Shown here one piece after another: positions 1-60,477 of a stretch of 60,477 bases of DNA (position 1 is the stretch's first letter; every line of letters begins with the position of its first letter). The DNA comes from Rubidibacter lacunae KORDI 51-2 (lineage in GTDB: Bacteria; Cyanobacteriota; Cyanobacteriia; Cyanobacteriales; Rubidibacteraceae). The DNA lies in NCBI RefSeq assembly GCF_000473895.1, contig NZ_ASSJ01000085.1:1-60477 (forward strand), read 5' to 3'. A model generated the notes under the pieces. The model saw only the letters and a list, made by a program, of their open reading frames with translations. It had not been told where the DNA came from and searched no databases. The position numbers and the translations under genes are program-made.

Positions 1-119
1 CCCTAGATAAGGACCATTGAGCCGTATTCACACACTCCGCTCCACTCGGGCTTGCTACTGGGCGCTGGACAAGCCCGCCGTTCTAAGCATCTACGCCTTA
101 ATGGGCGTTGGTATACACC
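1..119. other. Window edge, no gene recognised
   Basis: The first ~120 bases hold no convincing gene. Short rightward open frames here begin at weak start codons and have no recognisable protein content. The stretch lies beyond the terminator of the rpo operon and probably belongs to the intergenic space before the next gene, which is outside the window. Confidence 0.5.
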
Positions 120-156
120 AGAACAAAACCGCCAACTCTTTAAGAAGAGCTGGCGG
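120..156 (-). terminator. Rho-independent terminator of the rpoB-rpoC1-rpoC2 operon
   Basis: Read leftward, an inverted repeat CCGCCAGCTCTT / AAGAGTTGGCGG with a short loop is followed by TTTTGTT. It begins about 47 bases after the rpoC2 stop codon. The stem is G+C-rich with one weak position, as expected for an intrinsic terminator. Confidence 0.8.
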
Positions 157-202
157 CAGCAACCCGCCCCGACATCGGGCACGTCGTCGTTCGGGTCGGC
201 TA

Positions 203-3200
203 TTATTCGGATTCGTCGCCGCTGTTGCTTGTCATGGCTGTCTCATCGGGTAGCACCACATCCTTGATGCTGTCGTCATCCAGCAGCCCGTCTTTAATGC
301 TATATTCCCGCGCTGTTTGGTCGTCGAGCACGACCTCCGTACCGAATTGAGTTCGGTGTTCCTCCTGAGGTGCGCCCCGATCGGCTAAGCCATTACCAAG
401 CTGACCTGACTCGACAGGCTCGGCACCCGCTAGCTCCTCGTGAAAGCTGAAACCCGTACCTGCTGGAACTAAACGTCCGATGATCACGTTCTCCTTCAAA
501 CCCCGCAGCCAATCGGACTTGCCCTCGATTGCCGCTTCGGTCAGAACGCGCGTTGTTTCCTGGAAGCTCGCTGCACTGATAAAGCTGTCGGTGTTGAGGG
601 ATGCTTTGGTGATGCCTAACAATACTGGCGTGTAGCGCGCGGGAGCGCCGCCCGTGATTGACATTGCATCGTTGACCTGTTCGATCTGACGCAGCTCCAC
701 CAATTCGCCCGGAAGCATCGTCGTGTCGCCGCCGTCGTCCACGCGCACCTTAGAGGTCATCTGGCGAACGATGACTTCGATGTGCTTGTCGGAGATGTCG
801 ATACCCTGCGACTGGTAGACCGACTGCACTTCGTTAACCAGGAATTTTTGTACCTGCTGCAGCCCTTCCAAGGCTGCGGCATGAACGCCCAGGTTTTCTT
901 GGTGCAGGTCGAAGAAGATTTCGAGAATTTCGTGCGGGTTAGCCGGACCATCCGTGAGTGCGTGCGCGGCCTCGACTTGCTGCCCGTCGGTGACGATCAA
1001 GCTCTGTCCCGACGAGATCGGGTAATCGCCGATTGCCCCATCTGCTTCGATGACCTTCACATCGGCTGATTCATCGTCGTTGTAGATCACCTGAGCAACC
1101 CCCGGTCGACGGGCTAGCACGCAGGCTTCCTTCGGCTTGCGCGCCTCCAGCAGCTCCTCAATGCGCGGCAGACCCTGAATGATGTCGCCCGTCTTCGAGC
1201 GCTCGAAGACGAGCAGTACCAAGTTGTCGCCGCGCTGGACCAAACCGCCACTCTCGACAAACAAAACGGCACCCGCTGAAACCCGGTACGGTCGCGCCGT
1301 TCGCATCACAACGGTGCCGGCTTCAACGCCGATCACTTGACCGGACTCTGAGGTGGTTGCATTGCCCCCCAGCGGTCCGCCGGCCACGATGAGATCGCCG
1401 ACAGCAACGGTCGGAGTTTCCTCCACGGGTACCGAGAAGCGATCGGCATCGCGCACGAGCAAGATGCGGCGAATGGCCTCTGCGCCCTCGCGGATACCGC
1501 GAATTTCGCCGGCCTCCCGACAAAGAATCTCGGTTCGCGCCACTACGTGACCGGGTGGAATCTCGTCGCCATCTTGAACGAGAATGCGCGTACGAGGGCT
1601 GCCGCCCATCGGATCGGCATCGCTATCGCGGCGAATCGACAGGGACTCGATGATGACCATTTGCAGGATCAGCTCGTCCTCCTCGCTAGCCTCTACATCG
1701 GTCAGCTCGATATCGACCCAAATTGGGGAGCCCGTGCGCCCCGCGCCGTCGGCCGACGCGATCGAGAGCGATAGTTGCGTCCGTAGCAGCTCTAGCCCGC
1801 TAACGGATTTCACGCGTTCGCCGTCTTTGTAGAACAAGCGTTGTACCGCTCGCAGCTCGATGCTCGTGTCGCCAGACTCGTTCATCGATGTCTGTGACGG
1901 CACGTCCGGTTTGTCGGGCACTGCAAACTCGAGTGTCGGTCGCAGCAGAACTGCGGTGCCTTCGGGCGTTTCCACTACCTCGGCGTAGCGCAGCTCGGAT
2001 ACCGACACGCCCGGTAAGATCTCCTCGCCTGGATTGACAAGTTGCCCGCCTTCGTCGAGTGCAGGCGGCTCATCGCACAGATGCAGCTCGCCAGGCTTAA
2101 CTGCGATTTCGCGCAAAATGTCGTTCTTCTGGACGACTTCTACAACACCTGACGATTGGCAGTAGATATCCTTGACGACTTCGGTACCGGCTTCCACATA
2201 CTGCCCGTCTTCAACCAGCAGCAGCGAAATATCTTTATTGACCTCGTGGCACTCTTCTGGAATCCACAGCAGCGTGCCGCCCTTGGTAACTTCGTATCCG
2301 TGTTTGGCTTTGCCACGCTTGTCTACCTCAACGCCTGCATACTTGATCAGTCCGCCGGTTTCCGTGTGGTAGCGATCGTCGATCAGCTCCGCAATCACCT
2401 GCCCGTGCTGGACTTTCGTTCCCGGTGTTGTCTTCAGAGCAAACCGCTGGCCGTTAGCCGTATGAATGATGTACTGATCGCCGGCTCCCGTGGACGAGCG
2501 TCGGATGCGAGCTCGATCGAGCTGCACGGATGCCGTGATGATTTCGATCTCGCGCTTGCCGGGCGTCAGCCGGACGATACCCCCCTTAACCGAGGTCAGG
2601 CGCGACTCTGCCAACACCGAACCTACTTCGACGCTGTCGCCATTCTTGACGACAGGCTCGGCACCGGGAAGCAAGTTGTACACTTCGCCCGACAGTACCC
2701 ATAGCAACCCGCCGCGCTGGGCAATGCGGGTCGTATTGCCTTGACGGTCGGTCTTTTCTTCTGGAATTAAGTCGTCAAAAAGTACCTCACCTGCCATGTC
2801 TGAGGTTACGTCCTTGACAGCTTTTTCAGTGGACTTGCGTGGTTTCTGAGCAGCCACCTCAGCCAATAGCTGTCCGGCGTCTACCTTGTCTCCGGTGCGC
2901 ACGTGTAACAGCGAGCCCGGCGTTAGAGAAAAGCGCTGCTCCGAACCATCATCCAAAGTCAACAACAAATCGCCGGCAATTTCCACTTGGTCGCGTTCGT
3001 CACCGTGACGAGTTCGGACTTTGCGCGTGCGAACCTTATTGGGCACAGCGATCGTGCCAGAGGCTGAAGCACGCTGTTGTTGGGCGACTTCACCCGTGAA
3101 GACACCCCCGGTGTGGAACGTGCGCATGGTCAATTGGGTACCCGGCTCGCCGATGGACTGAGCGGCAATGATCCCCACCGCTTCGCCCATATCCACCATC

Positions 3201-4138
3201 CGTCCGTGAGCGAGGCTCCATCCGTAGCAGGCTTGGCAAACCGAACGCGCTGCTTCGCATGTCAGGGGCGAGCGCACGAATACTTCATCGACCGCCTTAT
3301 GAATCCGCTTAGTCATCGCCTCGTCTAAGCTCTGGTTGCGCTGCGCCAAGACTTCTCCAGTAGCGGGATCGACTACGTCAACGGCCAGCACGCGCCCAAA
3401 CAGGCGATCGCTGAGGGGGATTAAGACCTTGTCGCCGTCGGTCATGCTGCGCAACCTTAGCCCGCGTTGGGTACCACAATCGGTCTCGCGCACGATCACG
3501 TCTTGCGAGACGTCCACCAAGCGCCGCGTCAGGTAACCCGAGTCTGCCGTCCGTAACGCCGTATCGACCAATCCCTTGCGCGCGCCGTAAGACGAAATGA
3601 TGTACTCGGTAACGGTCAGCCCCTCGCGGAAGTTAGTTTTGATCGGCAAGTCGATGATCTCGCCCTGCGGATCGGCCATCAAGCCGCGCATCCCTACGAG
3701 CTGGCGGACCTGAGACATGTTGCCCCGCGCGCCGCTTTGGGACATCATGAACACCGAGTTCAACGGGTCGGTGGCGCGGAAGTGGCGGATCACCTCGTCT
3801 TTAAGTTCCTCCGAAGTGCCGTTCCACGTGTCGATGACCTTCTGGAAACGCTCGACCTCGGTAATTTGCCCGCGTCGGTAGCGGTCCTCGGTATTGGCAA
3901 TCTCGGCTTCGGCTTGCTCTAAGAGCTGCCGTTTGATCGGCGGCACCTGCAAGTCCTCAACGCTGATCGAAACCCCGGCCTGAGTGGCGTATCGGAATCC
4001 CATTGCTTTGAGCTGATCGGCCATTGCCGCACAGCGCGCGCTGCCAAACTGGCGGAACGCGCGCGCGATCAGCTTCTTCAGCTGTTTCTTGTCGACAACG
4101 CGGTTGAAGAAGACGGGTTGCTCGTTCTGCTGTGCCAT
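203..4138 (-). CDS. rpoC2: DNA-directed RNA polymerase subunit beta' (RpoC2)
   Basis: C-terminal half of the split cyanobacterial beta' subunit, 1311 residues. I chose the ATG at 4138 (protein begins [20 protein letters not shown]); the open frame continues upstream into the end of rpoC1, but the family starts here. Visible features are the zinc-binding cysteines (DCGTQRG and [11 protein letters not shown]) and the start of the trigger loop ([20 protein letters not shown]). A very long insertion follows, the cyanobacterial/plastid SI3 domain that splits the trigger loop, before the frame returns to conserved beta' sequence ([14 protein letters not shown], then [21 protein letters not shown]). 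The gene lies 52 nt after rpoC1 on the same strand and is last in the operon. The acidic tail after about residue 1260 is poorly conserved in the family. Confidence 0.97.
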
Positions 4139-4190
4139 GAATTTGCCTGCCCTTACGTATGCTGCGTGCGCGATCTCGCGTCTTTCTCTC

Positions 4191-6089
4191 CTAGAGGCTG
4201 CTGCCAGCCGGGTTGCCGACGAGCGTGTCGTGAATGGTTTTGTTGTAAATGACCCGTCCCGGCGTGGTGCGAATAAACTGCGAGAGCACTTCGCCCTCGG
4301 CAGTTTCGCGCACGCGTCGTTCGCGATAGTGTCTGAGGACCGTCCCATCGGCAAGAGTTTCGGAGTCGAGCACCTCGTCGTCTGGGGTATCGGTTTCCAC
4401 CGGACCGTTGAAGCGCACCCAGATGAACTCGTGGATATTTACCAATCCCTGACCAAACGCGCGAATGACGTCCTCCAGGCTGCTGTAGTAGCGATCGCGT
4501 TCGGCTTGCACGGCTGGGTTTTTCGCCGTCAGATAGTAGCACCCGAGCACCATGTCTTGAGACGGCGCCACGATCGGGCGTCCGGTTGCGGGCGAGAGAA
4601 TGTTGTGACTCGACAGCATCAACAAACGTGCCTCGCACTGCGACTCCAGCGATAGCGGCACGTGAACTGCCATCTGGTCGCCGTCGAAGTCCGCGTTGAA
4701 TGCCGGGCAAACGAGCGGATGCAACTGAATTGCTCGACCTTCGACCAAAATTGGCTCGAAGGCCTGAATGCCCAACCGGTGCAATGTTGGCGCGCGGTTG
4801 AGCAATACCGGGTGCCCGGTGATCACTTCCTCGAGCACGTCCCACACGCTGGGATCGTTGCGAACGATAAGCTTCTTGGCTGCTTTGATGTTGTTGACCA
4901 CGCCGCTGCGGATCAGGCGATGGATAACAAACGGTTGGAACAGCTCGATCGCCATCTCGCGCGGCAGCCCGCACTGATAAATCTTCAGTTTGGGTCCGAC
5001 GACGATGACCGAGCGCCCGGAATAATCGACGCGCTTGCCCAGCAGGTTCTGACGGAAGCGACCCTGTTTGCCCTCGATAATGTCCGAGAGAGACTTCAGC
5101 GGGCGATTATTTGCCCCGACCACCGTCCGCCCGCGCCGCCCGTTGTCGATCAGGGCGTCTACGGCTTCTTGAAGCATGCGCTTCTCGTTGCGAACGATAA
5201 TCTCGGGTGCCAGAATTTCCTGCAGGCGCGCGAGGCGGTTGTTACGGTTGATCACGCGCCGATAGAGGTCGTTGAGGTCCGACGTTGCAAAGCGACCGCC
5301 ATCGAGCTGCACCATGGGTCGCAAGTCGGGCGGAATCACCGGAATTGCGGAGAGGACCATCCAGTCCGGTCGCGACCCTGTTGCGATGAAGTTGTCGATT
5401 ACGCGCAGGCGCTTGATCAGTTTGGCGCGCTTCTGCCCCTTAGAGCTAGCGATTTCTTCGCGCAGCTGTTCGGCGGCGGACTCGAGATCGACCTCCTGCA
5501 GCAGGCGCTGCACGGCCTCAGCTCCAATGCCAACTTCGACCCCAGCCAGCTCCGAATCCTCGGCGTATAATTGGTCTTCGATCTCGAGCCATTGCTCTTC
5601 GGTAAGTAACTGTCGGTAGCTGAGGTTGCTAGCATTGCCGGGATCGAGCACGACATAGGCGTTAAAGTATACGATCTGCTCGACATCGCGCAGTGCCATA
5701 TCCAGCAGGATACTGAGGTAGCTTGGAATGCCTTTGAGATACCACACGTGGGTCACGGGGGCAGCAAGCTTGATGTACCCCATGCGATGGCGACGCACGC
5801 GCGATTCAGTCACCTCTACGCCGCACCGCTCGCAGACAATACCGCGGTGGCGGACGCGCTTGTACTTACCGCAGTGACACTCCCAGTCTTTTGCCGGACC
5901 GAAAATGCGCTCGCAGAACAGCCCGTCCATCTCGGGCTTGAGCGTACGATAGTTGATTGTCTCGGGTTTGGTCACTTCCCCAACCACTCGTCCGTTGGGA
6001 AGCGTCCGCTCGCCCCACTCCTGGATGCGCTCGGGCGACGCAATGTTGATTTTGACGTAGTCGAAGTGCTGGTCGGTCTGCTGTTTCAT
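4191..6089 (-). CDS. rpoC1: DNA-directed RNA polymerase subunit gamma (RpoC1)
   Basis: N-terminal half of split beta', called gamma in cyanobacteria; 632 residues, normal for the family. It carries the zinc ribbon ([20 protein letters not shown], residues about 70-89) and the catalytic magnesium-binding loop [12 protein letters not shown]. The start is set at the ATG at 6089 ([14 protein letters not shown]), preceded by GAGGA; the longer open frame adds 28 residues that do not resemble the family. It sits between rpoB (109 nt upstream) and rpoC2 (52 nt downstream) in one transcription unit. Confidence 0.97.
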
Positions 6090-6198
6090 CGCTGGCAGGT
6101 CCTCTGTAAGCGGGCATCCGTCCGATAGGAGCGGCGTAGCGAGTCTGGCACCCCTTGCCAGACCCCAGCACACCTATCGGACGGCACGTGGGGGCAAT

Positions 6199-9100
6199 CT
6201 ATGACTCGGCGGGAGCTGTAGGTTGCGGTTGTTCTTCCGCACCAGGTTGTAAATCTTCGCGCGATAGCGATTCGTAGGTCGGTCTCGACGGCAGGCGGCG
6301 GCGATCGCTGTCCGCCATCAAATCGACTTCGACGTCACGACTGGTTCCATCTTCAGCTGCATCTACCTTGTGGACGGATACATCGAGCCCCAGTGACTGC
6401 AGCTCGCGCATCAGCACCTTAAACGACTCAGGCGTGCCCGGACGCGGGATCGGTTTGCCTTTCACGATCGAATTCAGTGCTTCGTTGCGCCCTTGCATGT
6501 CGTCGGATTTAACCGTTAGCAACTCCTGCAGAGTGTAAGCCGCGCCATATGCCTCTAGCGCCCATACCTCCATCTCGCCGAAGCGCTGGCCGCCTTGTTG
6601 CGCCTTCCCACCCAGAGGTTGCTGCGTCACTAGCGAGTACGGACCCGTCGAGCGCGCGTGGATCTTATCGTCCACCAAGTGAACTAGCTTGAGCATATAA
6701 GCCACGCCGACCGCGATCGGGCGATCGAAGGGTTCGCCAGTGCGCCCGTCGTAAACCACGATTTTGCCGGGATGATTCTCCTCAAATACCCACTGTTTGC
6801 CATCGCGCGCGGCTGCCTCTCGCAGCTTGGAATGAACGGTGTTGCGTGACGCCTGCTCGCCATACATCTCGTCAAACGGCGTAAGTTTAAACCGCGCACC
6901 CAGGTGCTCGCCTGCCCAACCCAGCAAGCACTCGAACACCTGCCCGACATTCATCCGCGACGGGACGCCAAGCGGATTGAGCACGATATCGACCGGACGA
7001 CCGTCGGGGAGATAAGGCATGTCTTCAATCGGCAAAATCCGCGAAATAATGCCTTTGTTGCCGTGACGCCCCGCCATCTTGTCGCCGACTTGAATCTTGC
7101 GCTTTTGGGCCACATAAACGCGGACGACCATGTTGGCTCCAGGGGGTAGTTCGTCGCCTTGCTCGCGCGTAAAGACGCGCACGTCGACCACGCGTCCTTT
7201 CTCACCGTTGGGTACGCGCAGCGAGTTATCCCGGACGTCGCGTGCCTTTTCGCCAAAAATCGCCCGCAGGAGCTTCTCCTCCGGCGGCTGATCGGACTCG
7301 CCTTTCGGCGTGACTTTGCCGACGAGAATATCTCCTGCTTCCACCCACGCGCCAATGCGGATGATGCCGCGCTCGTCGAGCTGGCGTAGAGCATCTTCAC
7401 CAACGTTAGGGATTTCGCGCGTGATTTCCTCGGGACCTAGCTTGGTCTGCCGCGCCTCAATCTCAAACTTCTCGACGTGAATACTGGTGTAAACGTCATC
7501 GGAAACGAGGCGCTCGCTAATCAAGATCGCGTCTTCATAGTTGTAGCCTTCCCACGGCATGTACGCGACTGTCACGTTTTGACCGAGGGCGATTTCGCCT
7601 CCCTCTGTTGCAGAACCATCCGCCAACACCTGTCCGGGCACGACGTCCTCGCCGAAATACACCAAGGGACGTTGATTCAAGCACGTATCTTGGTTGGAGC
7701 GCTGATATTTCTGCAGAGGATATTCGATAACCCGTTCGCCGGCACGGCCGTTCCCATTCCCGTCGTCAGTGGCGGTTCCCTCTAATTGCGGGCGATCTGA
7801 GTTTACGGTAATTCGTACGATGTTTGCATCGACGTACGACACGATTCCAGGTGTTTTCGACACCACAACCATTCCGGAGTCTCGTGCTGCCTGTGCTTCA
7901 AGACCCGTTCCTACTAACGGCCGTTCGGGTCGCAGTAGGGGCACAGCCTGGCGCTGCATGTTCGAGCCCATGAGAGCGCGGTTGGCATCATCGTGCTCCA
8001 AGAACGGAATCATCGAGGTGGCAACCGAAACGATCTGTACGGGCGATACCGCAACGTAGTCCACCTGCTCGGGAGTCGTCGTCGAAAACTCCTGGCGATA
8101 GCGAACGGGAACGTTGGTTCCGATGATGTAACCGTCTTCGTCAGTTGCAACGTCCCCTGGAGCGACGCGCATGTCGTCTTCTTCGTCAGCGGTGAGATAC
8201 ACCGGCTTGTCGCGCAGCACGCGCCCGCCCTCAACGCGGTAGTAGGGTGTCTCGATGAAGCCGAAGTCGTTGACGCGCGCGCAGGTAGCCAAGGAACCGA
8301 TTAACCCGGCGTTCGGACCTTCCGGTGTTTCTACCGGACAGATGCGACCGTAGTGTGATGGGTGGATGTCGCGGACGGCAAATCCAGCTCGCTCGCGCGT
8401 CAGCCCGCCCGGACCGAGCGCGCTGAGGCGGCGCTTGTGCGTGAGCTCGGCCAGCGGATTTGTCTGGTCCATGAACTGAGAGAGCTGGGAGGAGCCGAAG
8501 AACTCTTTGATCGCGGCAACGAGTGGTTTCGGGTTGACCAGTGAGGCCGGCGTCAGCGCATCGGCTTCGCTCACGGTCATGCGCTCCCGGATGATTCGTT
8601 CCAAGCGGTTGAGCCCGACGCGGACTTGGTTCTGCAGCAGCTCGCCGACCGACCGCACGCGGCGGTTGCCTAAGTGGTCGATGTCGTCGGTCGTGCCGAT
8701 CTCGAATTCGAGGTTGATCAGGTAGTCGATCGCGGACAGAATGTCTTGAGGCGTGAGTACGCGGACCGTCGAAGGCGTATTCAGACGCAGCTTCTTGTTG
8801 AGCTTATACCGACCGACGCGACCGAGATCGTAGCGCTTGGGATCGAAGAAGCGCGATTCGAGTAACTGTTGTCCGCCGCTGACGGTGGGGGGCTCACCCG
8901 GGCGCAGCTTGCGGTAGAGCTCCAGCAAAGCGTCATCTTCGCTCGGATTGCCCTCTTTCTCAAGGGTCTTTTCGAAATAATCGGGGTGGCGCAGGGCATC
9001 AACGATCTCGTTGTCTTGGAGTCCGATCGCCTTCAACAAAACCTGAGCGCTCAGCTTGCGCGTCTTATCGATCCGCACCCAGACGAGATCGTTCTTGTCG

Positions 9101-9576
9101 GTCTCGAATTTGAGCCACGCGCCGCGGTTGGGAATTAGGGAAGCGGAGTAGGTCCGGCGATTGTTCTTATCGGTTTCGGCTTTGTAATAAACTCCCGGCG
9201 AGCGCACGATCTGATTGACGATTACCCGCTCGGCACCGTTCATAATGAAGGTGCCGCGTTCGGTCATAAGTGGCAAATCGCCAATAAAAACTTCCTGCTC
9301 TTTGATCTCGCCCGTCTCTTTGTTGATCAACCGGGTCGGTACGTACATTTGTACGTTGTAAGTGCTGTCGCGGCGTTTGGCTTCATCGACGTCGTACTTC
9401 GGTTCCTTGAGACGATATTGATCGCCGAGAAAGTGAAGTTCGAGCTTGCCGGTGTAATCGGAGATCGGGGAGAAGCTGTTTAGCTCCTCAATAAGTCCCT
9501 GTTCCAGGAACCAACGAAAACTCGCACGCTGGATTTCGATTAGGTCGGGCAGGAAGATGCTGCTCAGGTTAGTCAT
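6199..9576 (-). CDS. rpoB: DNA-directed RNA polymerase subunit beta
   Basis: Beta subunit of RNA polymerase, 1125 residues, usual for cyanobacteria, starting [16 protein letters not shown]. Recognisable blocks include the rifampicin region ([20 protein letters not shown], then [18 protein letters not shown]), the conserved [13 protein letters not shown] segment near the active centre, and the C-terminal [15 protein letters not shown] block that contacts beta'. A variable glutamine/proline-rich tail follows. It is first of the three rpo genes; tatD and rpsT lie upstream on the same strand, the standard cyanobacterial order. Confidence 0.98.
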
Positions 9577-9817
9577 AGGTTTCTCGTGGGGCGTTCCAGG
9601 AGTGGGACGGACGGCAACTTATCCCGTACGGGGATGACAAGAGCTGGATCGGTCACCCGAAGGAAGTGTCGGGTTCAGTCTGACGCCGGGCAGGGAGTGG
9701 CAGTCCAGTTGCTATGGGACTGCAAAAGTGCAGAACTGAGGAACGGGAAAGGAGCGGACTGCATCGCGATCGCGCGAAGGTTGGTGCAAACGGACATAAC
9801 AAACCGTACGAGCGGTC

Positions 9818-10627
9818 TCACGCAGGGACGGGGGCGACAGATGGAGTAACGGGTGCGAGCTGGAACAGGGCTAATGCGTTCGCAGTCGTTTGTGCAGCAA
9901 CCTCGTCGATCCCAACTCCGCGTAAGTCTGCTACCTGCTCGGCAACGTAGCGGACATAACTTGGCTCGTTCCGCTTGCCACGCTTGGGCACGGGCGCAAG
10001 AAACGGGCAGTCGGTTTCAACCAGCAGGCGATCGCCGGGCACGAGCCTCGCTGCTTCGCGGATGTGCTGGGCACTTTTGAATGTAACGATGCCGCTAAAG
10101 CTGATGTAGAACCCGAGATCGAGAAACCAGCAAGTTTCCTCTGGCGTGCCGCTCCAGCAGTGCATAACGCCGCTGATGGGCCCTACCTCTCTCCAAAATT
10201 TTTCTAACAATACGCGCAGCTCGGACGCTGCATCGCGGCAGTGAATGATAACCGGAAGGTTTAGATCCCGTGCGATTGAAAGCTGAGCCCAGCAAGCCGC
10301 AATTTGCTCGTCACTGTTATCGGCTTTATAGAAATCCAACCCTGTTTCGCCAATTGCCACAACCCGCGAGTCGCTAGCTGCCAGCGCGCGAATCCGCTCT
10401 GCCAATTCGGGCTGCCAATGACGAGACTCGAGCGGATGCAATCCAACCGCGAATGAAAGCTCGGGAAAGCGATCGGCTAGCGCTTGAATACCGTCGAACT
10501 CGCTCGGCTCGCAACAAGAATGAACCAGACGCACCACGCCAGAAGACTGCCAGCGCTCGCGCACGGCAGCAAGATCGGCGAGGAAGGTCTCGAAGTTGAT
10601 GTGGACGTGAGTGTCAATTAGCTGCAT
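9818..10627 (-). CDS. tatD: TatD family metal-dependent hydrolase
   Basis: TatD-type deoxyribonuclease of the amidohydrolase superfamily, 269 residues from the chosen ATG ([15 protein letters not shown]). Metal ligands are visible: the HVH motif at residues 7-9, the glutamate in GETGLDFYK, the histidine in IIHCRDA, the MHCWSG histidine, and the aspartate in ETDCPFLAP. An in-frame start 33 nt upstream ([11 protein letters not shown]) is possible but adds residues the family lacks. It lies between rpsT and rpoB, its usual place in cyanobacteria. The family removes damaged DNA 3' ends in vitro; the cellular role here is inferred. Confidence 0.93.
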
Positions 10628-10754
10628 TTGCCCGAGTTGCTCTGCTCCAATAGCTGACATCCAGATCGTCGGGCAGGTCTGACCCGCGTCGCAGCGGGGA
10701 GCTCGCTCGCGAAGGAACGGACTTGCTCCTGGTGCGGCTTACCAGACGGTCAGC

Positions 10755-11051
10755 TTACGAGGCGGCACTCGTCGCTCGCTTGAGGGCTCTGACCAAACGC
10801 GCCTTCTTACGCGCGCCGTTGTTGGGATGGAAAACGTTGCACTTTACAGCCTTATCGATCTTGCTATAAGCCGTTGACATTGCTTGGTGCACCTCGGCTA
10901 ACGACTCTGGCGTCGGCTCGGCAGAGTAGACATCAATTGCTTTGAGATACTTCTTGATAAGCGTGCGAACGGTAGACTTGTAAGTACGGTTGCGCTGTCG
11001 GTTGCGCTCGCTGATGAGGATACGCTTCTTTGCAGACTTGATATTCGCCAC
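10755..11051 (-). CDS. rpsT: 30S ribosomal protein S20
   Basis: Small basic 16S rRNA-binding protein of 98 residues, beginning [20 protein letters not shown], with the conserved NGARKKARL-type C-terminal helix. The start is GTG at 11051. It is the first gene of the rpsT-tatD-rpoB-rpoC1-rpoC2 series. The region just upstream is occupied by the decayed tail of a HAD gene, so the promoter probably lies within 11052-11200; I see only weak matches (for example TATGAT on the minus strand at 11108-11113). Confidence 0.97.
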
Positions 11052-11095
11052 GGCTATCGCTGGTCCACTGCCCGCACGGGCAGGTGCACATAGAT

Positions 11096-12020
11096 TTAGG
11101 GCCTATCATCATAGCGCATTGCCGCACACGAGTTTAGAATACAATTCATAACGCGTGGCATTGACAAAAGGCTTAAGGTAATATAACACCTCCCTCTGGC
11201 GATCGCCCAGGTGTTGAGGCTAACCTCTAGAAGTTTTTTTTCGACACAGCTGCGCGTTTGGTGCGCTCGGGGGTTCTTGGGGGCGGAGCAGGGTGGTAAT
11301 GGCGTCGGCAACTGGTTCAGTTGAGAGAGCAAGGCGTCGGGAGTCTTTCTGTCGAGTGCGGTGGTTGAATTTAACCCCCAACTAACAGCGATCGCAGTGA
11401 CATTGCTTTTGCGGGCGGCTTCGATGTCTCGGGTTTCGTCGCCCACATTCGCACGGTTGGCGTTTCGAGGTGGGGTTGGTACATGACGCGTCGGAGAATT
11501 CGGTCTTCGTGGAATAGCGCAATCCCCGAGGAAATGATCCCAACTCTAGGAAGTGCTGCGACAGATGGGGGATCGGGATCGGTTACTCCTAGGGATCGTT
11601 TACCTCATCTGTCCTAGACCTTATACAAATTGGTATGAAATCGAACGTGTCGGTTAAGTCGTGCGCCTCGAGAAACGCCCGGACGTTGGTTTCGAGATTG
11701 GAGGTGGTGATACCGAGCTGATAGTTGCGGTGCCGTAACTTTTGTAAGGCAGCAGCTATAACGGGAATCGGTTGTAATTGAGCGGCTTGCTTGCGGAGTT
11801 CGAGCTGGACGCGACGCAGTAAACACGGCAATTTAATCGCCGGAATATTGGCACGTCGGACAATTTCGCGAGAGCTTAAATCGCTCAACTCCACAAGGTC
11901 AGCTGGCGTGACCGGGGCATAGCCGAACTCTCCTGAAAGGTGGTTGGCGATCGCGATAGTGGCAGCCTGCGAATCGGCAATCGTGCCATCGAAGTCGAAG
12001 ACTGCAGCCGCAATTGTCAT
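11096..12020 (-). pseudogene. HAD-superfamily hydrolase, interrupted and frameshifted
   Basis: The N-terminal part (12020 down to about 11640) encodes a good HAD hydrolase with motif I DFDGTIAD and the motif II region LGITTSNLETN, ending at FDFI. The frame then runs into about 105 unrelated bases (about 11529-11634) and stops. Just beyond, the expected continuation reappears (GIALFHEDRILRRVMYQ, about 11455-11520), but in a frame that must shift by one near 11447-11455 to reach motif IV (VGDETRDIEAARKSN). The gene therefore has one insertion and at least one further frameshift and cannot give a normal product. It starts with a 4-nt overlap with queG, so it was probably translated with it. Confidence 0.8.
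11529..11634. mobile_element. ~105-bp insertion in the HAD gene, possible MITE remnant
   Basis: This non-coding block separates two adjacent parts of the HAD hydrolase frame. Near its ends it carries a partial inverted match (CTCTAGGA...GACAGATG on plus near 11545-11568, and TCTAGGACAGATG on minus near 11604-11618), which suggests a small terminal-inverted-repeat element. No second copy was seen in this window and no target duplication is clear, so the type is uncertain and the borders are approximate. Confidence 0.4.
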
Positions 12021-12997
12021 GCGTCGGCAGGAGGTGAGTAGGGACGAGCGGCGCGCTCGGCACGCCGCTGAATTGACCTCAGGTTAGCACGGGCATTTCG
12101 CCGCCACATCGCCGGTTTGATGCGGCGCAGGGCTGATGCCGGAAAGCGTCGGTTCCACTCGGTATCGTCGAGGGTTGCGAGGTCGTCTAAAGATGGCGCG
12201 CGGTTATCCGGATAGGGGGCGAAGGCTGCAATGTCGGTCGGTCGGGCGAAGCGCTGGTTCCAAGGGCAGACATCCTGACAAATATCGCAGCCGGCTACCC
12301 AGCCGTTAAGGTTTGCGGCGATCGCGTCGGGCAGCTCTTCAGCGCGGTTTTCGATGGTGTGGTAGGCAATGCAACGGTTGGCATCGACCACAAACGGTGC
12401 CACGATCGCGTCGGTGGGGCACGCGTCGAGGCAGCGGGTACAGGTCCCGCAGTGCTGCGCGTGGGGCGTGTCGGGAGTTAACTCTAGGTCGGTTAGCACT
12501 TCCCCGAGGAAGATCCAGCTTCCGAAATCGCGGGAGATCAAATTCCCGTTCTTGGCGATCCAGCCGAGTCCGGCCCGCTGTGCCCAGACTTTATCTTGGA
12601 CGGGACCGGTGTCGGCGTAGTAGCGCGTGTGGATGTCGTGGCCGCAGGCTTCAAGCCACAGCGCCAAAGCTTTCAGGCGCTTGTGCAGCTCGCGGTGGTA
12701 GTCGCGCCCCCAGCCATAGCGGGAGATTTTGGCGCGATCGCGCCCCTCGGGATGTGCGTGCGGAGTGTAGTAATTGAGCGCGACGCAGATGACCGAGCGC
12801 GCGCCCGGCAAGCACGCTCGCGCGTCGAGGCGCTTTGGGCTGGCCATCCAGGCCATGTCGGCGTGATAGCCTAACGCCAACCATGCCTGCAGGTGTTCGG
12901 CCGCGCCGTCGTTGTCGGAGGAAATTGCCGCAATTCCGACGAGATGAAACCCGAGGGCGCGGGCTTTAGCTTTAACGGCAGTTGCATCGACTAGCAC
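12017..12997 (-). CDS. queG: Epoxyqueuosine reductase QueG
   Basis: Catalyses the last step of queuosine synthesis in tRNA, reducing epoxyqueuosine to queuosine with cobalamin. The protein is 326 residues from a GTG start. Visible are the catalytic-Asp region [20 protein letters not shown] and two ferredoxin-type [4Fe-4S] motifs, [12 protein letters not shown] and [11 protein letters not shown], at the positions expected for QueG. It overlaps the broken HAD gene by 4 nt and lies 33 nt downstream of purH on the same strand; queA, the preceding enzyme of the pathway, is just beyond purH. Confidence 0.95.
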
Positions 12998-13030
12998 GGG
13001 AGGCTCGCAAGACGATTGGGTCCGGCGAAT

Positions 13031-14575
13031 TCAGTGGAGGAAATGGCGCGTGCCGGTCAGCACCATGACCAAATCGAGTTCGTTAGCCGCCGCGACCGAA
13101 TCTTCATCCCGTCGGGACCCCCCCGGCTGCACGATCGCACTGATTCCTGCCGCTGCGGCGGCGCGCACGGAGTCATCGAAAGGGAAGAATCCATCGCTAG
13201 CGAGGGACGCACCGCTGGCTGTGTCACCAGCCTGCCGGAGCGCGATTTCGACCGCACCCACTCGGTTCATTTGCCCCGCACCGATACCGCAGGTGACGCG
13301 ATCGCGGGTTACGACGATTGCGTTGGACTTGACGTGCTTGGCGGCTTTCCAGGCAAACTCCAGTTCTGCCCATTGGTCGGGAGTCGGTTGGCGCTTGCTG
13401 GCCACCTGCCAAGTTTGCGAGTCGTCGATCGCGTCGTCAGCCGCTTGCAGCAAGAAGCCGCCTGCAATCGATCGGATGGCGTGCGCCGGATCAATCAGGA
13501 GATCGGGCAGCACGAGCACGCGCAGGTTGGATTTGCGTGCGAGGATGCTGGCAGCTTCCGGCTCGCAGTCGGGGGCGACGACACATTCTAGGAACGTTTG
13601 TGTCATTGCCTTCGCCGTCGGCGGATCGATCGCGCGGTTGAGAGCAACGATACCGCCAAAAGCCGAGATGGAGTCGGCATCAAAGGCCTGCTGGTAGGCG
13701 GCAGAGAGCGACGACGCGATTGCGATGCCACAAGGGTTGGTGTGTTTGAGGATCGCCGCCGCCGGCTCGTTGCGGAATTCGCCGATGATGCGGCGCGCGG
13801 CTTCAAGGTCTACGAGATTATTGTAGCTGAGTTCTTTACCTTGAAGTTTGACAGCAGCCCCCCAGCCGCCGGGCGTCGTACCCGAGCTATACCAGGCAGC
13901 TGGCTGGTGAGGGTTCTCACCATAGCGCAAGGTTTGGAGCCGCGCTCCGATCACCGAGTAATTGAGGGGCAGTTCGTCGAGGTCGGGTCCGAGACCGGCA
14001 AAGTAATCGGCGATCGCGCGTTCGTAGCAGGCGGTGCGGGCGAAGGCTTCGGCTGCTCGCGCTTGCCGGAATTCGAGAGTGGGGCTACCGTTCGTGCTCT
14101 GCAGCTCGTCGAGATAGGAGTTGTAGCGCTCGGGCGTGGCGAGAACGGTGAGGTGGGCGTAGTTTTTGGCTGCAGCACGCAGGAGCGTCGGACCGCCGAT
14201 GTCAATATTTTCGATGATGTCGGCGTGGGCTGCATCGCGCTTGGCAACCACCACCTCAAACGGATAGAGGTTGACAGCAACGAGGTCGAAGCGGCGGATG
14301 TGGTTAGCGTCCAGGTCGCTCAGGTCTTGGGGAATGTCGGTGCGAGCGAGAATGCCACCGTGAATGCGAGGATGCAGGGTTTTGACGCGACCGCCGAGGA
14401 TTTCGGGCGCGCCAGTGTAATCGGCAACTTTGGTGACGGGCAGCCCGGCTTCTTGAATGACTTTTGCCGTGCCACCGCTGCTAACGATCTCGAAATCGAA
14501 GTTCTCCACGAGCGCGCGGGCGAACTCGACGAGTCCGGTTTTATCGGAAACACTCAGCAGAGCCAGGCGGGTCAT
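13031..14575 (-). CDS. purH: Bifunctional AICAR transformylase / IMP cyclohydrolase
   Basis: Last two steps of purine synthesis, 514 residues, full length. The N-terminal MGS-like IMP cyclohydrolase domain has SGGTAKVIQEAG and GRVKTLHPRIHGG; the C-terminal transformylase domain has LRYGENPHQPAAW and ends in the family signature TGTRHF. It sits between queA (124 nt upstream) and queG (33 nt downstream), all leftward, so co-transcription with queG is likely. Confidence 0.97.
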   Translation of the reverse strand: MTRLALLSVSDKTGLVEFARALVENFDFEIVSSGGTAKVIQEAGLPVTKVADYTGAPEILGGRVKTLHPRIHGGILARTDIPQDLSDLDANHIRRFDLVAVNLYPFEVVVAKRDAAHADIIENIDIGGPTLLRAAAKNYAHLTVLATPERYNSYLDELQSTNGSPTLEFRQARAAEAFARTACYERAIADYFAGLGPDLDELPLNYSVIGARLQTLRYGENPHQPAAWYSSGTTPGGWGAAVKLQGKELSYNNLVDLEAARRIIGEFRNEPAAAILKHTNPCGIAIASSLSAAYQQAFDADSISAFGGIVALNRAIDPPTAKAMTQTFLECVVAPDCEPEAASILARKSNLRVLVLPDLLIDPAHAIRSIAGGFLLQAADDAIDDSQTWQVASKRQPTPDQWAELEFAWKAAKHVKSNAIVVTRDRVTCGIGAGQMNRVGAVEIALRQAGDTASGASLASDGFFPFDDSVRAAAAAGISAIVQPGGSRRDEDSVAAANELDLVMVLTGTRHFLH

Positions 14576-14698
14576 GCATCTATTCCAAAGCGAACCATTT
14601 CATCTTAAGTTCTGAACGGTTCCCAAAAGAGAGCCCGCTCGGCAGCAATCGCATCCGACCTTCGATCGATGGATCGATCGCGGCGTCTTTAGGTGCGC

Positions 14699-15793
14699 TC
14701 AATCCACCACATCGTGCGGTGTCGATTCCTGGAGCGTGGCTGCTGGCAGAATTGCCATGGCATCGCCGAATGAATAAAACCGATAGCCCTGCGCGATCGC
14801 CTCTTCATACAGGGATAGCAAGCGCGGTCGGCCGATGAAGGCGCTCACTAACATCAACAAGCTCGACTTCGGCAAGTGGAAATTCGTGATCAGCCCATCT
14901 ACCACGCGCGGTTGGTAGCCGGGGAAAATGAATAAATTGGTTTTGCCCGAAAACGGCACGAGCTGTCCGCCCTCCGCCGCTGCACCCTCTAACGCGCGAA
15001 CCACCGTCGTCCCCACGGCAATGATGCGCCCCCCGTTCGACCGCGCGCGCTCGATCTGCTCGACGGTTGCTGCCGGCACCTCCAACCACTCGGAGTGCAT
15101 GGCGTGAGCGGTGATGTCGTCGGTTTCTACTGGGCGGAATGTCCCGAGCCCGACGTGCAGTGTCACGCGCGCTTGCTGAATGCCGCGAGCTCCCAAGCGT
15201 TGCAGCAGATCTTCCGTAAAATGCAACCCTGCTGTCGGGGCCGCGATCGCGCCCACGCGCTGCGCGTAAACAGTCTGGTACTGCTCCGGCCGCGCCGCCG
15301 TCGACTTCACGTAGGGGGGGAGCGGTACCCGGCCGCATTGCGCCAGCACCTCTTCAAAGGAGCGTCCATCCGGGACGGTGAAATGCAAAACGCGTCCGCC
15401 AGTGGACTCATCGCGATCCACAACCGTTGCTTGCAAACCTGCATCTGGAGGGTTGAAGGCGATCGCAGATCCAGTCGGCAATCGCCGTCCCGGTTTCACC
15501 AATGCCAGCCATTTCTCCGGACCTTGTTGTTCCAAGAGCAAAACTTCTACCATCGTGCCTGTTGACTTGCGTCCGTAGAGGCGCGCGGGCAACACTCGCG
15601 TGTCATTGAGTACTAGCAGATCGTTCGCCTGCAACCAATCTGGCAGTGTATGGAAGTGCGCGTGAACGCGTTCGGTTGGCGACGGCAGCACCAGCAATCG
15701 CGAGCTGTCGCGCGGCGTCAACGGAACCTGTGCGATTTGCTCCGGCGGCAGCTCGTAGTTGTAGCTCGCTAGTTGGCGGTCGGCGTCGTGCAT
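14699..15793 (-). CDS. queA: S-adenosylmethionine:tRNA ribosyltransferase-isomerase
   Basis: QueA transfers and rearranges ribose from S-adenosylmethionine onto preQ1 in tRNA, giving epoxyqueuosine, the substrate of QueG encoded 1.7 kb downstream. Length 364 residues. Family motifs are visible: YNYELPPEQIAQ, LNDTRVLPARL, TAGLHFTEDLL, HVGLGTFRPV and the C-terminal YRFYSFGDAM. The start ATG at 15793 gives MHDADRQLASYNYELP. The presence of queA and queG together shows that the organism completes queuosine on tRNA. Confidence 0.96.
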   Translation of the reverse strand: MHDADRQLASYNYELPPEQIAQVPLTPRDSSRLLVLPSPTERVHAHFHTLPDWLQANDLLVLNDTRVLPARLYGRKSTGTMVEVLLLEQQGPEKWLALVKPGRRLPTGSAIAFNPPDAGLQATVVDRDESTGGRVLHFTVPDGRSFEEVLAQCGRVPLPPYVKSTAARPEQYQTVYAQRVGAIAAPTAGLHFTEDLLQRLGARGIQQARVTLHVGLGTFRPVETDDITAHAMHSEWLEVPAATVEQIERARSNGGRIIAVGTTVVRALEGAAAEGGQLVPFSGKTNLFIFPGYQPRVVDGLITNFHLPKSSLLMLVSAFIGRPRLLSLYEEAIAQGYRFYSFGDAMAILPAATLQESTPHDVVD

Positions 15794-16041
15794 TCAAATG
15801 AAATGATGGGCCGCCCTCGTTCCTTTTCGCGAGAGCGTAATCGACTCCTCAAACTTGTTCCATGGGTGGCTACCCCGCAGTCCTTTCAGCCAAGTGAATT
15901 GCAAGGAGCGCTGAAGCGAGGCGACCTGAGGATGGGGATCCCACCCAGTTGCTCGGGGAACTCTCCCCTAGCGACCCTACCGGGTGACTTGGGACACTGT
16001 AACTAGTGACCGATTAAGTGCGTTTCCGCGCACGGGGGGCA

Positions 16042-16440
16042 ATGCCCGTGGAGTACATTTTCTTTCTTGCTAATGCTAGCCTAACGCTGCGTCTGGTCCG
16101 CCATCTGAATCGAGAGGTATCATCATTGCCTCCCTGTTCGCTCACGGTGATTCACCGCATCGACGGGTGGCTCGTAAAAATCAAGTTCGATACGCAGCTC
16201 GCACCGATGCAGGCGGGCAATTTCCGCGCTTACCTCAGCGAAATTGGCATTCCCTTCGAGCCAGATATTCGCTTGCAAATGGCCTTCTGGAGCCTGGAGA
16301 CCGGACAGTCACCCGTTGATGTCATGCGACGCTATCAACTGGCAATTGTGGCTCATGGCTATCCCGATCGCCAAGAAATCGAGACCTTCTGTCAGCAGTT
16401 TACCCGCGGGCTCGGCTACTGCCCCGAGACCCTGGCTTAA
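16042..16440 (+). CDS. Conserved-looking hypothetical protein
   Basis: A 132-residue soluble protein beginning MPVEYIFFLANASLTLRLV. I chose this ATG because a GGGGGG run lies about 4 nt upstream; a GTG 24 nt earlier is also in frame. The composition and regular hydrophobic pattern (VIHRIDGWLVKIKFD, WSLETGQSPVDVMRRYQLAIVAHGYPD) look like a real folded protein, and I believe similar proteins occur in other cyanobacteria, but I cannot name a family. It stands alone, divergent from queA, with a 248-nt spacer. Confidence 0.7.
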   Translation: MPVEYIFFLANASLTLRLVRHLNREVSSLPPCSLTVIHRIDGWLVKIKFDTQLAPMQAGNFRAYLSEIGIPFEPDIRLQMAFWSLETGQSPVDVMRRYQLAIVAHGYPDRQEIETFCQQFTRGLGYCPETLA

Positions 16441-16898
16441 GAATTTGACCTTTGACCTGAAGACCGCCTCAGCCTGGCCCGGACCGCTAAAGCTAACAAT
16501 CAATGCACCCCGTCCCTTAACGAGTACGGCGTTTTCGGGTTTCTGAGCGGAGGCGCGATTTTCGGCAACGACTCTCGTGGCAATTCGACATTGCACCAAT
16601 AAATTTGCTAACGAGCCCAAAGGTTTTCCATTTTCGGACTCGTTTTGTGCGGGCGGTGGCTGCCAACGTAACTTGGAACGCCTGTGCTTGCGATTTAAAG
16701 GTGATGCAACCTGATTGAGCTGCGAGAGCATTGAGGGTTTTCAACGCGACCTTTTCAACCGCGACCCAGTTCAACCGCAACAACCAAGCACGCGCTTATA
16801 GCAATTGCTTGGTCCCCTCCGAAACAACAAACTCCCACGTCGGGCGACGAAGGAGTGAAGATGGCGATTACATCGCTCGGGCATCTGCACCAGCAGTA
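16441..16898. other. Intergenic, no confident gene
   Basis: 458 bases between two small convergent genes. Leftward frames at 16517-16783 and 16309-16731 hold some protein-like segments, but in two different phases, with no start supported by a ribosome-binding site and no recognised family. The region may be a decayed gene or non-coding DNA. I see no clear terminator here. Confidence 0.4.
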
Positions 16899-17252
16899 CT
16901 AATCGAGGAAGCCCATCAGCGAGCCGGGATCGTCGATCTCGTTGGATGCCACCGGGCGGTTCCCGAAGTTGGAATAGTTCTCAGCAACTTTCAGAGGGCT
17001 TGCCGCAATCGGGCGGATACCTGCATCGGTGAAGCTGCCAACAGTTTGCATACCATTGGCAAAAATCGGCCGCTCTCCACCCAGAGAGCGGAAGGTGCCG
17101 GCAATTGCCAGGTTACTTGCCTCCACGGGACGGTTACCGATGGACCGCACGACTGCTTGCTTGGGCTGCAGCGAAAGCGCACCGCCTTGCTCGGACTGGG
17201 GCGCCGTTGTGGCGTTTTCGCTGCCGTTCTCTTGAATCTTCGTCTCGCTCAT
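16899..17252 (-). CDS. Small cyanobacterial RP(I/V)-repeat protein
   Basis: A 117-residue protein with an N-terminal polar, low-complexity segment (residues 1-30) followed by four degenerate repeats of about 20 residues built around G.RP(V/I).AS: SIGNRPVEASN, GGERPIFANG, AGIRPIAASP and FGNRPVASNE, ending in SLMGFLD. ATG start at 17252 with GAGGATATTTCC upstream. I recall small proteins with this repeat in many cyanobacteria, but their function is not known to me. No signal peptide or membrane segment is visible. Convergent with the gene ending at 16440. Confidence 0.75.
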   Translation of the reverse strand: MSETKIQENGSENATTAPQSEQGGALSLQPKQAVVRSIGNRPVEASNLAIAGTFRSLGGERPIFANGMQTVGSFTDAGIRPIAASPLKVAENYSNFGNRPVASNEIDDPGSLMGFLD

Positions 17253-18696
17253 GGGAAATATCCTCGTAATTTCGCAACTGCGGCAAGCCTGACTCCCAGG
17301 CTCAAAACTTTAACTAAATCTTCAGCTTCGATTGCTCTGATTATATCGCTTAAAGATCGCGTAATGAGGCGTAAAAAAACGCAATGCTACTTACTAAGGC
17401 AGACACCGCACTCACCCACGCAAACTTGCTGAATGCCTTTCCAGGTAAGTCATCTAGCGTTCCAGAAAGCGCTTTCGAGAGCGATTGCACTTACTTTGCT
17501 TATCGCCGTAATGAGCAGAACAAAAGCGGGTGAGAGCCTCATCGCTCCTGGTGGCGGTTCGCCACAGCCCCTCGTTCGCCTCCGCCCGGTGGAATAATAC
17601 TTTCCGGATTTGCCGAGTCCGGACGCAAGCCTCTTGCGGGCAAGTACCTACTCAAAATTTGCTTATAGGACCGCCCAAGCATAGCTATACTTACAGCTGG
17701 CTTTGCGTTGTGAGGCGAATGTGCATTGGTGGGGAACGTCTCAAATCTTTAAAGCTTGGGGGTTGCACTACCTGATGCTGGTGTTGCTGATACCCCTAAA
17801 CTCCGGTGAAGGTCAGGTGGAACGTGGCGTGTTTGAAGCTTAGTAGCGCCTCCCAGCTAGCCCGGCTCAACGATACTGATTTGACAAGTCTGCTGTACCC
17901 AACCTCAGCGCATGTGATTCGCAGATTGCTCGTTACCGATCGCTCGGTTCGGTTATTATCGCCCAGCCTTCAAAGTTCTCGTCAGCACCATTCTTCAATA
18001 CTGCCAGTCCCGAATCCTGCAGTTACTTTATTGGGTCTCTCGTGACCGAGCCCCGAATACAAAAAGATTGGGATCGCAAATTCGATCGAAGCCCCTTGCA
18101 GGATTGTTACGTGTTGTTTCGCTATCAGCAAGTGCTGTCAAGTTATCCTGTCGTCCGTCGGATATTTAGTTGCGAGTCTCGGTCGGACCAGCTGGTTCCA
18201 TGCCGAGAGTTTTTAAATATTTACATTGGCCGAATTGCAGCTATCGATGTTGGGCTTGGGTGTGCTAATCCGCAATCAATTCGGCTCGCAACTGTCATTC
18301 CGAATGCTCGGTCTGATAAGGGAGGATGAACCCAGTTGAGAACTTTTGACTGACAATCGAAAGGCGACTTCGGACAAAGTGACTGCAAAAGGTGTATCCG
18401 AAGATACAGAAATGATGTGGGCAACCGATGAGAATCGGGTCGCTATGGCTGCAAAAGAGTGTTATCAGAGCTCTCGGCGGCAGGTCGATTCTTTGCAGTG
18501 AGTGGATGGCAAATTGCCAAGGTAAGGCCTGAAAAGCGCGTTTTCTGCGCTGAGGCTCTACGCTCGCAGCAGTTGAATTCGGATTATGTAGCACCCATTC
18601 GCCTTGACAAGGCTCCGGCGAGTGAGGTAGAGAATGTGACTTACTGCTCTAGTCTCAAAATCTAGTGTCAAAAGTTGTGTGAAAACGAGATCGGTG
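17253..18696. other. Long gene-poor stretch upstream of amt
   Basis: About 1.4 kb with no convincing gene. Frames present are short, overlap in several phases and lack recognisable domains (the longest are 79-99 codons, for example 18042-18329 plus and 18295-18594 minus). Base composition is more A+T-rich than in the neighbouring genes. I searched by eye for an NtcA box (GTA-N8-TAC) before amt and found no exact match. No tRNA was seen. Confidence 0.5.
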
Positions 18697-20166
18697 ATGA
18701 TGTCAAGACTGATGCAACGAAATTCGCAAGGTGTGAGAGAACGGCAACCGATCGCTCCTAATCGGTTCGGACTCTCGTGGCTTCTGCCCCGACGAGTCAA
18801 GCCGTATTGGCTCGCGTGTATTCCCCTCGCCGCTATTTTGGTCGTGATTTGGGACGGTGCTGCTGCTGCTCAGCATGCGCTCGACCTCGACACATTGGAC
18901 TTCTCCGACCCTGCGGTGATTAAGGGTACGCTCGACGCGATCTTTATCTTTTTCTGCGCGGTGCTCGTCATCGCAATGAATGCAGGCTTCGGAATGTTGG
19001 AGACGGGTTTCTGCCGACAGAAAAATGCCGTCAACATTCTTTCGAAGAACCTCATCGTGTTCGGCATTGCGACACTCGCTTATTGGGCGATCGGTTTCGC
19101 GCTGATGTACGGCACTGATTTTCGTGGTTTCATCGGCACTGCAGGCTTCTTCCTGTCGAGTTCGGATCCGGCAACCTACGGTCTCGAACCGTTTCCAGCG
19201 GGACTGCCGATTTCAGTGTCCTTCCTATTCCAGGTAGCGTTTGCAGCCACAGCAGCAACGATCGTCTCCGGTGCTGTTGCCGAACGCATCAAGTTCACGG
19301 ACTTTCTAATTTTCAGCTTCCTGCTCGTCGGTATTTCCTACCCGATTACCGGGCACTGGCAGTGGGCAGGTGGCTGGCTGTCGCAGCTTGGTTTTGCTGA
19401 CTTTGCCGGTTCGACGGTCGTGCACTCGGTCGGTGGCTGGGCGGCATTGGTTGGAGCTTTGATTCTCGGTCCACGCCAAGGCAAGTACAATGCCGACGGA
19501 TCGGTGAATGCGCTGCCCGGTCACAACATGAGCATTGCTATGTTGGGCTGCCTGATTCTGTGGATCGGTTGGTATGGGTTCAATCCGGGCTCGGAGCTGG
19601 CTGCAACCCCCAACGTGCCTTACATTGCCGTAACGACGACGCTCTCGGCAGCAGCGGGCGGCGTTGCTGCTACGTTCACGGCCTGGATTAAGGACGGAAA
19701 GCCGGACCTGTCGATGATCATCAACGGGATCCTGGCCGGTCTAGTGGGCATCACGGCAGGTTGCGATGCGGCTTCTTACCCGGTGGCAGTCTTTATCGGT
19801 CTGGTGGCGGGCATTATCGTCGTCTTCTCGGTAGCGTTCTTTGACTCGATCAAGATCGACGACCCGGTCGGTGCCATTTCGGTGCACTTGGTCTGCGGCA
19901 TCTGGGGCACGTTCGCGGTGGTTTTTGCTGGTGGGGACCCGGTCGCTCAGATCGTAGGCATCCTATCGATCGGCGGCTTCACGGCACTGTTCAGCTTCAT
20001 CGTGTGGACCGCTTTGAAGGCAACGTTGGGCATCCGCGTGACTCCTGAAGAAGAGCTGGAAGGTCTCGACATTGGCGAGCACGGTATGGAAGCCTATAGC
20101 GGCTTCGTTAAGGAAGCGGACGTGCTGGCAGGGAGCAGCTCCAGCGTTTTTCGCGGTGATGAGTAG
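18697..20166 (+). CDS. amt: Ammonium transporter (Amt/MEP family)
   Basis: Membrane channel for ammonium uptake, 489 residues from the ATG at 18697 (a GTG 18 nt upstream is also in frame). An N-terminal hydrophobic stretch ending in [10 protein letters not shown] looks like a signal sequence, as in cyanobacterial Amt1. About eleven transmembrane helices follow, with family signatures [40 protein letters not shown] and the conserved pore histidine segments. The C-terminal tail (about residues 450-489) contains the regulatory [20 protein letters not shown] element contacted by PII/GlnK in the family. It is monocistronic, with a terminator about 75 nt downstream. Confidence 0.96.
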
Positions 20167-20240
20167 TAATTAGCAGATGGTTTTTCAACGGGTGAGGCTG
20201 CCGATGCCCTCCCACTCGTTGTATTCGACTTCATGCATTT

Positions 20241-20274
20241 GGCGTCCCTGTCAGTGGCGGGGGCGCCTGTTTTG
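20241..20274 (+). terminator. Intrinsic terminator after amt
   Basis: GGCGTCCC ... GGGGGCGCC forms a G+C-rich stem with a loop of about ten bases, followed by TGTTTTGT. It lies between the convergent amt and glycosyltransferase genes; the T-rich tail is on the plus strand, so it serves amt. Confidence 0.7.
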
Positions 20275-20355
20275 TAGGTGCTGAGAAGACCGACTAACGG
20301 CTGCTCGATTGCTTGCAAGCTTCGCAATTTTTACCTCGCGGCAGTGGAGGTGCTC

Positions 20356-21294
20356 TCAATCAGAACGCCTTTCTTGCTGTAAAACTGCCCAAGCTGCATA
20401 AGTGTGGCAAACGGCGTACCAGTTGAGGAAGAGGCGGGAGATCTCCAGAGCGAGGCGCGATCGCCCGCGCGCGCACAACCAGCTCAGCAACGGTGCAAGG
20501 GTGCGTTCGTTGAGGAGGCCGCCAAAGGTCAGCAACCCCCATAGCAGGCGGTGCACCCAAGTCATTTGTACCATCAGCCGCACGGCGAAGGTCGGATGCT
20601 TCTGGTAGAACAGCGCGCCCGTGCGACCGCGCTGCCGTTCGCGATCGATCAGCTGCGGCAATTGCTCGACTCGGAACGGAGGATGCCAGTGATAGCCAAC
20701 GGCCTGCGGGCATTTGACGAGCCTGAGACCGAGCTGTTTGAGTCGCACGCCCAGTTCTAGATCTTCCCATCCGTAAAGTTGGAAGCGCGTGTCGAACCCG
20801 CCTGACGCCTCTAACCAGTGACGCGCGATCGCGACGTTGCCGGTAGCAAAGTAGGCCGCTGAGTAGTCCGTAAGTTTATAGGGCTCAGCCGTCGGCTGGT
20901 CAAAATTGTTGGTATTGACAACCCGACCGTAGGTAAAGACGCGATCGCCCCAACGGCGGCGAGCGTCGCGCAGGGCAGTTGCGTGCGCTTGAAGAAAGAC
21001 TTCGGTAACGACCAGGTCGCTGTCGATGAAAATAATCTCGTTGCCGCGCGCGCTCTCGACGCCGAGGTTGCGGGCAGCGGCAGGTCCCCGGTGGTTTTGC
21101 TCGCAAACGCAAACACGCGCTAAGCCCGCAGATGCCAACCACGCTAAAGTCGCGTCGGTGGAACCGTCATCGACAACGATGACTTCATATCCGTCGACTA
21201 ACCGAGTGTCGTACTGCTGTTCTTCAAGGGCGAGCAAGCACTTTTGCAAGATCGGCAGGCGGTTGTAAGTCGGAATGACGACGCTAAAGAACAC
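20356..21294 (-). CDS. Family 2 glycosyltransferase
   Basis: A 312-residue GT-A fold glycosyltransferase, GTG start. It has the nucleotide-binding opening FFSVVIPTYNR, the first acidic motif VVDDGSTD, the metal-binding DxD-type motif FIDSDLVV, and an acceptor-side ED motif in GFDTRFQLYGWEDLELGVR, in the order expected for GT2 enzymes that build surface polysaccharides. Hydrophobic helices near residues 245-265 may attach it to the membrane. It follows the CHAT-domain gene by 49 nt on the same strand and may be the last gene of that operon. The donor and acceptor cannot be predicted. Confidence 0.88.
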   Translation of the reverse strand: MFFSVVIPTYNRLPILQKCLLALEEQQYDTRLVDGYEVIVVDDGSTDATLAWLASAGLARVCVCEQNHRGPAAARNLGVESARGNEIIFIDSDLVVTEVFLQAHATALRDARRRWGDRVFTYGRVVNTNNFDQPTAEPYKLTDYSAAYFATGNVAIARHWLEASGGFDTRFQLYGWEDLELGVRLKQLGLRLVKCPQAVGYHWHPPFRVEQLPQLIDRERQRGRTGALFYQKHPTFAVRLMVQMTWVHRLLWGLLTFGGLLNERTLAPLLSWLCARGRSRLALEISRLFLNWYAVCHTYAAWAVLQQERRSD

Positions 21295-21343
21295 GTGAGA
21301 GCCCTCTGATGAGGCGACCGACTCCAGATTCTAACGCGCGGCG

Positions 21344-22642
21344 CTATTGACCCAACTCTTGCGACGGGGGCGCACAGGCGATCGCATGCCCGGCCGAGGC
21401 GGTGCAGGGCGGTGGCAACAGCCACAGCGTGCCGATCGCACCGATGGCAACGCCGGTCAAACCAATCGCGATCGCGATTGGTAGGGTTACAACCCGAGTT
21501 TGCCAGGGTCGGGCAGGTCGGGTAGGCTCGCACTGCATGCGCTGCCAAGTCAGGAATTCTGCCGAGGGTTTGAGGCACAACGTCGGCAGCAGAGTTGCAC
21601 CGGGATAGCGGTCTTGATGCGGTTCTAAGCGCTTGCGCGCGGTAAAGATCGATGCTAGCAACGAGCGATCGCGGGCGAATTCCCGAAAAAAGTAACGCAG
21701 AAAGTCCACTGCTACCGTATCGGGGACTGGCTCGCGCATGACGATACTTTGAGGCAGGTTGATTTGCGCCAGTTGGTATGCCAATCCCAACCCGTCGCAG
21801 GAGTTAAAAATGGCCAGCTGCAGTCCGTTATGAATCGCCGCAGCCAAAGAGTCTCGCAAGTCTTCAACTGAGAGGCGTTCGTCGCAGTCGAGTTCGAGCC
21901 AGCCAAGGCGTCCGTCCGAACGGCTGCCACTATGTCCGGTGAAAACGAAGATGTGATACCCGCACTCGTCCCAGAGTGCCTCGCAAAGCTCCTGGTGGCG
22001 CGGTTGGATGAGGGAACGAACCTCGGCACCGCGCGCTTCAAGCTCGCGAACGACAGCCAGGTCGGCCTTGGTGTCGATGCCGTCACCGCGACCGACAACA
22101 ACCAACACGCGCGGACCGGTCGCCGGCAGCTGCGGCTCCACAAACGTGGGAGAGTCTTTGGGGGCTTGGAGGACGACTTCCGAATGGGGGTAGTGGGTTG
22201 CCAGCAAACGCCACGCTTGCCAGGGTAGGCGGTTGAGAGGGTCATCTTTACAATCGAGCAGGATGAAGATCTCGCCGTCACTCTCCTTGCGGTGCAATTC
22301 GCCGGCGTAGGCAATCAATCCGTCTCGGACGGTTTGCCAGCCGGAGCTGCTGCCGCGCTCGAGCCAACCATTGAGCTGCGCTTCCAGTCCGTCCAGGGCA
22401 GAACGTAAGTTGTCGAGCAGCCAATCGCGGTTTCCTCGCGCGACCGATAATCCCACGATGCGCGCGTCGTCGAGCTGGCGGTATAGGTGCTGGCAATCAC
22501 GGAGTGCTTGGAGCAATTCCGGAGGCAGTGCATAGAGACAGCCTTCGAGTTCCTTTTCAGGCCGGTGCGATGCCGTCAGCGTCGCGCGGTAGCGATCGCC
22601 GTTTGCTTGCCGTAATTTCAAGCGCAAGTATTGCTCTGGCAT
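21344..22642 (-). CDS. Membrane-anchored CHAT-domain protein (caspase-like protease family)
   Basis: A 432-residue protein. Residues about 175-340 form a CHAT domain (caspase-HetF associated with TPRs): the putative catalytic histidine is H237 in FVFTGHSGS and the cysteine is C282 in FNSCDGLGLAY, so the dyad is intact. The upstream part, about 1-170, is a conserved cyanobacterial N-terminal region (LLDNLRSALDGLEAQLNGWL). A single hydrophobic helix at about 384-410 and a short tail with two cysteines follow, which would anchor the protease domain facing the cytoplasm. It lies 88 nt after a DUF1822 gene and a sigma factor gene. Protease activity is inferred from the dyad; the substrate is unknown. 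Confidence 0.88.
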   Translation of the reverse strand: MPEQYLRLKLRQANGDRYRATLTASHRPEKELEGCLYALPPELLQALRDCQHLYRQLDDARIVGLSVARGNRDWLLDNLRSALDGLEAQLNGWLERGSSSGWQTVRDGLIAYAGELHRKESDGEIFILLDCKDDPLNRLPWQAWRLLATHYPHSEVVLQAPKDSPTFVEPQLPATGPRVLVVVGRGDGIDTKADLAVVRELEARGAEVRSLIQPRHQELCEALWDECGYHIFVFTGHSGSRSDGRLGWLELDCDERLSVEDLRDSLAAAIHNGLQLAIFNSCDGLGLAYQLAQINLPQSIVMREPVPDTVAVDFLRYFFREFARDRSLLASIFTARKRLEPHQDRYPGATLLPTLCLKPSAEFLTWQRMQCEPTRPARPWQTRVVTLPIAIAIGLTGVAIGAIGTLWLLPPPCTASAGHAIACAPPSQELGQ

Positions 22643-22730
22643 GGGCGGGTTCCGGGCGAAGTCGGGACGCGATCGCGCAGCTGGCGATCGAGCGGGCAGT
22701 TGGCTGAAGCAATCGAGGACGGACGGATGC

Positions 22731-23678
22731 TCAGGCAGTGAATATCTCGCGGACCCTCACGTCATCGAGGTCCAGCTCCAAGTTAAATGGCTCGTCGGGT
22801 TGGCAGAGGAAGTCGAGTTGCAACCAGTTATCGGCATCTCCTGCACGTACCTGCAAGCTCGCCTCATCTGACGCGTCCAATAACGTGGCGCACAAGCCCG
22901 ACGGCAAGCAATGAGCGTTCCCGCAGGGATAAAGACGCATACAAAGGCTCGTGCTGCGATCCGCGTGCAATGCTGCTTTCACGACGAGCACGATCGCTTG
23001 TTCGTCGCCACCGGTATGCCAACGCAGGACCTTACCGCGACTGATGTGGTGTGAAGCTTCGTCGGGAGCTGCCAACACCTCTACCGGCGGGGCTGCCGTT
23101 CGGAGCGTGCTGCCCGTCGCGGGTAAGAGGATGTCAGACGGCTCCCATTCGGGCGCGAAGATTCCCGCAAACCACTCCTGCAGGCGGGTATGACGGCTGG
23201 AGCGCTCCAGTACGCTGAGGAAGTCATCAAGCGACTGCAACTCCGCCAGCGGGACTTCATCGTCACTCCGGATCCGCTCGGGCGACACGAAGCCCAGCAG
23301 ATACGCCCAATCCAGGCAATCGCCGATGCGCACGATCGCGCAGCCGAGGCAGTCATCGGCAAGGGCAATTGGCACGGTCGCGGTCGCGGCGGCGGGCAAC
23401 ACGGGGCAGCAGGCGATCCGGCCGCGGCCCGGCACGATCAAGTCGTTGACGTCAAAGGCGGCACGCAGTCCTGGCTGCCAGCATTTGCCCTGCTGGGGTG
23501 CCGTCGCGATCGCCAAGCAATTTAGGTATGTCCGAACGGCACAGACGGCCAGCGTGTTGAGATAGACCTGCTTGCCTTTCTGAGGTGTGGCTTGCTCGGT
23601 AGCAAATTGCTCGGCGTATCGGCGAGTATGGCGATCGAGGGCGATCGCAATCGGTGGCGGTGCAGTCGCAGCATTCAT
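22731..23678 (-). CDS. DUF1822 family protein
   Basis: A 315-residue cytoplasmic protein of the cyanobacterial DUF1822 family. The real start is taken as ATG at 23678 (MNAATAPPPIAIALDRHTRR), which overlaps the stop of the sigma factor gene by 4 nt (ATGA), implying translational coupling; the upstream open extension lies inside that gene. Family-like features are the N-terminal helix A...FA.EQATPQKGKQVYLNTLAVCAV, a central W-rich region and the C-terminal DDVRVREIFTA. No enzymatic motif is visible. Genes of this family often sit next to sigma factor and CHAT genes in cyanobacteria, as here; a regulatory or partner role is inferred. Confidence 0.85.
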   Translation of the reverse strand: MNAATAPPPIAIALDRHTRRYAEQFATEQATPQKGKQVYLNTLAVCAVRTYLNCLAIATAPQQGKCWQPGLRAAFDVNDLIVPGRGRIACCPVLPAAATATVPIALADDCLGCAIVRIGDCLDWAYLLGFVSPERIRSDDEVPLAELQSLDDFLSVLERSSRHTRLQEWFAGIFAPEWEPSDILLPATGSTLRTAAPPVEVLAAPDEASHHISRGKVLRWHTGGDEQAIVLVVKAALHADRSTSLCMRLYPCGNAHCLPSGLCATLLDASDEASLQVRAGDADNWLQLDFLCQPDEPFNLELDLDDVRVREIFTA

Positions 23679-24406
23679 GGGAGAGGATCCAAATTGAGCG
23701 TGGAATTCAAGGTACGGACGAGTTCGGCTACGAGCGGGCGGCACTTTTTCTTCCAGTGCGAGTAGAGGGTTTGTTCGGGGATACCGTATTCGCGAGCGAT
23801 TTGACGTACGCGTTGGGGGGGCTCCTGTAGAAGCAGGCGTGCGACCAACTCGCGGCAGTGACAGTCGGGGTGCTTTCCCGGGTGGCAATTGCTGAGAGTG
23901 CCATTGGGATCGCGTTCGAGATAGTCCCAAACCTTGCGACCGTAGCGATGACGAGTGGCAGCTTGCTGCTCGGCAATTTGTCGTTCGACCAGGTCGAGCT
24001 TACTAGCGGGGTCGGGTAGGAGTTCGATCGGATCGACATCGATCGCGTCGGTTTTAAGATTGACGATGTACTTGTCGTCAGAGGTATACAGATCGCGCAC
24101 GCGCCACCGTAAATAACCGTTGACCCAGCGCACGAAACTTTCGTCTGCTGATACCCCACGCGGTTCAAAGGTATCGATGTTCTTGCAGACCCACTCGAGC
24201 GTGCGGTTATATGCTTCGGGATAGTCCTGGTGAGACGAGCGATAGAGACCGGGCAACCGCTGCATACAGGCAAGCAGTCGGTTGAGCGCTTTGCGTCGGG
24301 CAGGGCTTCCGGCCGGCACCCGACAGGTAGCTGCAATCGCCACCTGTAGGGCACTCTCGCCGGGGTCGCGATCGGAAGGCATGCGCGCAATCGTCATAAG
24401 CAGCAT
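23675..24406 (-). CDS. Sigma-70 family RNA polymerase sigma factor (ECF-like)
   Basis: A protein of about 243 residues with a C-terminal helix-turn-helix (QRVRQIAREYGIPEQTLYSHWKKKC) matching region 4.2 of alternative sigma factors. The N-terminal half (NRLLACMQRLPGLYRSSHQDYPEAYNRTLEWVCKNID...FVRWVNGYLRWR) corresponds to a divergent region 2. The open frame starts at a TTG at 24433, but ATG codons at 24406 and 24397 are more likely starts; none has a clear ribosome-binding site. The DUF1822 gene overlaps its stop by 4 nt and the CHAT gene follows. It probably directs transcription of this cluster or a dedicated regulon; targets cannot be deduced from the sequence. Confidence 0.82.
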   Translation of the reverse strand: MLLMTIARMPSDRDPGESALQVAIAATCRVPAGSPARRKALNRLLACMQRLPGLYRSSHQDYPEAYNRTLEWVCKNIDTFEPRGVSADESFVRWVNGYLRWRVRDLYTSDDKYIVNLKTDAIDVDPIELLPDPASKLDLVERQIAEQQAATRHRYGRKVWDYLERDPNGTLSNCHPGKHPDCHCRELVARLLLQEPPQRVRQIAREYGIPEQTLYSHWKKKCRPLVAELVRTLNSTLNLDPLP

Positions 24407-24600
24407 AGGCTGACAGCGTTTAGAATAAGCCAAGTCTTAGTCGGGCTTATCCTAATTCTGCTTGATTGTGACGCCCGAGCCACCGGCGATCGCGCGGTTT
24501 TCTTCCCTTCCCAGACTATTCGCCCGATGGTTGCACTGTTATGACCGTGCTGACTCCGAGGTCGAGCATCCCGTGGCTTCAGGTTCCGCCCGACAGGTGT

Positions 24601-25233
24601 TTACTGGCTCAACCAGGCGATCGCGCGGCGGATCCATTCCTCGGGTTGGGGATTGGCAAGTAAGACGCTGTCTAAGGCAAGAGCGGACAGGGCGTGTTCG
24701 ATTTCGTCTTGCGCGTATCCAAGGGCTAGCAGTGTCATCTCTACGTCCTCGCGTAGGTCCAGTGCCGGCCCGAGAGCAGATTGACTCGCTGCCATTCCAG
24801 AAGCCTGCCGCCACTGTGCCAGCTTGGTCTTGAGTTCTAATGCCATGCGCTCGGCGGTTTTAGTCCCGACACCGGGCACTTTTGCGAGGGCATGTGTATC
24901 TCCCGCCACGATCGCTTCCACTAACCGATTTAAACCGAGCGTGTCGAGGGCTGCGATCGCGAGTTGGCTGCCGATGCCGCTGACGCTGACGAGCTGTCGG
25001 AATAGGTCGCGCTCGGCAGCAGTAGCAAATCCATACAGGACGAGCTGGTCGTCGCGAATTTGCTGGTGCGCGTAGATTTGTACGACTGCCTCCGGATCGG
25101 GCACTAGCTCGCGCGCCAGCCGCCGAGGAATTTGCAATTCGTAACCGATGCCGCCGACTTCCAAAATCAATAGCGTGCGGGTATTTCCACGCTTGACGAT
25201 GCGGTGGACGGTGCCGCGTAGATAAGCAATCAT
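24601..25233 (-). CDS. ruvA: Holliday junction branch migration protein RuvA
   Basis: DNA-binding subunit of the RuvAB branch-migration motor, 210 residues from ATG 25233 (MIAYLRGTVHRIVKRGNTR). It has the N-terminal OB fold, two helix-hairpin-helix motifs (SVSGIGSQLAIAAL and KVPGVGTKTAERMALELK) and the C-terminal domain III (LALGYAQDEIEHALSAL) that touches RuvB. The longer open frame from 25359 adds 42 residues with no family counterpart. It stands alone, about 195 nt upstream of the sigma factor gene. Confidence 0.95.
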   Translation of the reverse strand: MIAYLRGTVHRIVKRGNTRTLLILEVGGIGYELQIPRRLARELVPDPEAVVQIYAHQQIRDDQLVLYGFATAAERDLFRQLVSVSGIGSQLAIAALDTLGLNRLVEAIVAGDTHALAKVPGVGTKTAERMALELKTKLAQWRQASGMAASQSALGPALDLREDVEMTLLALGYAQDEIEHALSALALDSVLLANPQPEEWIRRAIAWLSQ

Positions 25234-25445
25234 GGCGATCTTGCTGGCGCGTGGGACTCGGTTGGGGCACCTTAATGTAGCAGCAATGTAGCAGCCCGTC
25301 AGCATGACTCTGCAACGTTGCAGGGAGACCACTCGCAATGAAGGATAGGAAAAAAGCAATCTACTAACGTTGCTGAATCCTTCGATATTTCCAGCTGCTA
25401 TGGAGGCTGCATCCGGCAGAGCAAGCTATTCGCGATCGCCACTAG

Positions 25446-26225
25446 CTACGAATCGCCAGCAGCCTCCAGCCAGCCGAAGTGCTCCAGTCCTTCGAGGATG
25501 CCGGCCGCGTAACTAGCCCGGGTGCAATGTAACCTTGCAGTTTTGCGCTGAGCAGCGCTCCAGTCGAGTAACTCGGGTTTGGCATTACCGACAATGATTC
25601 CGAAAGGAGAGCCCGTTGCAAACAAAGCAATGTCGTTGCCCGAATCGCCGCAGACGATGGTGGAATTGTCGTCGAACTGCCACTGGTGTTGCAGGAATTG
25701 AACGGCTTGTCCCTTATCTCCCGCCCGTGGAACTAAATCGAGATCCTGCCCGCCACTATAGATCGTCTGTACTGACAAATCGGCCGCGGTAAATTCCTCC
25801 ACCAAGCGCGCGCGCACGGCCGACCACGCATGCTCGGCAAGGAAGTAACTGACCTTGAAGTCGCCCTGCTCGGTTGACGGCTGCAGCATCAGCTCCGGAA
25901 GGTTCGCGCAAATAGCGACTACCGCCTGGCGCTTCCATCCAACTGACAGCCGTTGCGCCCATGTTGGGTCGGGTGCCGCTCCAACCGGATCGAGAGCGGG
26001 GTAGTAGATCTCGGTTCCGACGGAGGTTACGAGCGCGTCGGGCACGAGCAAGTCCTGTTCGCTGAGGAGTTCGCGGTATAGATGTGGCGATCGCCCGGTC
26101 GCGTAAACCAACCGCAATTGACCCCGCGACTGCAGCGCTTGCAGGTAAGTATTGAGAGCGGTTAGAGCTTTTGCATCCCCCACGAGCGTATTGTCTAAAT
26201 CGGTGACTAGGAGTAGTGTTCGCAT
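25446..26225 (-). CDS. spp: Sucrose-phosphate phosphatase
   Basis: HAD-type phosphatase releasing sucrose from sucrose-6-phosphate, 259 residues from ATG 26225 (MRTLLLVTDLDNTLVGD). D9 and D11 are the nucleophile and acid/base of motif I. Family features include the substrate-binding VTSVGTEIYYP segment, TDLDNTLVGD, and motif IV CGDSGNDIALF. Sucrose is the compatible solute of low-salt-tolerant cyanobacteria, so the gene points to osmotic adaptation by sucrose. The synthase is not in the window. The gene is divergent from the dual-specificity phosphatase gene. Confidence 0.9.
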   Translation of the reverse strand: MRTLLLVTDLDNTLVGDAKALTALNTYLQALQSRGQLRLVYATGRSPHLYRELLSEQDLLVPDALVTSVGTEIYYPALDPVGAAPDPTWAQRLSVGWKRQAVVAICANLPELMLQPSTEQGDFKVSYFLAEHAWSAVRARLVEEFTAADLSVQTIYSGGQDLDLVPRAGDKGQAVQFLQHQWQFDDNSTIVCGDSGNDIALFATGSPFGIIVGNAKPELLDWSAAQRKTARLHCTRASYAAGILEGLEHFGWLEAAGDS

Positions 26226-26375
26226 TAACTTCACATCAACATCTTGAGGTTGTAAGTGCGTTCGACCGAGTAGCAAGTTTGTTCTGAGTAGCTGTGGTTG
26301 CCGTCAGTAGCCTGCATGCTGCGACTGGTAGGATAAGGGCTAAACTACTTTGAAAATAATGTTTGAGAATGCAGT

Positions 26376-26858
26376 ATGATAAAGCGCTTCTCCTGGGTTT
26401 TATCGCAAAAGCTTGCGGTCGGTCCGTTTCCCCACTCTGAGAACCAAGCGGGCTATCTCGCGCGCCAGGGGATCACGGCCGTACTGTGCTTGACCGAGCC
26501 AGACGAGCGCGACGTTCCATCCGGGATATTCAACCGCTTCGTATGGGAGCGCGTGGCCATTCCCGACGGCTTCACAGGGGGCGTTCCTGAAGTCGAGCAC
26601 TTCACCCAATCCCTCGCCATCCTGACCCGCTGGCACCGCAAAGGTCACGCTGTTTATGTCCACTGCCTTGCCGGAGTCGGACGCTCGCCCTCGGTTTGTG
26701 CTGCCTACGTAGCGCGGACCCAATCTATCGATCTCGATTACGCGATCGCCCTTGTTAAACAGCAACACGAGATCGCCAACCCCGACAGCGCCCAAGTGGC
26801 AATCATGCGCGAGTTTCTCTCGCAATCGAACTCGTTCGAGGGCGCTTCAAATAATTAG
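26376..26858 (+). CDS. Dual-specificity protein phosphatase family protein
   Basis: A 160-residue cysteine-based phosphatase. The P-loop signature HCLAGVGRSPS is intact, with catalytic C97 and phosphate-binding R103; the general-acid loop is probably the IPDGFTG segment (residues 62-68). ATG start at 26376. It resembles small DSP/PTP-like phosphatases that remove phosphate from Ser/Thr/Tyr residues or from non-protein substrates. It is a single-gene unit diverging from spp across about 150 nt, which may hold both promoters. Confidence 0.88.
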   Translation: MIKRFSWVLSQKLAVGPFPHSENQAGYLARQGITAVLCLTEPDERDVPSGIFNRFVWERVAIPDGFTGGVPEVEHFTQSLAILTRWHRKGHAVYVHCLAGVGRSPSVCAAYVARTQSIDLDYAIALVKQQHEIANPDSAQVAIMREFLSQSNSFEGASNN

Positions 26859-27276
26859 CCAGTTGCCATGGGTCCATATTGGCTGGCAAGCAGCCAGTCA
26901 AACCAGAAGGCAGAGTGACACCCCTTAATGACTCGCCATGCTGGGTACGGTGCAAGTGATACATCAGCTTGGATATGGCACTTGAGCCTATGGAGCACAG
27001 AGCCAAATAACAATTGTGTGATGTGAGCAGGTGTAGTTGGTGCACGTGTATTTGCGAACGCGAGAAGGAGGGGATGCGATATTTACCGATACTGCATCGC
27101 TTCGTGCAACTAGAATCTAGTGCAGGTCTACTATGTCGCAGTCAGTTGCACGATTGAAGCGATCTTTTATTCCAGCGATGCTTTCCTAGTTAAGGTCCTG
27201 GCAACAATCTTGATTTTTCTGAGCCAAGCGAAAGTTGAACTGACAGGGTTTACCTTTAGAGGCAGATGCTTTTCGG
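26859..27276. other. Intergenic, no gene seen
   Basis: No convincing gene. A short inverted repeat (TGGCTG-GCAAG-CAGCCA, about 26880-26896) lies 22 nt after the phosphatase stop but has no T-run after it, so I do not call it a terminator. The rest shows only short open frames without recognisable content. Confidence 0.4.
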
Positions 27277-27663
27277 CTATGCCCGTGGCGATACTTCGTG
27301 ATTAAACTTTAAGCGATGGATGCGCGCTAGCAGGTCTTGGCAAACGTTCGCCGCTATCCAGATGCCGGAACGTTCTGCCAGATCGTCGATGGAGGCGATC
27401 GCGACGTATTGTGCCTTGAAGTTCCGCTGGACGCTGCCAATGATGGACTCGGTGGTAAATCGACTGCGAGTTCCGTCGAGCCGAGGTTCGTCAATCGCTG
27501 CGGTCAGAAGTTTGCCGAATACCTCGGAGCGATCGCGCCGATTCTCAGCAAGAGTGTGGTCGACGAGCATCCAGCGCTGTCGCCACCAGACGTACAGGAG
27601 GGCCTGTCCCAGTGCATTGGCGATCCGCGTCATGCCGCCGAGTTCAAGCAATGCATGCAGCAC
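27277..27663 (-). CDS. Possible hypothetical protein, weak support
   Basis: A 128-codon open frame starting at an ATG (MLHALLELGGMTRIANALGQ). Its C-terminal half has a protein-like hydrophobic periodicity (NVCQDLLARIHRLKFNHE). No family is recognised, all nearby frames are also open because the DNA is G+C-rich, and no clear ribosome-binding site precedes the start. It may be a real lineage-specific gene or a chance frame. Confidence 0.3.
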   Translation of the reverse strand: MLHALLELGGMTRIANALGQALLYVWWRQRWMLVDHTLAENRRDRSEVFGKLLTAAIDEPRLDGTRSRFTTESIIGSVQRNFKAQYVAIASIDDLAERSGIWIAANVCQDLLARIHRLKFNHEVSPRA

Positions 27664-27885
27664 TAGCCCGAGCGATCGAGCGGCTCCACAACAATTCTGA
27701 CAGCAATTCAGTGGGTCGTCTCTAGTAGCAAGGGCGATTGGAATGATTTGGTGCCTCTCGTTCAGCAGTCGTCTACGGCGTGCTCCACATCACTCAGTCC
27801 GGCAATCACTACCGCGTGCTTCTGAAATCAGAGCAGGTAGGGATTTAAGCTGGGAGCGGATTTACGGTCCGTTTCTACAGTAAGG

Positions 27886-29628
27886 ATGAGCGGGGTGACC
27901 ATCGATTTTCGCAATGCTAATGCGCTTTGGAGTTCGGTGTTGGTCGAAGCGCTGGTGCGATCTGGCGTCGCGACGGTAGTTGTGTGTCCTGGCTCGCGAT
28001 CGGGTCCGCTGGCAGTGGCCTGCGCGCGGCATCCGCACATCGAAGCGATTCCCGTGCTGGACGAGCGGTCGGCTGCCTTTTTCGCCCTCGGAATTGCCAA
28101 ACGTATGGGCAAGCCAGTCGGATTAATCTGCACGTCAGGAACGGCAGCAGCAAACTTCTATCCCGTAATTGCCGAAGCCCACGAGAGCCGAGTCCCTTTG
28201 TTGGTGTTGAGTGCCGATCGCCCGCCGGAGTTGCGCGACTGCCGCGCAGGTCAGGCGATCGACCAGGTAAAACTTTACGGCACGTATCCCAACTGGTATG
28301 CAGAGTTAGCGCTTCCGTTTGCGTCGCTGGACATGTTGCGCTATCTGCGGCAAACAGCAGTTCAGGCAGTGCGACAGTGTCTGCAGCCGCATCCGGGTCC
28401 GGTACATCTCAACGTCCCACTGCGCGATCCGCTCGCGCCCGTTTCCGAGCCGCTGCCAGCAGAATTGGAGGGGGCATTGGTTAACTTCTGCGACGAGATC
28501 GTGCCCCCGCAACGGCTCGAACCGAATGCTTCGCTGCCTTTTTCGGTGTGGGAGCAGGTAGAACGCGGCATCATCCTTGCGGGAGTCGCACAGCCATCGG
28601 AGCCGGAGCTGTACGCGCGCGCGATCGCCGCCCTCGCTGTGGCCCTGGGCTGGCCGGTTCTGGCAGAAGGCTTGTCGCCTGTTCGCAACCGTGCCGGGCT
28701 GAATCCCTATCTGGTAGCAGGTTACGATGCAATCTTGAGGGATCGTATGCTGGCGCGATCCTTAGCCCCCCGGCAAATCATTCAATTCGGCACGCTACCG
28801 ACGAGTAAGGAACTGCGTGCGTGGTTGGCTGCAGCCGATGCGCAGTGTTGGATCCTCGACGCGCGTTACGACAACCTCGATCCGCTCCACGGCCGCACGA
28901 CGCATCTTGCGCATGCGCCACAACTACTGGCACGTTCTCCTGCTCTAGCTGCCCGGTCGCCGCGCCCACCATCGAGTTATCTCCGTCAGTGGCTGGTTGC
29001 CGAGCAACGGGTGCAGACAGCAATGGCACGCACACTGTCCGACTTAGATGCTCCGTTTGCTGGCAAGATTGCCTGGCTACTGGCGCAGCTTTTGCCTCAG
29101 GAAACTCCTATCATCGTTGCCAATAGCACGCCCGTCCGCGATGTGGAATGGTTCTGGCCGCCAGGCGATCGCCGCATGCACATGTTTTGTAATCGCGGAG
29201 CAAATGGCATCGACGGTACGCTCGCGACGGCGTTGGGAATTGCACATCGCCAACAAAGTAGCGTGCTGCTGACAGGCGACTTAGCACTTTTACACGATAC
29301 AACTGGGTTTTTGCTCCGCGATCGCTTCGTGGGACACTTGACAATCGTGCTAGTCAATAACAATGGTGGCGGTATTTTCGAGCAACTTCCGATTGCACAG
29401 TTCGACCCGCCGTTCGAAGAGTTTTTCGCCACGCCTCAATCTGCGAACTTTGCGAAACTCTGTGCGGCTTACGGCGTCGAGCACTGCCACGTCCGTGACT
29501 GGTCGCACTTCGAAGACCTCTTAACCCCGTTACCGACAGACGGCATTCGCCTGTTGGAATTTCACAGCGATCGTCGCGCCGACGCACGCTGGCGGCAGCA
29601 ACTTCTGGCAAAATTCTACAGCCAATAA
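27886..29628 (+). CDS. menD: 2-succinyl-5-enolpyruvyl-6-hydroxy-3-cyclohexene-1-carboxylate synthase
   Basis: Thiamine-diphosphate enzyme joining 2-oxoglutarate-derived succinyl semialdehyde to isochorismate, on the path to phylloquinone, the quinone of photosystem I. Length 580 residues, normal for MenD. Visible are VVCPGSRSGPLAVA, the ThDP-activating glutamate region LDERSAAFFALGIAKR, the CTSGTAAANFYPVIAEA block, RGANGIDGTLATALG and the ThDP/metal site GDLALLHD...NNNGGGIFEQ. It is not in an operon; neighbours on both sides are gene-poor spacers. Confidence 0.96.
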   Translation: MSGVTIDFRNANALWSSVLVEALVRSGVATVVVCPGSRSGPLAVACARHPHIEAIPVLDERSAAFFALGIAKRMGKPVGLICTSGTAAANFYPVIAEAHESRVPLLVLSADRPPELRDCRAGQAIDQVKLYGTYPNWYAELALPFASLDMLRYLRQTAVQAVRQCLQPHPGPVHLNVPLRDPLAPVSEPLPAELEGALVNFCDEIVPPQRLEPNASLPFSVWEQVERGIILAGVAQPSEPELYARAIAALAVALGWPVLAEGLSPVRNRAGLNPYLVAGYDAILRDRMLARSLAPRQIIQFGTLPTSKELRAWLAAADAQCWILDARYDNLDPLHGRTTHLAHAPQLLARSPALAARSPRPPSSYLRQWLVAEQRVQTAMARTLSDLDAPFAGKIAWLLAQLLPQETPIIVANSTPVRDVEWFWPPGDRRMHMFCNRGANGIDGTLATALGIAHRQQSSVLLTGDLALLHDTTGFLLRDRFVGHLTIVLVNNNGGGIFEQLPIAQFDPPFEEFFATPQSANFAKLCAAYGVEHCHVRDWSHFEDLLTPLPTDGIRLLEFHSDRRADARWRQQLLAKFYSQ

Positions 29629-30592
29629 TCCTATGACAGTTGAAGAGCTTGTTCGAGGTATTCAAGGATAGAAACAAAGATGAATCGCAACTGCTACACA
29701 AAGACTTTTCGGATGCCCCTGTCTGTCGCCATATCTCCAGAAAAGTGAGTTGAAGCGAACCAGCCAAGTCACGTTTCATACAAATCTGGGAGACTGCTCT
29801 CCGTTCCCGACCTTTTTAAACTCGATACAGCGCAGTTTTCTCGACTCGGTTGCGATAGTGTTCTGGCGAATTTGATATCAGCCATGGGAGCGGCGACCAA
29901 GGGTTTCCGGAAATGGCTAAGGCTGTCATCTTGGGACAAACGCATACTCTGTGTATCAGCTCGAAATTCGCAATAAGAGAAACTCGAGCTGATGTTGGTT
30001 TCGAAAAAATTATCTGCGTTCTAGCACACCCGATCGCTGAACCTCGAATTCGGTCTTGGCAGAGAAATATGTATGCATTTGCCCAAGCCTGGATTATTCA
30101 CAAAGATTTTTACGAAGCCTCAAACCCTTGCTCTGACTAGGCTCCAATCTACGCGTATAGAAACACACTGTCATTGAGCAAAAAAGTCTGCAAGCCTTGC
30201 ACGGCAAAAGATTTAAGGTCTCCGCAAAAGAGTTCATCAACTATCCAGGTTAGTGCTTTGCCAAGTCCAATATTTAGGGTTGTCGATCTCTGGGAACTAT
30301 TTTTAAAAGGGTTCGAGAGGGTGAGAACTCCAAAATCATTTCTTGGCGCAGCCCTAAATGCTTATCTACAAACGCTGTGATAGCATCCGAAATGCTTGGG
30401 CGATTGCACTTGGTTGGAACCAATCGTAATAAGTTATCACTTGATTGCAGTAGAGTTCCGGGATCGCCAGCAATTATCAAGCTAAGACCCGTTGCCTAAA
30501 TGTCGGTCGCGCAGTCCCGCACGCGGCTGCTGGAACTCAACTGCATAGAACATTTCAATCCGATTGCTCGAACGGTTCGGGAACATATCACT
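29629..30592. other. Gene-poor stretch after menD
   Basis: About 960 bases without a convincing gene and more A+T-rich than flanking DNA. The best leftward frame (30274-30480, TTG start, 68 codons) ends in a protein-like segment (DKHLGLRQEMILEFSPSRTL), but has no ATG and no family. No terminator, tRNA or transposase was recognised. Confidence 0.4.
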
Positions 30593-30892
30593 TCAAGCAG
30601 TTACCAACCGCCACGCTCCGTAGCGCTGCGCGTAATAGTCCAGTATCGCGAGCAACCGATTGCGATCTTCCGCTTCCATCTCAGGACAATGCACGCACAA
30701 ACCACCAACCTGGCTTTGCCGGTACTCGAACTCAAGCGATCGCTGAGGCAGAAGCTCCACGTCCGCCCCAGCTATTTGACGAAGCTGCGACGTAGCCTCA
30801 CGGTAAACTGCCAACGGCAAGCGATTGTTCTCGATACAAAGCCTGCCTTCATTCAGCTTTAAGCCAAGCCAATCGTTCGACACTAAACTCAT
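30593..30892 (-). CDS. Small conserved-looking hypothetical protein
   Basis: A 99-residue protein (MSLVSNDWLGLKLNEGRLCI start). The sequence pattern, including FEYRQSQVGGLCV and the C-terminal LLAILDYYAQRYGAWR, looks like a small folded alpha/beta protein and I believe similar proteins occur in other cyanobacteria, but I cannot name the family. It begins 12 nt after the lipoprotein gene that follows sigF, so the three probably form one transcript. Confidence 0.7.
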   Translation of the reverse strand: MSLVSNDWLGLKLNEGRLCIENNRLPLAVYREATSQLRQIAGADVELLPQRSLEFEYRQSQVGGLCVHCPEMEAEDRNRLLAILDYYAQRYGAWRLVTA

Positions 30893-30904
30893 TTATTGAT
30901 ACTA

Positions 30905-31645
30905 CTACTGTGACGCAAGTGCGCCGGAGAATGGCTCGGGTGGCGGTGGCGGGAGCGGAATCGAGCTAACCTGCCCGGCAGTAGGAATTAGAAGCTGGGT
31001 TGAGTCCTCTGTTGCTATTGGAGTTATCGGCTCCTGCTGGTTTAAGGGCTTAACTACTTCCATTCCAATTTCCTCAAGGACAACAACCGGTTCGGGCTCG
31101 CGGTTCATGTCGATACGCTTGACCAAAACTCGTCCATCGGCAACGTATTGACCCTCGAAGACATAGCGGCTGGAATTTTCGCCCGGCGCCAAAAGGATCG
31201 CCATTGGCGTTCCACCCACATTTAAGGCCCCAGTCACGCGCACGGCTCGAGCATTAGAGGGTTCCGCATCCGGAGTTGCAACAAGGGGCGCAACAGGCAC
31301 CTCTGCGGGTATAACGCTATCGGGGCTAATCCCAACCGGAAATCCAGCGAAAGGATCTCTTCGATCCTGACCGGGTTCGCCCCCTCGTTGTTGTACTAGC
31401 TTGTCGGGATCGGTAGGTTTTCGCAACCCTACAACCGGACGGGCAATCACTTGTGGTTGCTCTTCCTTCTGCAATTGCGCAGCTGCTGCCTGATTCTCGA
31501 CGGGAAGGTCTGCTGAGGGCTTCTCCTTCTTCGCAGCTTCAGTTTTATTCAGACTCTCGGCAAGCTCATCTTCTGATGGGATCGTGCAACTTACACTACT
31601 AAGAAATAGCAGACCGAGGGACGCTGCACACACAACCTTACGCAT
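30905..31645 (-). CDS. Putative lipoprotein resembling type IV pilus PilP
   Basis: A 246-residue secreted lipoprotein: signal peptide MRKVVCAASLGLLFLSSVSC with the lipobox cysteine at residue 20. A charged, disordered segment follows, then a RRDPFAGF motif and a C-terminal beta-rich domain (VRVTGALNVGGTPMAILLAP, then YVFEGQYVADGRVLVKRID). The R.DPF motif before a small beta domain is typical of the inner-membrane pilus lipoprotein PilP; similarity is partial and the assignment is an inference. I used ATG 31645; the open frame extends 25 codons upstream without signal-peptide character. It follows sigF on the same strand by about 108 nt. Confidence 0.65.
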   Translation of the reverse strand: MRKVVCAASLGLLFLSSVSCTIPSEDELAESLNKTEAAKKEKPSADLPVENQAAAAQLQKEEQPQVIARPVVGLRKPTDPDKLVQQRGGEPGQDRRDPFAGFPVGISPDSVIPAEVPVAPLVATPDAEPSNARAVRVTGALNVGGTPMAILLAPGENSSRYVFEGQYVADGRVLVKRIDMNREPEPVVVLEEIGMEVVKPLNQQEPITPIATEDSTQLLIPTAGQVSSIPLPPPPPEPFSGALASQ

Positions 31646-31753
31646 AATCGTTTCCACTCTGACGTTAACGGTTTGGGTTGTCTGTCCCCGCAGGGCACAA
31701 AGGCTTGCAAATAACATCAATAACTTTAGTTTAGCCTATGTTCCGACCAGCGC

Positions 31754-32530
31754 CTAGCAGATCTCAGTCAACATAAGCCTCTTTAGCATTCCGAGACCTT
31801 TTTTCATTCGACGGGAGACGGTAACGACGCTAATACCCAACAGTTCGGCAACCTCTTTCTGGGTCAAATCGTGCAAGAAAACGAACTCAAGAACACTGCG
31901 CGTTCGTCCCTCAAGCTGTAACAGAGCTTGCTGCAGACGAAGGCGATCTTCTTGAGCAAGTTGGAAGCTGCGGTATCGAGCGTCGGGTACTAGGTCGCCA
32001 AGACTGGTCGAGCTATCCTCATCGCTGCCCATCGGCATGTCGAGACTGAGCGGTTCGCGATTCTTCTCGGCAAGTTTGATCTCTTGCCACTCGCGCGGGG
32101 TAATACCTAGTTCTTCTGCAATTTCATTGTCCGTCGGTTGCCGACAGAGTCGCTCGCGCAGCCGGCGGGTCACGCCGCGTGACTGCTGGCGCAATTCCAG
32201 CCAGCGTCGGGGGATCCGAACGGGACACCCTTTATCGCGCAGGTAGTGCTGGATCTCACCGCGAATGTAAGGAATAGCAAACGAACTGAAAGCATGACCT
32301 TTTGACAACTCGAAGCGCTCGATTGCCCGAATCAACCCCAGAGAACCAACCTGGAGGAGGTCGTCATAACTCTCGTTGCACTGGTTAACCCAATGATGTG
32401 CCTCCTTACGGACCAGCCCGAAGTTTAACTCGACAACGCGGTTGCGAAGTGCCGGGTCGCGCGATTCCTGATACGAGCGCAGAAGGTGCAAGCTGTTGTG
32501 CTTGAGATCTGCTTTTACCTGAGTGACCAT
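31754..32530 (-). CDS. sigF: Group 3 RNA polymerase sigma factor, SigF-like
   Basis: Alternative sigma factor of the SigB/F/G type, 258 residues from ATG 32530, which is the usual SigF length. Region 2 is clear (RVVELNFGLVRKEAHHW, YDDLLQVGSLGLIRAIERFE, HAFSSFAIPYIRGEIQHYLRDK), region 3 follows (NEIAEELGITPREWQE) and region 4 has the helix-turn-helix LTQKEVAELLGISVVTVSRR. In Synechocystis SigF is needed for motility and pilus formation; the PilP-like lipoprotein next to it here fits that role. A GTG 42 nt upstream is an alternative start. Confidence 0.9.
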   Translation of the reverse strand: MVTQVKADLKHNSLHLLRSYQESRDPALRNRVVELNFGLVRKEAHHWVNQCNESYDDLLQVGSLGLIRAIERFELSKGHAFSSFAIPYIRGEIQHYLRDKGCPVRIPRRWLELRQQSRGVTRRLRERLCRQPTDNEIAEELGITPREWQEIKLAEKNREPLSLDMPMGSDEDSSTSLGDLVPDARYRSFQLAQEDRLRLQQALLQLEGRTRSVLEFVFLHDLTQKEVAELLGISVVTVSRRMKKGLGMLKRLMLTEIC

Positions 32531-33114
32531 TACTCGACTCGTCGGTAGTGGTGGAGCAACCTTTCGCCGCACCCGAGCGGTCGAGCTCGTGCGGGCGTTG
32601 CAGGAACGACCGTCTAAGAGGGAAAGACCTACGGATTCATCGCTTGAGCATGGCTACACATTGAACATTGAACATGGCTTCACAACAAGTTCCCTTAGAT
32701 TCAACCCTCAAGGTGAGATTGTATGTTGCGCTCCGAGCTATTGACAACAGTACAATTCACGATCTTTGAGGGCATCATTTATTGCACGGACTTGCTAAGT
32801 GCTGATAGGCAAGCTGTTATCTTGAAACACAACCGCCTCCGCAAATCCCCTACATTTTTTGCGCTTCTACAGCCCTAACGCGAGATCTAGTTCGATAAAG
32901 TAGGCAACACCAAATTGAATGATTTCTGACGGTAGATAAATTTAAAATTTATATTAGAAAATAATCCTATTCTGTCATCAGCCGCATTGCATTTGTCGCA
33001 TTGCATTTATAGTTGGCATCGATCTTTAAGTATGAGTGTTATGTTGCAGTTGCAGCACGCAGACGTCGTCCAACGCAGAAATCGAGATTCGAGAATAAAT
33101 TGCACAAATAAATC
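32531..33114. other. Intergenic between psbO and sigF
   Basis: Divergent-side spacer upstream of sigF and downstream of psbO. The middle part (about 32880-32990) is strongly A+T-rich, unlike the surroundings. No gene or RNA was recognised; the sigF promoter probably lies in the first 200 bases. Confidence 0.45.
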
Positions 33115-33138
33115 AAGAGGCACGATTTCGTGCCTCTT
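33115..33138 (-). terminator. Hairpin after psbO (distal)
   Basis: Near-perfect inverted repeat AAGAGGCACGA / TCGTGCCTCTT, about 58 bases after the psbO stop on the minus strand, followed by GATTT. It is the distal member of a pair of hairpins and probably ends or stabilises the psbO mRNA. Confidence 0.6.
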
Positions 33139-33144
33139 TGGAAA

Positions 33145-33176
33145 TGCAGCCAGTGCGCAAACTCTCACTGGCTGCA
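33145..33176 (-). terminator. Hairpin after psbO (proximal)
   Basis: Eleven-base inverted repeat TGCAGCCAGTG / CACTGGCTGCA with a ten-base loop, starting 20 nt after the psbO stop. It lacks a T-run, so it may act as an mRNA 3'-end stabiliser next to the distal hairpin rather than as a terminator by itself. Confidence 0.55.
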
Positions 33177-33195
33177 GGGAAGTCGGAAGATGCAT

Positions 33196-34038
33196 TTAGC
33201 TCTCGAACGAGCTATCTTCAAGTACGGCGTAGAAAATACCCCGGATCTTAACTGCTTCCGGCTCCTGAGCGCCGAGATCGGTATCCGACGGCTGCTCGCT
33301 TTCAAACGTCCCGGCAATCTCGCCTGTATCGCTGTTGACGCGCTGGACCTGCAAGGAAATGTCGCCCGTGCCGCGATCTACACGCTTGACGTTTGCTCGC
33401 TCGAGATCGTCAATATCGGCTTGTGCCGGTAGGGCAACCGCATTGTCGTAGCCGCTGGCTACACCGCGCCCTTTCGGATCGAGGAAGACAGCTCCTCGGT
33501 ATGACGGCACGTTGAACTCGCCGCGGAGGTCGGTGGAGGTATTGATAACTGCCTGGTCAGCCCCAGCCTTGGCGACAAGGTTTTTGATCGTAAAGAGGAA
33601 CGGCACCTGCTCCCCACCCGGGAGCAGGACGGTAATGGGCTGGAAGTCGATGCCCCCGCGTTCGAAGAATGTCAGACGACCGTCATCGTCGACTTTGAGG
33701 GTCCCGTCAATCTGATCGAGGGTCGAGGTAGCGCGCGTCAGGAGCTTGCCGGGAACGAACTCGGGTTCTCGGCGCGAGTTCGCAGGCTCTTCCTCGATAT
33801 AAAACTCCGTCGGTTGCAGGCACATATCGACGAGTCGGTAGGTTTGACCGGGACCGATCGGGATCGAGCCTCGACTGGTCTGCACTAGTTGCGGGCAGGT
33901 GTTTGCTAGCCCTGTTCCGAGTACCTGATCGTACGTAAGCTGACTTTTATCGACTAATTCCGACGGTGCCTCGCTGCAGGCTGTCAGTATGCCCAAGCAG
34001 ACTGCTAGCAAGGCAACAATGAATGCACGATAACTCAT
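33196..34038 (-). CDS. psbO: Photosystem II manganese-stabilizing protein PsbO
   Basis: Extrinsic 33-kDa lumenal subunit that protects the oxygen-evolving Mn cluster. Length 280 residues from ATG 34038 (MSYRAFIVALLAVCLGI). The signal peptide ends in LTAC-SEAPSEL with C21 as a lipobox-like cysteine. The mature protein keeps the two disulfide cysteines (LANTCPQL and VDMCLQP), the FIEEEP-like YIEEEPANSR loop, and FTIKNLVA, GEFNVPSYRG, and DPKGRG segments of the beta-barrel. Two hairpins follow the gene. A longer open frame to 34140 lies upstream but is not part of the protein. Confidence 0.97.
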   Translation of the reverse strand: MSYRAFIVALLAVCLGILTACSEAPSELVDKSQLTYDQVLGTGLANTCPQLVQTSRGSIPIGPGQTYRLVDMCLQPTEFYIEEEPANSRREPEFVPGKLLTRATSTLDQIDGTLKVDDDGRLTFFERGGIDFQPITVLLPGGEQVPFLFTIKNLVAKAGADQAVINTSTDLRGEFNVPSYRGAVFLDPKGRGVASGYDNAVALPAQADIDDLERANVKRVDRGTGDISLQVQRVNSDTGEIAGTFESEQPSDTDLGAQEPEAVKIRGIFYAVLEDSSFES

Positions 34039-34318
34039 GGTCGTCCTCGTGTGCTGTTTCGCTCGATTCCAAAAAAAAGCTGTCGTTGCAGTGTCATTCG
34101 GGAGGGAGCTGGGTAGGATCGTGGTGGCTTCCGCCTGCAACCTTACCGCTCGCTCGACCGACGATCGACGAGACTGCGTTGCGTCTCATCTGCCGCAAAA
34201 GTTTATGAATGTCAAACTATTGGCGGTCCACTTCAATTAGGCATTCTACACTGGCATACCGTTCTATTCGCGACCGAGCGGACGTCCATGAAGTTTTGTA
34301 AACACGGTGAGGCAGCCA

Positions 34319-34648
34319 ATGGTAGCGAGTAGCAAGCGACAGCGGCTGGAGTTAGAGGCTGAGTTGGCGAGCCTCTGCAATCGCGGGTTAGAGTTGGCGC
34401 GGCGAGAGCGCGAGGACTGCCGCGCTCTCTTGTCAATTTTGAGGGGATTGGAAACCTTGCACGGTCGGATTCGCGAGGAGCTATTCCAAGACGCACTGCC
34501 TAATTCGCGTCACGATCTATATAAGCTACTGCGTGAAATTGAGGAAAATGGAGGCTGGCCGTACATCGAGCGTATGCGGCTTCGACAACTGCTAGCCTGT
34601 TTGGCGGTGGAAGACACTACCTCAGATCCTTCGGAATTGGGCCGGTAG
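34319..34648 (+). CDS. Small coiled-coil hypothetical protein
   Basis: A 109-residue acidic, mostly helical protein. Residues about 5-60 form a likely coiled coil (KRQRLELEAELASLCNRGLE), followed by LFQDALPNSRHDLYKLLREI and a conserved-looking ENGGWPYIERMRLRQLL. ATG 34319 is used; GTG 34307 is an alternative. I believe the GGWPYI segment recurs in small cyanobacterial proteins but cannot give a function. It lies 78 nt before the phosphohexomutase gene on the same strand. Confidence 0.7.
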   Translation: MVASSKRQRLELEAELASLCNRGLELARREREDCRALLSILRGLETLHGRIREELFQDALPNSRHDLYKLLREIEENGGWPYIERMRLRQLLACLAVEDTTSDPSELGR

Positions 34649-34726
34649 CAACCGGTCTCGAATCATAATCAATGATGTTAGGATGTCGCCATTCTCGAGC
34701 GATCGCTCTGCAAAGAGGTAGAAATA

Positions 34727-36172
34727 ATGGCGTTTGCAGTTGCTCCCATCAAGTTCGGGACGGACGGCTGGCGGGGTCGCATCGCCGCTGAGTTTACGTT
34801 CGAACGCTTAGTGGCAATTGTCCCGCTAGCAGCGCAGGTTCTGTCAGAGCAGTACGGAGCGATCGCCCGCCAACCGCAATTGATTTTCGTTGGGTACGAC
34901 CGACGATTCCTGGCAGAGGAGTTCGCACGCATAGCAGCAGAAACGTTAGCTGAATTTGGATTTGCGGTGCGTTTAGCTGACAGTTATGCGCCCACGCCGG
35001 CATTGAGCTGGGCGGCGAAGTCAGAGGGCGCGTTGGGAGCCTTGGTTATTACTGCCAGTCACAATCCGGCAAATTATCTGGGTTTGAAGGTTAAGAGTGC
35101 GTTTGGCGGCTCGGTGCCGCCAGCAGTGACGCAGGAGATCGAGGCACGCTTGGGAAAACCGCTGGTTGCGTCGACCGCTGTGGGGAGCGTGGAGCCCTTC
35201 GACCCTTGGGCAAGCTACTGTGCGGAACTGCGGACGAAAGTCGATGTCGAAGCGGTCCGAGCAGCGATCGCCGCTCGGAAGTTGGGCGTCTATGTGGATG
35301 CAATGCACGGAGCAGCGGCTGGCGGATTGCAGCGCTTGCTCGGTGAGGGCGTTGAGGAGTTGAATGGAACGCGCGATCCGCTGTTCGGCGGCCATCCGCC
35401 AGAACCGCTGCCGCCCTACATTCCCGCCCTGTTCCAACGCGTGCGAACGGCGGCCAAGGCACAAGAGGCCGAGCTGCGGGTGGGGTTAGTATTTGACGGT
35501 GATTGCGATCGCATTGCCGCAGTAGACGGAGAGGGGAACTTCCGCAGCTCCCAGGTGCTGATTCCGGTGTTGATCGATCACCTGGCAACCCGGCGCAGTA
35601 TGACCGGTGAGGTGGTGAAAACCGTTAGCGGATCGGACTTGATCCCGCGCTTGGTGAAGCTATACGGACTGCCTTTGCATGAAACGCCCATCGGCTTTAA
35701 ATACATTGCCGATCGCATGTTGGCGACGCCGGTGTTGGTTGGCGGCGAGGAATCGGGCGGCATCGGTTACGGAACCCATACGCCCGAGCGGGATGCTTTG
35801 TTGTCGGCGCTGTACGTGCTCGAAGCCGTGTTGCAGTCGGGGCAAGATGTAGGAGCGATTTACGCGCGATTACAAGAGAAAGTGGCTTTTGCTACGGCTT
35901 ACGATCGCGTCGATTTACCCCTAGCAGGTCATGATGCTAAGGAACGCGTCCGGCAAATTCTCAAAACGCAGCCGCCAGCAGAGATTGCCGGGCAGTCTGT
36001 CGTCAATTGTCTTACAACGGACGGATTCAAGTTCCGGCTGGCCGATGACAGCTGGTTATTGGTGCGTTTCAGCGGCACGGAGCCGTTACTGCGGCTGTAT
36101 TGCGAAGCATCAAACGACCTGCAGGTTCGCAAAACGTTGGATTGGGCGAAGTCTTGGGCAAGCGAGCTCTGA
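34727..36172 (+). CDS. Phosphoglucomutase/phosphomannomutase family protein
   Basis: Alpha-D-phosphohexomutase, 481 residues. The catalytic phosphoserine loop is VITASHNPANYLGLK with S111; the metal-binding loop is FDGDCDRIAAVD; the sugar-binding loop is GGEESGGIGYGTH; and the phosphate-binding loop is RFSGTEPLLRLYCEA, in the order expected for the four-domain enzyme. ATG start with AGAGGTAG upstream. The enzyme interconverts hexose 1- and 6-phosphates; whether glucose, mannose or glucosamine is the main substrate cannot be read from the sequence. Confidence 0.92.
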   Translation: MAFAVAPIKFGTDGWRGRIAAEFTFERLVAIVPLAAQVLSEQYGAIARQPQLIFVGYDRRFLAEEFARIAAETLAEFGFAVRLADSYAPTPALSWAAKSEGALGALVITASHNPANYLGLKVKSAFGGSVPPAVTQEIEARLGKPLVASTAVGSVEPFDPWASYCAELRTKVDVEAVRAAIAARKLGVYVDAMHGAAAGGLQRLLGEGVEELNGTRDPLFGGHPPEPLPPYIPALFQRVRTAAKAQEAELRVGLVFDGDCDRIAAVDGEGNFRSSQVLIPVLIDHLATRRSMTGEVVKTVSGSDLIPRLVKLYGLPLHETPIGFKYIADRMLATPVLVGGEESGGIGYGTHTPERDALLSALYVLEAVLQSGQDVGAIYARLQEKVAFATAYDRVDLPLAGHDAKERVRQILKTQPPAEIAGQSVVNCLTTDGFKFRLADDSWLLVRFSGTEPLLRLYCEASNDLQVRKTLDWAKSWASEL

Positions 36173-36545
36173 ACTCACAGCAGCTTCATTAATTGGGATC
36201 GCAATCTCTAGGAAATGCCCCCCCCGGCTGCTGCAGACCCTTAGTTTGCTATCAGACAATTCCCAGCTTCGAGTCCAGTGCCGAGCGAGCATCAGGATGC
36301 CCCTTTATGCGACTTTCTGCCATTCGACATCGTCTTCAAGCGATCGCCGCTGGTTACATGTAATGTTTTGTGCGGCTGGGTCGGAACCGCTCGACAACTC
36401 TCCAGACGCAAATGTTAGTGTGGTCTATGAGAGTGAGTAGCGGCAGCAGAATTCCTTTTTAGTTCGCGGTTTTCCGTTTGGTCTGAAATTCAAGGTTCTC
36501 TCCGAAATTCCAATCTCTACATTCAATCTCTGACGGAGAAAACCC
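36173..36545. other. Upstream region of the RNA-binding protein gene
   Basis: 373 bases without a gene. The last ~100 bases, just before the start at 36546, are A+T-rich (TTTTTAGTTCGCGG, then TTCAAGGTTCTC), as expected of a long 5' leader; cyanobacterial rbp genes often have cold-regulated leaders. No structured element was recognised by eye. Confidence 0.4.
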
Positions 36546-36824
36546 ATGGCAATTTATGTAGGCAACCTGTCCTACGACGCTAGCGAGCAGGACATCACCG
36601 ATGTGTTTGCCGAATACGGTCAGGTTCGACGCGTTCACCTGCCCACCGATCGCGACACCGGACGGATGCGCGGATTTGCATTTGTAGATATGGAGACGCT
36701 GGCCCAAGAAGACGCGGCGATCGACGCTTTAGACGGAGCTGAATGGCTCGGTCGAGCCCTCAAAGTTAACAAGGCAAAGCCGCGTGAAGAACGTGGCGGC
36801 TCGTTCGGTAAGCGCCGATACTAA
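36546..36824 (+). CDS. RRM-domain RNA-binding protein
   Basis: A 92-residue protein with one RNA-recognition motif: RNP2 is IYVGNL (residues 3-8) and RNP1 is RGFAFVDM (residues about 42-49). A short basic, glycine-containing tail (ERGGSFGKRRY) follows. Such Rbp proteins in cyanobacteria bind mRNA and are often induced by cold. The gene is monocistronic with its own terminator about 65 nt downstream and is convergent with the UPF0182 gene. Confidence 0.95.
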   Translation: MAIYVGNLSYDASEQDITDVFAEYGQVRRVHLPTDRDTGRMRGFAFVDMETLAQEDAAIDALDGAEWLGRALKVNKAKPREERGGSFGKRRY

Positions 36825-36887
36825 GACGTTGAAGCACGATGCCGTAGATCAGGCTTCTGCAACGTAAGTATTTGCGTACCGTCGCGG

Positions 36888-36925
36888 CCCTCAGAGACTA
36901 GATCTCTGAGGGTTTCATTCTTTTG
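36888..36925 (+). terminator. Intrinsic terminator after the RRM gene
   Basis: A perfect ten-base stem CCCTCAGAGA / TCTCTGAGGG with a five-base loop is followed by TTTCATTCTTTT on the plus strand. It separates the RRM gene from the convergent UPF0182 gene, and lacks a T-run on the minus strand. Confidence 0.85.
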
Positions 36926-36980
36926 GTTTTTCAGCAGCGAACCGGGCATCTGTTTGGAAAGATCGCAGGTGCCTGTGGGG

Positions 36981-39900
36981 TTATGGGTTGTCTGGCAGCG
37001 ACGGAATAGCAGTGTCCTCAGGCAGGCTTTCCACAGGGCGGACGATGGGAGTGGTTGAAGACTCCAAACCGAGATCTTCTCCGTCGTCAACCCCGATCGC
37101 ACCTGGTTCAAAAATCGCCTGCAGGGCACCTTCGAGGGTGTTTGCCATCGCAATGCGGTTTTCGAAGACGACGATGACCCGCACCAGCGTCGGCAGGCTA
37201 TTGCTCTCGGCTTCGAGGTAGACCGGTTCGACGTAGAGCAGGGAACGCTCGATGGGAATAACCAATAAATCCCCTTGCACCGCCCGCGACCCCTGTCGAT
37301 CCCAGAGTGCGATCTGCTGCGAAATGATCGGATCTTGATTGATTAATGCTTCGATCTGCTCCGGCCCGAAAATCAAGCGCTGTCTGGGAAATTGGTATAG
37401 TAGCTGCTTGCCGTAATTGCGGCCGTCCGAACGCCCCGCTAGCCAAGCAATCATGTTATTGCGCTCGGTTGGGGCAAATGGCATCAGCAGCACAAATTCC
37501 TCCGCTTTTTCCATCGGGAGTTTCATGATCAAGTAGTCGGGCTTGACGCTCTGGACCTTGCTGCCATAAACTTCTCGCGGAATCTGCCACTGGTCCTCGC
37601 GGTTATAGAACACTTGCGGATCGGTCATGTGATAAGCCAGCAACTGCTCGGCCTGAACTTGGAACAGGTTAAGCGGATAGCGGATGTGAACGCTTAAGGG
37701 CTCGGGCATGGCGTCCAAAGGCACGAACATGTCGGGAAAAATGTCGCTCCAGGCGCGCGCGATCGGATCTGTAGGGTCGGCAAGATAAAACGTCACGTCA
37801 CCGTTGTAAGCATCGACGACGATCTTGACGGAGTTACGGATGTAGTTGAAGGTATATTTGCCCGGATCTGAGTAGGGATACCGATCGCTAATCGTATAGG
37901 CATCGACGATCCACTTCAGGTAGTTTTGGGACTCACGGTCGGCTGCCGAGCCAGTATCGGCCGTAACCAGGTAAGGATCGCCGTCGAAGCGTAGAAAGGG
38001 CGCGATCGCCTGAATGCGCTGCTTGATATTGCGGCGCATCAGCAGCATCGTGTCCGGCGTCAGGTTGCGAGTCAGCAGCATTTGCCAATCTTTGAGATAT
38101 GACGCGAACAACAACCGCCGCTGCAGCGATCCGACTGAAATGCCGCCCGAACCCGCGTAGGTGGTGTAAACGTTGTCTTCACCGCTGGGGAAGTCGAGCT
38201 CGAGCTTTCTGGTGTTGGTCAGAATGTAGGTATCGGTCAGCTCGCCAAAGTAGATACGCGGCAAGCCGATCGGAATACTGTCGCGGATGGACTCGCTAGC
38301 AGTTTCTAGGTCGCCAGCCTCAGCCCCCGTGGCAATGTCTTTAACAAAATATTCGGGCAAGCCGCCTTCACCCACTTGGTTGACCGGAGACAGGGTGAAG
38401 CCATAGCCGTGAGTATAGATCAGATGCTTATTCAACCAGGTTTGGGCTTGAGCGGGGACAGCGCTGAAGTCCAGTTCGCGGGCGGAAATTAGGACTTGCT
38501 GGCGCTCAGTTGTGGGATCGCCCGCCAGGGGGTTGCGCAGCAACGTATAGCGATCCATGTCGGCGTCGGGAAATTTGTAATAGAGTCGAATTTGCTGCAG
38601 CTGGCGGTTGGTTGCCAGCAGCGTACGTGCGTCCCACAGGCGGATATTGCGGATCGTCCTACTGTTCCGGCGCAAATCGTCAGCGGTGAGGTCGGCTTCA
38701 GGATCGAAGGTTTGTACATCGATCGCGTCGAGTCCGAATGCGGCACGGGTGAGCTTGATGCTGCGCTCGATGTAAGAGAGTTCGCGGTCGAGCTCGTTGG
38801 GTTGCACGTTCACGCGCTGCACGACCGGACTCAGGGTTGCGCCCAATAGCAAAGCACAGACGTAAAGTGCCAGCCCGACCCACGGCGATCGCCCGAGAAT
38901 GCGCCGCCGCCCGAGCAGGGGAGTCGCTCGCAGCATCAACCATATCGCCGTTGACGCTGCAATTAAACTCAGGACGGTTTCGGTCGGCAACTGGACGGCA
39001 ATGTCGGTGTAGCTTGCGCCGTAGGTAACCCCGCGAGCGGAATAAAGGAGTTCGAAGCGCGCCAGCGCGTGGCGCACTGCCAGCATCATCGACACCACGC
39101 TGCCGAGGAAGTATAGGTGGCGTAGTTGCGGATAGCTGAAGCCGAGAAACTTGCCTTGAGAAATGCTGTTGCCTGCGAGCAAATAAATCAGGCTTGCCGA
39201 CAGCAGCGCGTACCAAAACAAACCGCCAATGAAGAAGTTCAGCAACTCCCAAATCGGCAATTTGAAGACATAAAACCCGATATCGCGACCGAACAGCGGC
39301 TCGACACGCTCGAATGGCTGAGCGTGGAGGAACAACAGCACGCGCGTCCAATTTGCTGCCACGATTGAGGCGAAGAAAATGCTCAGCAAAACGGCAACGG
39401 CGCGCAGTATGAGGCGGTGCCGCATCAATACGAGCATCACGAAAGCGATCGCGCCCAAGGTTGAGACTGCAGCGGTTGTGAGTTGCTGCCAGAGTCGGCG
39501 GAGAAAGGAAACCTCGAACAGCGGCCGCTCTCCCAAGCTGGTGGGCAGCGTATAATTCTCTGGATTGCCTGGAACGGAGATCGCACTTCCCGCCGGCGGC
39601 AGGGACCAATCCGTTCGGAAAAAACTCCCGCCGATCTGCAGGTAGTGCAGCATCAATAAGCTGATGGCGATTGCCAACACGACCACTACCGGCAGAAGCA
39701 CGCGCAACCGCATGCTGCCGACGGAGACTCCAGCACCACGAGCGCGATCGGATGCCGGAATGGCTGTTGTGGCATCGGGGCAGATACAGCGCTCGGCCAG
39801 TTCCAAATTGCCCAATAAAAAGACAGCCGAGCCGATCGCGATCGCCAGCCACAGCCCGGCTTGCGTTCCCATTCTTAAGAGGAGGAGTGGCAGGTATCCG

Positions 39901-40010
39901 ACTTCCTGGAACCAAAGCACTTCAGCCGTCGTGCGAACTGCAAGTTCGCCCAGGAGCAAGGTGCCGACAACGGCGAGGGCAAGGCGCGCGAGGCGGTTCT
40001 GGAACAGCAT
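36981..40010 (-). CDS. UPF0182 family large membrane protein
   Basis: A 1009-residue protein from ATG 40010 (MLFQNRLARLALAVVG). The first ~370 residues hold about seven hydrophobic helices, including segments with LLVVVVLAIAISLLMLHYL-type character and a conserved NFFIGGLFWY. The remainder is a large soluble domain of the UPF0182/COG1615 family (LNRDPEADLTADD-like DPEADLTADDLRR, then DMDRYTLLRNPLAGDP, HMTDPQVFYNREDQW, and MPFAPTERNNM), ending in a disordered, acidic and proline-rich tail. The family is widespread in cyanobacteria and actinobacteria with no settled role. The longer open frame to 40109 adds 33 residues of unlikely sequence. Confidence 0.93.
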   Translation of the reverse strand: MLFQNRLARLALAVVGTLLLGELAVRTTAEVLWFQEVGYLPLLLLRMGTQAGLWLAIAIGSAVFLLGNLELAERCICPDATTAIPASDRARGAGVSVGSMRLRVLLPVVVVLAIAISLLMLHYLQIGGSFFRTDWSLPPAGSAISVPGNPENYTLPTSLGERPLFEVSFLRRLWQQLTTAAVSTLGAIAFVMLVLMRHRLILRAVAVLLSIFFASIVAANWTRVLLFLHAQPFERVEPLFGRDIGFYVFKLPIWELLNFFIGGLFWYALLSASLIYLLAGNSISQGKFLGFSYPQLRHLYFLGSVVSMMLAVRHALARFELLYSARGVTYGASYTDIAVQLPTETVLSLIAASTAIWLMLRATPLLGRRRILGRSPWVGLALYVCALLLGATLSPVVQRVNVQPNELDRELSYIERSIKLTRAAFGLDAIDVQTFDPEADLTADDLRRNSRTIRNIRLWDARTLLATNRQLQQIRLYYKFPDADMDRYTLLRNPLAGDPTTERQQVLISARELDFSAVPAQAQTWLNKHLIYTHGYGFTLSPVNQVGEGGLPEYFVKDIATGAEAGDLETASESIRDSIPIGLPRIYFGELTDTYILTNTRKLELDFPSGEDNVYTTYAGSGGISVGSLQRRLLFASYLKDWQMLLTRNLTPDTMLLMRRNIKQRIQAIAPFLRFDGDPYLVTADTGSAADRESQNYLKWIVDAYTISDRYPYSDPGKYTFNYIRNSVKIVVDAYNGDVTFYLADPTDPIARAWSDIFPDMFVPLDAMPEPLSVHIRYPLNLFQVQAEQLLAYHMTDPQVFYNREDQWQIPREVYGSKVQSVKPDYLIMKLPMEKAEEFVLLMPFAPTERNNMIAWLAGRSDGRNYGKQLLYQFPRQRLIFGPEQIEALINQDPIISQQIALWDRQGSRAVQGDLLVIPIERSLLYVEPVYLEAESNSLPTLVRVIVVFENRIAMANTLEGALQAIFEPGAIGVDDGEDLGLESSTTPIVRPVESLPEDTAIPSLPDNP

Positions 40011-40117
40011 GGTCGATTGAGTGCGAGCGATCGCGCTGCGGTTACGGCACCCGTGCAGCCCGGAGACGCGATCTCGTTGGAATGATTGCAGCTTACTGCA
40101 GCTTGGCAATACTGAGG

Positions 40118-40360
40118 TTACTTCAGCTTGGCTCGTTGCTGCTGTGCCAGCTCGGAATTAAGCGCTTCGTACTCCCTTGCGTCAATTTCGTCCCAACGGT
40201 CGGCATCGGCGAGCGTTGCTGCGTCGCGTTTGGGGGCCGCGAGGCAAGGTGAAATTGCCGCTGTTCTGGTGTCGCCGCTGGCTCGCTTGCGTTCGGCATC
40301 GCCATCGTACTCAAGTGTCGCTTACCGAAAGCAATCGCCACCGACTCCATCAATTTCTGC
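40118..40360 (-). pseudogene. Possible frameshifted small gene upstream of UPF0182
   Basis: In one leftward frame the DNA reads LADADRWDEIDAREYEALNS with ELAQQQRAKLK and a stop at 40118, which looks like a real protein C-terminus, but the frame has no start codon. In the neighbouring frame, just upstream, WLQKLMESVAIAFGKRHL looks like a matching N-terminal part. One frameshift near 40300-40320 would join them into about 75 codons. The family is not recognised; a sequence error or chance is also possible. Confidence 0.3.
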
Positions 40361-40573
40361 AGCCATGGGGAAGCTGCTGGCGAGCGCCAGCGCGATCGCC
40401 TCCGCTAAGCAAATGCTTGAACGCTTGTGGTTTGTCAATAATTCGGAAATGGATACTTGACAAACGGACATTCGATCTTATTCTTCAAGACCCGCAAACA
40501 GCACGATTCTGGGGCATAAAGTGCCCTCGACCGGCGGGTAGGAGTGCAGCTGCCAAGCCATGGCGGGCAGGCG
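40361..40573. other. Spacer between UPF0182 region and hemA
   Basis: Together with the possible broken gene at 40118-40360 this forms the 563-base interval downstream of hemA. Apart from that degenerate frame I see no gene, and no obvious terminator for hemA. Confidence 0.35.
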
Positions 40574-41863
40574 CTAGCCATACTGCTGTTCGCTTACATC
40601 CAACTTAAACAACAGCTGCAGCGACTGTAGGGTACGGCGGCGCATTTCGATGTCTTGCTGGGCGCGCAGCTCGACCATCGGCTCGTGCAAAATTTTGTTG
40701 ACGATGCCGCGCGTTAGCGCTTCGATGGTTTCCTTGTGCTTCTCGGCAAATTCCGTTCCCAGGCGCGATAGGGCTTTTTCAAGTTCCTGTTCGCGAATCG
40801 TCTCGACTTTCTCGCGCAGGCAGCTGATCGTGGGCACGGCATCCAGCGATCGCTGCCAAAGTTCGTAGGCGCGCACTTCCTCTTCGAGCAACACTTCGGC
40901 TTCGCGGGCCATCTGACGGCGGCTCTCGGCGTTCTTCGCCACGACAGCTTTGAGGTCGTCGACATTAAACGCATCGACCTGAGGTAACTCGCCGACATCT
41001 TCGCTGACATTGCGCGGTACGGCAATGTCGCATAGCAACAAGCGGCAGTCGGGGGCAAGGGCAGCTTCGATTTTGGCGCGATCGAGCAGCGGTTCGCTGG
41101 CCGCAGTGCTCGTGAAAGCAATATCGCTGGTGGCGACGACTTCGATCAGCTCGGACAGCTCGCACAACTGTAAATTGGCAGCGGGGAACTGAGCGGCAAG
41201 TTCGTTGGCGCGCTGGCGCGAGCGGTTGACGATCGCGATTTGCGTCGCGCCCTTGGAGAGTAAGTGCTGCACTAGCAATCGCGCCATCTTGCCCGCACCG
41301 ATAATGGCAATGCGACAGCGACCGAGGTCGGGCACTTGGGTTTGGGCGAGCTCAACCGCGGCAGAGCTGATCGACATCGCACCCGTCCCGATATTGGTTT
41401 CGCTGCGGACGCGCTTGCCGGCGGCGAGTGCCTGCTTGAAGAGACGATCGAGCAAGCGCCCGAGCCCTTTATGCTTTTGGGCGAGCTTGTGACCGTGCTT
41501 GACTTGGGCGAGGATCTGCCCTTCTCCAAGCACGAGGCTATCAAGACCGGCGGACACGCGCATCAGGTGGCGAGTAGCATCCTGATGCAGCAAAACAAAG
41601 AGATGGCGGCGCAGTTGCGATAAGGGGAGCCCCCCGCGTTCGGCCAGGAACTGAGACACCTCGCGGACGCCCTGCTGGCATTCGCGAACGGCAGCGTAAA
41701 TTTCAAGCCGGTTGCAGGTGCTGAGAATTGCCACCTCTTCGACATGGGGCAATTGGCCAAGCTGGGCGATCGCGCCCTCCACGGCATGGTCTTGAATACT
41801 GAGCTTTTCTCGGACGTGGACGGGGGCAGTACGGTGGCTGAGTCCGACGACAACGATTCGCAT
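40574..41863 (-). CDS. hemA: Glutamyl-tRNA reductase
   Basis: First committed enzyme of C5-pathway tetrapyrrole synthesis, reducing glutamyl-tRNA to glutamate-1-semialdehyde for heme, chlorophyll and bilins. Length 429 residues. The start is [15 protein letters not shown]; the catalytic cysteine is C50 in [10 protein letters not shown]. The NADPH-binding domain has [17 protein letters not shown] and [15 protein letters not shown], and the C-terminal dimerisation domain is the long helical end (TLQSLQLLF). Located near hemF and a bilin lyase gene, on the opposite strand to them. Confidence 0.97.
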
Positions 41864-42235
41864 GGTTCTCCAGGGAGTTCTCGTCTGCGCGGGAAGCGCT
41901 GTGGTGTTAAAAACAGCAATGAATGCAAGGCGGGATGACTGCGATTGCCTCTAGCAAGACGCACAGCCTAACTCAGAACTGTAAAGGCGAATGGGGTAAT
42001 ATCGAAAGGTTTCGCAAACTTCCGCAATCAAAAGTTAGGCAAGTTAGTGCTTGCCCCAACTACTGGTTTGCCCAAGTAAGTGGAGGTCGGCATTTCCAGC
42101 GAGCAGACGGTCGCGAGCTGCAACCGTTGCCGAGCATGCTGCTATCCACTTCCTGCTAGCAAGATTGTGGCGCGGGCGAACCCCATTCGTTCTGAGCATT
42201 GCCCGAATGCAGGTCGAATGCAGCTGCTAGTAGGG
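41864..42235. other. Region upstream of hemA
   Basis: 372 bases holding the presumptive hemA promoter and leader and the 3' flank of the SRPBCC gene. No gene or structured RNA was recognised. Confidence 0.4.
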
Positions 42236-42736
42236 CTAAGCCAACGCTTCTTCACCACCTGCCAGAGCGCGTTCTGCCGAGCGCGCTAGAGCTGCCGCCA
42301 CCCGCGCAGCGTAGGGTTGGATCATCCACCAAAGCAGCGGGGATAGCCACCCGCGCAGCGTAATCGAACAAGAAACAAAGGTGCCGATTAGCGTGGACTC
42401 TACCCGATACGTAACGCGATTCTCCAGTCCCGGAATCGCGAGCACGCGCAAGCTCAGCAGTTCGCCGGGGCAAACGCGCTCTACAAAGACGCGAACGGGG
42501 ATTGGCGTCAGGCGCGTGACGACTTGGTAAATCAACCCTGGCTTGGCTAGCAGGCCTCGCGGTGCATTGGTGTGGCGGACGAGTGGGTTCCACGAGGCGT
42601 CGGCGAGGTTGACGAGTTTCTCCCACAAAACGTCCACGGGCGCATTGCTGAGCGCGCGATACGTTTTGAATAGTGAAAAGTGGCAGGACAGTTGCCCCTT
42701 CTGGGCAAATAACTTGAGGGAAAAGTTGAGAATCAC
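42236..42736 (-). CDS. SRPBCC family (START-like) protein
   Basis: A 166-residue protein of the polyketide cyclase/dehydrase-like SRPBCC fold that binds hydrophobic ligands. The start is GTG at 42736 (reads ILNFSLKLFAQKGQLSCHFS), decided by a perfect AGGAGG six bases upstream. Fold-like features include APVDVLWEKLVNLADASWNPLV at the N-terminus, a long central beta region (VERVCPGELLSLRV, FVSCSITLRG), and a C-terminal helix over the pocket (ARVAAALARSAERALAGG). The ligand is unknown; closeness to hemA/hemF is only suggestive. Confidence 0.82.
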   Translation of the reverse strand: MILNFSLKLFAQKGQLSCHFSLFKTYRALSNAPVDVLWEKLVNLADASWNPLVRHTNAPRGLLAKPGLIYQVVTRLTPIPVRVFVERVCPGELLSLRVLAIPGLENRVTYRVESTLIGTFVSCSITLRGWLSPLLWWMIQPYAARVAAALARSAERALAGGEEALA

Positions 42737-43044
42737 GCTGCGCCTCCTGCGGTTGCGCCCCAAACGGGTAATTTATTCTAGGGTATGCACTCGATCGTGG
42801 CGGCAGCCTTTAAGGCAGGTTTGCAAGTGTTTGGAAAAATTTACCCGACGAATGGCGATTGTCTCCCAAGACCCCAATCGACACGGTAGCGTTGTCTATG
42901 GAACCTCCTTTGGTTTTTCTTGCGTTTTAGCTGCAGCCAAGTTCGTAGCAGCCATGTAGTGCAACTAACCCGCACCGAGCCTGCGCCATCAATTCGGTTT
43001 CAGATTGCTTGCTTTTGTTTCAGATAGCCGTTAGCAAAATAATC
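42737..43044. other. Divergent spacer before hemF
   Basis: About 300 bases between the SRPBCC gene and hemF, which are divergent; both promoters should lie here. A TTG-started extension of the hemF frame covers the end of it. No other feature was recognised. Confidence 0.4.
42743..42748 (-). promoter_or_regulatory. Strong Shine-Dalgarno site of the SRPBCC gene
   Basis: AGGAGG on the minus strand, six bases before the GTG at 42734-42736. It is a full match to the anti-Shine-Dalgarno core and rules out the longer open frame starting at 42763. Confidence 0.85.
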
Positions 43045-44073
43045 GTGACGACCCAGACAACTACATCCCCAACTCCAGCTGCACCGCCGACCGATGCTCG
43101 TACCCGTGTCGGGCAATTTATGCGCCAGCTCCAGGACGAAATTTGCACAGCCTTGGAAACTCTAGATGGCGGCGATCGCGGCTTTCGTGAAGATAGCTGG
43201 GAGCGTCCCGGCGGCGGTGGTGGGCGATCGCGGGTGTTGAGTGCGGGCAATTTGTTCGAGCAGGGCGGCGTGAATTTCTCCGAAGTCTTCGGCGATCGCC
43301 TCCCGCCTTCGATTCTCAAGCAACGCCCCGAAGCTGAAGGACACGGATTCTACGCCACGGGCACGTCGATGGTGCTGCACCCGCACAGTCCCTATGTCCC
43401 GACAGTTCACCTGAATTACCGCTACTTTGAGGCAGGTCCGGTGTGGTGGTTTGGCGGCGGCGCGGATCTGACGCCCTATTATCCATTTGCCGAAGATGCC
43501 GCCCATTTTCACCGCACGTTTCAGCAGGCTTGCGACACACACCACCCCGAGTACTATCCGACATTCAAGCGTTGGTGCGATGAATACTTCTACCTCAAGC
43601 ACCGCCAGGAAACGCGGGGTGTTGGTGGGATATTCTTCGACTACCAAGACGGACGCGGCAAGCTCTATCGCGGTACGCACGCTGAGGGTGTGGCGGCAGC
43701 CTACAGCGAGGGCCGGGGCGAGTTAGAACCGCGCGACTGGGAACAGTTATTTGCCTTCGTTCGAGATTGCGGGCAGGCGTTCTTGCCAGCCTATACACCG
43801 ATCGCCGAGCGGCGACGCGATCGCTCCTACGGCGATCGCGAGCGGCAGTTCCAGCTCTATCGGCGCGGGCGCTACGTCGAGTTCAATTTGGTGTACGACC
43901 GGGGCACGATCTTCGGTCTGCAAACCAACGGCCGCACGGAATCGATTTTGATGTCCCTCCCGCCTTTGGTGCGTTGGGAATACGAATACCAACCGGAACC
44001 GAGCTCGCCCGAAGCGGAACTCTACAATACCTTTCTCAAGCCCCAAGATTGGGCAACCTGGTCGCCGACTTAG
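43045..44073 (+). CDS. hemF: Oxygen-dependent coproporphyrinogen III oxidase
   Basis: Converts coproporphyrinogen III to protoporphyrinogen IX with O2. About 342 residues from the GTG at 43045; a TTG 36 nt upstream and the ATG of [13 protein letters not shown] are alternative starts. Family blocks are clear: [79 protein letters not shown], and [10 protein letters not shown]...[13 protein letters not shown]. The conserved histidines and [12 protein letters not shown] active-site loops are present. It begins a short rightward stretch with the CpcS/CpeS lyase gene. Confidence 0.95.
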
Positions 44074-44157
44074 GCAACCGAGCAGCAGGCAGGCCGCCTG
44101 CGATCCCGGTCCGGCAGGCTGTGCGGACGCGGTAACAAGCTTCACAATCGTTATTTC

Positions 44158-44694
44158 ATGGACATCAGGGAATTCTGCGAGCAAAGCACTGGCACGTGGT
44201 TCGTCCAGCGCACTCACTACGATATCGACGGACAGACACTCGACAGCGGGAAAGCAGATATTGCTGCCGAGCTAGTTGGGATGAGCGACCCACAGGTGGC
44301 GCAGCTATGTCAGCGAGCAGGTATCGCGCCGGAAGCTGGTTGGATTTGCGTTAAAACCAGTTGGGACACCGCTCCCGATCCGGCTAAACCTAAAGCAACT
44401 GGAAGCGCGCTGCTTCTGTTGCTACCAGATGCCGACGGTCCGGATGTTACCGGACAAACGGGGCGGATCGTGCACGCCAACCTTCGAGAGCTAGACAGCA
44501 GCGATGCGCTGGCGAGCGGCAGCTACCGCTTGGCGACCGATGCTCTCAGCTTGACGATCGCGACCGAGAGCGTGCTGTGGGAAGAACGCATCTGGTTTGC
44601 CAACTCCAACTTGCGCATGCGGACGGTGCACAAGCGCGTCGGCGATCGCGTGCAGGCGGCATTCTATTCAGAGATCCGGCGCGTCGGCACCTGA
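44158..44694 (+). CDS. Phycobiliprotein lyase, CpcS/CpeS family
   Basis: Attaches bilin chromophores to cysteines of phycobiliprotein subunits. Length 178 residues with the family pattern FCEQSTGTWFVQRTHYDID at the N-terminus, beta-strand segments around AGWICVKTSWD, and the signature ERIWFANSNLRMRT near the C-terminus. Lipocalin-like S-type lyase; subtype (CpcS versus CpeS, phycocyanobilin versus phycoerythrobilin) cannot be decided here. It lies 84 nt after hemF on the same strand, and its last 27 bases overlap the end of a convergent gene. Confidence 0.9.
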   Translation: MDIREFCEQSTGTWFVQRTHYDIDGQTLDSGKADIAAELVGMSDPQVAQLCQRAGIAPEAGWICVKTSWDTAPDPAKPKATGSALLLLLPDADGPDVTGQTGRIVHANLRELDSSDALASGSYRLATDALSLTIATESVLWEERIWFANSNLRMRTVHKRVGDRVQAAFYSEIRRVGT

Positions 44695-45147
44695 TGAGTG
44701 GTATACAATCGCCTTTAATTTGCGATAGGACTGCGAGCGAGCGGTAGCCGATACAGAGTGCTCGACCCGATCGCCCCCGTTAGCGCCGGTTGCCCAGCCG
44801 GTAGTGTCCGCATCGATGTACGGTGGGAGTTCGAGTGCTGGGATACGATTCGCTGACAAGTCAGTATCAACGATATCCTCCGGCGATGGGGCTAGTACGT
44901 GGCGGCAAACCATGCGTTCGAATTCGCCCGTAAAGTGGCATCGTGCTTGACCGCTCCGCGCCCAGGTTGTCAGAATCTGCTCGATGGAAACGGCTTTGTA
45001 GCGTCCCTGGTAGAGTGCCTCGATCGCTGCCAGGCGCGTCCAAGCCGTAGAGAAGCGCATGCACCAACCGGCAACCAGCTTAGGAGCCGTGGTTCCTTGG
45101 AAGTCGAAGCCGTAGTGTCTGATGAAGTCGATGATGGTATTCTGCAT
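44668..45147 (-). CDS. Conserved cyanobacterial hypothetical protein
   Basis: A 159-residue protein from ATG 45147 (MQNTIIDFIRHYGFDFQGTT); the open frame extends upstream without conserved look. The part up to about residue 80 (WTRLAAIEALYQGRYKAVSI, EQILTTWARSGQARCHFTGEFERMVCR) strongly resembles a cyanobacterial family I have seen as hypothetical, with a variable C-terminal half. It is convergent with the bilin lyase gene, overlapping it by 27 nt. Confidence 0.75.
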   Translation of the reverse strand: MQNTIIDFIRHYGFDFQGTTAPKLVAGWCMRFSTAWTRLAAIEALYQGRYKAVSIEQILTTWARSGQARCHFTGEFERMVCRHVLAPSPEDIVDTDLSANRIPALELPPYIDADTTGWATGANGGDRVEHSVSATARSQSYRKLKAIVYHSSGADAPDL

Positions 45148-45439
45148 TCGCTGCACCCCGACTGTGGCGCGACCATCGTTACTGTCCGGTTCGCCACCCC
45201 TACTGCGAATTGTCAAAGAGGACTTGTCGCATTTGCGGAGATAGTGTATTTTAACCTGCTTTGCGCCCGAACTCCAGTCCACCTGCGGCACAGGCGAGTA
45301 ATATCGATATCAGAGAGCTCATTGGCTCGCCGTCCGCAAGTCGCAGCGAGTGCTATCATCCCTGCGGAATCTCTCACAGCTTCAGTAGCTACCGCTAGTA
45401 CTCGCGAACGACCCACGCATATCATTTGCGCGATCGCCC

Positions 45440-46570
45440 ATGATTGAAGTCGAGCATCTAAGCAAGGTTTACGGTTCCACCCCAGCACTCAGGGACGTGA
45501 CGTTTTCGGTTGAGCCGGGTGAAGTCCTCGGGTTCCTGGGTCCGAACGGCGCAGGCAAAACTACCACGATGCGCATCCTCTCGGGCTACATGCCGGCAAC
45601 GACAGGAACGGCACGTGTGGCCGGCTTCGACGTTCACGATGACTCCATGGCCGTGCGCAAGCACATTGGCTATTTGCCGGAAACCCCACCGCTGCACCCT
45701 GATATGAGCGTTGAGGGGTATTTGTATTTTGTGGCACGGATTAAAGGCGTACCGGCCGGCGATCGCGCGGCTAAAGTTACCTCGGCGATCGGGCGCTGCG
45801 GACTCGCCGACCGCCGCTATCAGCTCATCCACAAGTTATCCAAGGGCTATCGCCAGCGCGTTGGGATTGCCCAGGCGATCGTTCACGACCCGCCAGTCAT
45901 CATTCTCGACGAGCCGACAGTCGGGCTCGACCCGCGCCAGATCGTCGAAGTGCGCAACTTGGTTCGCAGCTTTGCCGGCGAGCGCACCGTCGTTATTTCG
46001 ACGCATATCTTGCCCGAAGTGAGCATGACCTGCAATCGCGTCGCGATCGTGGCGAATGGGCGGGTTGTGGCAACCGACAAGCCTGAAAACCTTCTAGCAC
46101 GTCTCTGCGGCAAAGCCAACGACTATGACATCGAACTAGACGGCGATTTGCCAGCTGTCCTCCCGCACCTTCAGGCAATCCCAGGAGTTGCAGAAATCTC
46201 GGTCCAGTTGCTGCCCAACGGGCGCTCCCGCCTGCGGGCGAGCTGCACGCCCGAGTGCGAGCCGGGCAAAGATCTTGCCGCAGCTATCGTAACGAGCGGT
46301 TTGGGCTTGCACGAACTGCGGCGAACGCGTCCGTCTCTGGAGGATGCATTCTTGCAGCTAACCACGCGCGAAAACCTTGCTGATAGTGAAGCCGGTGGTT
46401 TGGACGGCGATATCGATAGCGAATCAGCGGCGATCGCACCGGACGCCAAATCCGCCGGCGACCCAAGCGCGCGCGGTACGACCGAGCCGGACACCGACCG
46501 AGGGGTTGGCTCGATGACGATGGCGACCGGGGACGATACCGCTCGCGCTGAGGATGACAGAGCAACCTGA
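45440..46570 (+). CDS. ABC transporter ATP-binding protein (GldA/CcmA-like)
   Basis: A 376-residue ATPase of an ABC-2 type exporter. Walker A is GPNGAGKTTT, the signature is LSKGYRQRVGIAQAI, Walker B is VIILDEPTVGLDP and the switch histidine is in ISTHILPEV. Residues after about 305 are a Gly/Asp/Ser-rich disordered tail (ESAAIAPDAKSAGDPSARG) not seen in most relatives. It heads a three-gene rightward unit with a permease and a GldG-like protein, the arrangement of the GldA-GldF-GldG system. Confidence 0.93.
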   Translation: MIEVEHLSKVYGSTPALRDVTFSVEPGEVLGFLGPNGAGKTTTMRILSGYMPATTGTARVAGFDVHDDSMAVRKHIGYLPETPPLHPDMSVEGYLYFVARIKGVPAGDRAAKVTSAIGRCGLADRRYQLIHKLSKGYRQRVGIAQAIVHDPPVIILDEPTVGLDPRQIVEVRNLVRSFAGERTVVISTHILPEVSMTCNRVAIVANGRVVATDKPENLLARLCGKANDYDIELDGDLPAVLPHLQAIPGVAEISVQLLPNGRSRLRASCTPECEPGKDLAAAIVTSGLGLHELRRTRPSLEDAFLQLTTRENLADSEAGGLDGDIDSESAAIAPDAKSAGDPSARGTTEPDTDRGVGSMTMATGDDTARAEDDRAT

Positions 46571-46651
46571 TTTTTGCACCCGGCGCATTAAAGTAAGTTC
46601 GACCTGTTAGACCGACTGGATCCACGCTCGCTTGTCGTACCAGATAATCCG

Positions 46652-47443
46652 ATGCTATCGAACGTACTTGCTATTTACCGACGCGAATTGCAAAGCTATT
46701 TCAGCTCGCCCCTTTCATACCTCATAGCAGCATTTTTCTGGTTGCTGTCGGGGTTCTTCTTTGTTGCTTTTCTCCTCGGTCCCGAGGGTTTGATCCAGCA
46801 GGTGGCGCAGCGCGATCAACTCGGTGCCAACCTCCCGCCGATCGATGTGGCGTACGAGCTGCTGCGCGCGTTTCTGGGCGTGATGGGGTCGCTAGTCCTT
46901 TTCGTGATGCCGATGCTGTCCATGGGACTATATGCCGAGGAACGCAAACGCGGCACTCTGGAGTTGCTGGCTACCTCGCCGATCGCCAACTGGACGGTCG
47001 CCTTGGGCAAACTGCTCGGAGTCGTCACGTTCTTTACGGCCATGGTTGCACCGCTGTTGATCTACGAGGCGATCGCCTTCAGTGCGGCATCTCCGCCGCT
47101 ACCGCCCCAGGTGCCGCTGCTGGGACATTTTGGTTTGATTCTGTTGGCGGCCTCAATCTTGTCATTGGGCATGTTCGTGTCGTCCCTCACAGAAAGCACG
47201 TTGCTTGCAGCTGTGGGGACCTTCGTGCTGGTGTTGTTCTTGTGGCTAATTGACATCGTCGCCGACCGCGTTGGCGGACCGGCCGGCGCGGCGATCGCCC
47301 ACCTCTCGCTGCTTGACAACTACAACACTCTAGTGCAAGGCATCTTCGATCTCGGCAGCGTGACGCTATTTGCTAGCTATATCGCCCTCGGGGTATTCCT
47401 AACCGCTCAATACATCGAAACCCTGCGATTTTCCCGCCGCTAG
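46652..47443 (+). CDS. ABC-2 type transporter permease (GldF-like)
   Basis: A 263-residue integral membrane protein with about six hydrophobic helices (SPLSYLIAAFFWLLSGFFFVAF, LLLFVMPMLSMGLYAEE, and others) and the conserved RKRGTLELLATSPI segment of gliding-type permeases. It lies 81 nt after the ATPase gene and 60 nt before the GldG-like gene, so the three should form one complex. In bacteria with gliding the trio is needed for motility or secretion; a cyanobacterial function is not established. Confidence 0.9.
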   Translation: MLSNVLAIYRRELQSYFSSPLSYLIAAFFWLLSGFFFVAFLLGPEGLIQQVAQRDQLGANLPPIDVAYELLRAFLGVMGSLVLFVMPMLSMGLYAEERKRGTLELLATSPIANWTVALGKLLGVVTFFTAMVAPLLIYEAIAFSAASPPLPPQVPLLGHFGLILLAASILSLGMFVSSLTESTLLAAVGTFVLVLFLWLIDIVADRVGGPAGAAIAHLSLLDNYNTLVQGIFDLGSVTLFASYIALGVFLTAQYIETLRFSRR

Positions 47444-47503
47444 CTTGGCGCTACCCACCCGCACTTACCCGCATTCAGTCAGACTATTAGCGAGATTCGA
47501 CGG

Positions 47504-49270
47504 ATGCTATTTAAATACGCACGCTATCTACCGTTCGTCGGCACTGCCGCCTGCGCAGCCGGAACAGTTGCCGGTTTTATTAGCGGCAGTTGGACCCCCG
47601 GACCTGTCTTGGCGATCGCCTGCGGCACGCTCCTGATTGTTGCCGGGACAATCGCGATCGGAAGGATGGGTTGGGGCCGATCCCTGCAGGCCGGCACTAA
47701 TGCGGCGATCGCGACGGTATCAATCCTGGCGATTCTCGGCGCGCTCAATTTCTTTGCCGTACGCTTCGGTCCGCGCTTAGATCTGACCGAAACTCAGCTT
47801 TTCACCTTGTCTCCACAAACTCAACAGCTTGTGGAAAATCTTGACAAGCCCTTAAAAGTCTGGGTTTTTGCGCGCTCGGCGACGGAAAGTACTGAAGAAC
47901 TACTCGATAACTACGCCCGTCTCAGCGAAGAATTTTCCTACGAAGTTGCCGACCCAGAACGGCGGGCCGGTTTGGCGCGTCGGTTTGAAGTACGGGCTGA
48001 CGGTGAGGTGTACCTCGAGCGCGGTGATACCCGACCGCTCGTTCAAACCCTCGGACCGTCCGAACCGCTATCGGAAGCGCGCTTGACAGGCGCGATCGCC
48101 AAGATCCAGCGCGACTCGACGCCACTTGTGTTTTTCCTGCAAGGGCACGGTGAGGCAAATTTCAGCGCCGATGAAGGCGGGCTCGCTCAAGCGATCGCGG
48201 CCTTGGAGGAGCGCGGATTTGCTGTTGAGGAACTAAGCCTAGCAGTGAAGTCGGCGGTGCCCGAGGATGCCGACGCCGTGGTGGTGGCGGGCCCGCTGCG
48301 GATGCTGTTTCCCGGCGAAGTGCAGGCGCTGCAGAGTTACCTAGATGGGGGAGGCAGCGTCATGGTCATGCTGGACCCGCAGACCGAGGCCGGTCTTGAG
48401 GATCTGCTCGAGGAGTGGGGCGTGCGCTTTGACGATCGCCTGGTTGTAGACGTGTCCGGGAATGGCAGTGTTGTGGGGTTGGGGCCCGAAACACCGCTGG
48501 TGTTCGACTATGGCGAACATCCCATTGTCGAGGCATTCGGCAACGATATTTCGATATATCCGATTGCGCGTCCGGTTGAAGCCGAAGCGGTTCTCGATAG
48601 CGGCATCCAAGCATCACCATTACTGTTCACGGGGGAGCAAACCTGGGCGGAAAGCGATCCAACTTCGCTGTCTCTGAGCTTCGATCCGGAACAGGACGCT
48701 CGCGGTCCGCTGGTGTTGGGCTATGCCCTCAGCAAAGCTGCCAGTCCTCCTGCTATCGCTCCGTCACTCTCCGAAGACAGGGACGCGAACGATCTGGGTG
48801 AGGATGCATCCGATCCCACAGGTGAAGTTCTCACGGAGGAAAAAAGCACCGAGACCGAGACCCAGGATTCAACTGTCCCCGAGACGGTCGATCCAGACGC
48901 GGGTGGGACGGAGTCCGCCGAGTCGCCGGCATCTGCAAACGGCGGCAAATTGCCCACTCCCGCAGTCCCTGCCGAGGAAAACGAGTCGCGATCGCCGAGC
49001 GGCGAAGCGCGGCTGGTAGCCATTGGCAACTCGACCTTTGCAACGAATGACTGGTTTCAGCAGCAACTCAATGGCGATGTTTTCCTTAACTCCATCGAGT
49101 GGCTGACCAACGCCGGCGACCAACCGCTTAGCATCCGCCCCCCCGAACAAACCGATCGCCGCATCGAATTGTCTCCCGCTCGGGCGCAAGCGATCGGCTG
49201 GCTGGCATTGCTGCTCATGCCGCTGCTCGGAATAGCTGGTGCCGTCAGTGCCTGGCTGCTGCGACAGTAG
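47504..49270 (+). CDS. GldG-like ABC transporter auxiliary protein
   Basis: A 588-residue protein. Two N-terminal hydrophobic helices are followed by a large soluble domain (GPRLDLTETQLFTLSPQT at the membrane exit, then FLQGHGEANFSADEGGLAQA and VMLDPQTEAGLEDLLEEW), and a C-terminal membrane helix (LALLLMPLLGIAGAVSAWLL). It matches GldG/ABC auxiliary proteins that work with GldA-GldF. Between about residues 415 and 500 lies an acidic, Ser/Thr/Glu-rich linker of about 85 residues, which may be a lineage insertion. Third gene of the exporter unit. Confidence 0.88.
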   Translation: MLFKYARYLPFVGTAACAAGTVAGFISGSWTPGPVLAIACGTLLIVAGTIAIGRMGWGRSLQAGTNAAIATVSILAILGALNFFAVRFGPRLDLTETQLFTLSPQTQQLVENLDKPLKVWVFARSATESTEELLDNYARLSEEFSYEVADPERRAGLARRFEVRADGEVYLERGDTRPLVQTLGPSEPLSEARLTGAIAKIQRDSTPLVFFLQGHGEANFSADEGGLAQAIAALEERGFAVEELSLAVKSAVPEDADAVVVAGPLRMLFPGEVQALQSYLDGGGSVMVMLDPQTEAGLEDLLEEWGVRFDDRLVVDVSGNGSVVGLGPETPLVFDYGEHPIVEAFGNDISIYPIARPVEAEAVLDSGIQASPLLFTGEQTWAESDPTSLSLSFDPEQDARGPLVLGYALSKAASPPAIAPSLSEDRDANDLGEDASDPTGEVLTEEKSTETETQDSTVPETVDPDAGGTESAESPASANGGKLPTPAVPAEENESRSPSGEARLVAIGNSTFATNDWFQQQLNGDVFLNSIEWLTNAGDQPLSIRPPEQTDRRIELSPARAQAIGWLALLLMPLLGIAGAVSAWLLRQ

Positions 49271-52570
<3,300 letters not shown>

Positions 52571-52579
52571 GTGCAAACA

Positions 52580-52611
52580 AACCGGATGTCGGCACGCGAC
52601 GACGTCCGGTT
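52580..52611 (+). terminator. Hairpin after apcE
   Basis: AACCGGATGTCG / CGACGTCCGGTT, a twelve-base stem with one G-T pair and an eight-base loop, 10 nt after the apcE stop. There is no T-run directly behind it; it may stabilise the apcE mRNA or help attenuate read-through to apcA. Confidence 0.55.
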
Positions 52612-52707
52612 CTAAGATTTGCAACGAGCATGTCGCATTTTATACCCATTTGCCTGCGATCGCCTCCAATTTTCGCGTGCAAATGTCGGACATTGGATTG
52701 TCCCTGC

Positions 52708-52738
52708 CTCCCACCAACGTTGACTTGGGGGGCTTTTT
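52708..52738 (+). terminator. Terminator-like hairpin between apcE and apcA
   Basis: CCCACCAA-loop-TTGGGGGG forms an imperfect stem followed immediately by CTTTTT. It lies about 140 nt after apcE and suggests that apcA-apcB-apcC have their own promoter, with some read-through. Confidence 0.6.
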
Positions 52739-53032
52739 AAGTTTTCGCTCGAACCTGAGTGGCAATGTAAATATATATTAAAGCGGCTCGGGATCGGCAC
52801 GTAAAATGTCGCACAATGTTGCACGAGACGATTGCAGGATGCTTCAAGTGCAGGGTGCTTCAGTACGTGTCTTCTGGCACTACGGGAAGCGCCAATAAGA
52901 ACTGGCAGATCGCACTCGAACTGCGGTTGACGAGCCAACGGTGCGTCCGCCGCTGTTATTTTTGCAGCCGATTGCCCGACGTCCCTGGGGCGTTGGATAT
53001 GTGCAAGTCCACGGGTTGGAGGAAATCCATCG
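52739..53032. promoter_or_regulatory. Upstream region of apcABC
   Basis: Spacer before apcA, together with the apcE hairpins forming a 462-base interval. It should hold the apcA promoter. A strong ribosome-binding site GGAGG is at 53018-53022, ten bases before the apcA ATG. No exact -10/-35 pair was recognised. Confidence 0.45.
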
Positions 53033-53518
53033 ATGAGTATCGTCACTAAGTCGATCGTCAACGCTGACGCTGAGGCACGCTACCTCAGCCCCGGCGAGCT
53101 GGATCGCATTAAGTCGTTCGTTGAAGGCGGCGAGCAGCGCCTACGCATCGCGCAAGTGCTGACCGAATCTCGCGAGCGCATTATTAAGGAAGCAGGTGAC
53201 AAGCTGTTCCAAAAGCGTCCGGATGTCGTGTCCCCCGGCGGCAACGCCTACGGCGAGGAAATGACTGCAACTTGCCTGCGCGACATGGATTACTACCTGC
53301 GCCTAGTCACCTATGGCGTGGTTGCGGGTGATGTCACCCCGATCGAAGAGATCGGTTTGGTGGGCGTAGCTGAGATGTACAAGTCGCTGGGAACGCCCAT
53401 CGATGCTGTCGCTCAGAGCGTGCGCGAAATGAAGGGTGTTGCTACCTCGCTGATGTCGATGGAAGATGCAGCGGAAGCTGGTTCCTACTTCGACTACGTT
53501 GTCGGTCGGATGCAGTAA
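53033..53518 (+). CDS. apcA: Allophycocyanin alpha subunit
   Basis: Core phycobiliprotein subunit, 161 residues. The bilin-binding cysteine is C81 in [14 protein letters not shown], flanked by [11 protein letters not shown]. It pairs with ApcB to form trimers of the phycobilisome core. GGAGG Shine-Dalgarno upstream. apcB begins 57 nt after the stop, and apcC further on, so the three form the usual apcABC operon. Confidence 0.98.
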
Positions 53519-53575
53519 GTCTGCAACGAACACGACTGTCTCTTTAAGACGACCATCATTAAAGGAAACGGAGCA

Positions 53576-54061
53576 ATGCAAGACGCCATTACCTCTGTCA
53601 TCAACTCTGCTGATGTTCAGGGCAAGTACCTCGACACGTCCTCTATGGACAAGCTCAAGGGCTTTTTCCAATCCGGTCAGCTGCGCGTGCGTGCGGCAAG
53701 CGTGATTGGTGCGAACGCAGCAAACATCGTCAAAGAAGCCGTAGCAAAGTCCTTGCTGTACTCGGACATTACTCGTCCGGGCGGCAACATGTACACCACC
53801 CGTCGCTATGCTGCTTGCATCCGCGACTTGGACTACTACCTGCGCTATGCCACCTATGCGATGCTGGCGGGAGATCCGTCCATCCTCGACGAGCGCGTGC
53901 TCAACGGTTTGAAAGAGACCTATAACTCCCTGGGCGTCCCCGTCAACGCGACAGTACAGGCTATCCAAGCCATGAAGGAAGTGACCGCTGGTTTGGTCGG
54001 TCCTGATGCCGGCAAGGAAATGGGCGTGTACTTAGATTACATCTGCTCGGGTCTGAGCTAG
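53576..54061 (+). CDS. apcB: Allophycocyanin beta subunit
   Basis: Beta subunit of allophycocyanin, 161 residues. Phycocyanobilin attaches at C81 ([16 protein letters not shown]); N71 (PGGNMYTT) is the asparagine methylated in the family. The preceding leader contains AAAGGAAACGGAG as a ribosome-binding region. Second gene of apcABC; a 254-nt spacer separates it from apcC, typical of the operon and compatible with lower apcC expression. Confidence 0.98.
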
Positions 54062-54315
54062 TTACCCGCTCGGTCGAGACTGCTTCTCGGTTCGGAAACG
54101 TTCGGGATGTCGGGAGGGAGTGCTAGGGGTTGCAAGGCTCGGTTGGTTCCTACCAGCGGGTTTTGCCTGATTAGCATTGACTCAACGACACCCGAACGTT
54201 GTTTTTCTGGCGCACGGCGCTGGAGTGTTCGGGATCGGTCGTGCGTAGCAGCGGTCGGTAGACCGCATTTCAGTGTCTTTGAGATAGAACCATTTCCCAG
54301 CAAGGAGAGATCCAC

Positions 54316-54519
54316 ATGCGGATGTTTCGCGTAACGGCTTGCGTCCCCAGTCAAACTCGAATTCGGACGCAGCGAGAGTTGCAAAACACGTATTTCACGA
54401 AGCTCGTACCCTACGACAACTGGTTTCGCGAGCAGCAACGCATCATGAAAATGGGCGGTAAGATCGTTAAAGTCGAGTTGGCGACAGGCAAGCCAGGCAC
54501 GAACGCGGGCTTGCAGTAA
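54316..54519 (+). CDS. apcC: Phycobilisome small core linker (Lc 7.8 kDa)
   Basis: Caps the allophycocyanin core cylinders. Length 67 residues, with the family opening MRMFRVTACVPSQTRIRTQR, basic throughout, and the conserved LVPYDNWFREQQRI segment. AAGGAG lies about 10 nt before the ATG. It ends the apc operon and is followed by a strong terminator. Confidence 0.97.
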   Translation: MRMFRVTACVPSQTRIRTQRELQNTYFTKLVPYDNWFREQQRIMKMGGKIVKVELATGKPGTNAGLQ

Positions 54520-54623
54520 TAGCAGTTAAACGAGCAACGGGTATATGCTGCTGCTTTTGCAGGACGGCGGCGGCCTCCCGTCAACCAGCCGGCGTGCGAC
54601 TGGTTGAGTTTGCTACCCTTCAA

Positions 54624-54650
54624 GGAGGTCGATTTACGACCTCTTTTTTG
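54624..54650 (+). terminator. Intrinsic terminator of apcABC
   Basis: GGAGGTCG-ATTTA-CGACCTC followed by TTTTTTG, about 105 nt after apcC. A second, weaker inverted repeat (CAACCAG / CTGGTTG, about 54580-54604) lies just upstream. Confidence 0.9.
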
Positions 54651-54805
54651 TTGTGTTTTGTAGCAAATTGCCGATTCCAACCCAGTAAATTCGTGTCAAT
54701 TACCGGCACGGCCGAGCTGGATGCGGAACGGTCGGTAGCGTTTACCAGTCGTGTCGGGCGGGGCGTGTGATTTAAGGGCGGGATGCGAGTCGCGCAGGGA
54801 TAATC

Positions 54806-55999
54806 GTGTTAAGAAACTTGATTCCGGTATTCGATACCGGCGTGCAGGCTTGGGCGTTGGAGGCGCGCCTATTGCGATGGCTGACTTTGTTGTGGTTGTG
54901 TGTTGGGCTAGTGGTGCTGGTCTCGGCGTCATACCCAGTAGCGCAGGTGGAGCAAGGTGACGGGCTGTTTTTTTTGAAGCGGCAACTCGTGTGGGCATTC
55001 GCCGGGTTGGTGGGATTTAACCTCGTAGCACGATCGCCACTAGAGCGCCTATTAAAGATCGCACCCTACGTCACGATCGTTTTGGGCGGGCTAATCTTTG
55101 CAACGAAGTTGACGGGTATTGGGACTGAGGTCAATGGCGCAATGCGCTGGATCGAGATCGGACCAATTTCACTTCAGCCTTCAGAGCCGATCAAGCCGTT
55201 TTTAGTCCTGCAGAGCGCCTGGCTGTTTGGCGAGTGGGAGCAGCTGTCGTGGCGATCGCGTGTGGGATGGCTATGTATTTTTGCACTGGTACTGGGCGGG
55301 ATCCTGATTCAGCCGAATCTCAGTACCGCCGCGCTATGCGGCATGTCACTCTGGGCGATCGCGCTAGCGGCAGGAATTCCTTGGTTGTATTTGCTGGGAG
55401 TAGCTGGGAGCGGTTTAGCGCTGGCAACGATCAGCATTAGTTTGGTGGATTACCAGCGGCGACGCGTCACATCATTTTTAGATCCGTGGGCGGATCCACA
55501 GGGTGATGGCTTTCAGTTGGTTCAAAGTTTGCTCGCGATCGCTTCGGGCGGCACTTGGGGCACGCGCTTGGGGCTTTCGCATCAAAAACTCTTCTACTTG
55601 CCCATTCAACACACGGACTTTATTTTTGCCGTATTTGCTGAGGAGTTCGGGTTTGCCGGCACGGTTGGCCTGCTGTTGTTACTGATGGGTTATGCAACCC
55701 TCGCACTCGCGGTTGCACTGAAGGCAAGGCAACCCATACATCGTCTGATTGCGATGGGAGCGACGATTTTCCTGATCGGGCAGGCGTTGATCAACATTGG
55801 CGTAGCAACGGGCTCGCTACCAACGACGGGGTTACCGTTGCCACTGTTTAGTTACGGTGGCAACTCGCTCATTGCAAGCTTGTTACTGGCGGGGCTATTG
55901 GTGCGCGTGGCGCGCGAGAGTAATGAAGCAAAAGTCGTTCCGCTTCCCATAAGACATCGTCCGCAATTCTCAGAGCGTGTTAACCCGCAAGGTCGGTAA
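54806..55999 (+). CDS. ftsW: FtsW/RodA/SpoVE family peptidoglycan polymerase
   Basis: SEDS-family membrane protein, 397 residues, GTG start. About ten transmembrane helices are visible (LLRWLTLLWLCVGLVVLVSA and others). Family motifs are present: the conserved ISLQPSEPIKPF, the periplasmic loop DPWADPQGDGFQLVQSLLAIASGG, HTDFIFAVFAEEFGF and the C-terminal PLPLFSYGGNSLIA. SEDS proteins polymerise septal or lateral peptidoglycan; FtsW is the more likely name because the DPQGDG loop resembles septal members, but RodA cannot be excluded. Stands alone after the apc operon terminator. Confidence 0.88.
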   Translation: MLRNLIPVFDTGVQAWALEARLLRWLTLLWLCVGLVVLVSASYPVAQVEQGDGLFFLKRQLVWAFAGLVGFNLVARSPLERLLKIAPYVTIVLGGLIFATKLTGIGTEVNGAMRWIEIGPISLQPSEPIKPFLVLQSAWLFGEWEQLSWRSRVGWLCIFALVLGGILIQPNLSTAALCGMSLWAIALAAGIPWLYLLGVAGSGLALATISISLVDYQRRRVTSFLDPWADPQGDGFQLVQSLLAIASGGTWGTRLGLSHQKLFYLPIQHTDFIFAVFAEEFGFAGTVGLLLLLMGYATLALAVALKARQPIHRLIAMGATIFLIGQALINIGVATGSLPTTGLPLPLFSYGGNSLIASLLLAGLLVRVARESNEAKVVPLPIRHRPQFSERVNPQGR

Positions 56000-56231
56000 G
56001 TAGCCTGAACGACTTTTGATTTGAAGCTCCAAAAACTCTTGAAACAGCGCCAATTAAATATCGAATCACTCTGAACGACCTTTAGACACGTACAATTTTT
56101 GATATGAGACAAGGGCAGACTTGGCGAAACTCAAGACTTTCGTCTCTAAAAAAATCATTGTCTCGAAAAGAGCCATCAGATTTTGGCACACTAAAAAAAT
56201 GGATGCTATTTTAGCTAAACCTTTGTTTACG

Positions 56232-57158
56232 TCAATTTGGGACGTTAAGAGCGCCATTGTCTAGCAAGTATTTTCGTTGCTCGGCACTCAATCCCTTGGC
56301 ATCTGTAAACACTGCATTGTCAACTTTAGTCCCATCAAATAAGCAACCGTGCCAACTCGTCCCCTCGCAGTTAGCATCTTGGAGGTCGGCCCGAGTAAAA
56401 TTGATGTCTTCCAATGTCGCCCCCTCCAGATTGACACCAAACAGCGAAGCATCCGTACAATCGAGATCTTTAAGCAAAGCTGCTTCAAGATTGGCATCGG
56501 TCAAATCAGTCTGACGGCAATGTGTGTCGATGAGTTTTGCTGCACGTAGGTATGCGCCAATGCAGCTCGCTCGACTCAGATCGGCATTGGTAAATTGCGC
56601 TTGGGTCAAGACAGATGCCGATAGATCGGCCTTATCCCAATTTGTTGAGTCCAGGATGGCAGCACGCATGTTGGCGCGGTACAAGTTCGCGCCTGAAAAG
56701 TTCGCCCGTTCGAAGTTACCCGCCCCCAGATGCGATCGCGCCAGAGCTGCTCCGCTGAAGTTAGCCCCAGTCGCAATGGCTTCAGTCAGATCCGCTCCTT
56801 CAAAATTGGCACGAGTAGCATCGGCATCGACCAGCAGAATACCGTGCATTTGAGCATCAATACAAAGTGCCTCGCGGAGATTGGCACGCTTGCAACAGGC
56901 AACGGTTAGGTTAGCGGCACTCAAGTTAGCTAGCACGAGGACTGCCTCGGTGAAATTGGCGCGAATGAGGACGGCGTTCTGAAAGTTACATTCCACACAC
57001 GAGGCGCGCGTGAAATCCGCGGTTCGTAGATAGGTTCCCAGAAACTTGGCTCGGTCGAGTGACTGTCCCTGCAAGTTGATGTGACTGAGTTCGGCGCGGG
57101 TGAGGGATTCACCGGCAGCGATCTTCTCTAATACTTGAGCAGCTGTCAGTTGGGTCAT
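56232..57158 (-). CDS. Pentapeptide-repeat protein
   Basis: A 308-residue protein. After a short N-terminal helix (LTAAQVLEKIAAGESLTRAE) it is almost entirely A(N/D)(L/F)xx repeats (residues about 25-275), which fold into a right-handed beta-helix. The C-terminus (AKGLSAEQRKYLLDNGALNV) resembles the closing end of cyanobacterial members. No signal peptide. Function of most such proteins is unknown; the shape is a DNA-mimicking or protein-binding rod. The gene is convergent with ftsW. Confidence 0.9.
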   Translation of the reverse strand: MTQLTAAQVLEKIAAGESLTRAELSHINLQGQSLDRAKFLGTYLRTADFTRASCVECNFQNAVLIRANFTEAVLVLANLSAANLTVACCKRANLREALCIDAQMHGILLVDADATRANFEGADLTEAIATGANFSGAALARSHLGAGNFERANFSGANLYRANMRAAILDSTNWDKADLSASVLTQAQFTNADLSRASCIGAYLRAAKLIDTHCRQTDLTDANLEAALLKDLDCTDASLFGVNLEGATLEDINFTRADLQDANCEGTSWHGCLFDGTKVDNAVFTDAKGLSAEQRKYLLDNGALNVPN

Positions 57159-57271
57159 GGCTGTGTATCGTGGCTGCGGATCGGGTTACGAGCAAGCAAG
57201 TTGAGAGCGAAGCCAGTCAAGCACGGCGGAACGCGTGCACCCAGCAATGTGCAACCGGCCGAGCTTGACTG

Positions 57272-58162
57272 TTAAGGCTCGGCGTCAACGGTACCGGCGT
57301 CCGGCCAGATGAAGTCAGCGATTGCCTCGCGATCGGATGCAGGCAGCGGCTCTACCACTCCGGCCGGTAGCACTGACATTTGCAGCACTGTTAAGTCGCT
57401 CAGCCGACGCGCGACACGATCGGGAATACCGGAGCCATACACAACATGTCCTGCACCGGAAATTGCCACAATGCGCGTATCGGGATGGGTGCGGTAGAAC
57501 TCGGCAATTGTCGCGGCCATTGTTTCGTCCCAAACCGACTGTGCCGCCACAAAGTTCTCGAAACCCGGCGTTTCCCTGCTGCCGCCGTGAATTGTGAAGG
57601 CTTCGCTCAAGAATTCTCGGTATCCAGCGTTATCGGTATGAATGTCGTTCAGGGGCGGAATCCATTCGCGGGCATCGGGACCGAGGCTAGCCAATCCCCT
57701 ACGGGCAACTTGGCGCGTTACTTCACTCGGCGCATTCAAAGCCAGCACGGGCAGGTTGCGTTCGCGAGCAAAGTGCAACAGAGGCGCGCAAGACTCCCAC
57801 GAAAACCCCCAGCGATCGCGATATTCAGTTTGCTCCACTAGGGCATCTTCGTCGATTTCGCCGGTAAGGTAGCGGTCGATGAAAGCCTGGTAGGGCCGCT
57901 GAAACATCTCTAACCCGATTGTGAGGTTAGGGTCGCGGTCGTATAGTTCCTGAAGGATTTCGAGCTGGGCAGCGCGATCCTCGGCATTTGCATGGCGCTC
58001 GCCCAGGAAGATAATGTTAGCCGCTGCAAGGTCCTGCAAAATTTGCGTGCGTGTTTCGGACGCGGCGGTAGCAGCAAGCGGCAGCGATGCCACTTGAGAG
58101 GCAGGTGGAGTCCCTAGGCAAACAGCACCCAAGGCGATCGCGAGCAGATAACCAACCTTCAC
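57272..58162 (-). CDS. ChaN family (DUF399) lipoprotein-like protein
   Basis: A 296-residue secreted protein. Residues 1-34 form an N-terminal signal peptide; no cysteine lipobox is visible, so it may be soluble in the periplasm rather than lipidated. The ChaN/DUF399 core has IIFLGERHANAEDRAAQLEIL, NLTIGLEMFQRPYQAFIDRYL, YRDRWGFSWESCAPLLHFA, and VAISGAGHVVYGSGIPDR; ChaN binds heme at a conserved tyrosine/histidine pair in relatives. GTG start. An iron- or heme-related role is inferred from the family. Confidence 0.85.
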   Translation of the reverse strand: MKVGYLLAIALGAVCLGTPPASQVASLPLAATAASETRTQILQDLAAANIIFLGERHANAEDRAAQLEILQELYDRDPNLTIGLEMFQRPYQAFIDRYLTGEIDEDALVEQTEYRDRWGFSWESCAPLLHFARERNLPVLALNAPSEVTRQVARRGLASLGPDAREWIPPLNDIHTDNAGYREFLSEAFTIHGGSRETPGFENFVAAQSVWDETMAATIAEFYRTHPDTRIVAISGAGHVVYGSGIPDRVARRLSDLTVLQMSVLPAGVVEPLPASDREAIADFIWPDAGTVDAEP

Positions 58163-58332
58163 GACAGCAAATGAGGTAGAGAGACGCCGCTAGCGCGCTG
58201 CGGTTAATTCACTTTTACCAGACCCCATTGCTGACTGCACTTCATTTTGCGCCAACCCAATGGGATTGTAAGGGTCCGCTGACAACCCACGCAGCATGTG
58301 CAGTTCCTAGCAGACCGTGCGGTTTTTAAGAG

Positions 58333-59490
58333 TTACTTGCGCAATTGTACGGGCATCACGAGGTAAGTTAGCTTTTGTCCGCCCACAGGAGTAACGATCG
58401 CCGGCTGTGTCGATGAATTGAGTTGAATTTGTACTTCGCTTGCCTGCAATACCTTCAACCCATCCATCAGATAACGGATATTAAAAGCAATATCCATACT
58501 TTCTCCGGTAATCTGCGCTGGCAGAGACTCGCGGGCATTACCGACGTCTTGTGCGTCCACCGACAGCGACAGCTCTTGGCCGGCGCTATCCAGCGAAAAC
58601 TTAACAATGTTGTTCTTTTGATCTGCCATTACCGAAGCTACTTCCAAACTGCTCTGCAAGCGGCGGCGATCGACGGTCAGCCGCCGTTCAAATTGCTGCG
58701 GAATGAGCTGCCGATACGCCGGGTACGCTCCGTCGAGCTTGCGACTGGTCAGCCGGCGATTGCCGAATTCGAACACCACCTGTCGGTCGTCTGCCCGAAA
58801 CATCACGCGTTCTCCGGGCTCGCACGAACTCAACATCCGCTCCAACTCTCGTAACGCCCGTGCCGGAATCGTAACTGCCAGGGTTGGTCCGGCGCTTGGC
58901 GGTACATCTTCTTCACTGGTTGTCTCCACAACGACCAGTCGGTGTCCGTCTGTTGCTGCAAACTCTAACCCGCCCTCCGGCTGGGTCAGATGTACGCCTG
59001 TCAACACTTGTTTTGTTTCGTCTGGACTGGCAGCGAACAACGTTGCCGCCAATCCTTCGGCAAGCATTGCTGCTTCCAAGTCGATCGGTTCGCCGGCAAC
59101 TGCCGGCAGTTCGGGAAACTCCTTTGCACTCGTTCCCCGCAGTTGGTAGCGCCCTGATGTGTGGACGATTGTTCCCAAAACGCCACCTTCAAGCTTGTCC
59201 GCCTCAACGGGCGCGCACGACAGCGTTAATTCTCCTTCCGGCAACCGCGCCACGAGGTCGTTCAATAATCGTGCTGGCAGCGCCACCGCACTCGTCTCCG
59301 ATACTTGTGCCGGGAAGCTAGCCTGCAGTCCCAGGGAATGGTCGAACGCCGTCAGTTTTACTGTTTGAGCGGCTTCGTCCGCTTCAAGTAACACGTTTCC
59401 TAAGATCGGATGTGCGGGACGCGACGGTACCGCACGGCTTACCGAAGATAAGTGCGCGTTCAAATCGCTCTGGCTGCAAGTCAGTTTCAT
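58333..59490 (-). CDS. dnaN: DNA polymerase III subunit beta (sliding clamp)
   Basis: Ring-shaped processivity factor of the replicase, 385 residues from ATG 59490 (MKLTCSQSDLNAHLSSVSRA); the longer open frame reads through an unrelated degraded gene. The three clamp domains are recognisable (PILGNVLLEADEAAQTVKLT, GVHLTQPEGGLEFAATDGHRL, IAFNIRYLMDGLKVL), with the C-terminal YLVMPVQLRK that lines the protein-binding groove. An ATG 42 nt upstream (MSFDSTATEIF) is less likely. The gene is not next to dnaA or an obvious origin. Confidence 0.95.
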   Translation of the reverse strand: MKLTCSQSDLNAHLSSVSRAVPSRPAHPILGNVLLEADEAAQTVKLTAFDHSLGLQASFPAQVSETSAVALPARLLNDLVARLPEGELTLSCAPVEADKLEGGVLGTIVHTSGRYQLRGTSAKEFPELPAVAGEPIDLEAAMLAEGLAATLFAASPDETKQVLTGVHLTQPEGGLEFAATDGHRLVVVETTSEEDVPPSAGPTLAVTIPARALRELERMLSSCEPGERVMFRADDRQVVFEFGNRRLTSRKLDGAYPAYRQLIPQQFERRLTVDRRRLQSSLEVASVMADQKNNIVKFSLDSAGQELSLSVDAQDVGNARESLPAQITGESMDIAFNIRYLMDGLKVLQASEVQIQLNSSTQPAIVTPVGGQKLTYLVMPVQLRK

Positions 59491-59647
59491 CTGTTTGTCG
59501 AATATTTCTGTAGCCGTCGAATCAAACGACATTTTAGTGCAACCCTCGAGTGTGGGGGCCGGGCGCGATCGTCTGTTGTAATTAGGCGATGGCAACCGTC
59601 CGCCGTCAATCGCTGCGGTTCGCGTGTGATGGCCAATATGTAGCGCC

Positions 59648-60108
59648 TCACTTATGTATGCGATTCCCGCCACACCAATCCGGGACAGCGTGCGGGTGTA
59701 AGACGTATTCGGATACCGCTCTAACAACCACCGCGGCCAACCAAGTTTTCCTCGTGCTGGAATTACAATCAGCGCGATCGCTAGGCGCTCGGCATAGGCA
59801 AGAATTTTCGCGGGCGGATCGCCGACAGCAACGTGAAACTAGACCTCTGCAGTGTGAGTATCGCAGCGATCGCTAAACACCTTCTCGACATGCTGACGGC
59901 ACGATGATTCATCTACAGTTCGCCAAAATGCTCCCGGTTCGCCTGGATTGAGCGGCCGCATGACGTGGTTGGCATGTACTTGGCCGGGTCGCCTAAAAAA
60001 ACAGTGCTTTCGCCAGCGCGCGCAGGGATGCCTCCGAAAAGTCAACTGGGACGAGAACGCGATCGGGCGCAAATAGGCTCCTCGAGCTCGCTCGGTTCCA
60101 AACTCCAT
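59648..60108 (-). pseudogene. Degraded universal stress protein (UspA family)
   Basis: A cyanobacterial UspA-type protein can be read only by changing frame and ignoring a stop. RVLVPVDFSEASLRALAKAL (about 60005-60064) is the UspA N-terminus, but a run of seven T (A7 at 59995-60001) breaks the frame; GQVHANHVMRPLNPGEPG continues in another. An in-frame TAG at 59839-59841 precedes FHVAVGDPPAKILAYAERL and LIVIPARGKLGWPRWLL. The end (AVSEYVLHPHAVPDW) needs a third frame. Three independent lesions indicate a pseudogene. It lies between dnaN and psbA. Confidence 0.78.
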
Positions 60109-60285
60109 GCTTGCATTGTAATCAATGCTTGTCAGCGGTTAATCGCCTTATTCTTGGTGAAGCAAGCAGCCCAGATAAGACCCAGAAATCTCATCTGAGT
60201 AACGATTGCCTGCTAAGCAGGCACCCCGCGATCGACGTCTACCTTCCTGGTTGCAAGCTAAACGCGATACTGCCGGACGAATGCG

Positions 60286-60310
60286 AAAAAGCGCCCCCTA
60301 ATGGGGGCGC
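60286..60310 (-). terminator. Intrinsic terminator of psbA
   Basis: Perfect stem GCGCCCCC / GGGGGCGC with a four-base loop, followed on the minus strand by TTTTTCGC. It is about 40 nt after the psbA stop. Confidence 0.9.
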
Positions 60311-60320
60311 TTGGCTCATC

Positions 60321-60338
60321 AGCTAGCGGAAGCTAGCT
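60321..60338. repeat. Small inverted repeat after psbA
   Basis: AGCTAGC-GGAA-GCTAGCT, a seven-base stem with a GNRA-like loop between the psbA stop and its terminator; on the minus strand the loop is TTCC. It may add to 3'-end stability of the psbA mRNA. Confidence 0.45.
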
Positions 60339-60347
60339 CGCACGGTC

Positions 60348-60477
60348 CTAGCCCAGGATTTCCGGCGCTTGCACGGCGGCCAGGTCCAGCGGGAAGTTGT
60401 GCGCGTTGCGCTCGTGCATTACCTCGAAGCCCAGGTTCGCACGGTTCAGCACGTCTGCCCAGGTGCTCACCACACGT
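60348..60477 (-). CDS. psbA: Photosystem II reaction centre protein D1, 3' end (partial)
   Basis: The last 42 codons of psbA, continuing beyond the window edge. They read [20 protein letters not shown], then [20 protein letters not shown] and a final LG. The Mn- and Cl-cluster-side residues of the D1 C-terminus are present, including H332, E333 and H337 (HERNAH), D342 and A344 (standard numbering, inferred). The precursor extension after A344 is only nine residues (AVQAPEILG), shorter than the sixteen common in cyanobacteria. Hairpins end the transcript. Confidence 0.97.

Follow-up and report, generated by a model that had tools for sequence, protein, structure and literature searches.

Three adjacent genes of Rubidibacter lacunae KORDI 51-2, coding for a sigma-like protein, a DUF1822 protein and a CHAT (caspase-like) protease, may form a membrane-to-transcription signalling module, a proposal we hold to be about as probable as its opposite. 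By analogy with Csx29/Csx30, and with equally balanced confidence, the DUF1822 protein would bind the sigma factor, probably as an anti-sigma factor, and would be cleaved by the CHAT protease to free it. In the proposed mechanism, DUF1822 would associate with the ECF-type sigma factor of its own operon, as supported by structure prediction, and would keep it inactive. The CHAT protein would act as a caspase-like protease on a single transmembrane (TM) anchor, its protease side placed in the cytoplasm by the charges around the helix; after the anchor, most scanned relatives carry a sensor-type domain (CHASE2 or periplasmic-binding-protein), which this copy lacks. Once triggered, the protease would cut DUF1822, perhaps in its flexible interdomain linker, and the cut protein would release the sigma factor to transcribe its targets, with no part for the neighbouring GT2 glycosyltransferase. 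The features, numbered within the window (the whole stretch of 60,477 nucleotides that was analysed), are as follows.

23675–24406, minus strand: sigma-like gene, ORF of 243 aa; putative ECF-type sigma factor, diverged
23675–23678, minus strand: end of the sigma ORF, overlapping the beginning of the DUF1822 ORF by 4 nt (ORF coordinates)
22731–23678, minus strand: DUF1822 gene, 315 aa (Pfam E=1.3e-50); proposed sigma-binding/anti-sigma protein
23124–23678, minus strand: DUF1822 N-terminal alpha/beta domain, about residues 1–185 (AF2)
23100–23102, minus strand: codon for DUF1822 Arg193, within the disordered linker that joins the two domains; candidate motif for cleavage or binding
22737–23048, minus strand: DUF1822 C-terminal Ig-like beta-sandwich, about residues 211–314 (AF2)
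21344–22642, minus strand: CHAT (caspase-like) protease gene with conserved N-terminal region, 432 aa (Pfam CHAT E=6.1e-9)
21932–21934, minus strand: CHAT His237 codon, dyad (window translation; alignment)
21797–21799, minus strand: CHAT Cys282 codon, dyad (window translation; alignment)
21434–21490, minus strand: CHAT protein, its one TM helix (hydropathy)
20356–21294, minus strand: GT2 glycosyltransferase gene, adjacent non-member, 312 aa (Pfam GT2 E=1.1e-25)

The ORF coordinates confirmed the layout given in the initial annotation, with four leftward ORFs in the order sigma-like gene, DUF1822, CHAT and GT2. The 4-nt overlap makes translational coupling of sigma and DUF1822 likely, and gaps of 88 nt and 49 nt separate DUF1822 from the CHAT gene and the CHAT gene from GT2, respectively. 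Signals from a promoter and terminator scan were no better than chance level, and an Rfam search gave no match. The genome contains a single match each to the DUF1822 protein and the sigma protein, and one good match to the CHAT protein.

Recurrence of the trio in cyanobacteria, which had been supposed from the outset, was borne out by comparison of DUF1822 neighbourhoods. Of 292 genomes sampled across the phylum, 188 have a DUF1822 match, often in multiple copies. The gene immediately upstream is sigma-like for 142/166 sampled DUF1822 genes (a pooled count merging two sigma classes between which homology is unsupported, with an hhalign probability of 4.8), as against 3/804 other genes >150 aa from the same stretches, so the adjacency exceeds chance. 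CHAT genes follow 97/166 DUF1822 genes, a slightly generous figure that counts fragments, as the profile also catches these and matches outside the CHAT domain. Both neighbours were found beside 86 of the 166 genes; a sigma call was missing for 15, and 65, including one where the contig ends, had a sigma call and no CHAT call, indicating that CHAT is not an obligatory companion of the sigma–DUF1822 pair. When sampling started from CHAT genes, DUF1822 stood within 1.2 kb upstream in 60/80 cases, and 26 of these 60 pairs were without visible sigma gene. Sigma–DUF1822 spacing is tight (33 overlaps and 77 gaps of 0–60 nt among 151 sampled pairs, measured on first-start ORFs), and natural sigma–DUF1822 or DUF1822–CHAT fusions were absent from the 181 stretches scanned. 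The sigma/DUF1822/caspase neighbourhood is already in print as an in silico predicted system in the accessible text of Kaur et al. 2021 (PMC8195603). Alignments were made from non-redundant sequences and left out 6/53 sigma, 8/125 DUF1822 and 11/85 CHAT proteins; the omitted CHAT sequences were later checked for the dyad.

Assignment of the sigma-like protein to the ECF type is weak from the window protein alone, which scores E=0.21 against the NCBIfam sigma70-ECF model and only generic HTH matches in Pfam. Among the 48 aligned family members, 21 match sigma70-ECF (best E 5.2e-12), 14 match Sigma70_r4_2 and three match Sigma70_r2. Homologues suggest that the true start of the gene is nearer to position 24382. 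The window-type sigma is only weakly linked by hhalign to the longer c3 class (E 0.008, probability 4.8); the c3, c10 and c116 classes are mutually related, and two c3 members match Sigma70_r4 in Pfam, while two c10 members show no sigma match.

The DUF1822 protein is a full-length match to PF08852 (172.9 bits against a cut-off of 25, covering profile positions 1–369 of 370). Its AF2 model (pLDDT 90.6) newly shows an alpha/beta N-domain followed by an Ig-like sandwich. The designation as a TPR protein was rejected, since the model is mixed alpha/beta plus beta-sandwich with no helical array and Pfam gives no TPR match. Foldseek against the PDB returned no match at E≤0.001 for this model or for a linked sigma–DUF1822 model, and sequence searches of the PDB gave nothing convincing, the best hits of the DUF1822 profile being MHC chains at E 0.11. 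The best VIA match (Z 7.7, rmsd 3.1, 98 residues aligned) concerns the C-domain, a common fold; VIA matches fall on this Ig-like domain, outside whose coverage lie the N-domain and sigma. Matches in distant lineages, like that in a divergent protein of genome G135, chiefly cover the N-domain. Between the domains, residues 190–195 have pLDDT values under 50, and position 193 is R in 108/118 and R or K in 113/118 aligned proteins, also in operons that lack CHAT. Arg193 was therefore discarded as a CHAT-specific cleavage site, being equally invariant without CHAT (31/31, one class); it is retained as a candidate cleavage or binding motif. The literature searched contained no DUF1822 function shown by test.

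Modelling of a linked sigma–DUF1822 chain from the relative L091 by AF2 gave a pLDDT of 87.7 and a pTM of 0.79, with the linker disordered. We estimate that pTM would be 0.56–0.61 for undocked and 0.80 for docked domains; the value fits docking of DUF1822 onto its co-encoded sigma, a new element here, as read from the pTM of one linked chain of L091 rather than the window pair. Genome distribution was compared as well: the window-type sigma is present in 12/20 genomes with DUF1822 and in 1/20 without a Pfam DUF1822 match (Fisher p=4e-4). In the sole exception, G135, a divergent DUF1822 N-domain adjoins the sigma gene (31% identity over 153 aa, E=2.5e-10); after this correction, no window-type sigma without a DUF1822-like partner was found in the 20 DUF1822-free genomes. 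Such a pattern would also fit an obligate co-factor, and together with the tight gene spacing and the predicted docking it lends some credit to DUF1822 as a co-activator or chaperone required by sigma, with CHAT proteolysis ending the response. We consider this unlikely, as the Csx30 precedent and a zinc anti-sigma-type segment of distant relatives point to inhibition instead.

In these distant relatives, 20 of which were collected within the phylum, the N-domain stands at the head of a longer protein. A TM-like segment occurs in 17 of the 20, the motif HxxxCxxC in eight, and a sigma-profile gene in the locus of 13, suggesting, as a new observation, that the distant N-domain heads membrane-type proteins, part of which carry a zinc anti-sigma-type motif. 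HxxxCxxC is the mark of zinc anti-sigma (ZAS) factors. Pfam listed zf-HC2 for 6/11 scanned distant relatives, above cut-off in one, and a sigma gene is clearly beside only 3/8 motif-bearing relatives, L211 having a weak match. None of the 166 cyanobacterial DUF1822 proteins, the window copy included, has the motif.

The window CHAT protein matches PF12770 over residues 191–342 (36.2 bits against a cut-off of 24, E=6.1e-9), shows no TPR match in Pfam, and belongs to a family in which all 56 scanned members contain the CHAT domain. The supposition that its H237/C282 dyad is intact and conserved in orthologues was upheld: both codons are present, each residue is kept in 74/75 aligned proteins, and both occur in 98/112 CHAT-profile matches (74/75 aligned plus 24/37 others). 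Most of the remaining 14 are short fragments or match elsewhere than in the CHAT domain; the alignment has a gap at one of the two residues or at both, and in one protein P stands opposite H237. The N-terminal region is likewise conserved (W93 in 73/75, P140 in 73/75, W141 in 72/75) and is a candidate for the constant EACC2 domain of Kaur et al. 2021. Hydropathy predicts one TM helix at about residues 385–403, in agreement with the proposed membrane anchoring, and the charges around it suggest that the protease side is cytoplasmic. Downstream of the helix the window protein has a tail of about 30 residues and no sensor domain, at the place where the sensor stands in relatives; the closest, L138/L148, have a PBP_like_2 domain there, and the commonest C-terminal domains among the 56 proteins, CHASE2 (33) and Peripla_BP_6 (9), are of sensor type.

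That the window copy no longer signals, its sensorless CHAT protein being vestigial and its sigma too diverged, would agree with the short tail, the sigma score of E=0.21 and genome G159 of the same family, in which short sigma and CHAT pieces lie next to DUF1822; we regard this as very unlikely in view of three open frames, the intact dyad and the tight spacing. A role in cell death or conflict, with the protease acting on itself or on another effector and with sigma–DUF1822 as a side arm, corresponds to the autopeptidase proposal by Kaur et al. 2021; the accessible text (PMC8195603) proposes it for a constant N-domain plus caspase with variable C-termini, and TPR-CHAT genes do occur more often in CHAT-positive stretches (34/97) than in CHAT-negative ones (11/69). 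However, the 65 sigma–DUF1822 genes without CHAT call and the predominance of sensor-type C-termini render it improbable. A part in phage defence, suggested initially, may exist but found no support in either search: PADLOC reported BovA for CHAT at E=0.07, which is chance level, and nothing for sigma or DUF1822, and phage records contained no match to the window DUF1822. Regulated proteolysis, the other suggested role, remains the best reading of the trio.

Membership of the glycosyltransferase, previously left open, can be answered in the negative. A GT2 relative is present in 77/80 genomes of the order, including G121, G014 and G056, which have no DUF1822 match, and among the best eight matches listed the closest relative in DUF1822 stretches is only 27% identical. 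As a core gene of the order that occurs also where DUF1822 is absent, GT2 is a bystander, adjoining the unit and independent of it.

With its putative ECF sigma and DUF1822 genes beside a caspase gene, the window order resembles the EACC2-caspase neighbourhoods of Kaur et al. 2021, sharing three gene types, a variable C-terminal part and a coupled ECF sigma; in the accessible text (PMC8195603), however, DUF1822 is a ‘TPR protein’ without a role, whereas the present model lacks TPR and a linked chain from a relative predicts docking to sigma. In CASP/Craspase, as far as described in the available text of PMC10028731, the TPR-CHAT protease Csx29 cleaves Csx30, the inhibitor of an ECF sigma (CASP-sigma), and thereby lifts inhibition. 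The combination of CHAT protease, sigma inhibitor and ECF sigma is alike; the protease there works with the RNA-guided Cas7-11, whereas here it is TM-anchored, with a sensor-type domain in relatives. The same text describes signal-triggered proteolytic removal of sigma inhibitors for RseA–RpoE with DegS/RseP and for RsiW. Such classical ECF pairs resemble the proposed mechanism, but here the inhibitor would be a two-domain protein with neither zinc motif nor TM segment, and the protease caspase-like and, in relatives, on one chain with the sensor. Somewhat short of an even chance, and taken jointly, are two wider proposals: that cyanobacteria possess widespread one-protein membrane sensor-proteases whose CHAT part cuts the anti-sigma DUF1822 and thereby activates a sigma of its own, and that this class is a chromosomal, non-CRISPR counterpart of Csx29–Csx30–sigma with an older anti-sigma origin in distant non-photosynthetic relatives. 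If DUF1822 is a sigma partner, a large protein family would gain a function, as would many cyanobacterial sigma factors that lack an assignment; and caspase-like proteases, usually seen as enzymes of death and defence, would be tied to ordinary membrane-to-gene signalling.

The locus in the window consists of four leftward open reading frames, and their coordinates confirm the arrangement described in the initial annotation, including the 4-nt overlap between the sigma-like and DUF1822 genes:

20356–21294, minus strand, GT2 glycosyltransferase (clear in Pfam)
21344–22642, minus strand, CHAT protease-like protein (clear in Pfam)
22731–23678, minus strand, DUF1822 protein (clear in Pfam), overlapping the sigma-like frame by 4 nt
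23675–24406, minus strand, sigma-like protein

The sigma-like protein is diverged (E=0.21 against the sigma70-ECF model); 21 of 48 aligned members of its family match that model, the best at 5.2e-12. The genome contains one match each to DUF1822 and to the window sigma, one good match to the window CHAT, and five further CHAT-domain matches, all of other kinds. On its contig C41 (9983–22814; L316, L317, L322, L323), two-partner secretion (TPS) and CHAT domains share a frame, with equal open-frame lengths for both, twice (2958 and 1290 aa); these loci likely encode secreted TPS-CHAT fusion proteins.

Of 292 genomes of the phylum, 188 contain DUF1822 matches. We collected 180 stretches around such matches, 149 from the phylum-wide match list and 31 from a second search, through which alone matches absent from that list were sampled. 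Twenty of the 31 (L192–L211) lie beyond the class of the window, in families f31 (18), f39 and f30; neighbourhoods were counted in the remaining stretches together with the window (161), with 166 DUF1822 genes, fragments counted. The term "sigma-like" covers both the window family (67) and a longer class (84; clusters c3, c10 and c116, related to each other). Sigma70_r4 was matched by two c3 members (7.7e-6, 1.3e-5), and by neither of two c10 members scanned in Pfam; the window family shows a weak link to c3.

A same-strand sigma-like gene is found at most two genes upstream in 151/166 cases, the other 15 having no sigma call; CHAT follows downstream in 97/166, and both partners are present in 86/166, which bears out the recurrence in cyanobacteria supposed by the initial annotation. 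The sigma-like gene is immediately upstream of 142/166 DUF1822 genes, versus 3/804 other genes >150 aa in the same stretches. Sigma-DUF1822 spacing (n=151) was an overlap in 33, 0–60 nt in 77, 61–200 nt in 32 and >200 nt in 9, measured from first-start ORFs, so that overlaps may be overstated. In a converse sample picked by CHAT from named genomes (best 80 of 558), DUF1822 lies ≤1.2 kb upstream in 60; a sigma gene accompanies 30 of these pairs, 26 are without one and 4 are at a contig edge, as are 3 of the 20 loci without DUF1822. By these DUF1822-first and CHAT-first counts, the trio is real and common, and its pairs also occur without the third gene. Gene order is sigma-70-DUF1822-CHAT in Tolypothrix PCC 7601, and hypothetical protein (sigma position)-DUF1822-CHASE2-DUF928-S-layer-ShlB on a named Nostoc plasmid. 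DUF1822-CHAT pairs without an upstream sigma-like gene form a class (L072–L076, L078–L081 and the 26 named loci), family f6 being the source of 8 of the 9 listed stretches. In L117 (genome G159, same family) short sigma and CHAT pieces adjoin DUF1822, and in L064 (genome G125) a TAG splits DUF1822; both are apparently degraded copies.

Membership of the glycosyltransferase, left open in the initial annotation, is rejected: GT2 is present in 77/80 genomes of the order (the other copies at 58–72% identity), DUF1822-free ones included, and is a core gene adjacent by chance.

The H237/C282 dyad of CHAT is conserved in 74/75 aligned sequences; of 37 further profile matches, 24 have it too, and the remainder, mostly short fragments, show gaps at one or both positions, with P at 237 once. 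CHAT C-termini are variable (n=56: CHASE2 33, Peripla_BP_6 9, nSTAND1 3, WD40 2), that of the window protein ending about 30 residues past the TM helix. In the trio's closest relatives, L148 and L138 (CHAT 50 and 46%, sigma 43%, DUF1822 34% identity), the CHAT proteins (L148:6890–9025, L138:3893–6016) carry after the TM helix a PstS-like PBP_like_2 domain, which suggests sensing of a ligand, perhaps phosphate.

Window-type sigma genes were found in 12/20 genomes with DUF1822 versus 1/20 without a Pfam match (Fisher p=4e-4), the latter being those named in the phylum-wide list, out of 104. In the single exception, G135, the first 150 residues of an ORF beside sigma resemble window DUF1822 (31% over 153 aa in a single-subject BLAST, E=2.5e-10; ORF start chosen by us), with no match to its C-domain; this makes the N-domain the likely constant companion of sigma.

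The AF2 model of window DUF1822 (118 sequences; pLDDT 90.6, pTM 0.75) has an alpha/beta N-domain to ~185, joined through a disordered linker to an eight-strand sandwich (211–314) with Ig-like matches in the PDB. The model contradicts the label "TPR protein" in PMC8195603. A second run used the sigma and DUF1822 of a relative, L091, in frame and read through a 39-residue intergenic linker (15 read-through and 74 single-protein rows), giving pLDDT 87.7 (linker <50) and pTM 0.79. A simple estimate with assumed errors predicts a pTM of ~0.56–0.61 with sigma unplaced and 0.80 with sigma placed relative to DUF1822; the observed value, close to the latter, is good though not conclusive evidence, from one L091 chain, the window pair being out of frame, that sigma docks on DUF1822. 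Within the disordered linker, position 193 (Arg193) holds R in 108/118 and R/K in 113/118 sequences; because Arg193 is also kept in CHAT-less operons, it is a candidate motif rather than a proven site.

PsaA/PsaB were found in none of 11 genomes tested from f31, f39 and f30 (10 among the 20 fetched), so that the hosts of L192–L211 are, as far as tested, non-photosynthetic members of the phylum, probably Vampirovibrionia-like. There the DUF1822 N-domain stands at the protein start (n=20), with a TM-like segment in 17/20 and an HxxxCxxC motif in 8/20; 13/20 loci contain a gene that matches the c13 sigma profile, directly downstream in 12 (one c13 member scanned: Sigma70_r4_2, 4.4e-6). A scan of 11 of these proteins lists zf-HC2 in 6, above cut-off in one (L192, 2.1e-6), and TonB_2 in 10 (E up to 0.02). 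We take HxxxCxxC/zf-HC2 to mark zinc anti-sigma factors. The eight motif-bearing proteins have a sigma gene in the locus in three cases and a weak sigma-like match in L211 (E 0.0012); our sigma profiles matched nothing in the remaining four loci. With an N-terminal part, a TM segment and a C-terminal end, these proteins are laid out much like membrane anti-sigma factors, and this layout supports an anti-sigma origin of the DUF1822 family. A large protein (cluster c12) follows the DUF1822-sigma pair in distant lineages (e.g. L192:1–3259); one of this type had a double zinc ribbon, an AAA ATPase and TPR regions.

The sigma/DUF1822/caspase neighbourhood is already named in an in silico listing (Kaur et al. 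2021, PMC8195603), and DUF1822 appears in a mutation table in PMC9679502. No role for DUF1822 was found in the open-access literature searched, PMC12691664 included, and the term is absent from PMC11119718 on cyanobacterial sigma factors. A precedent (PMC10028731) is the CHAT protease Csx29, which cuts the ECF sigma inhibitor Csx30. By a similar route, DUF1822, on which sigma is predicted to dock, would inhibit sigma, and a signal would lead CHAT to cut DUF1822; what is established is the unit itself, its conservation and the dyad. DUF928 is present in the stretch in 40/97 CHAT-positive versus 1/69 CHAT-negative cases and is the next gene after CHAT in 32/88 (e.g. L156:6912–7685, L215:11305–12117); two-partner secretion genes sometimes accompany CHAT-DUF928. 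Cell-surface genes are plausible targets of the sigma factor.
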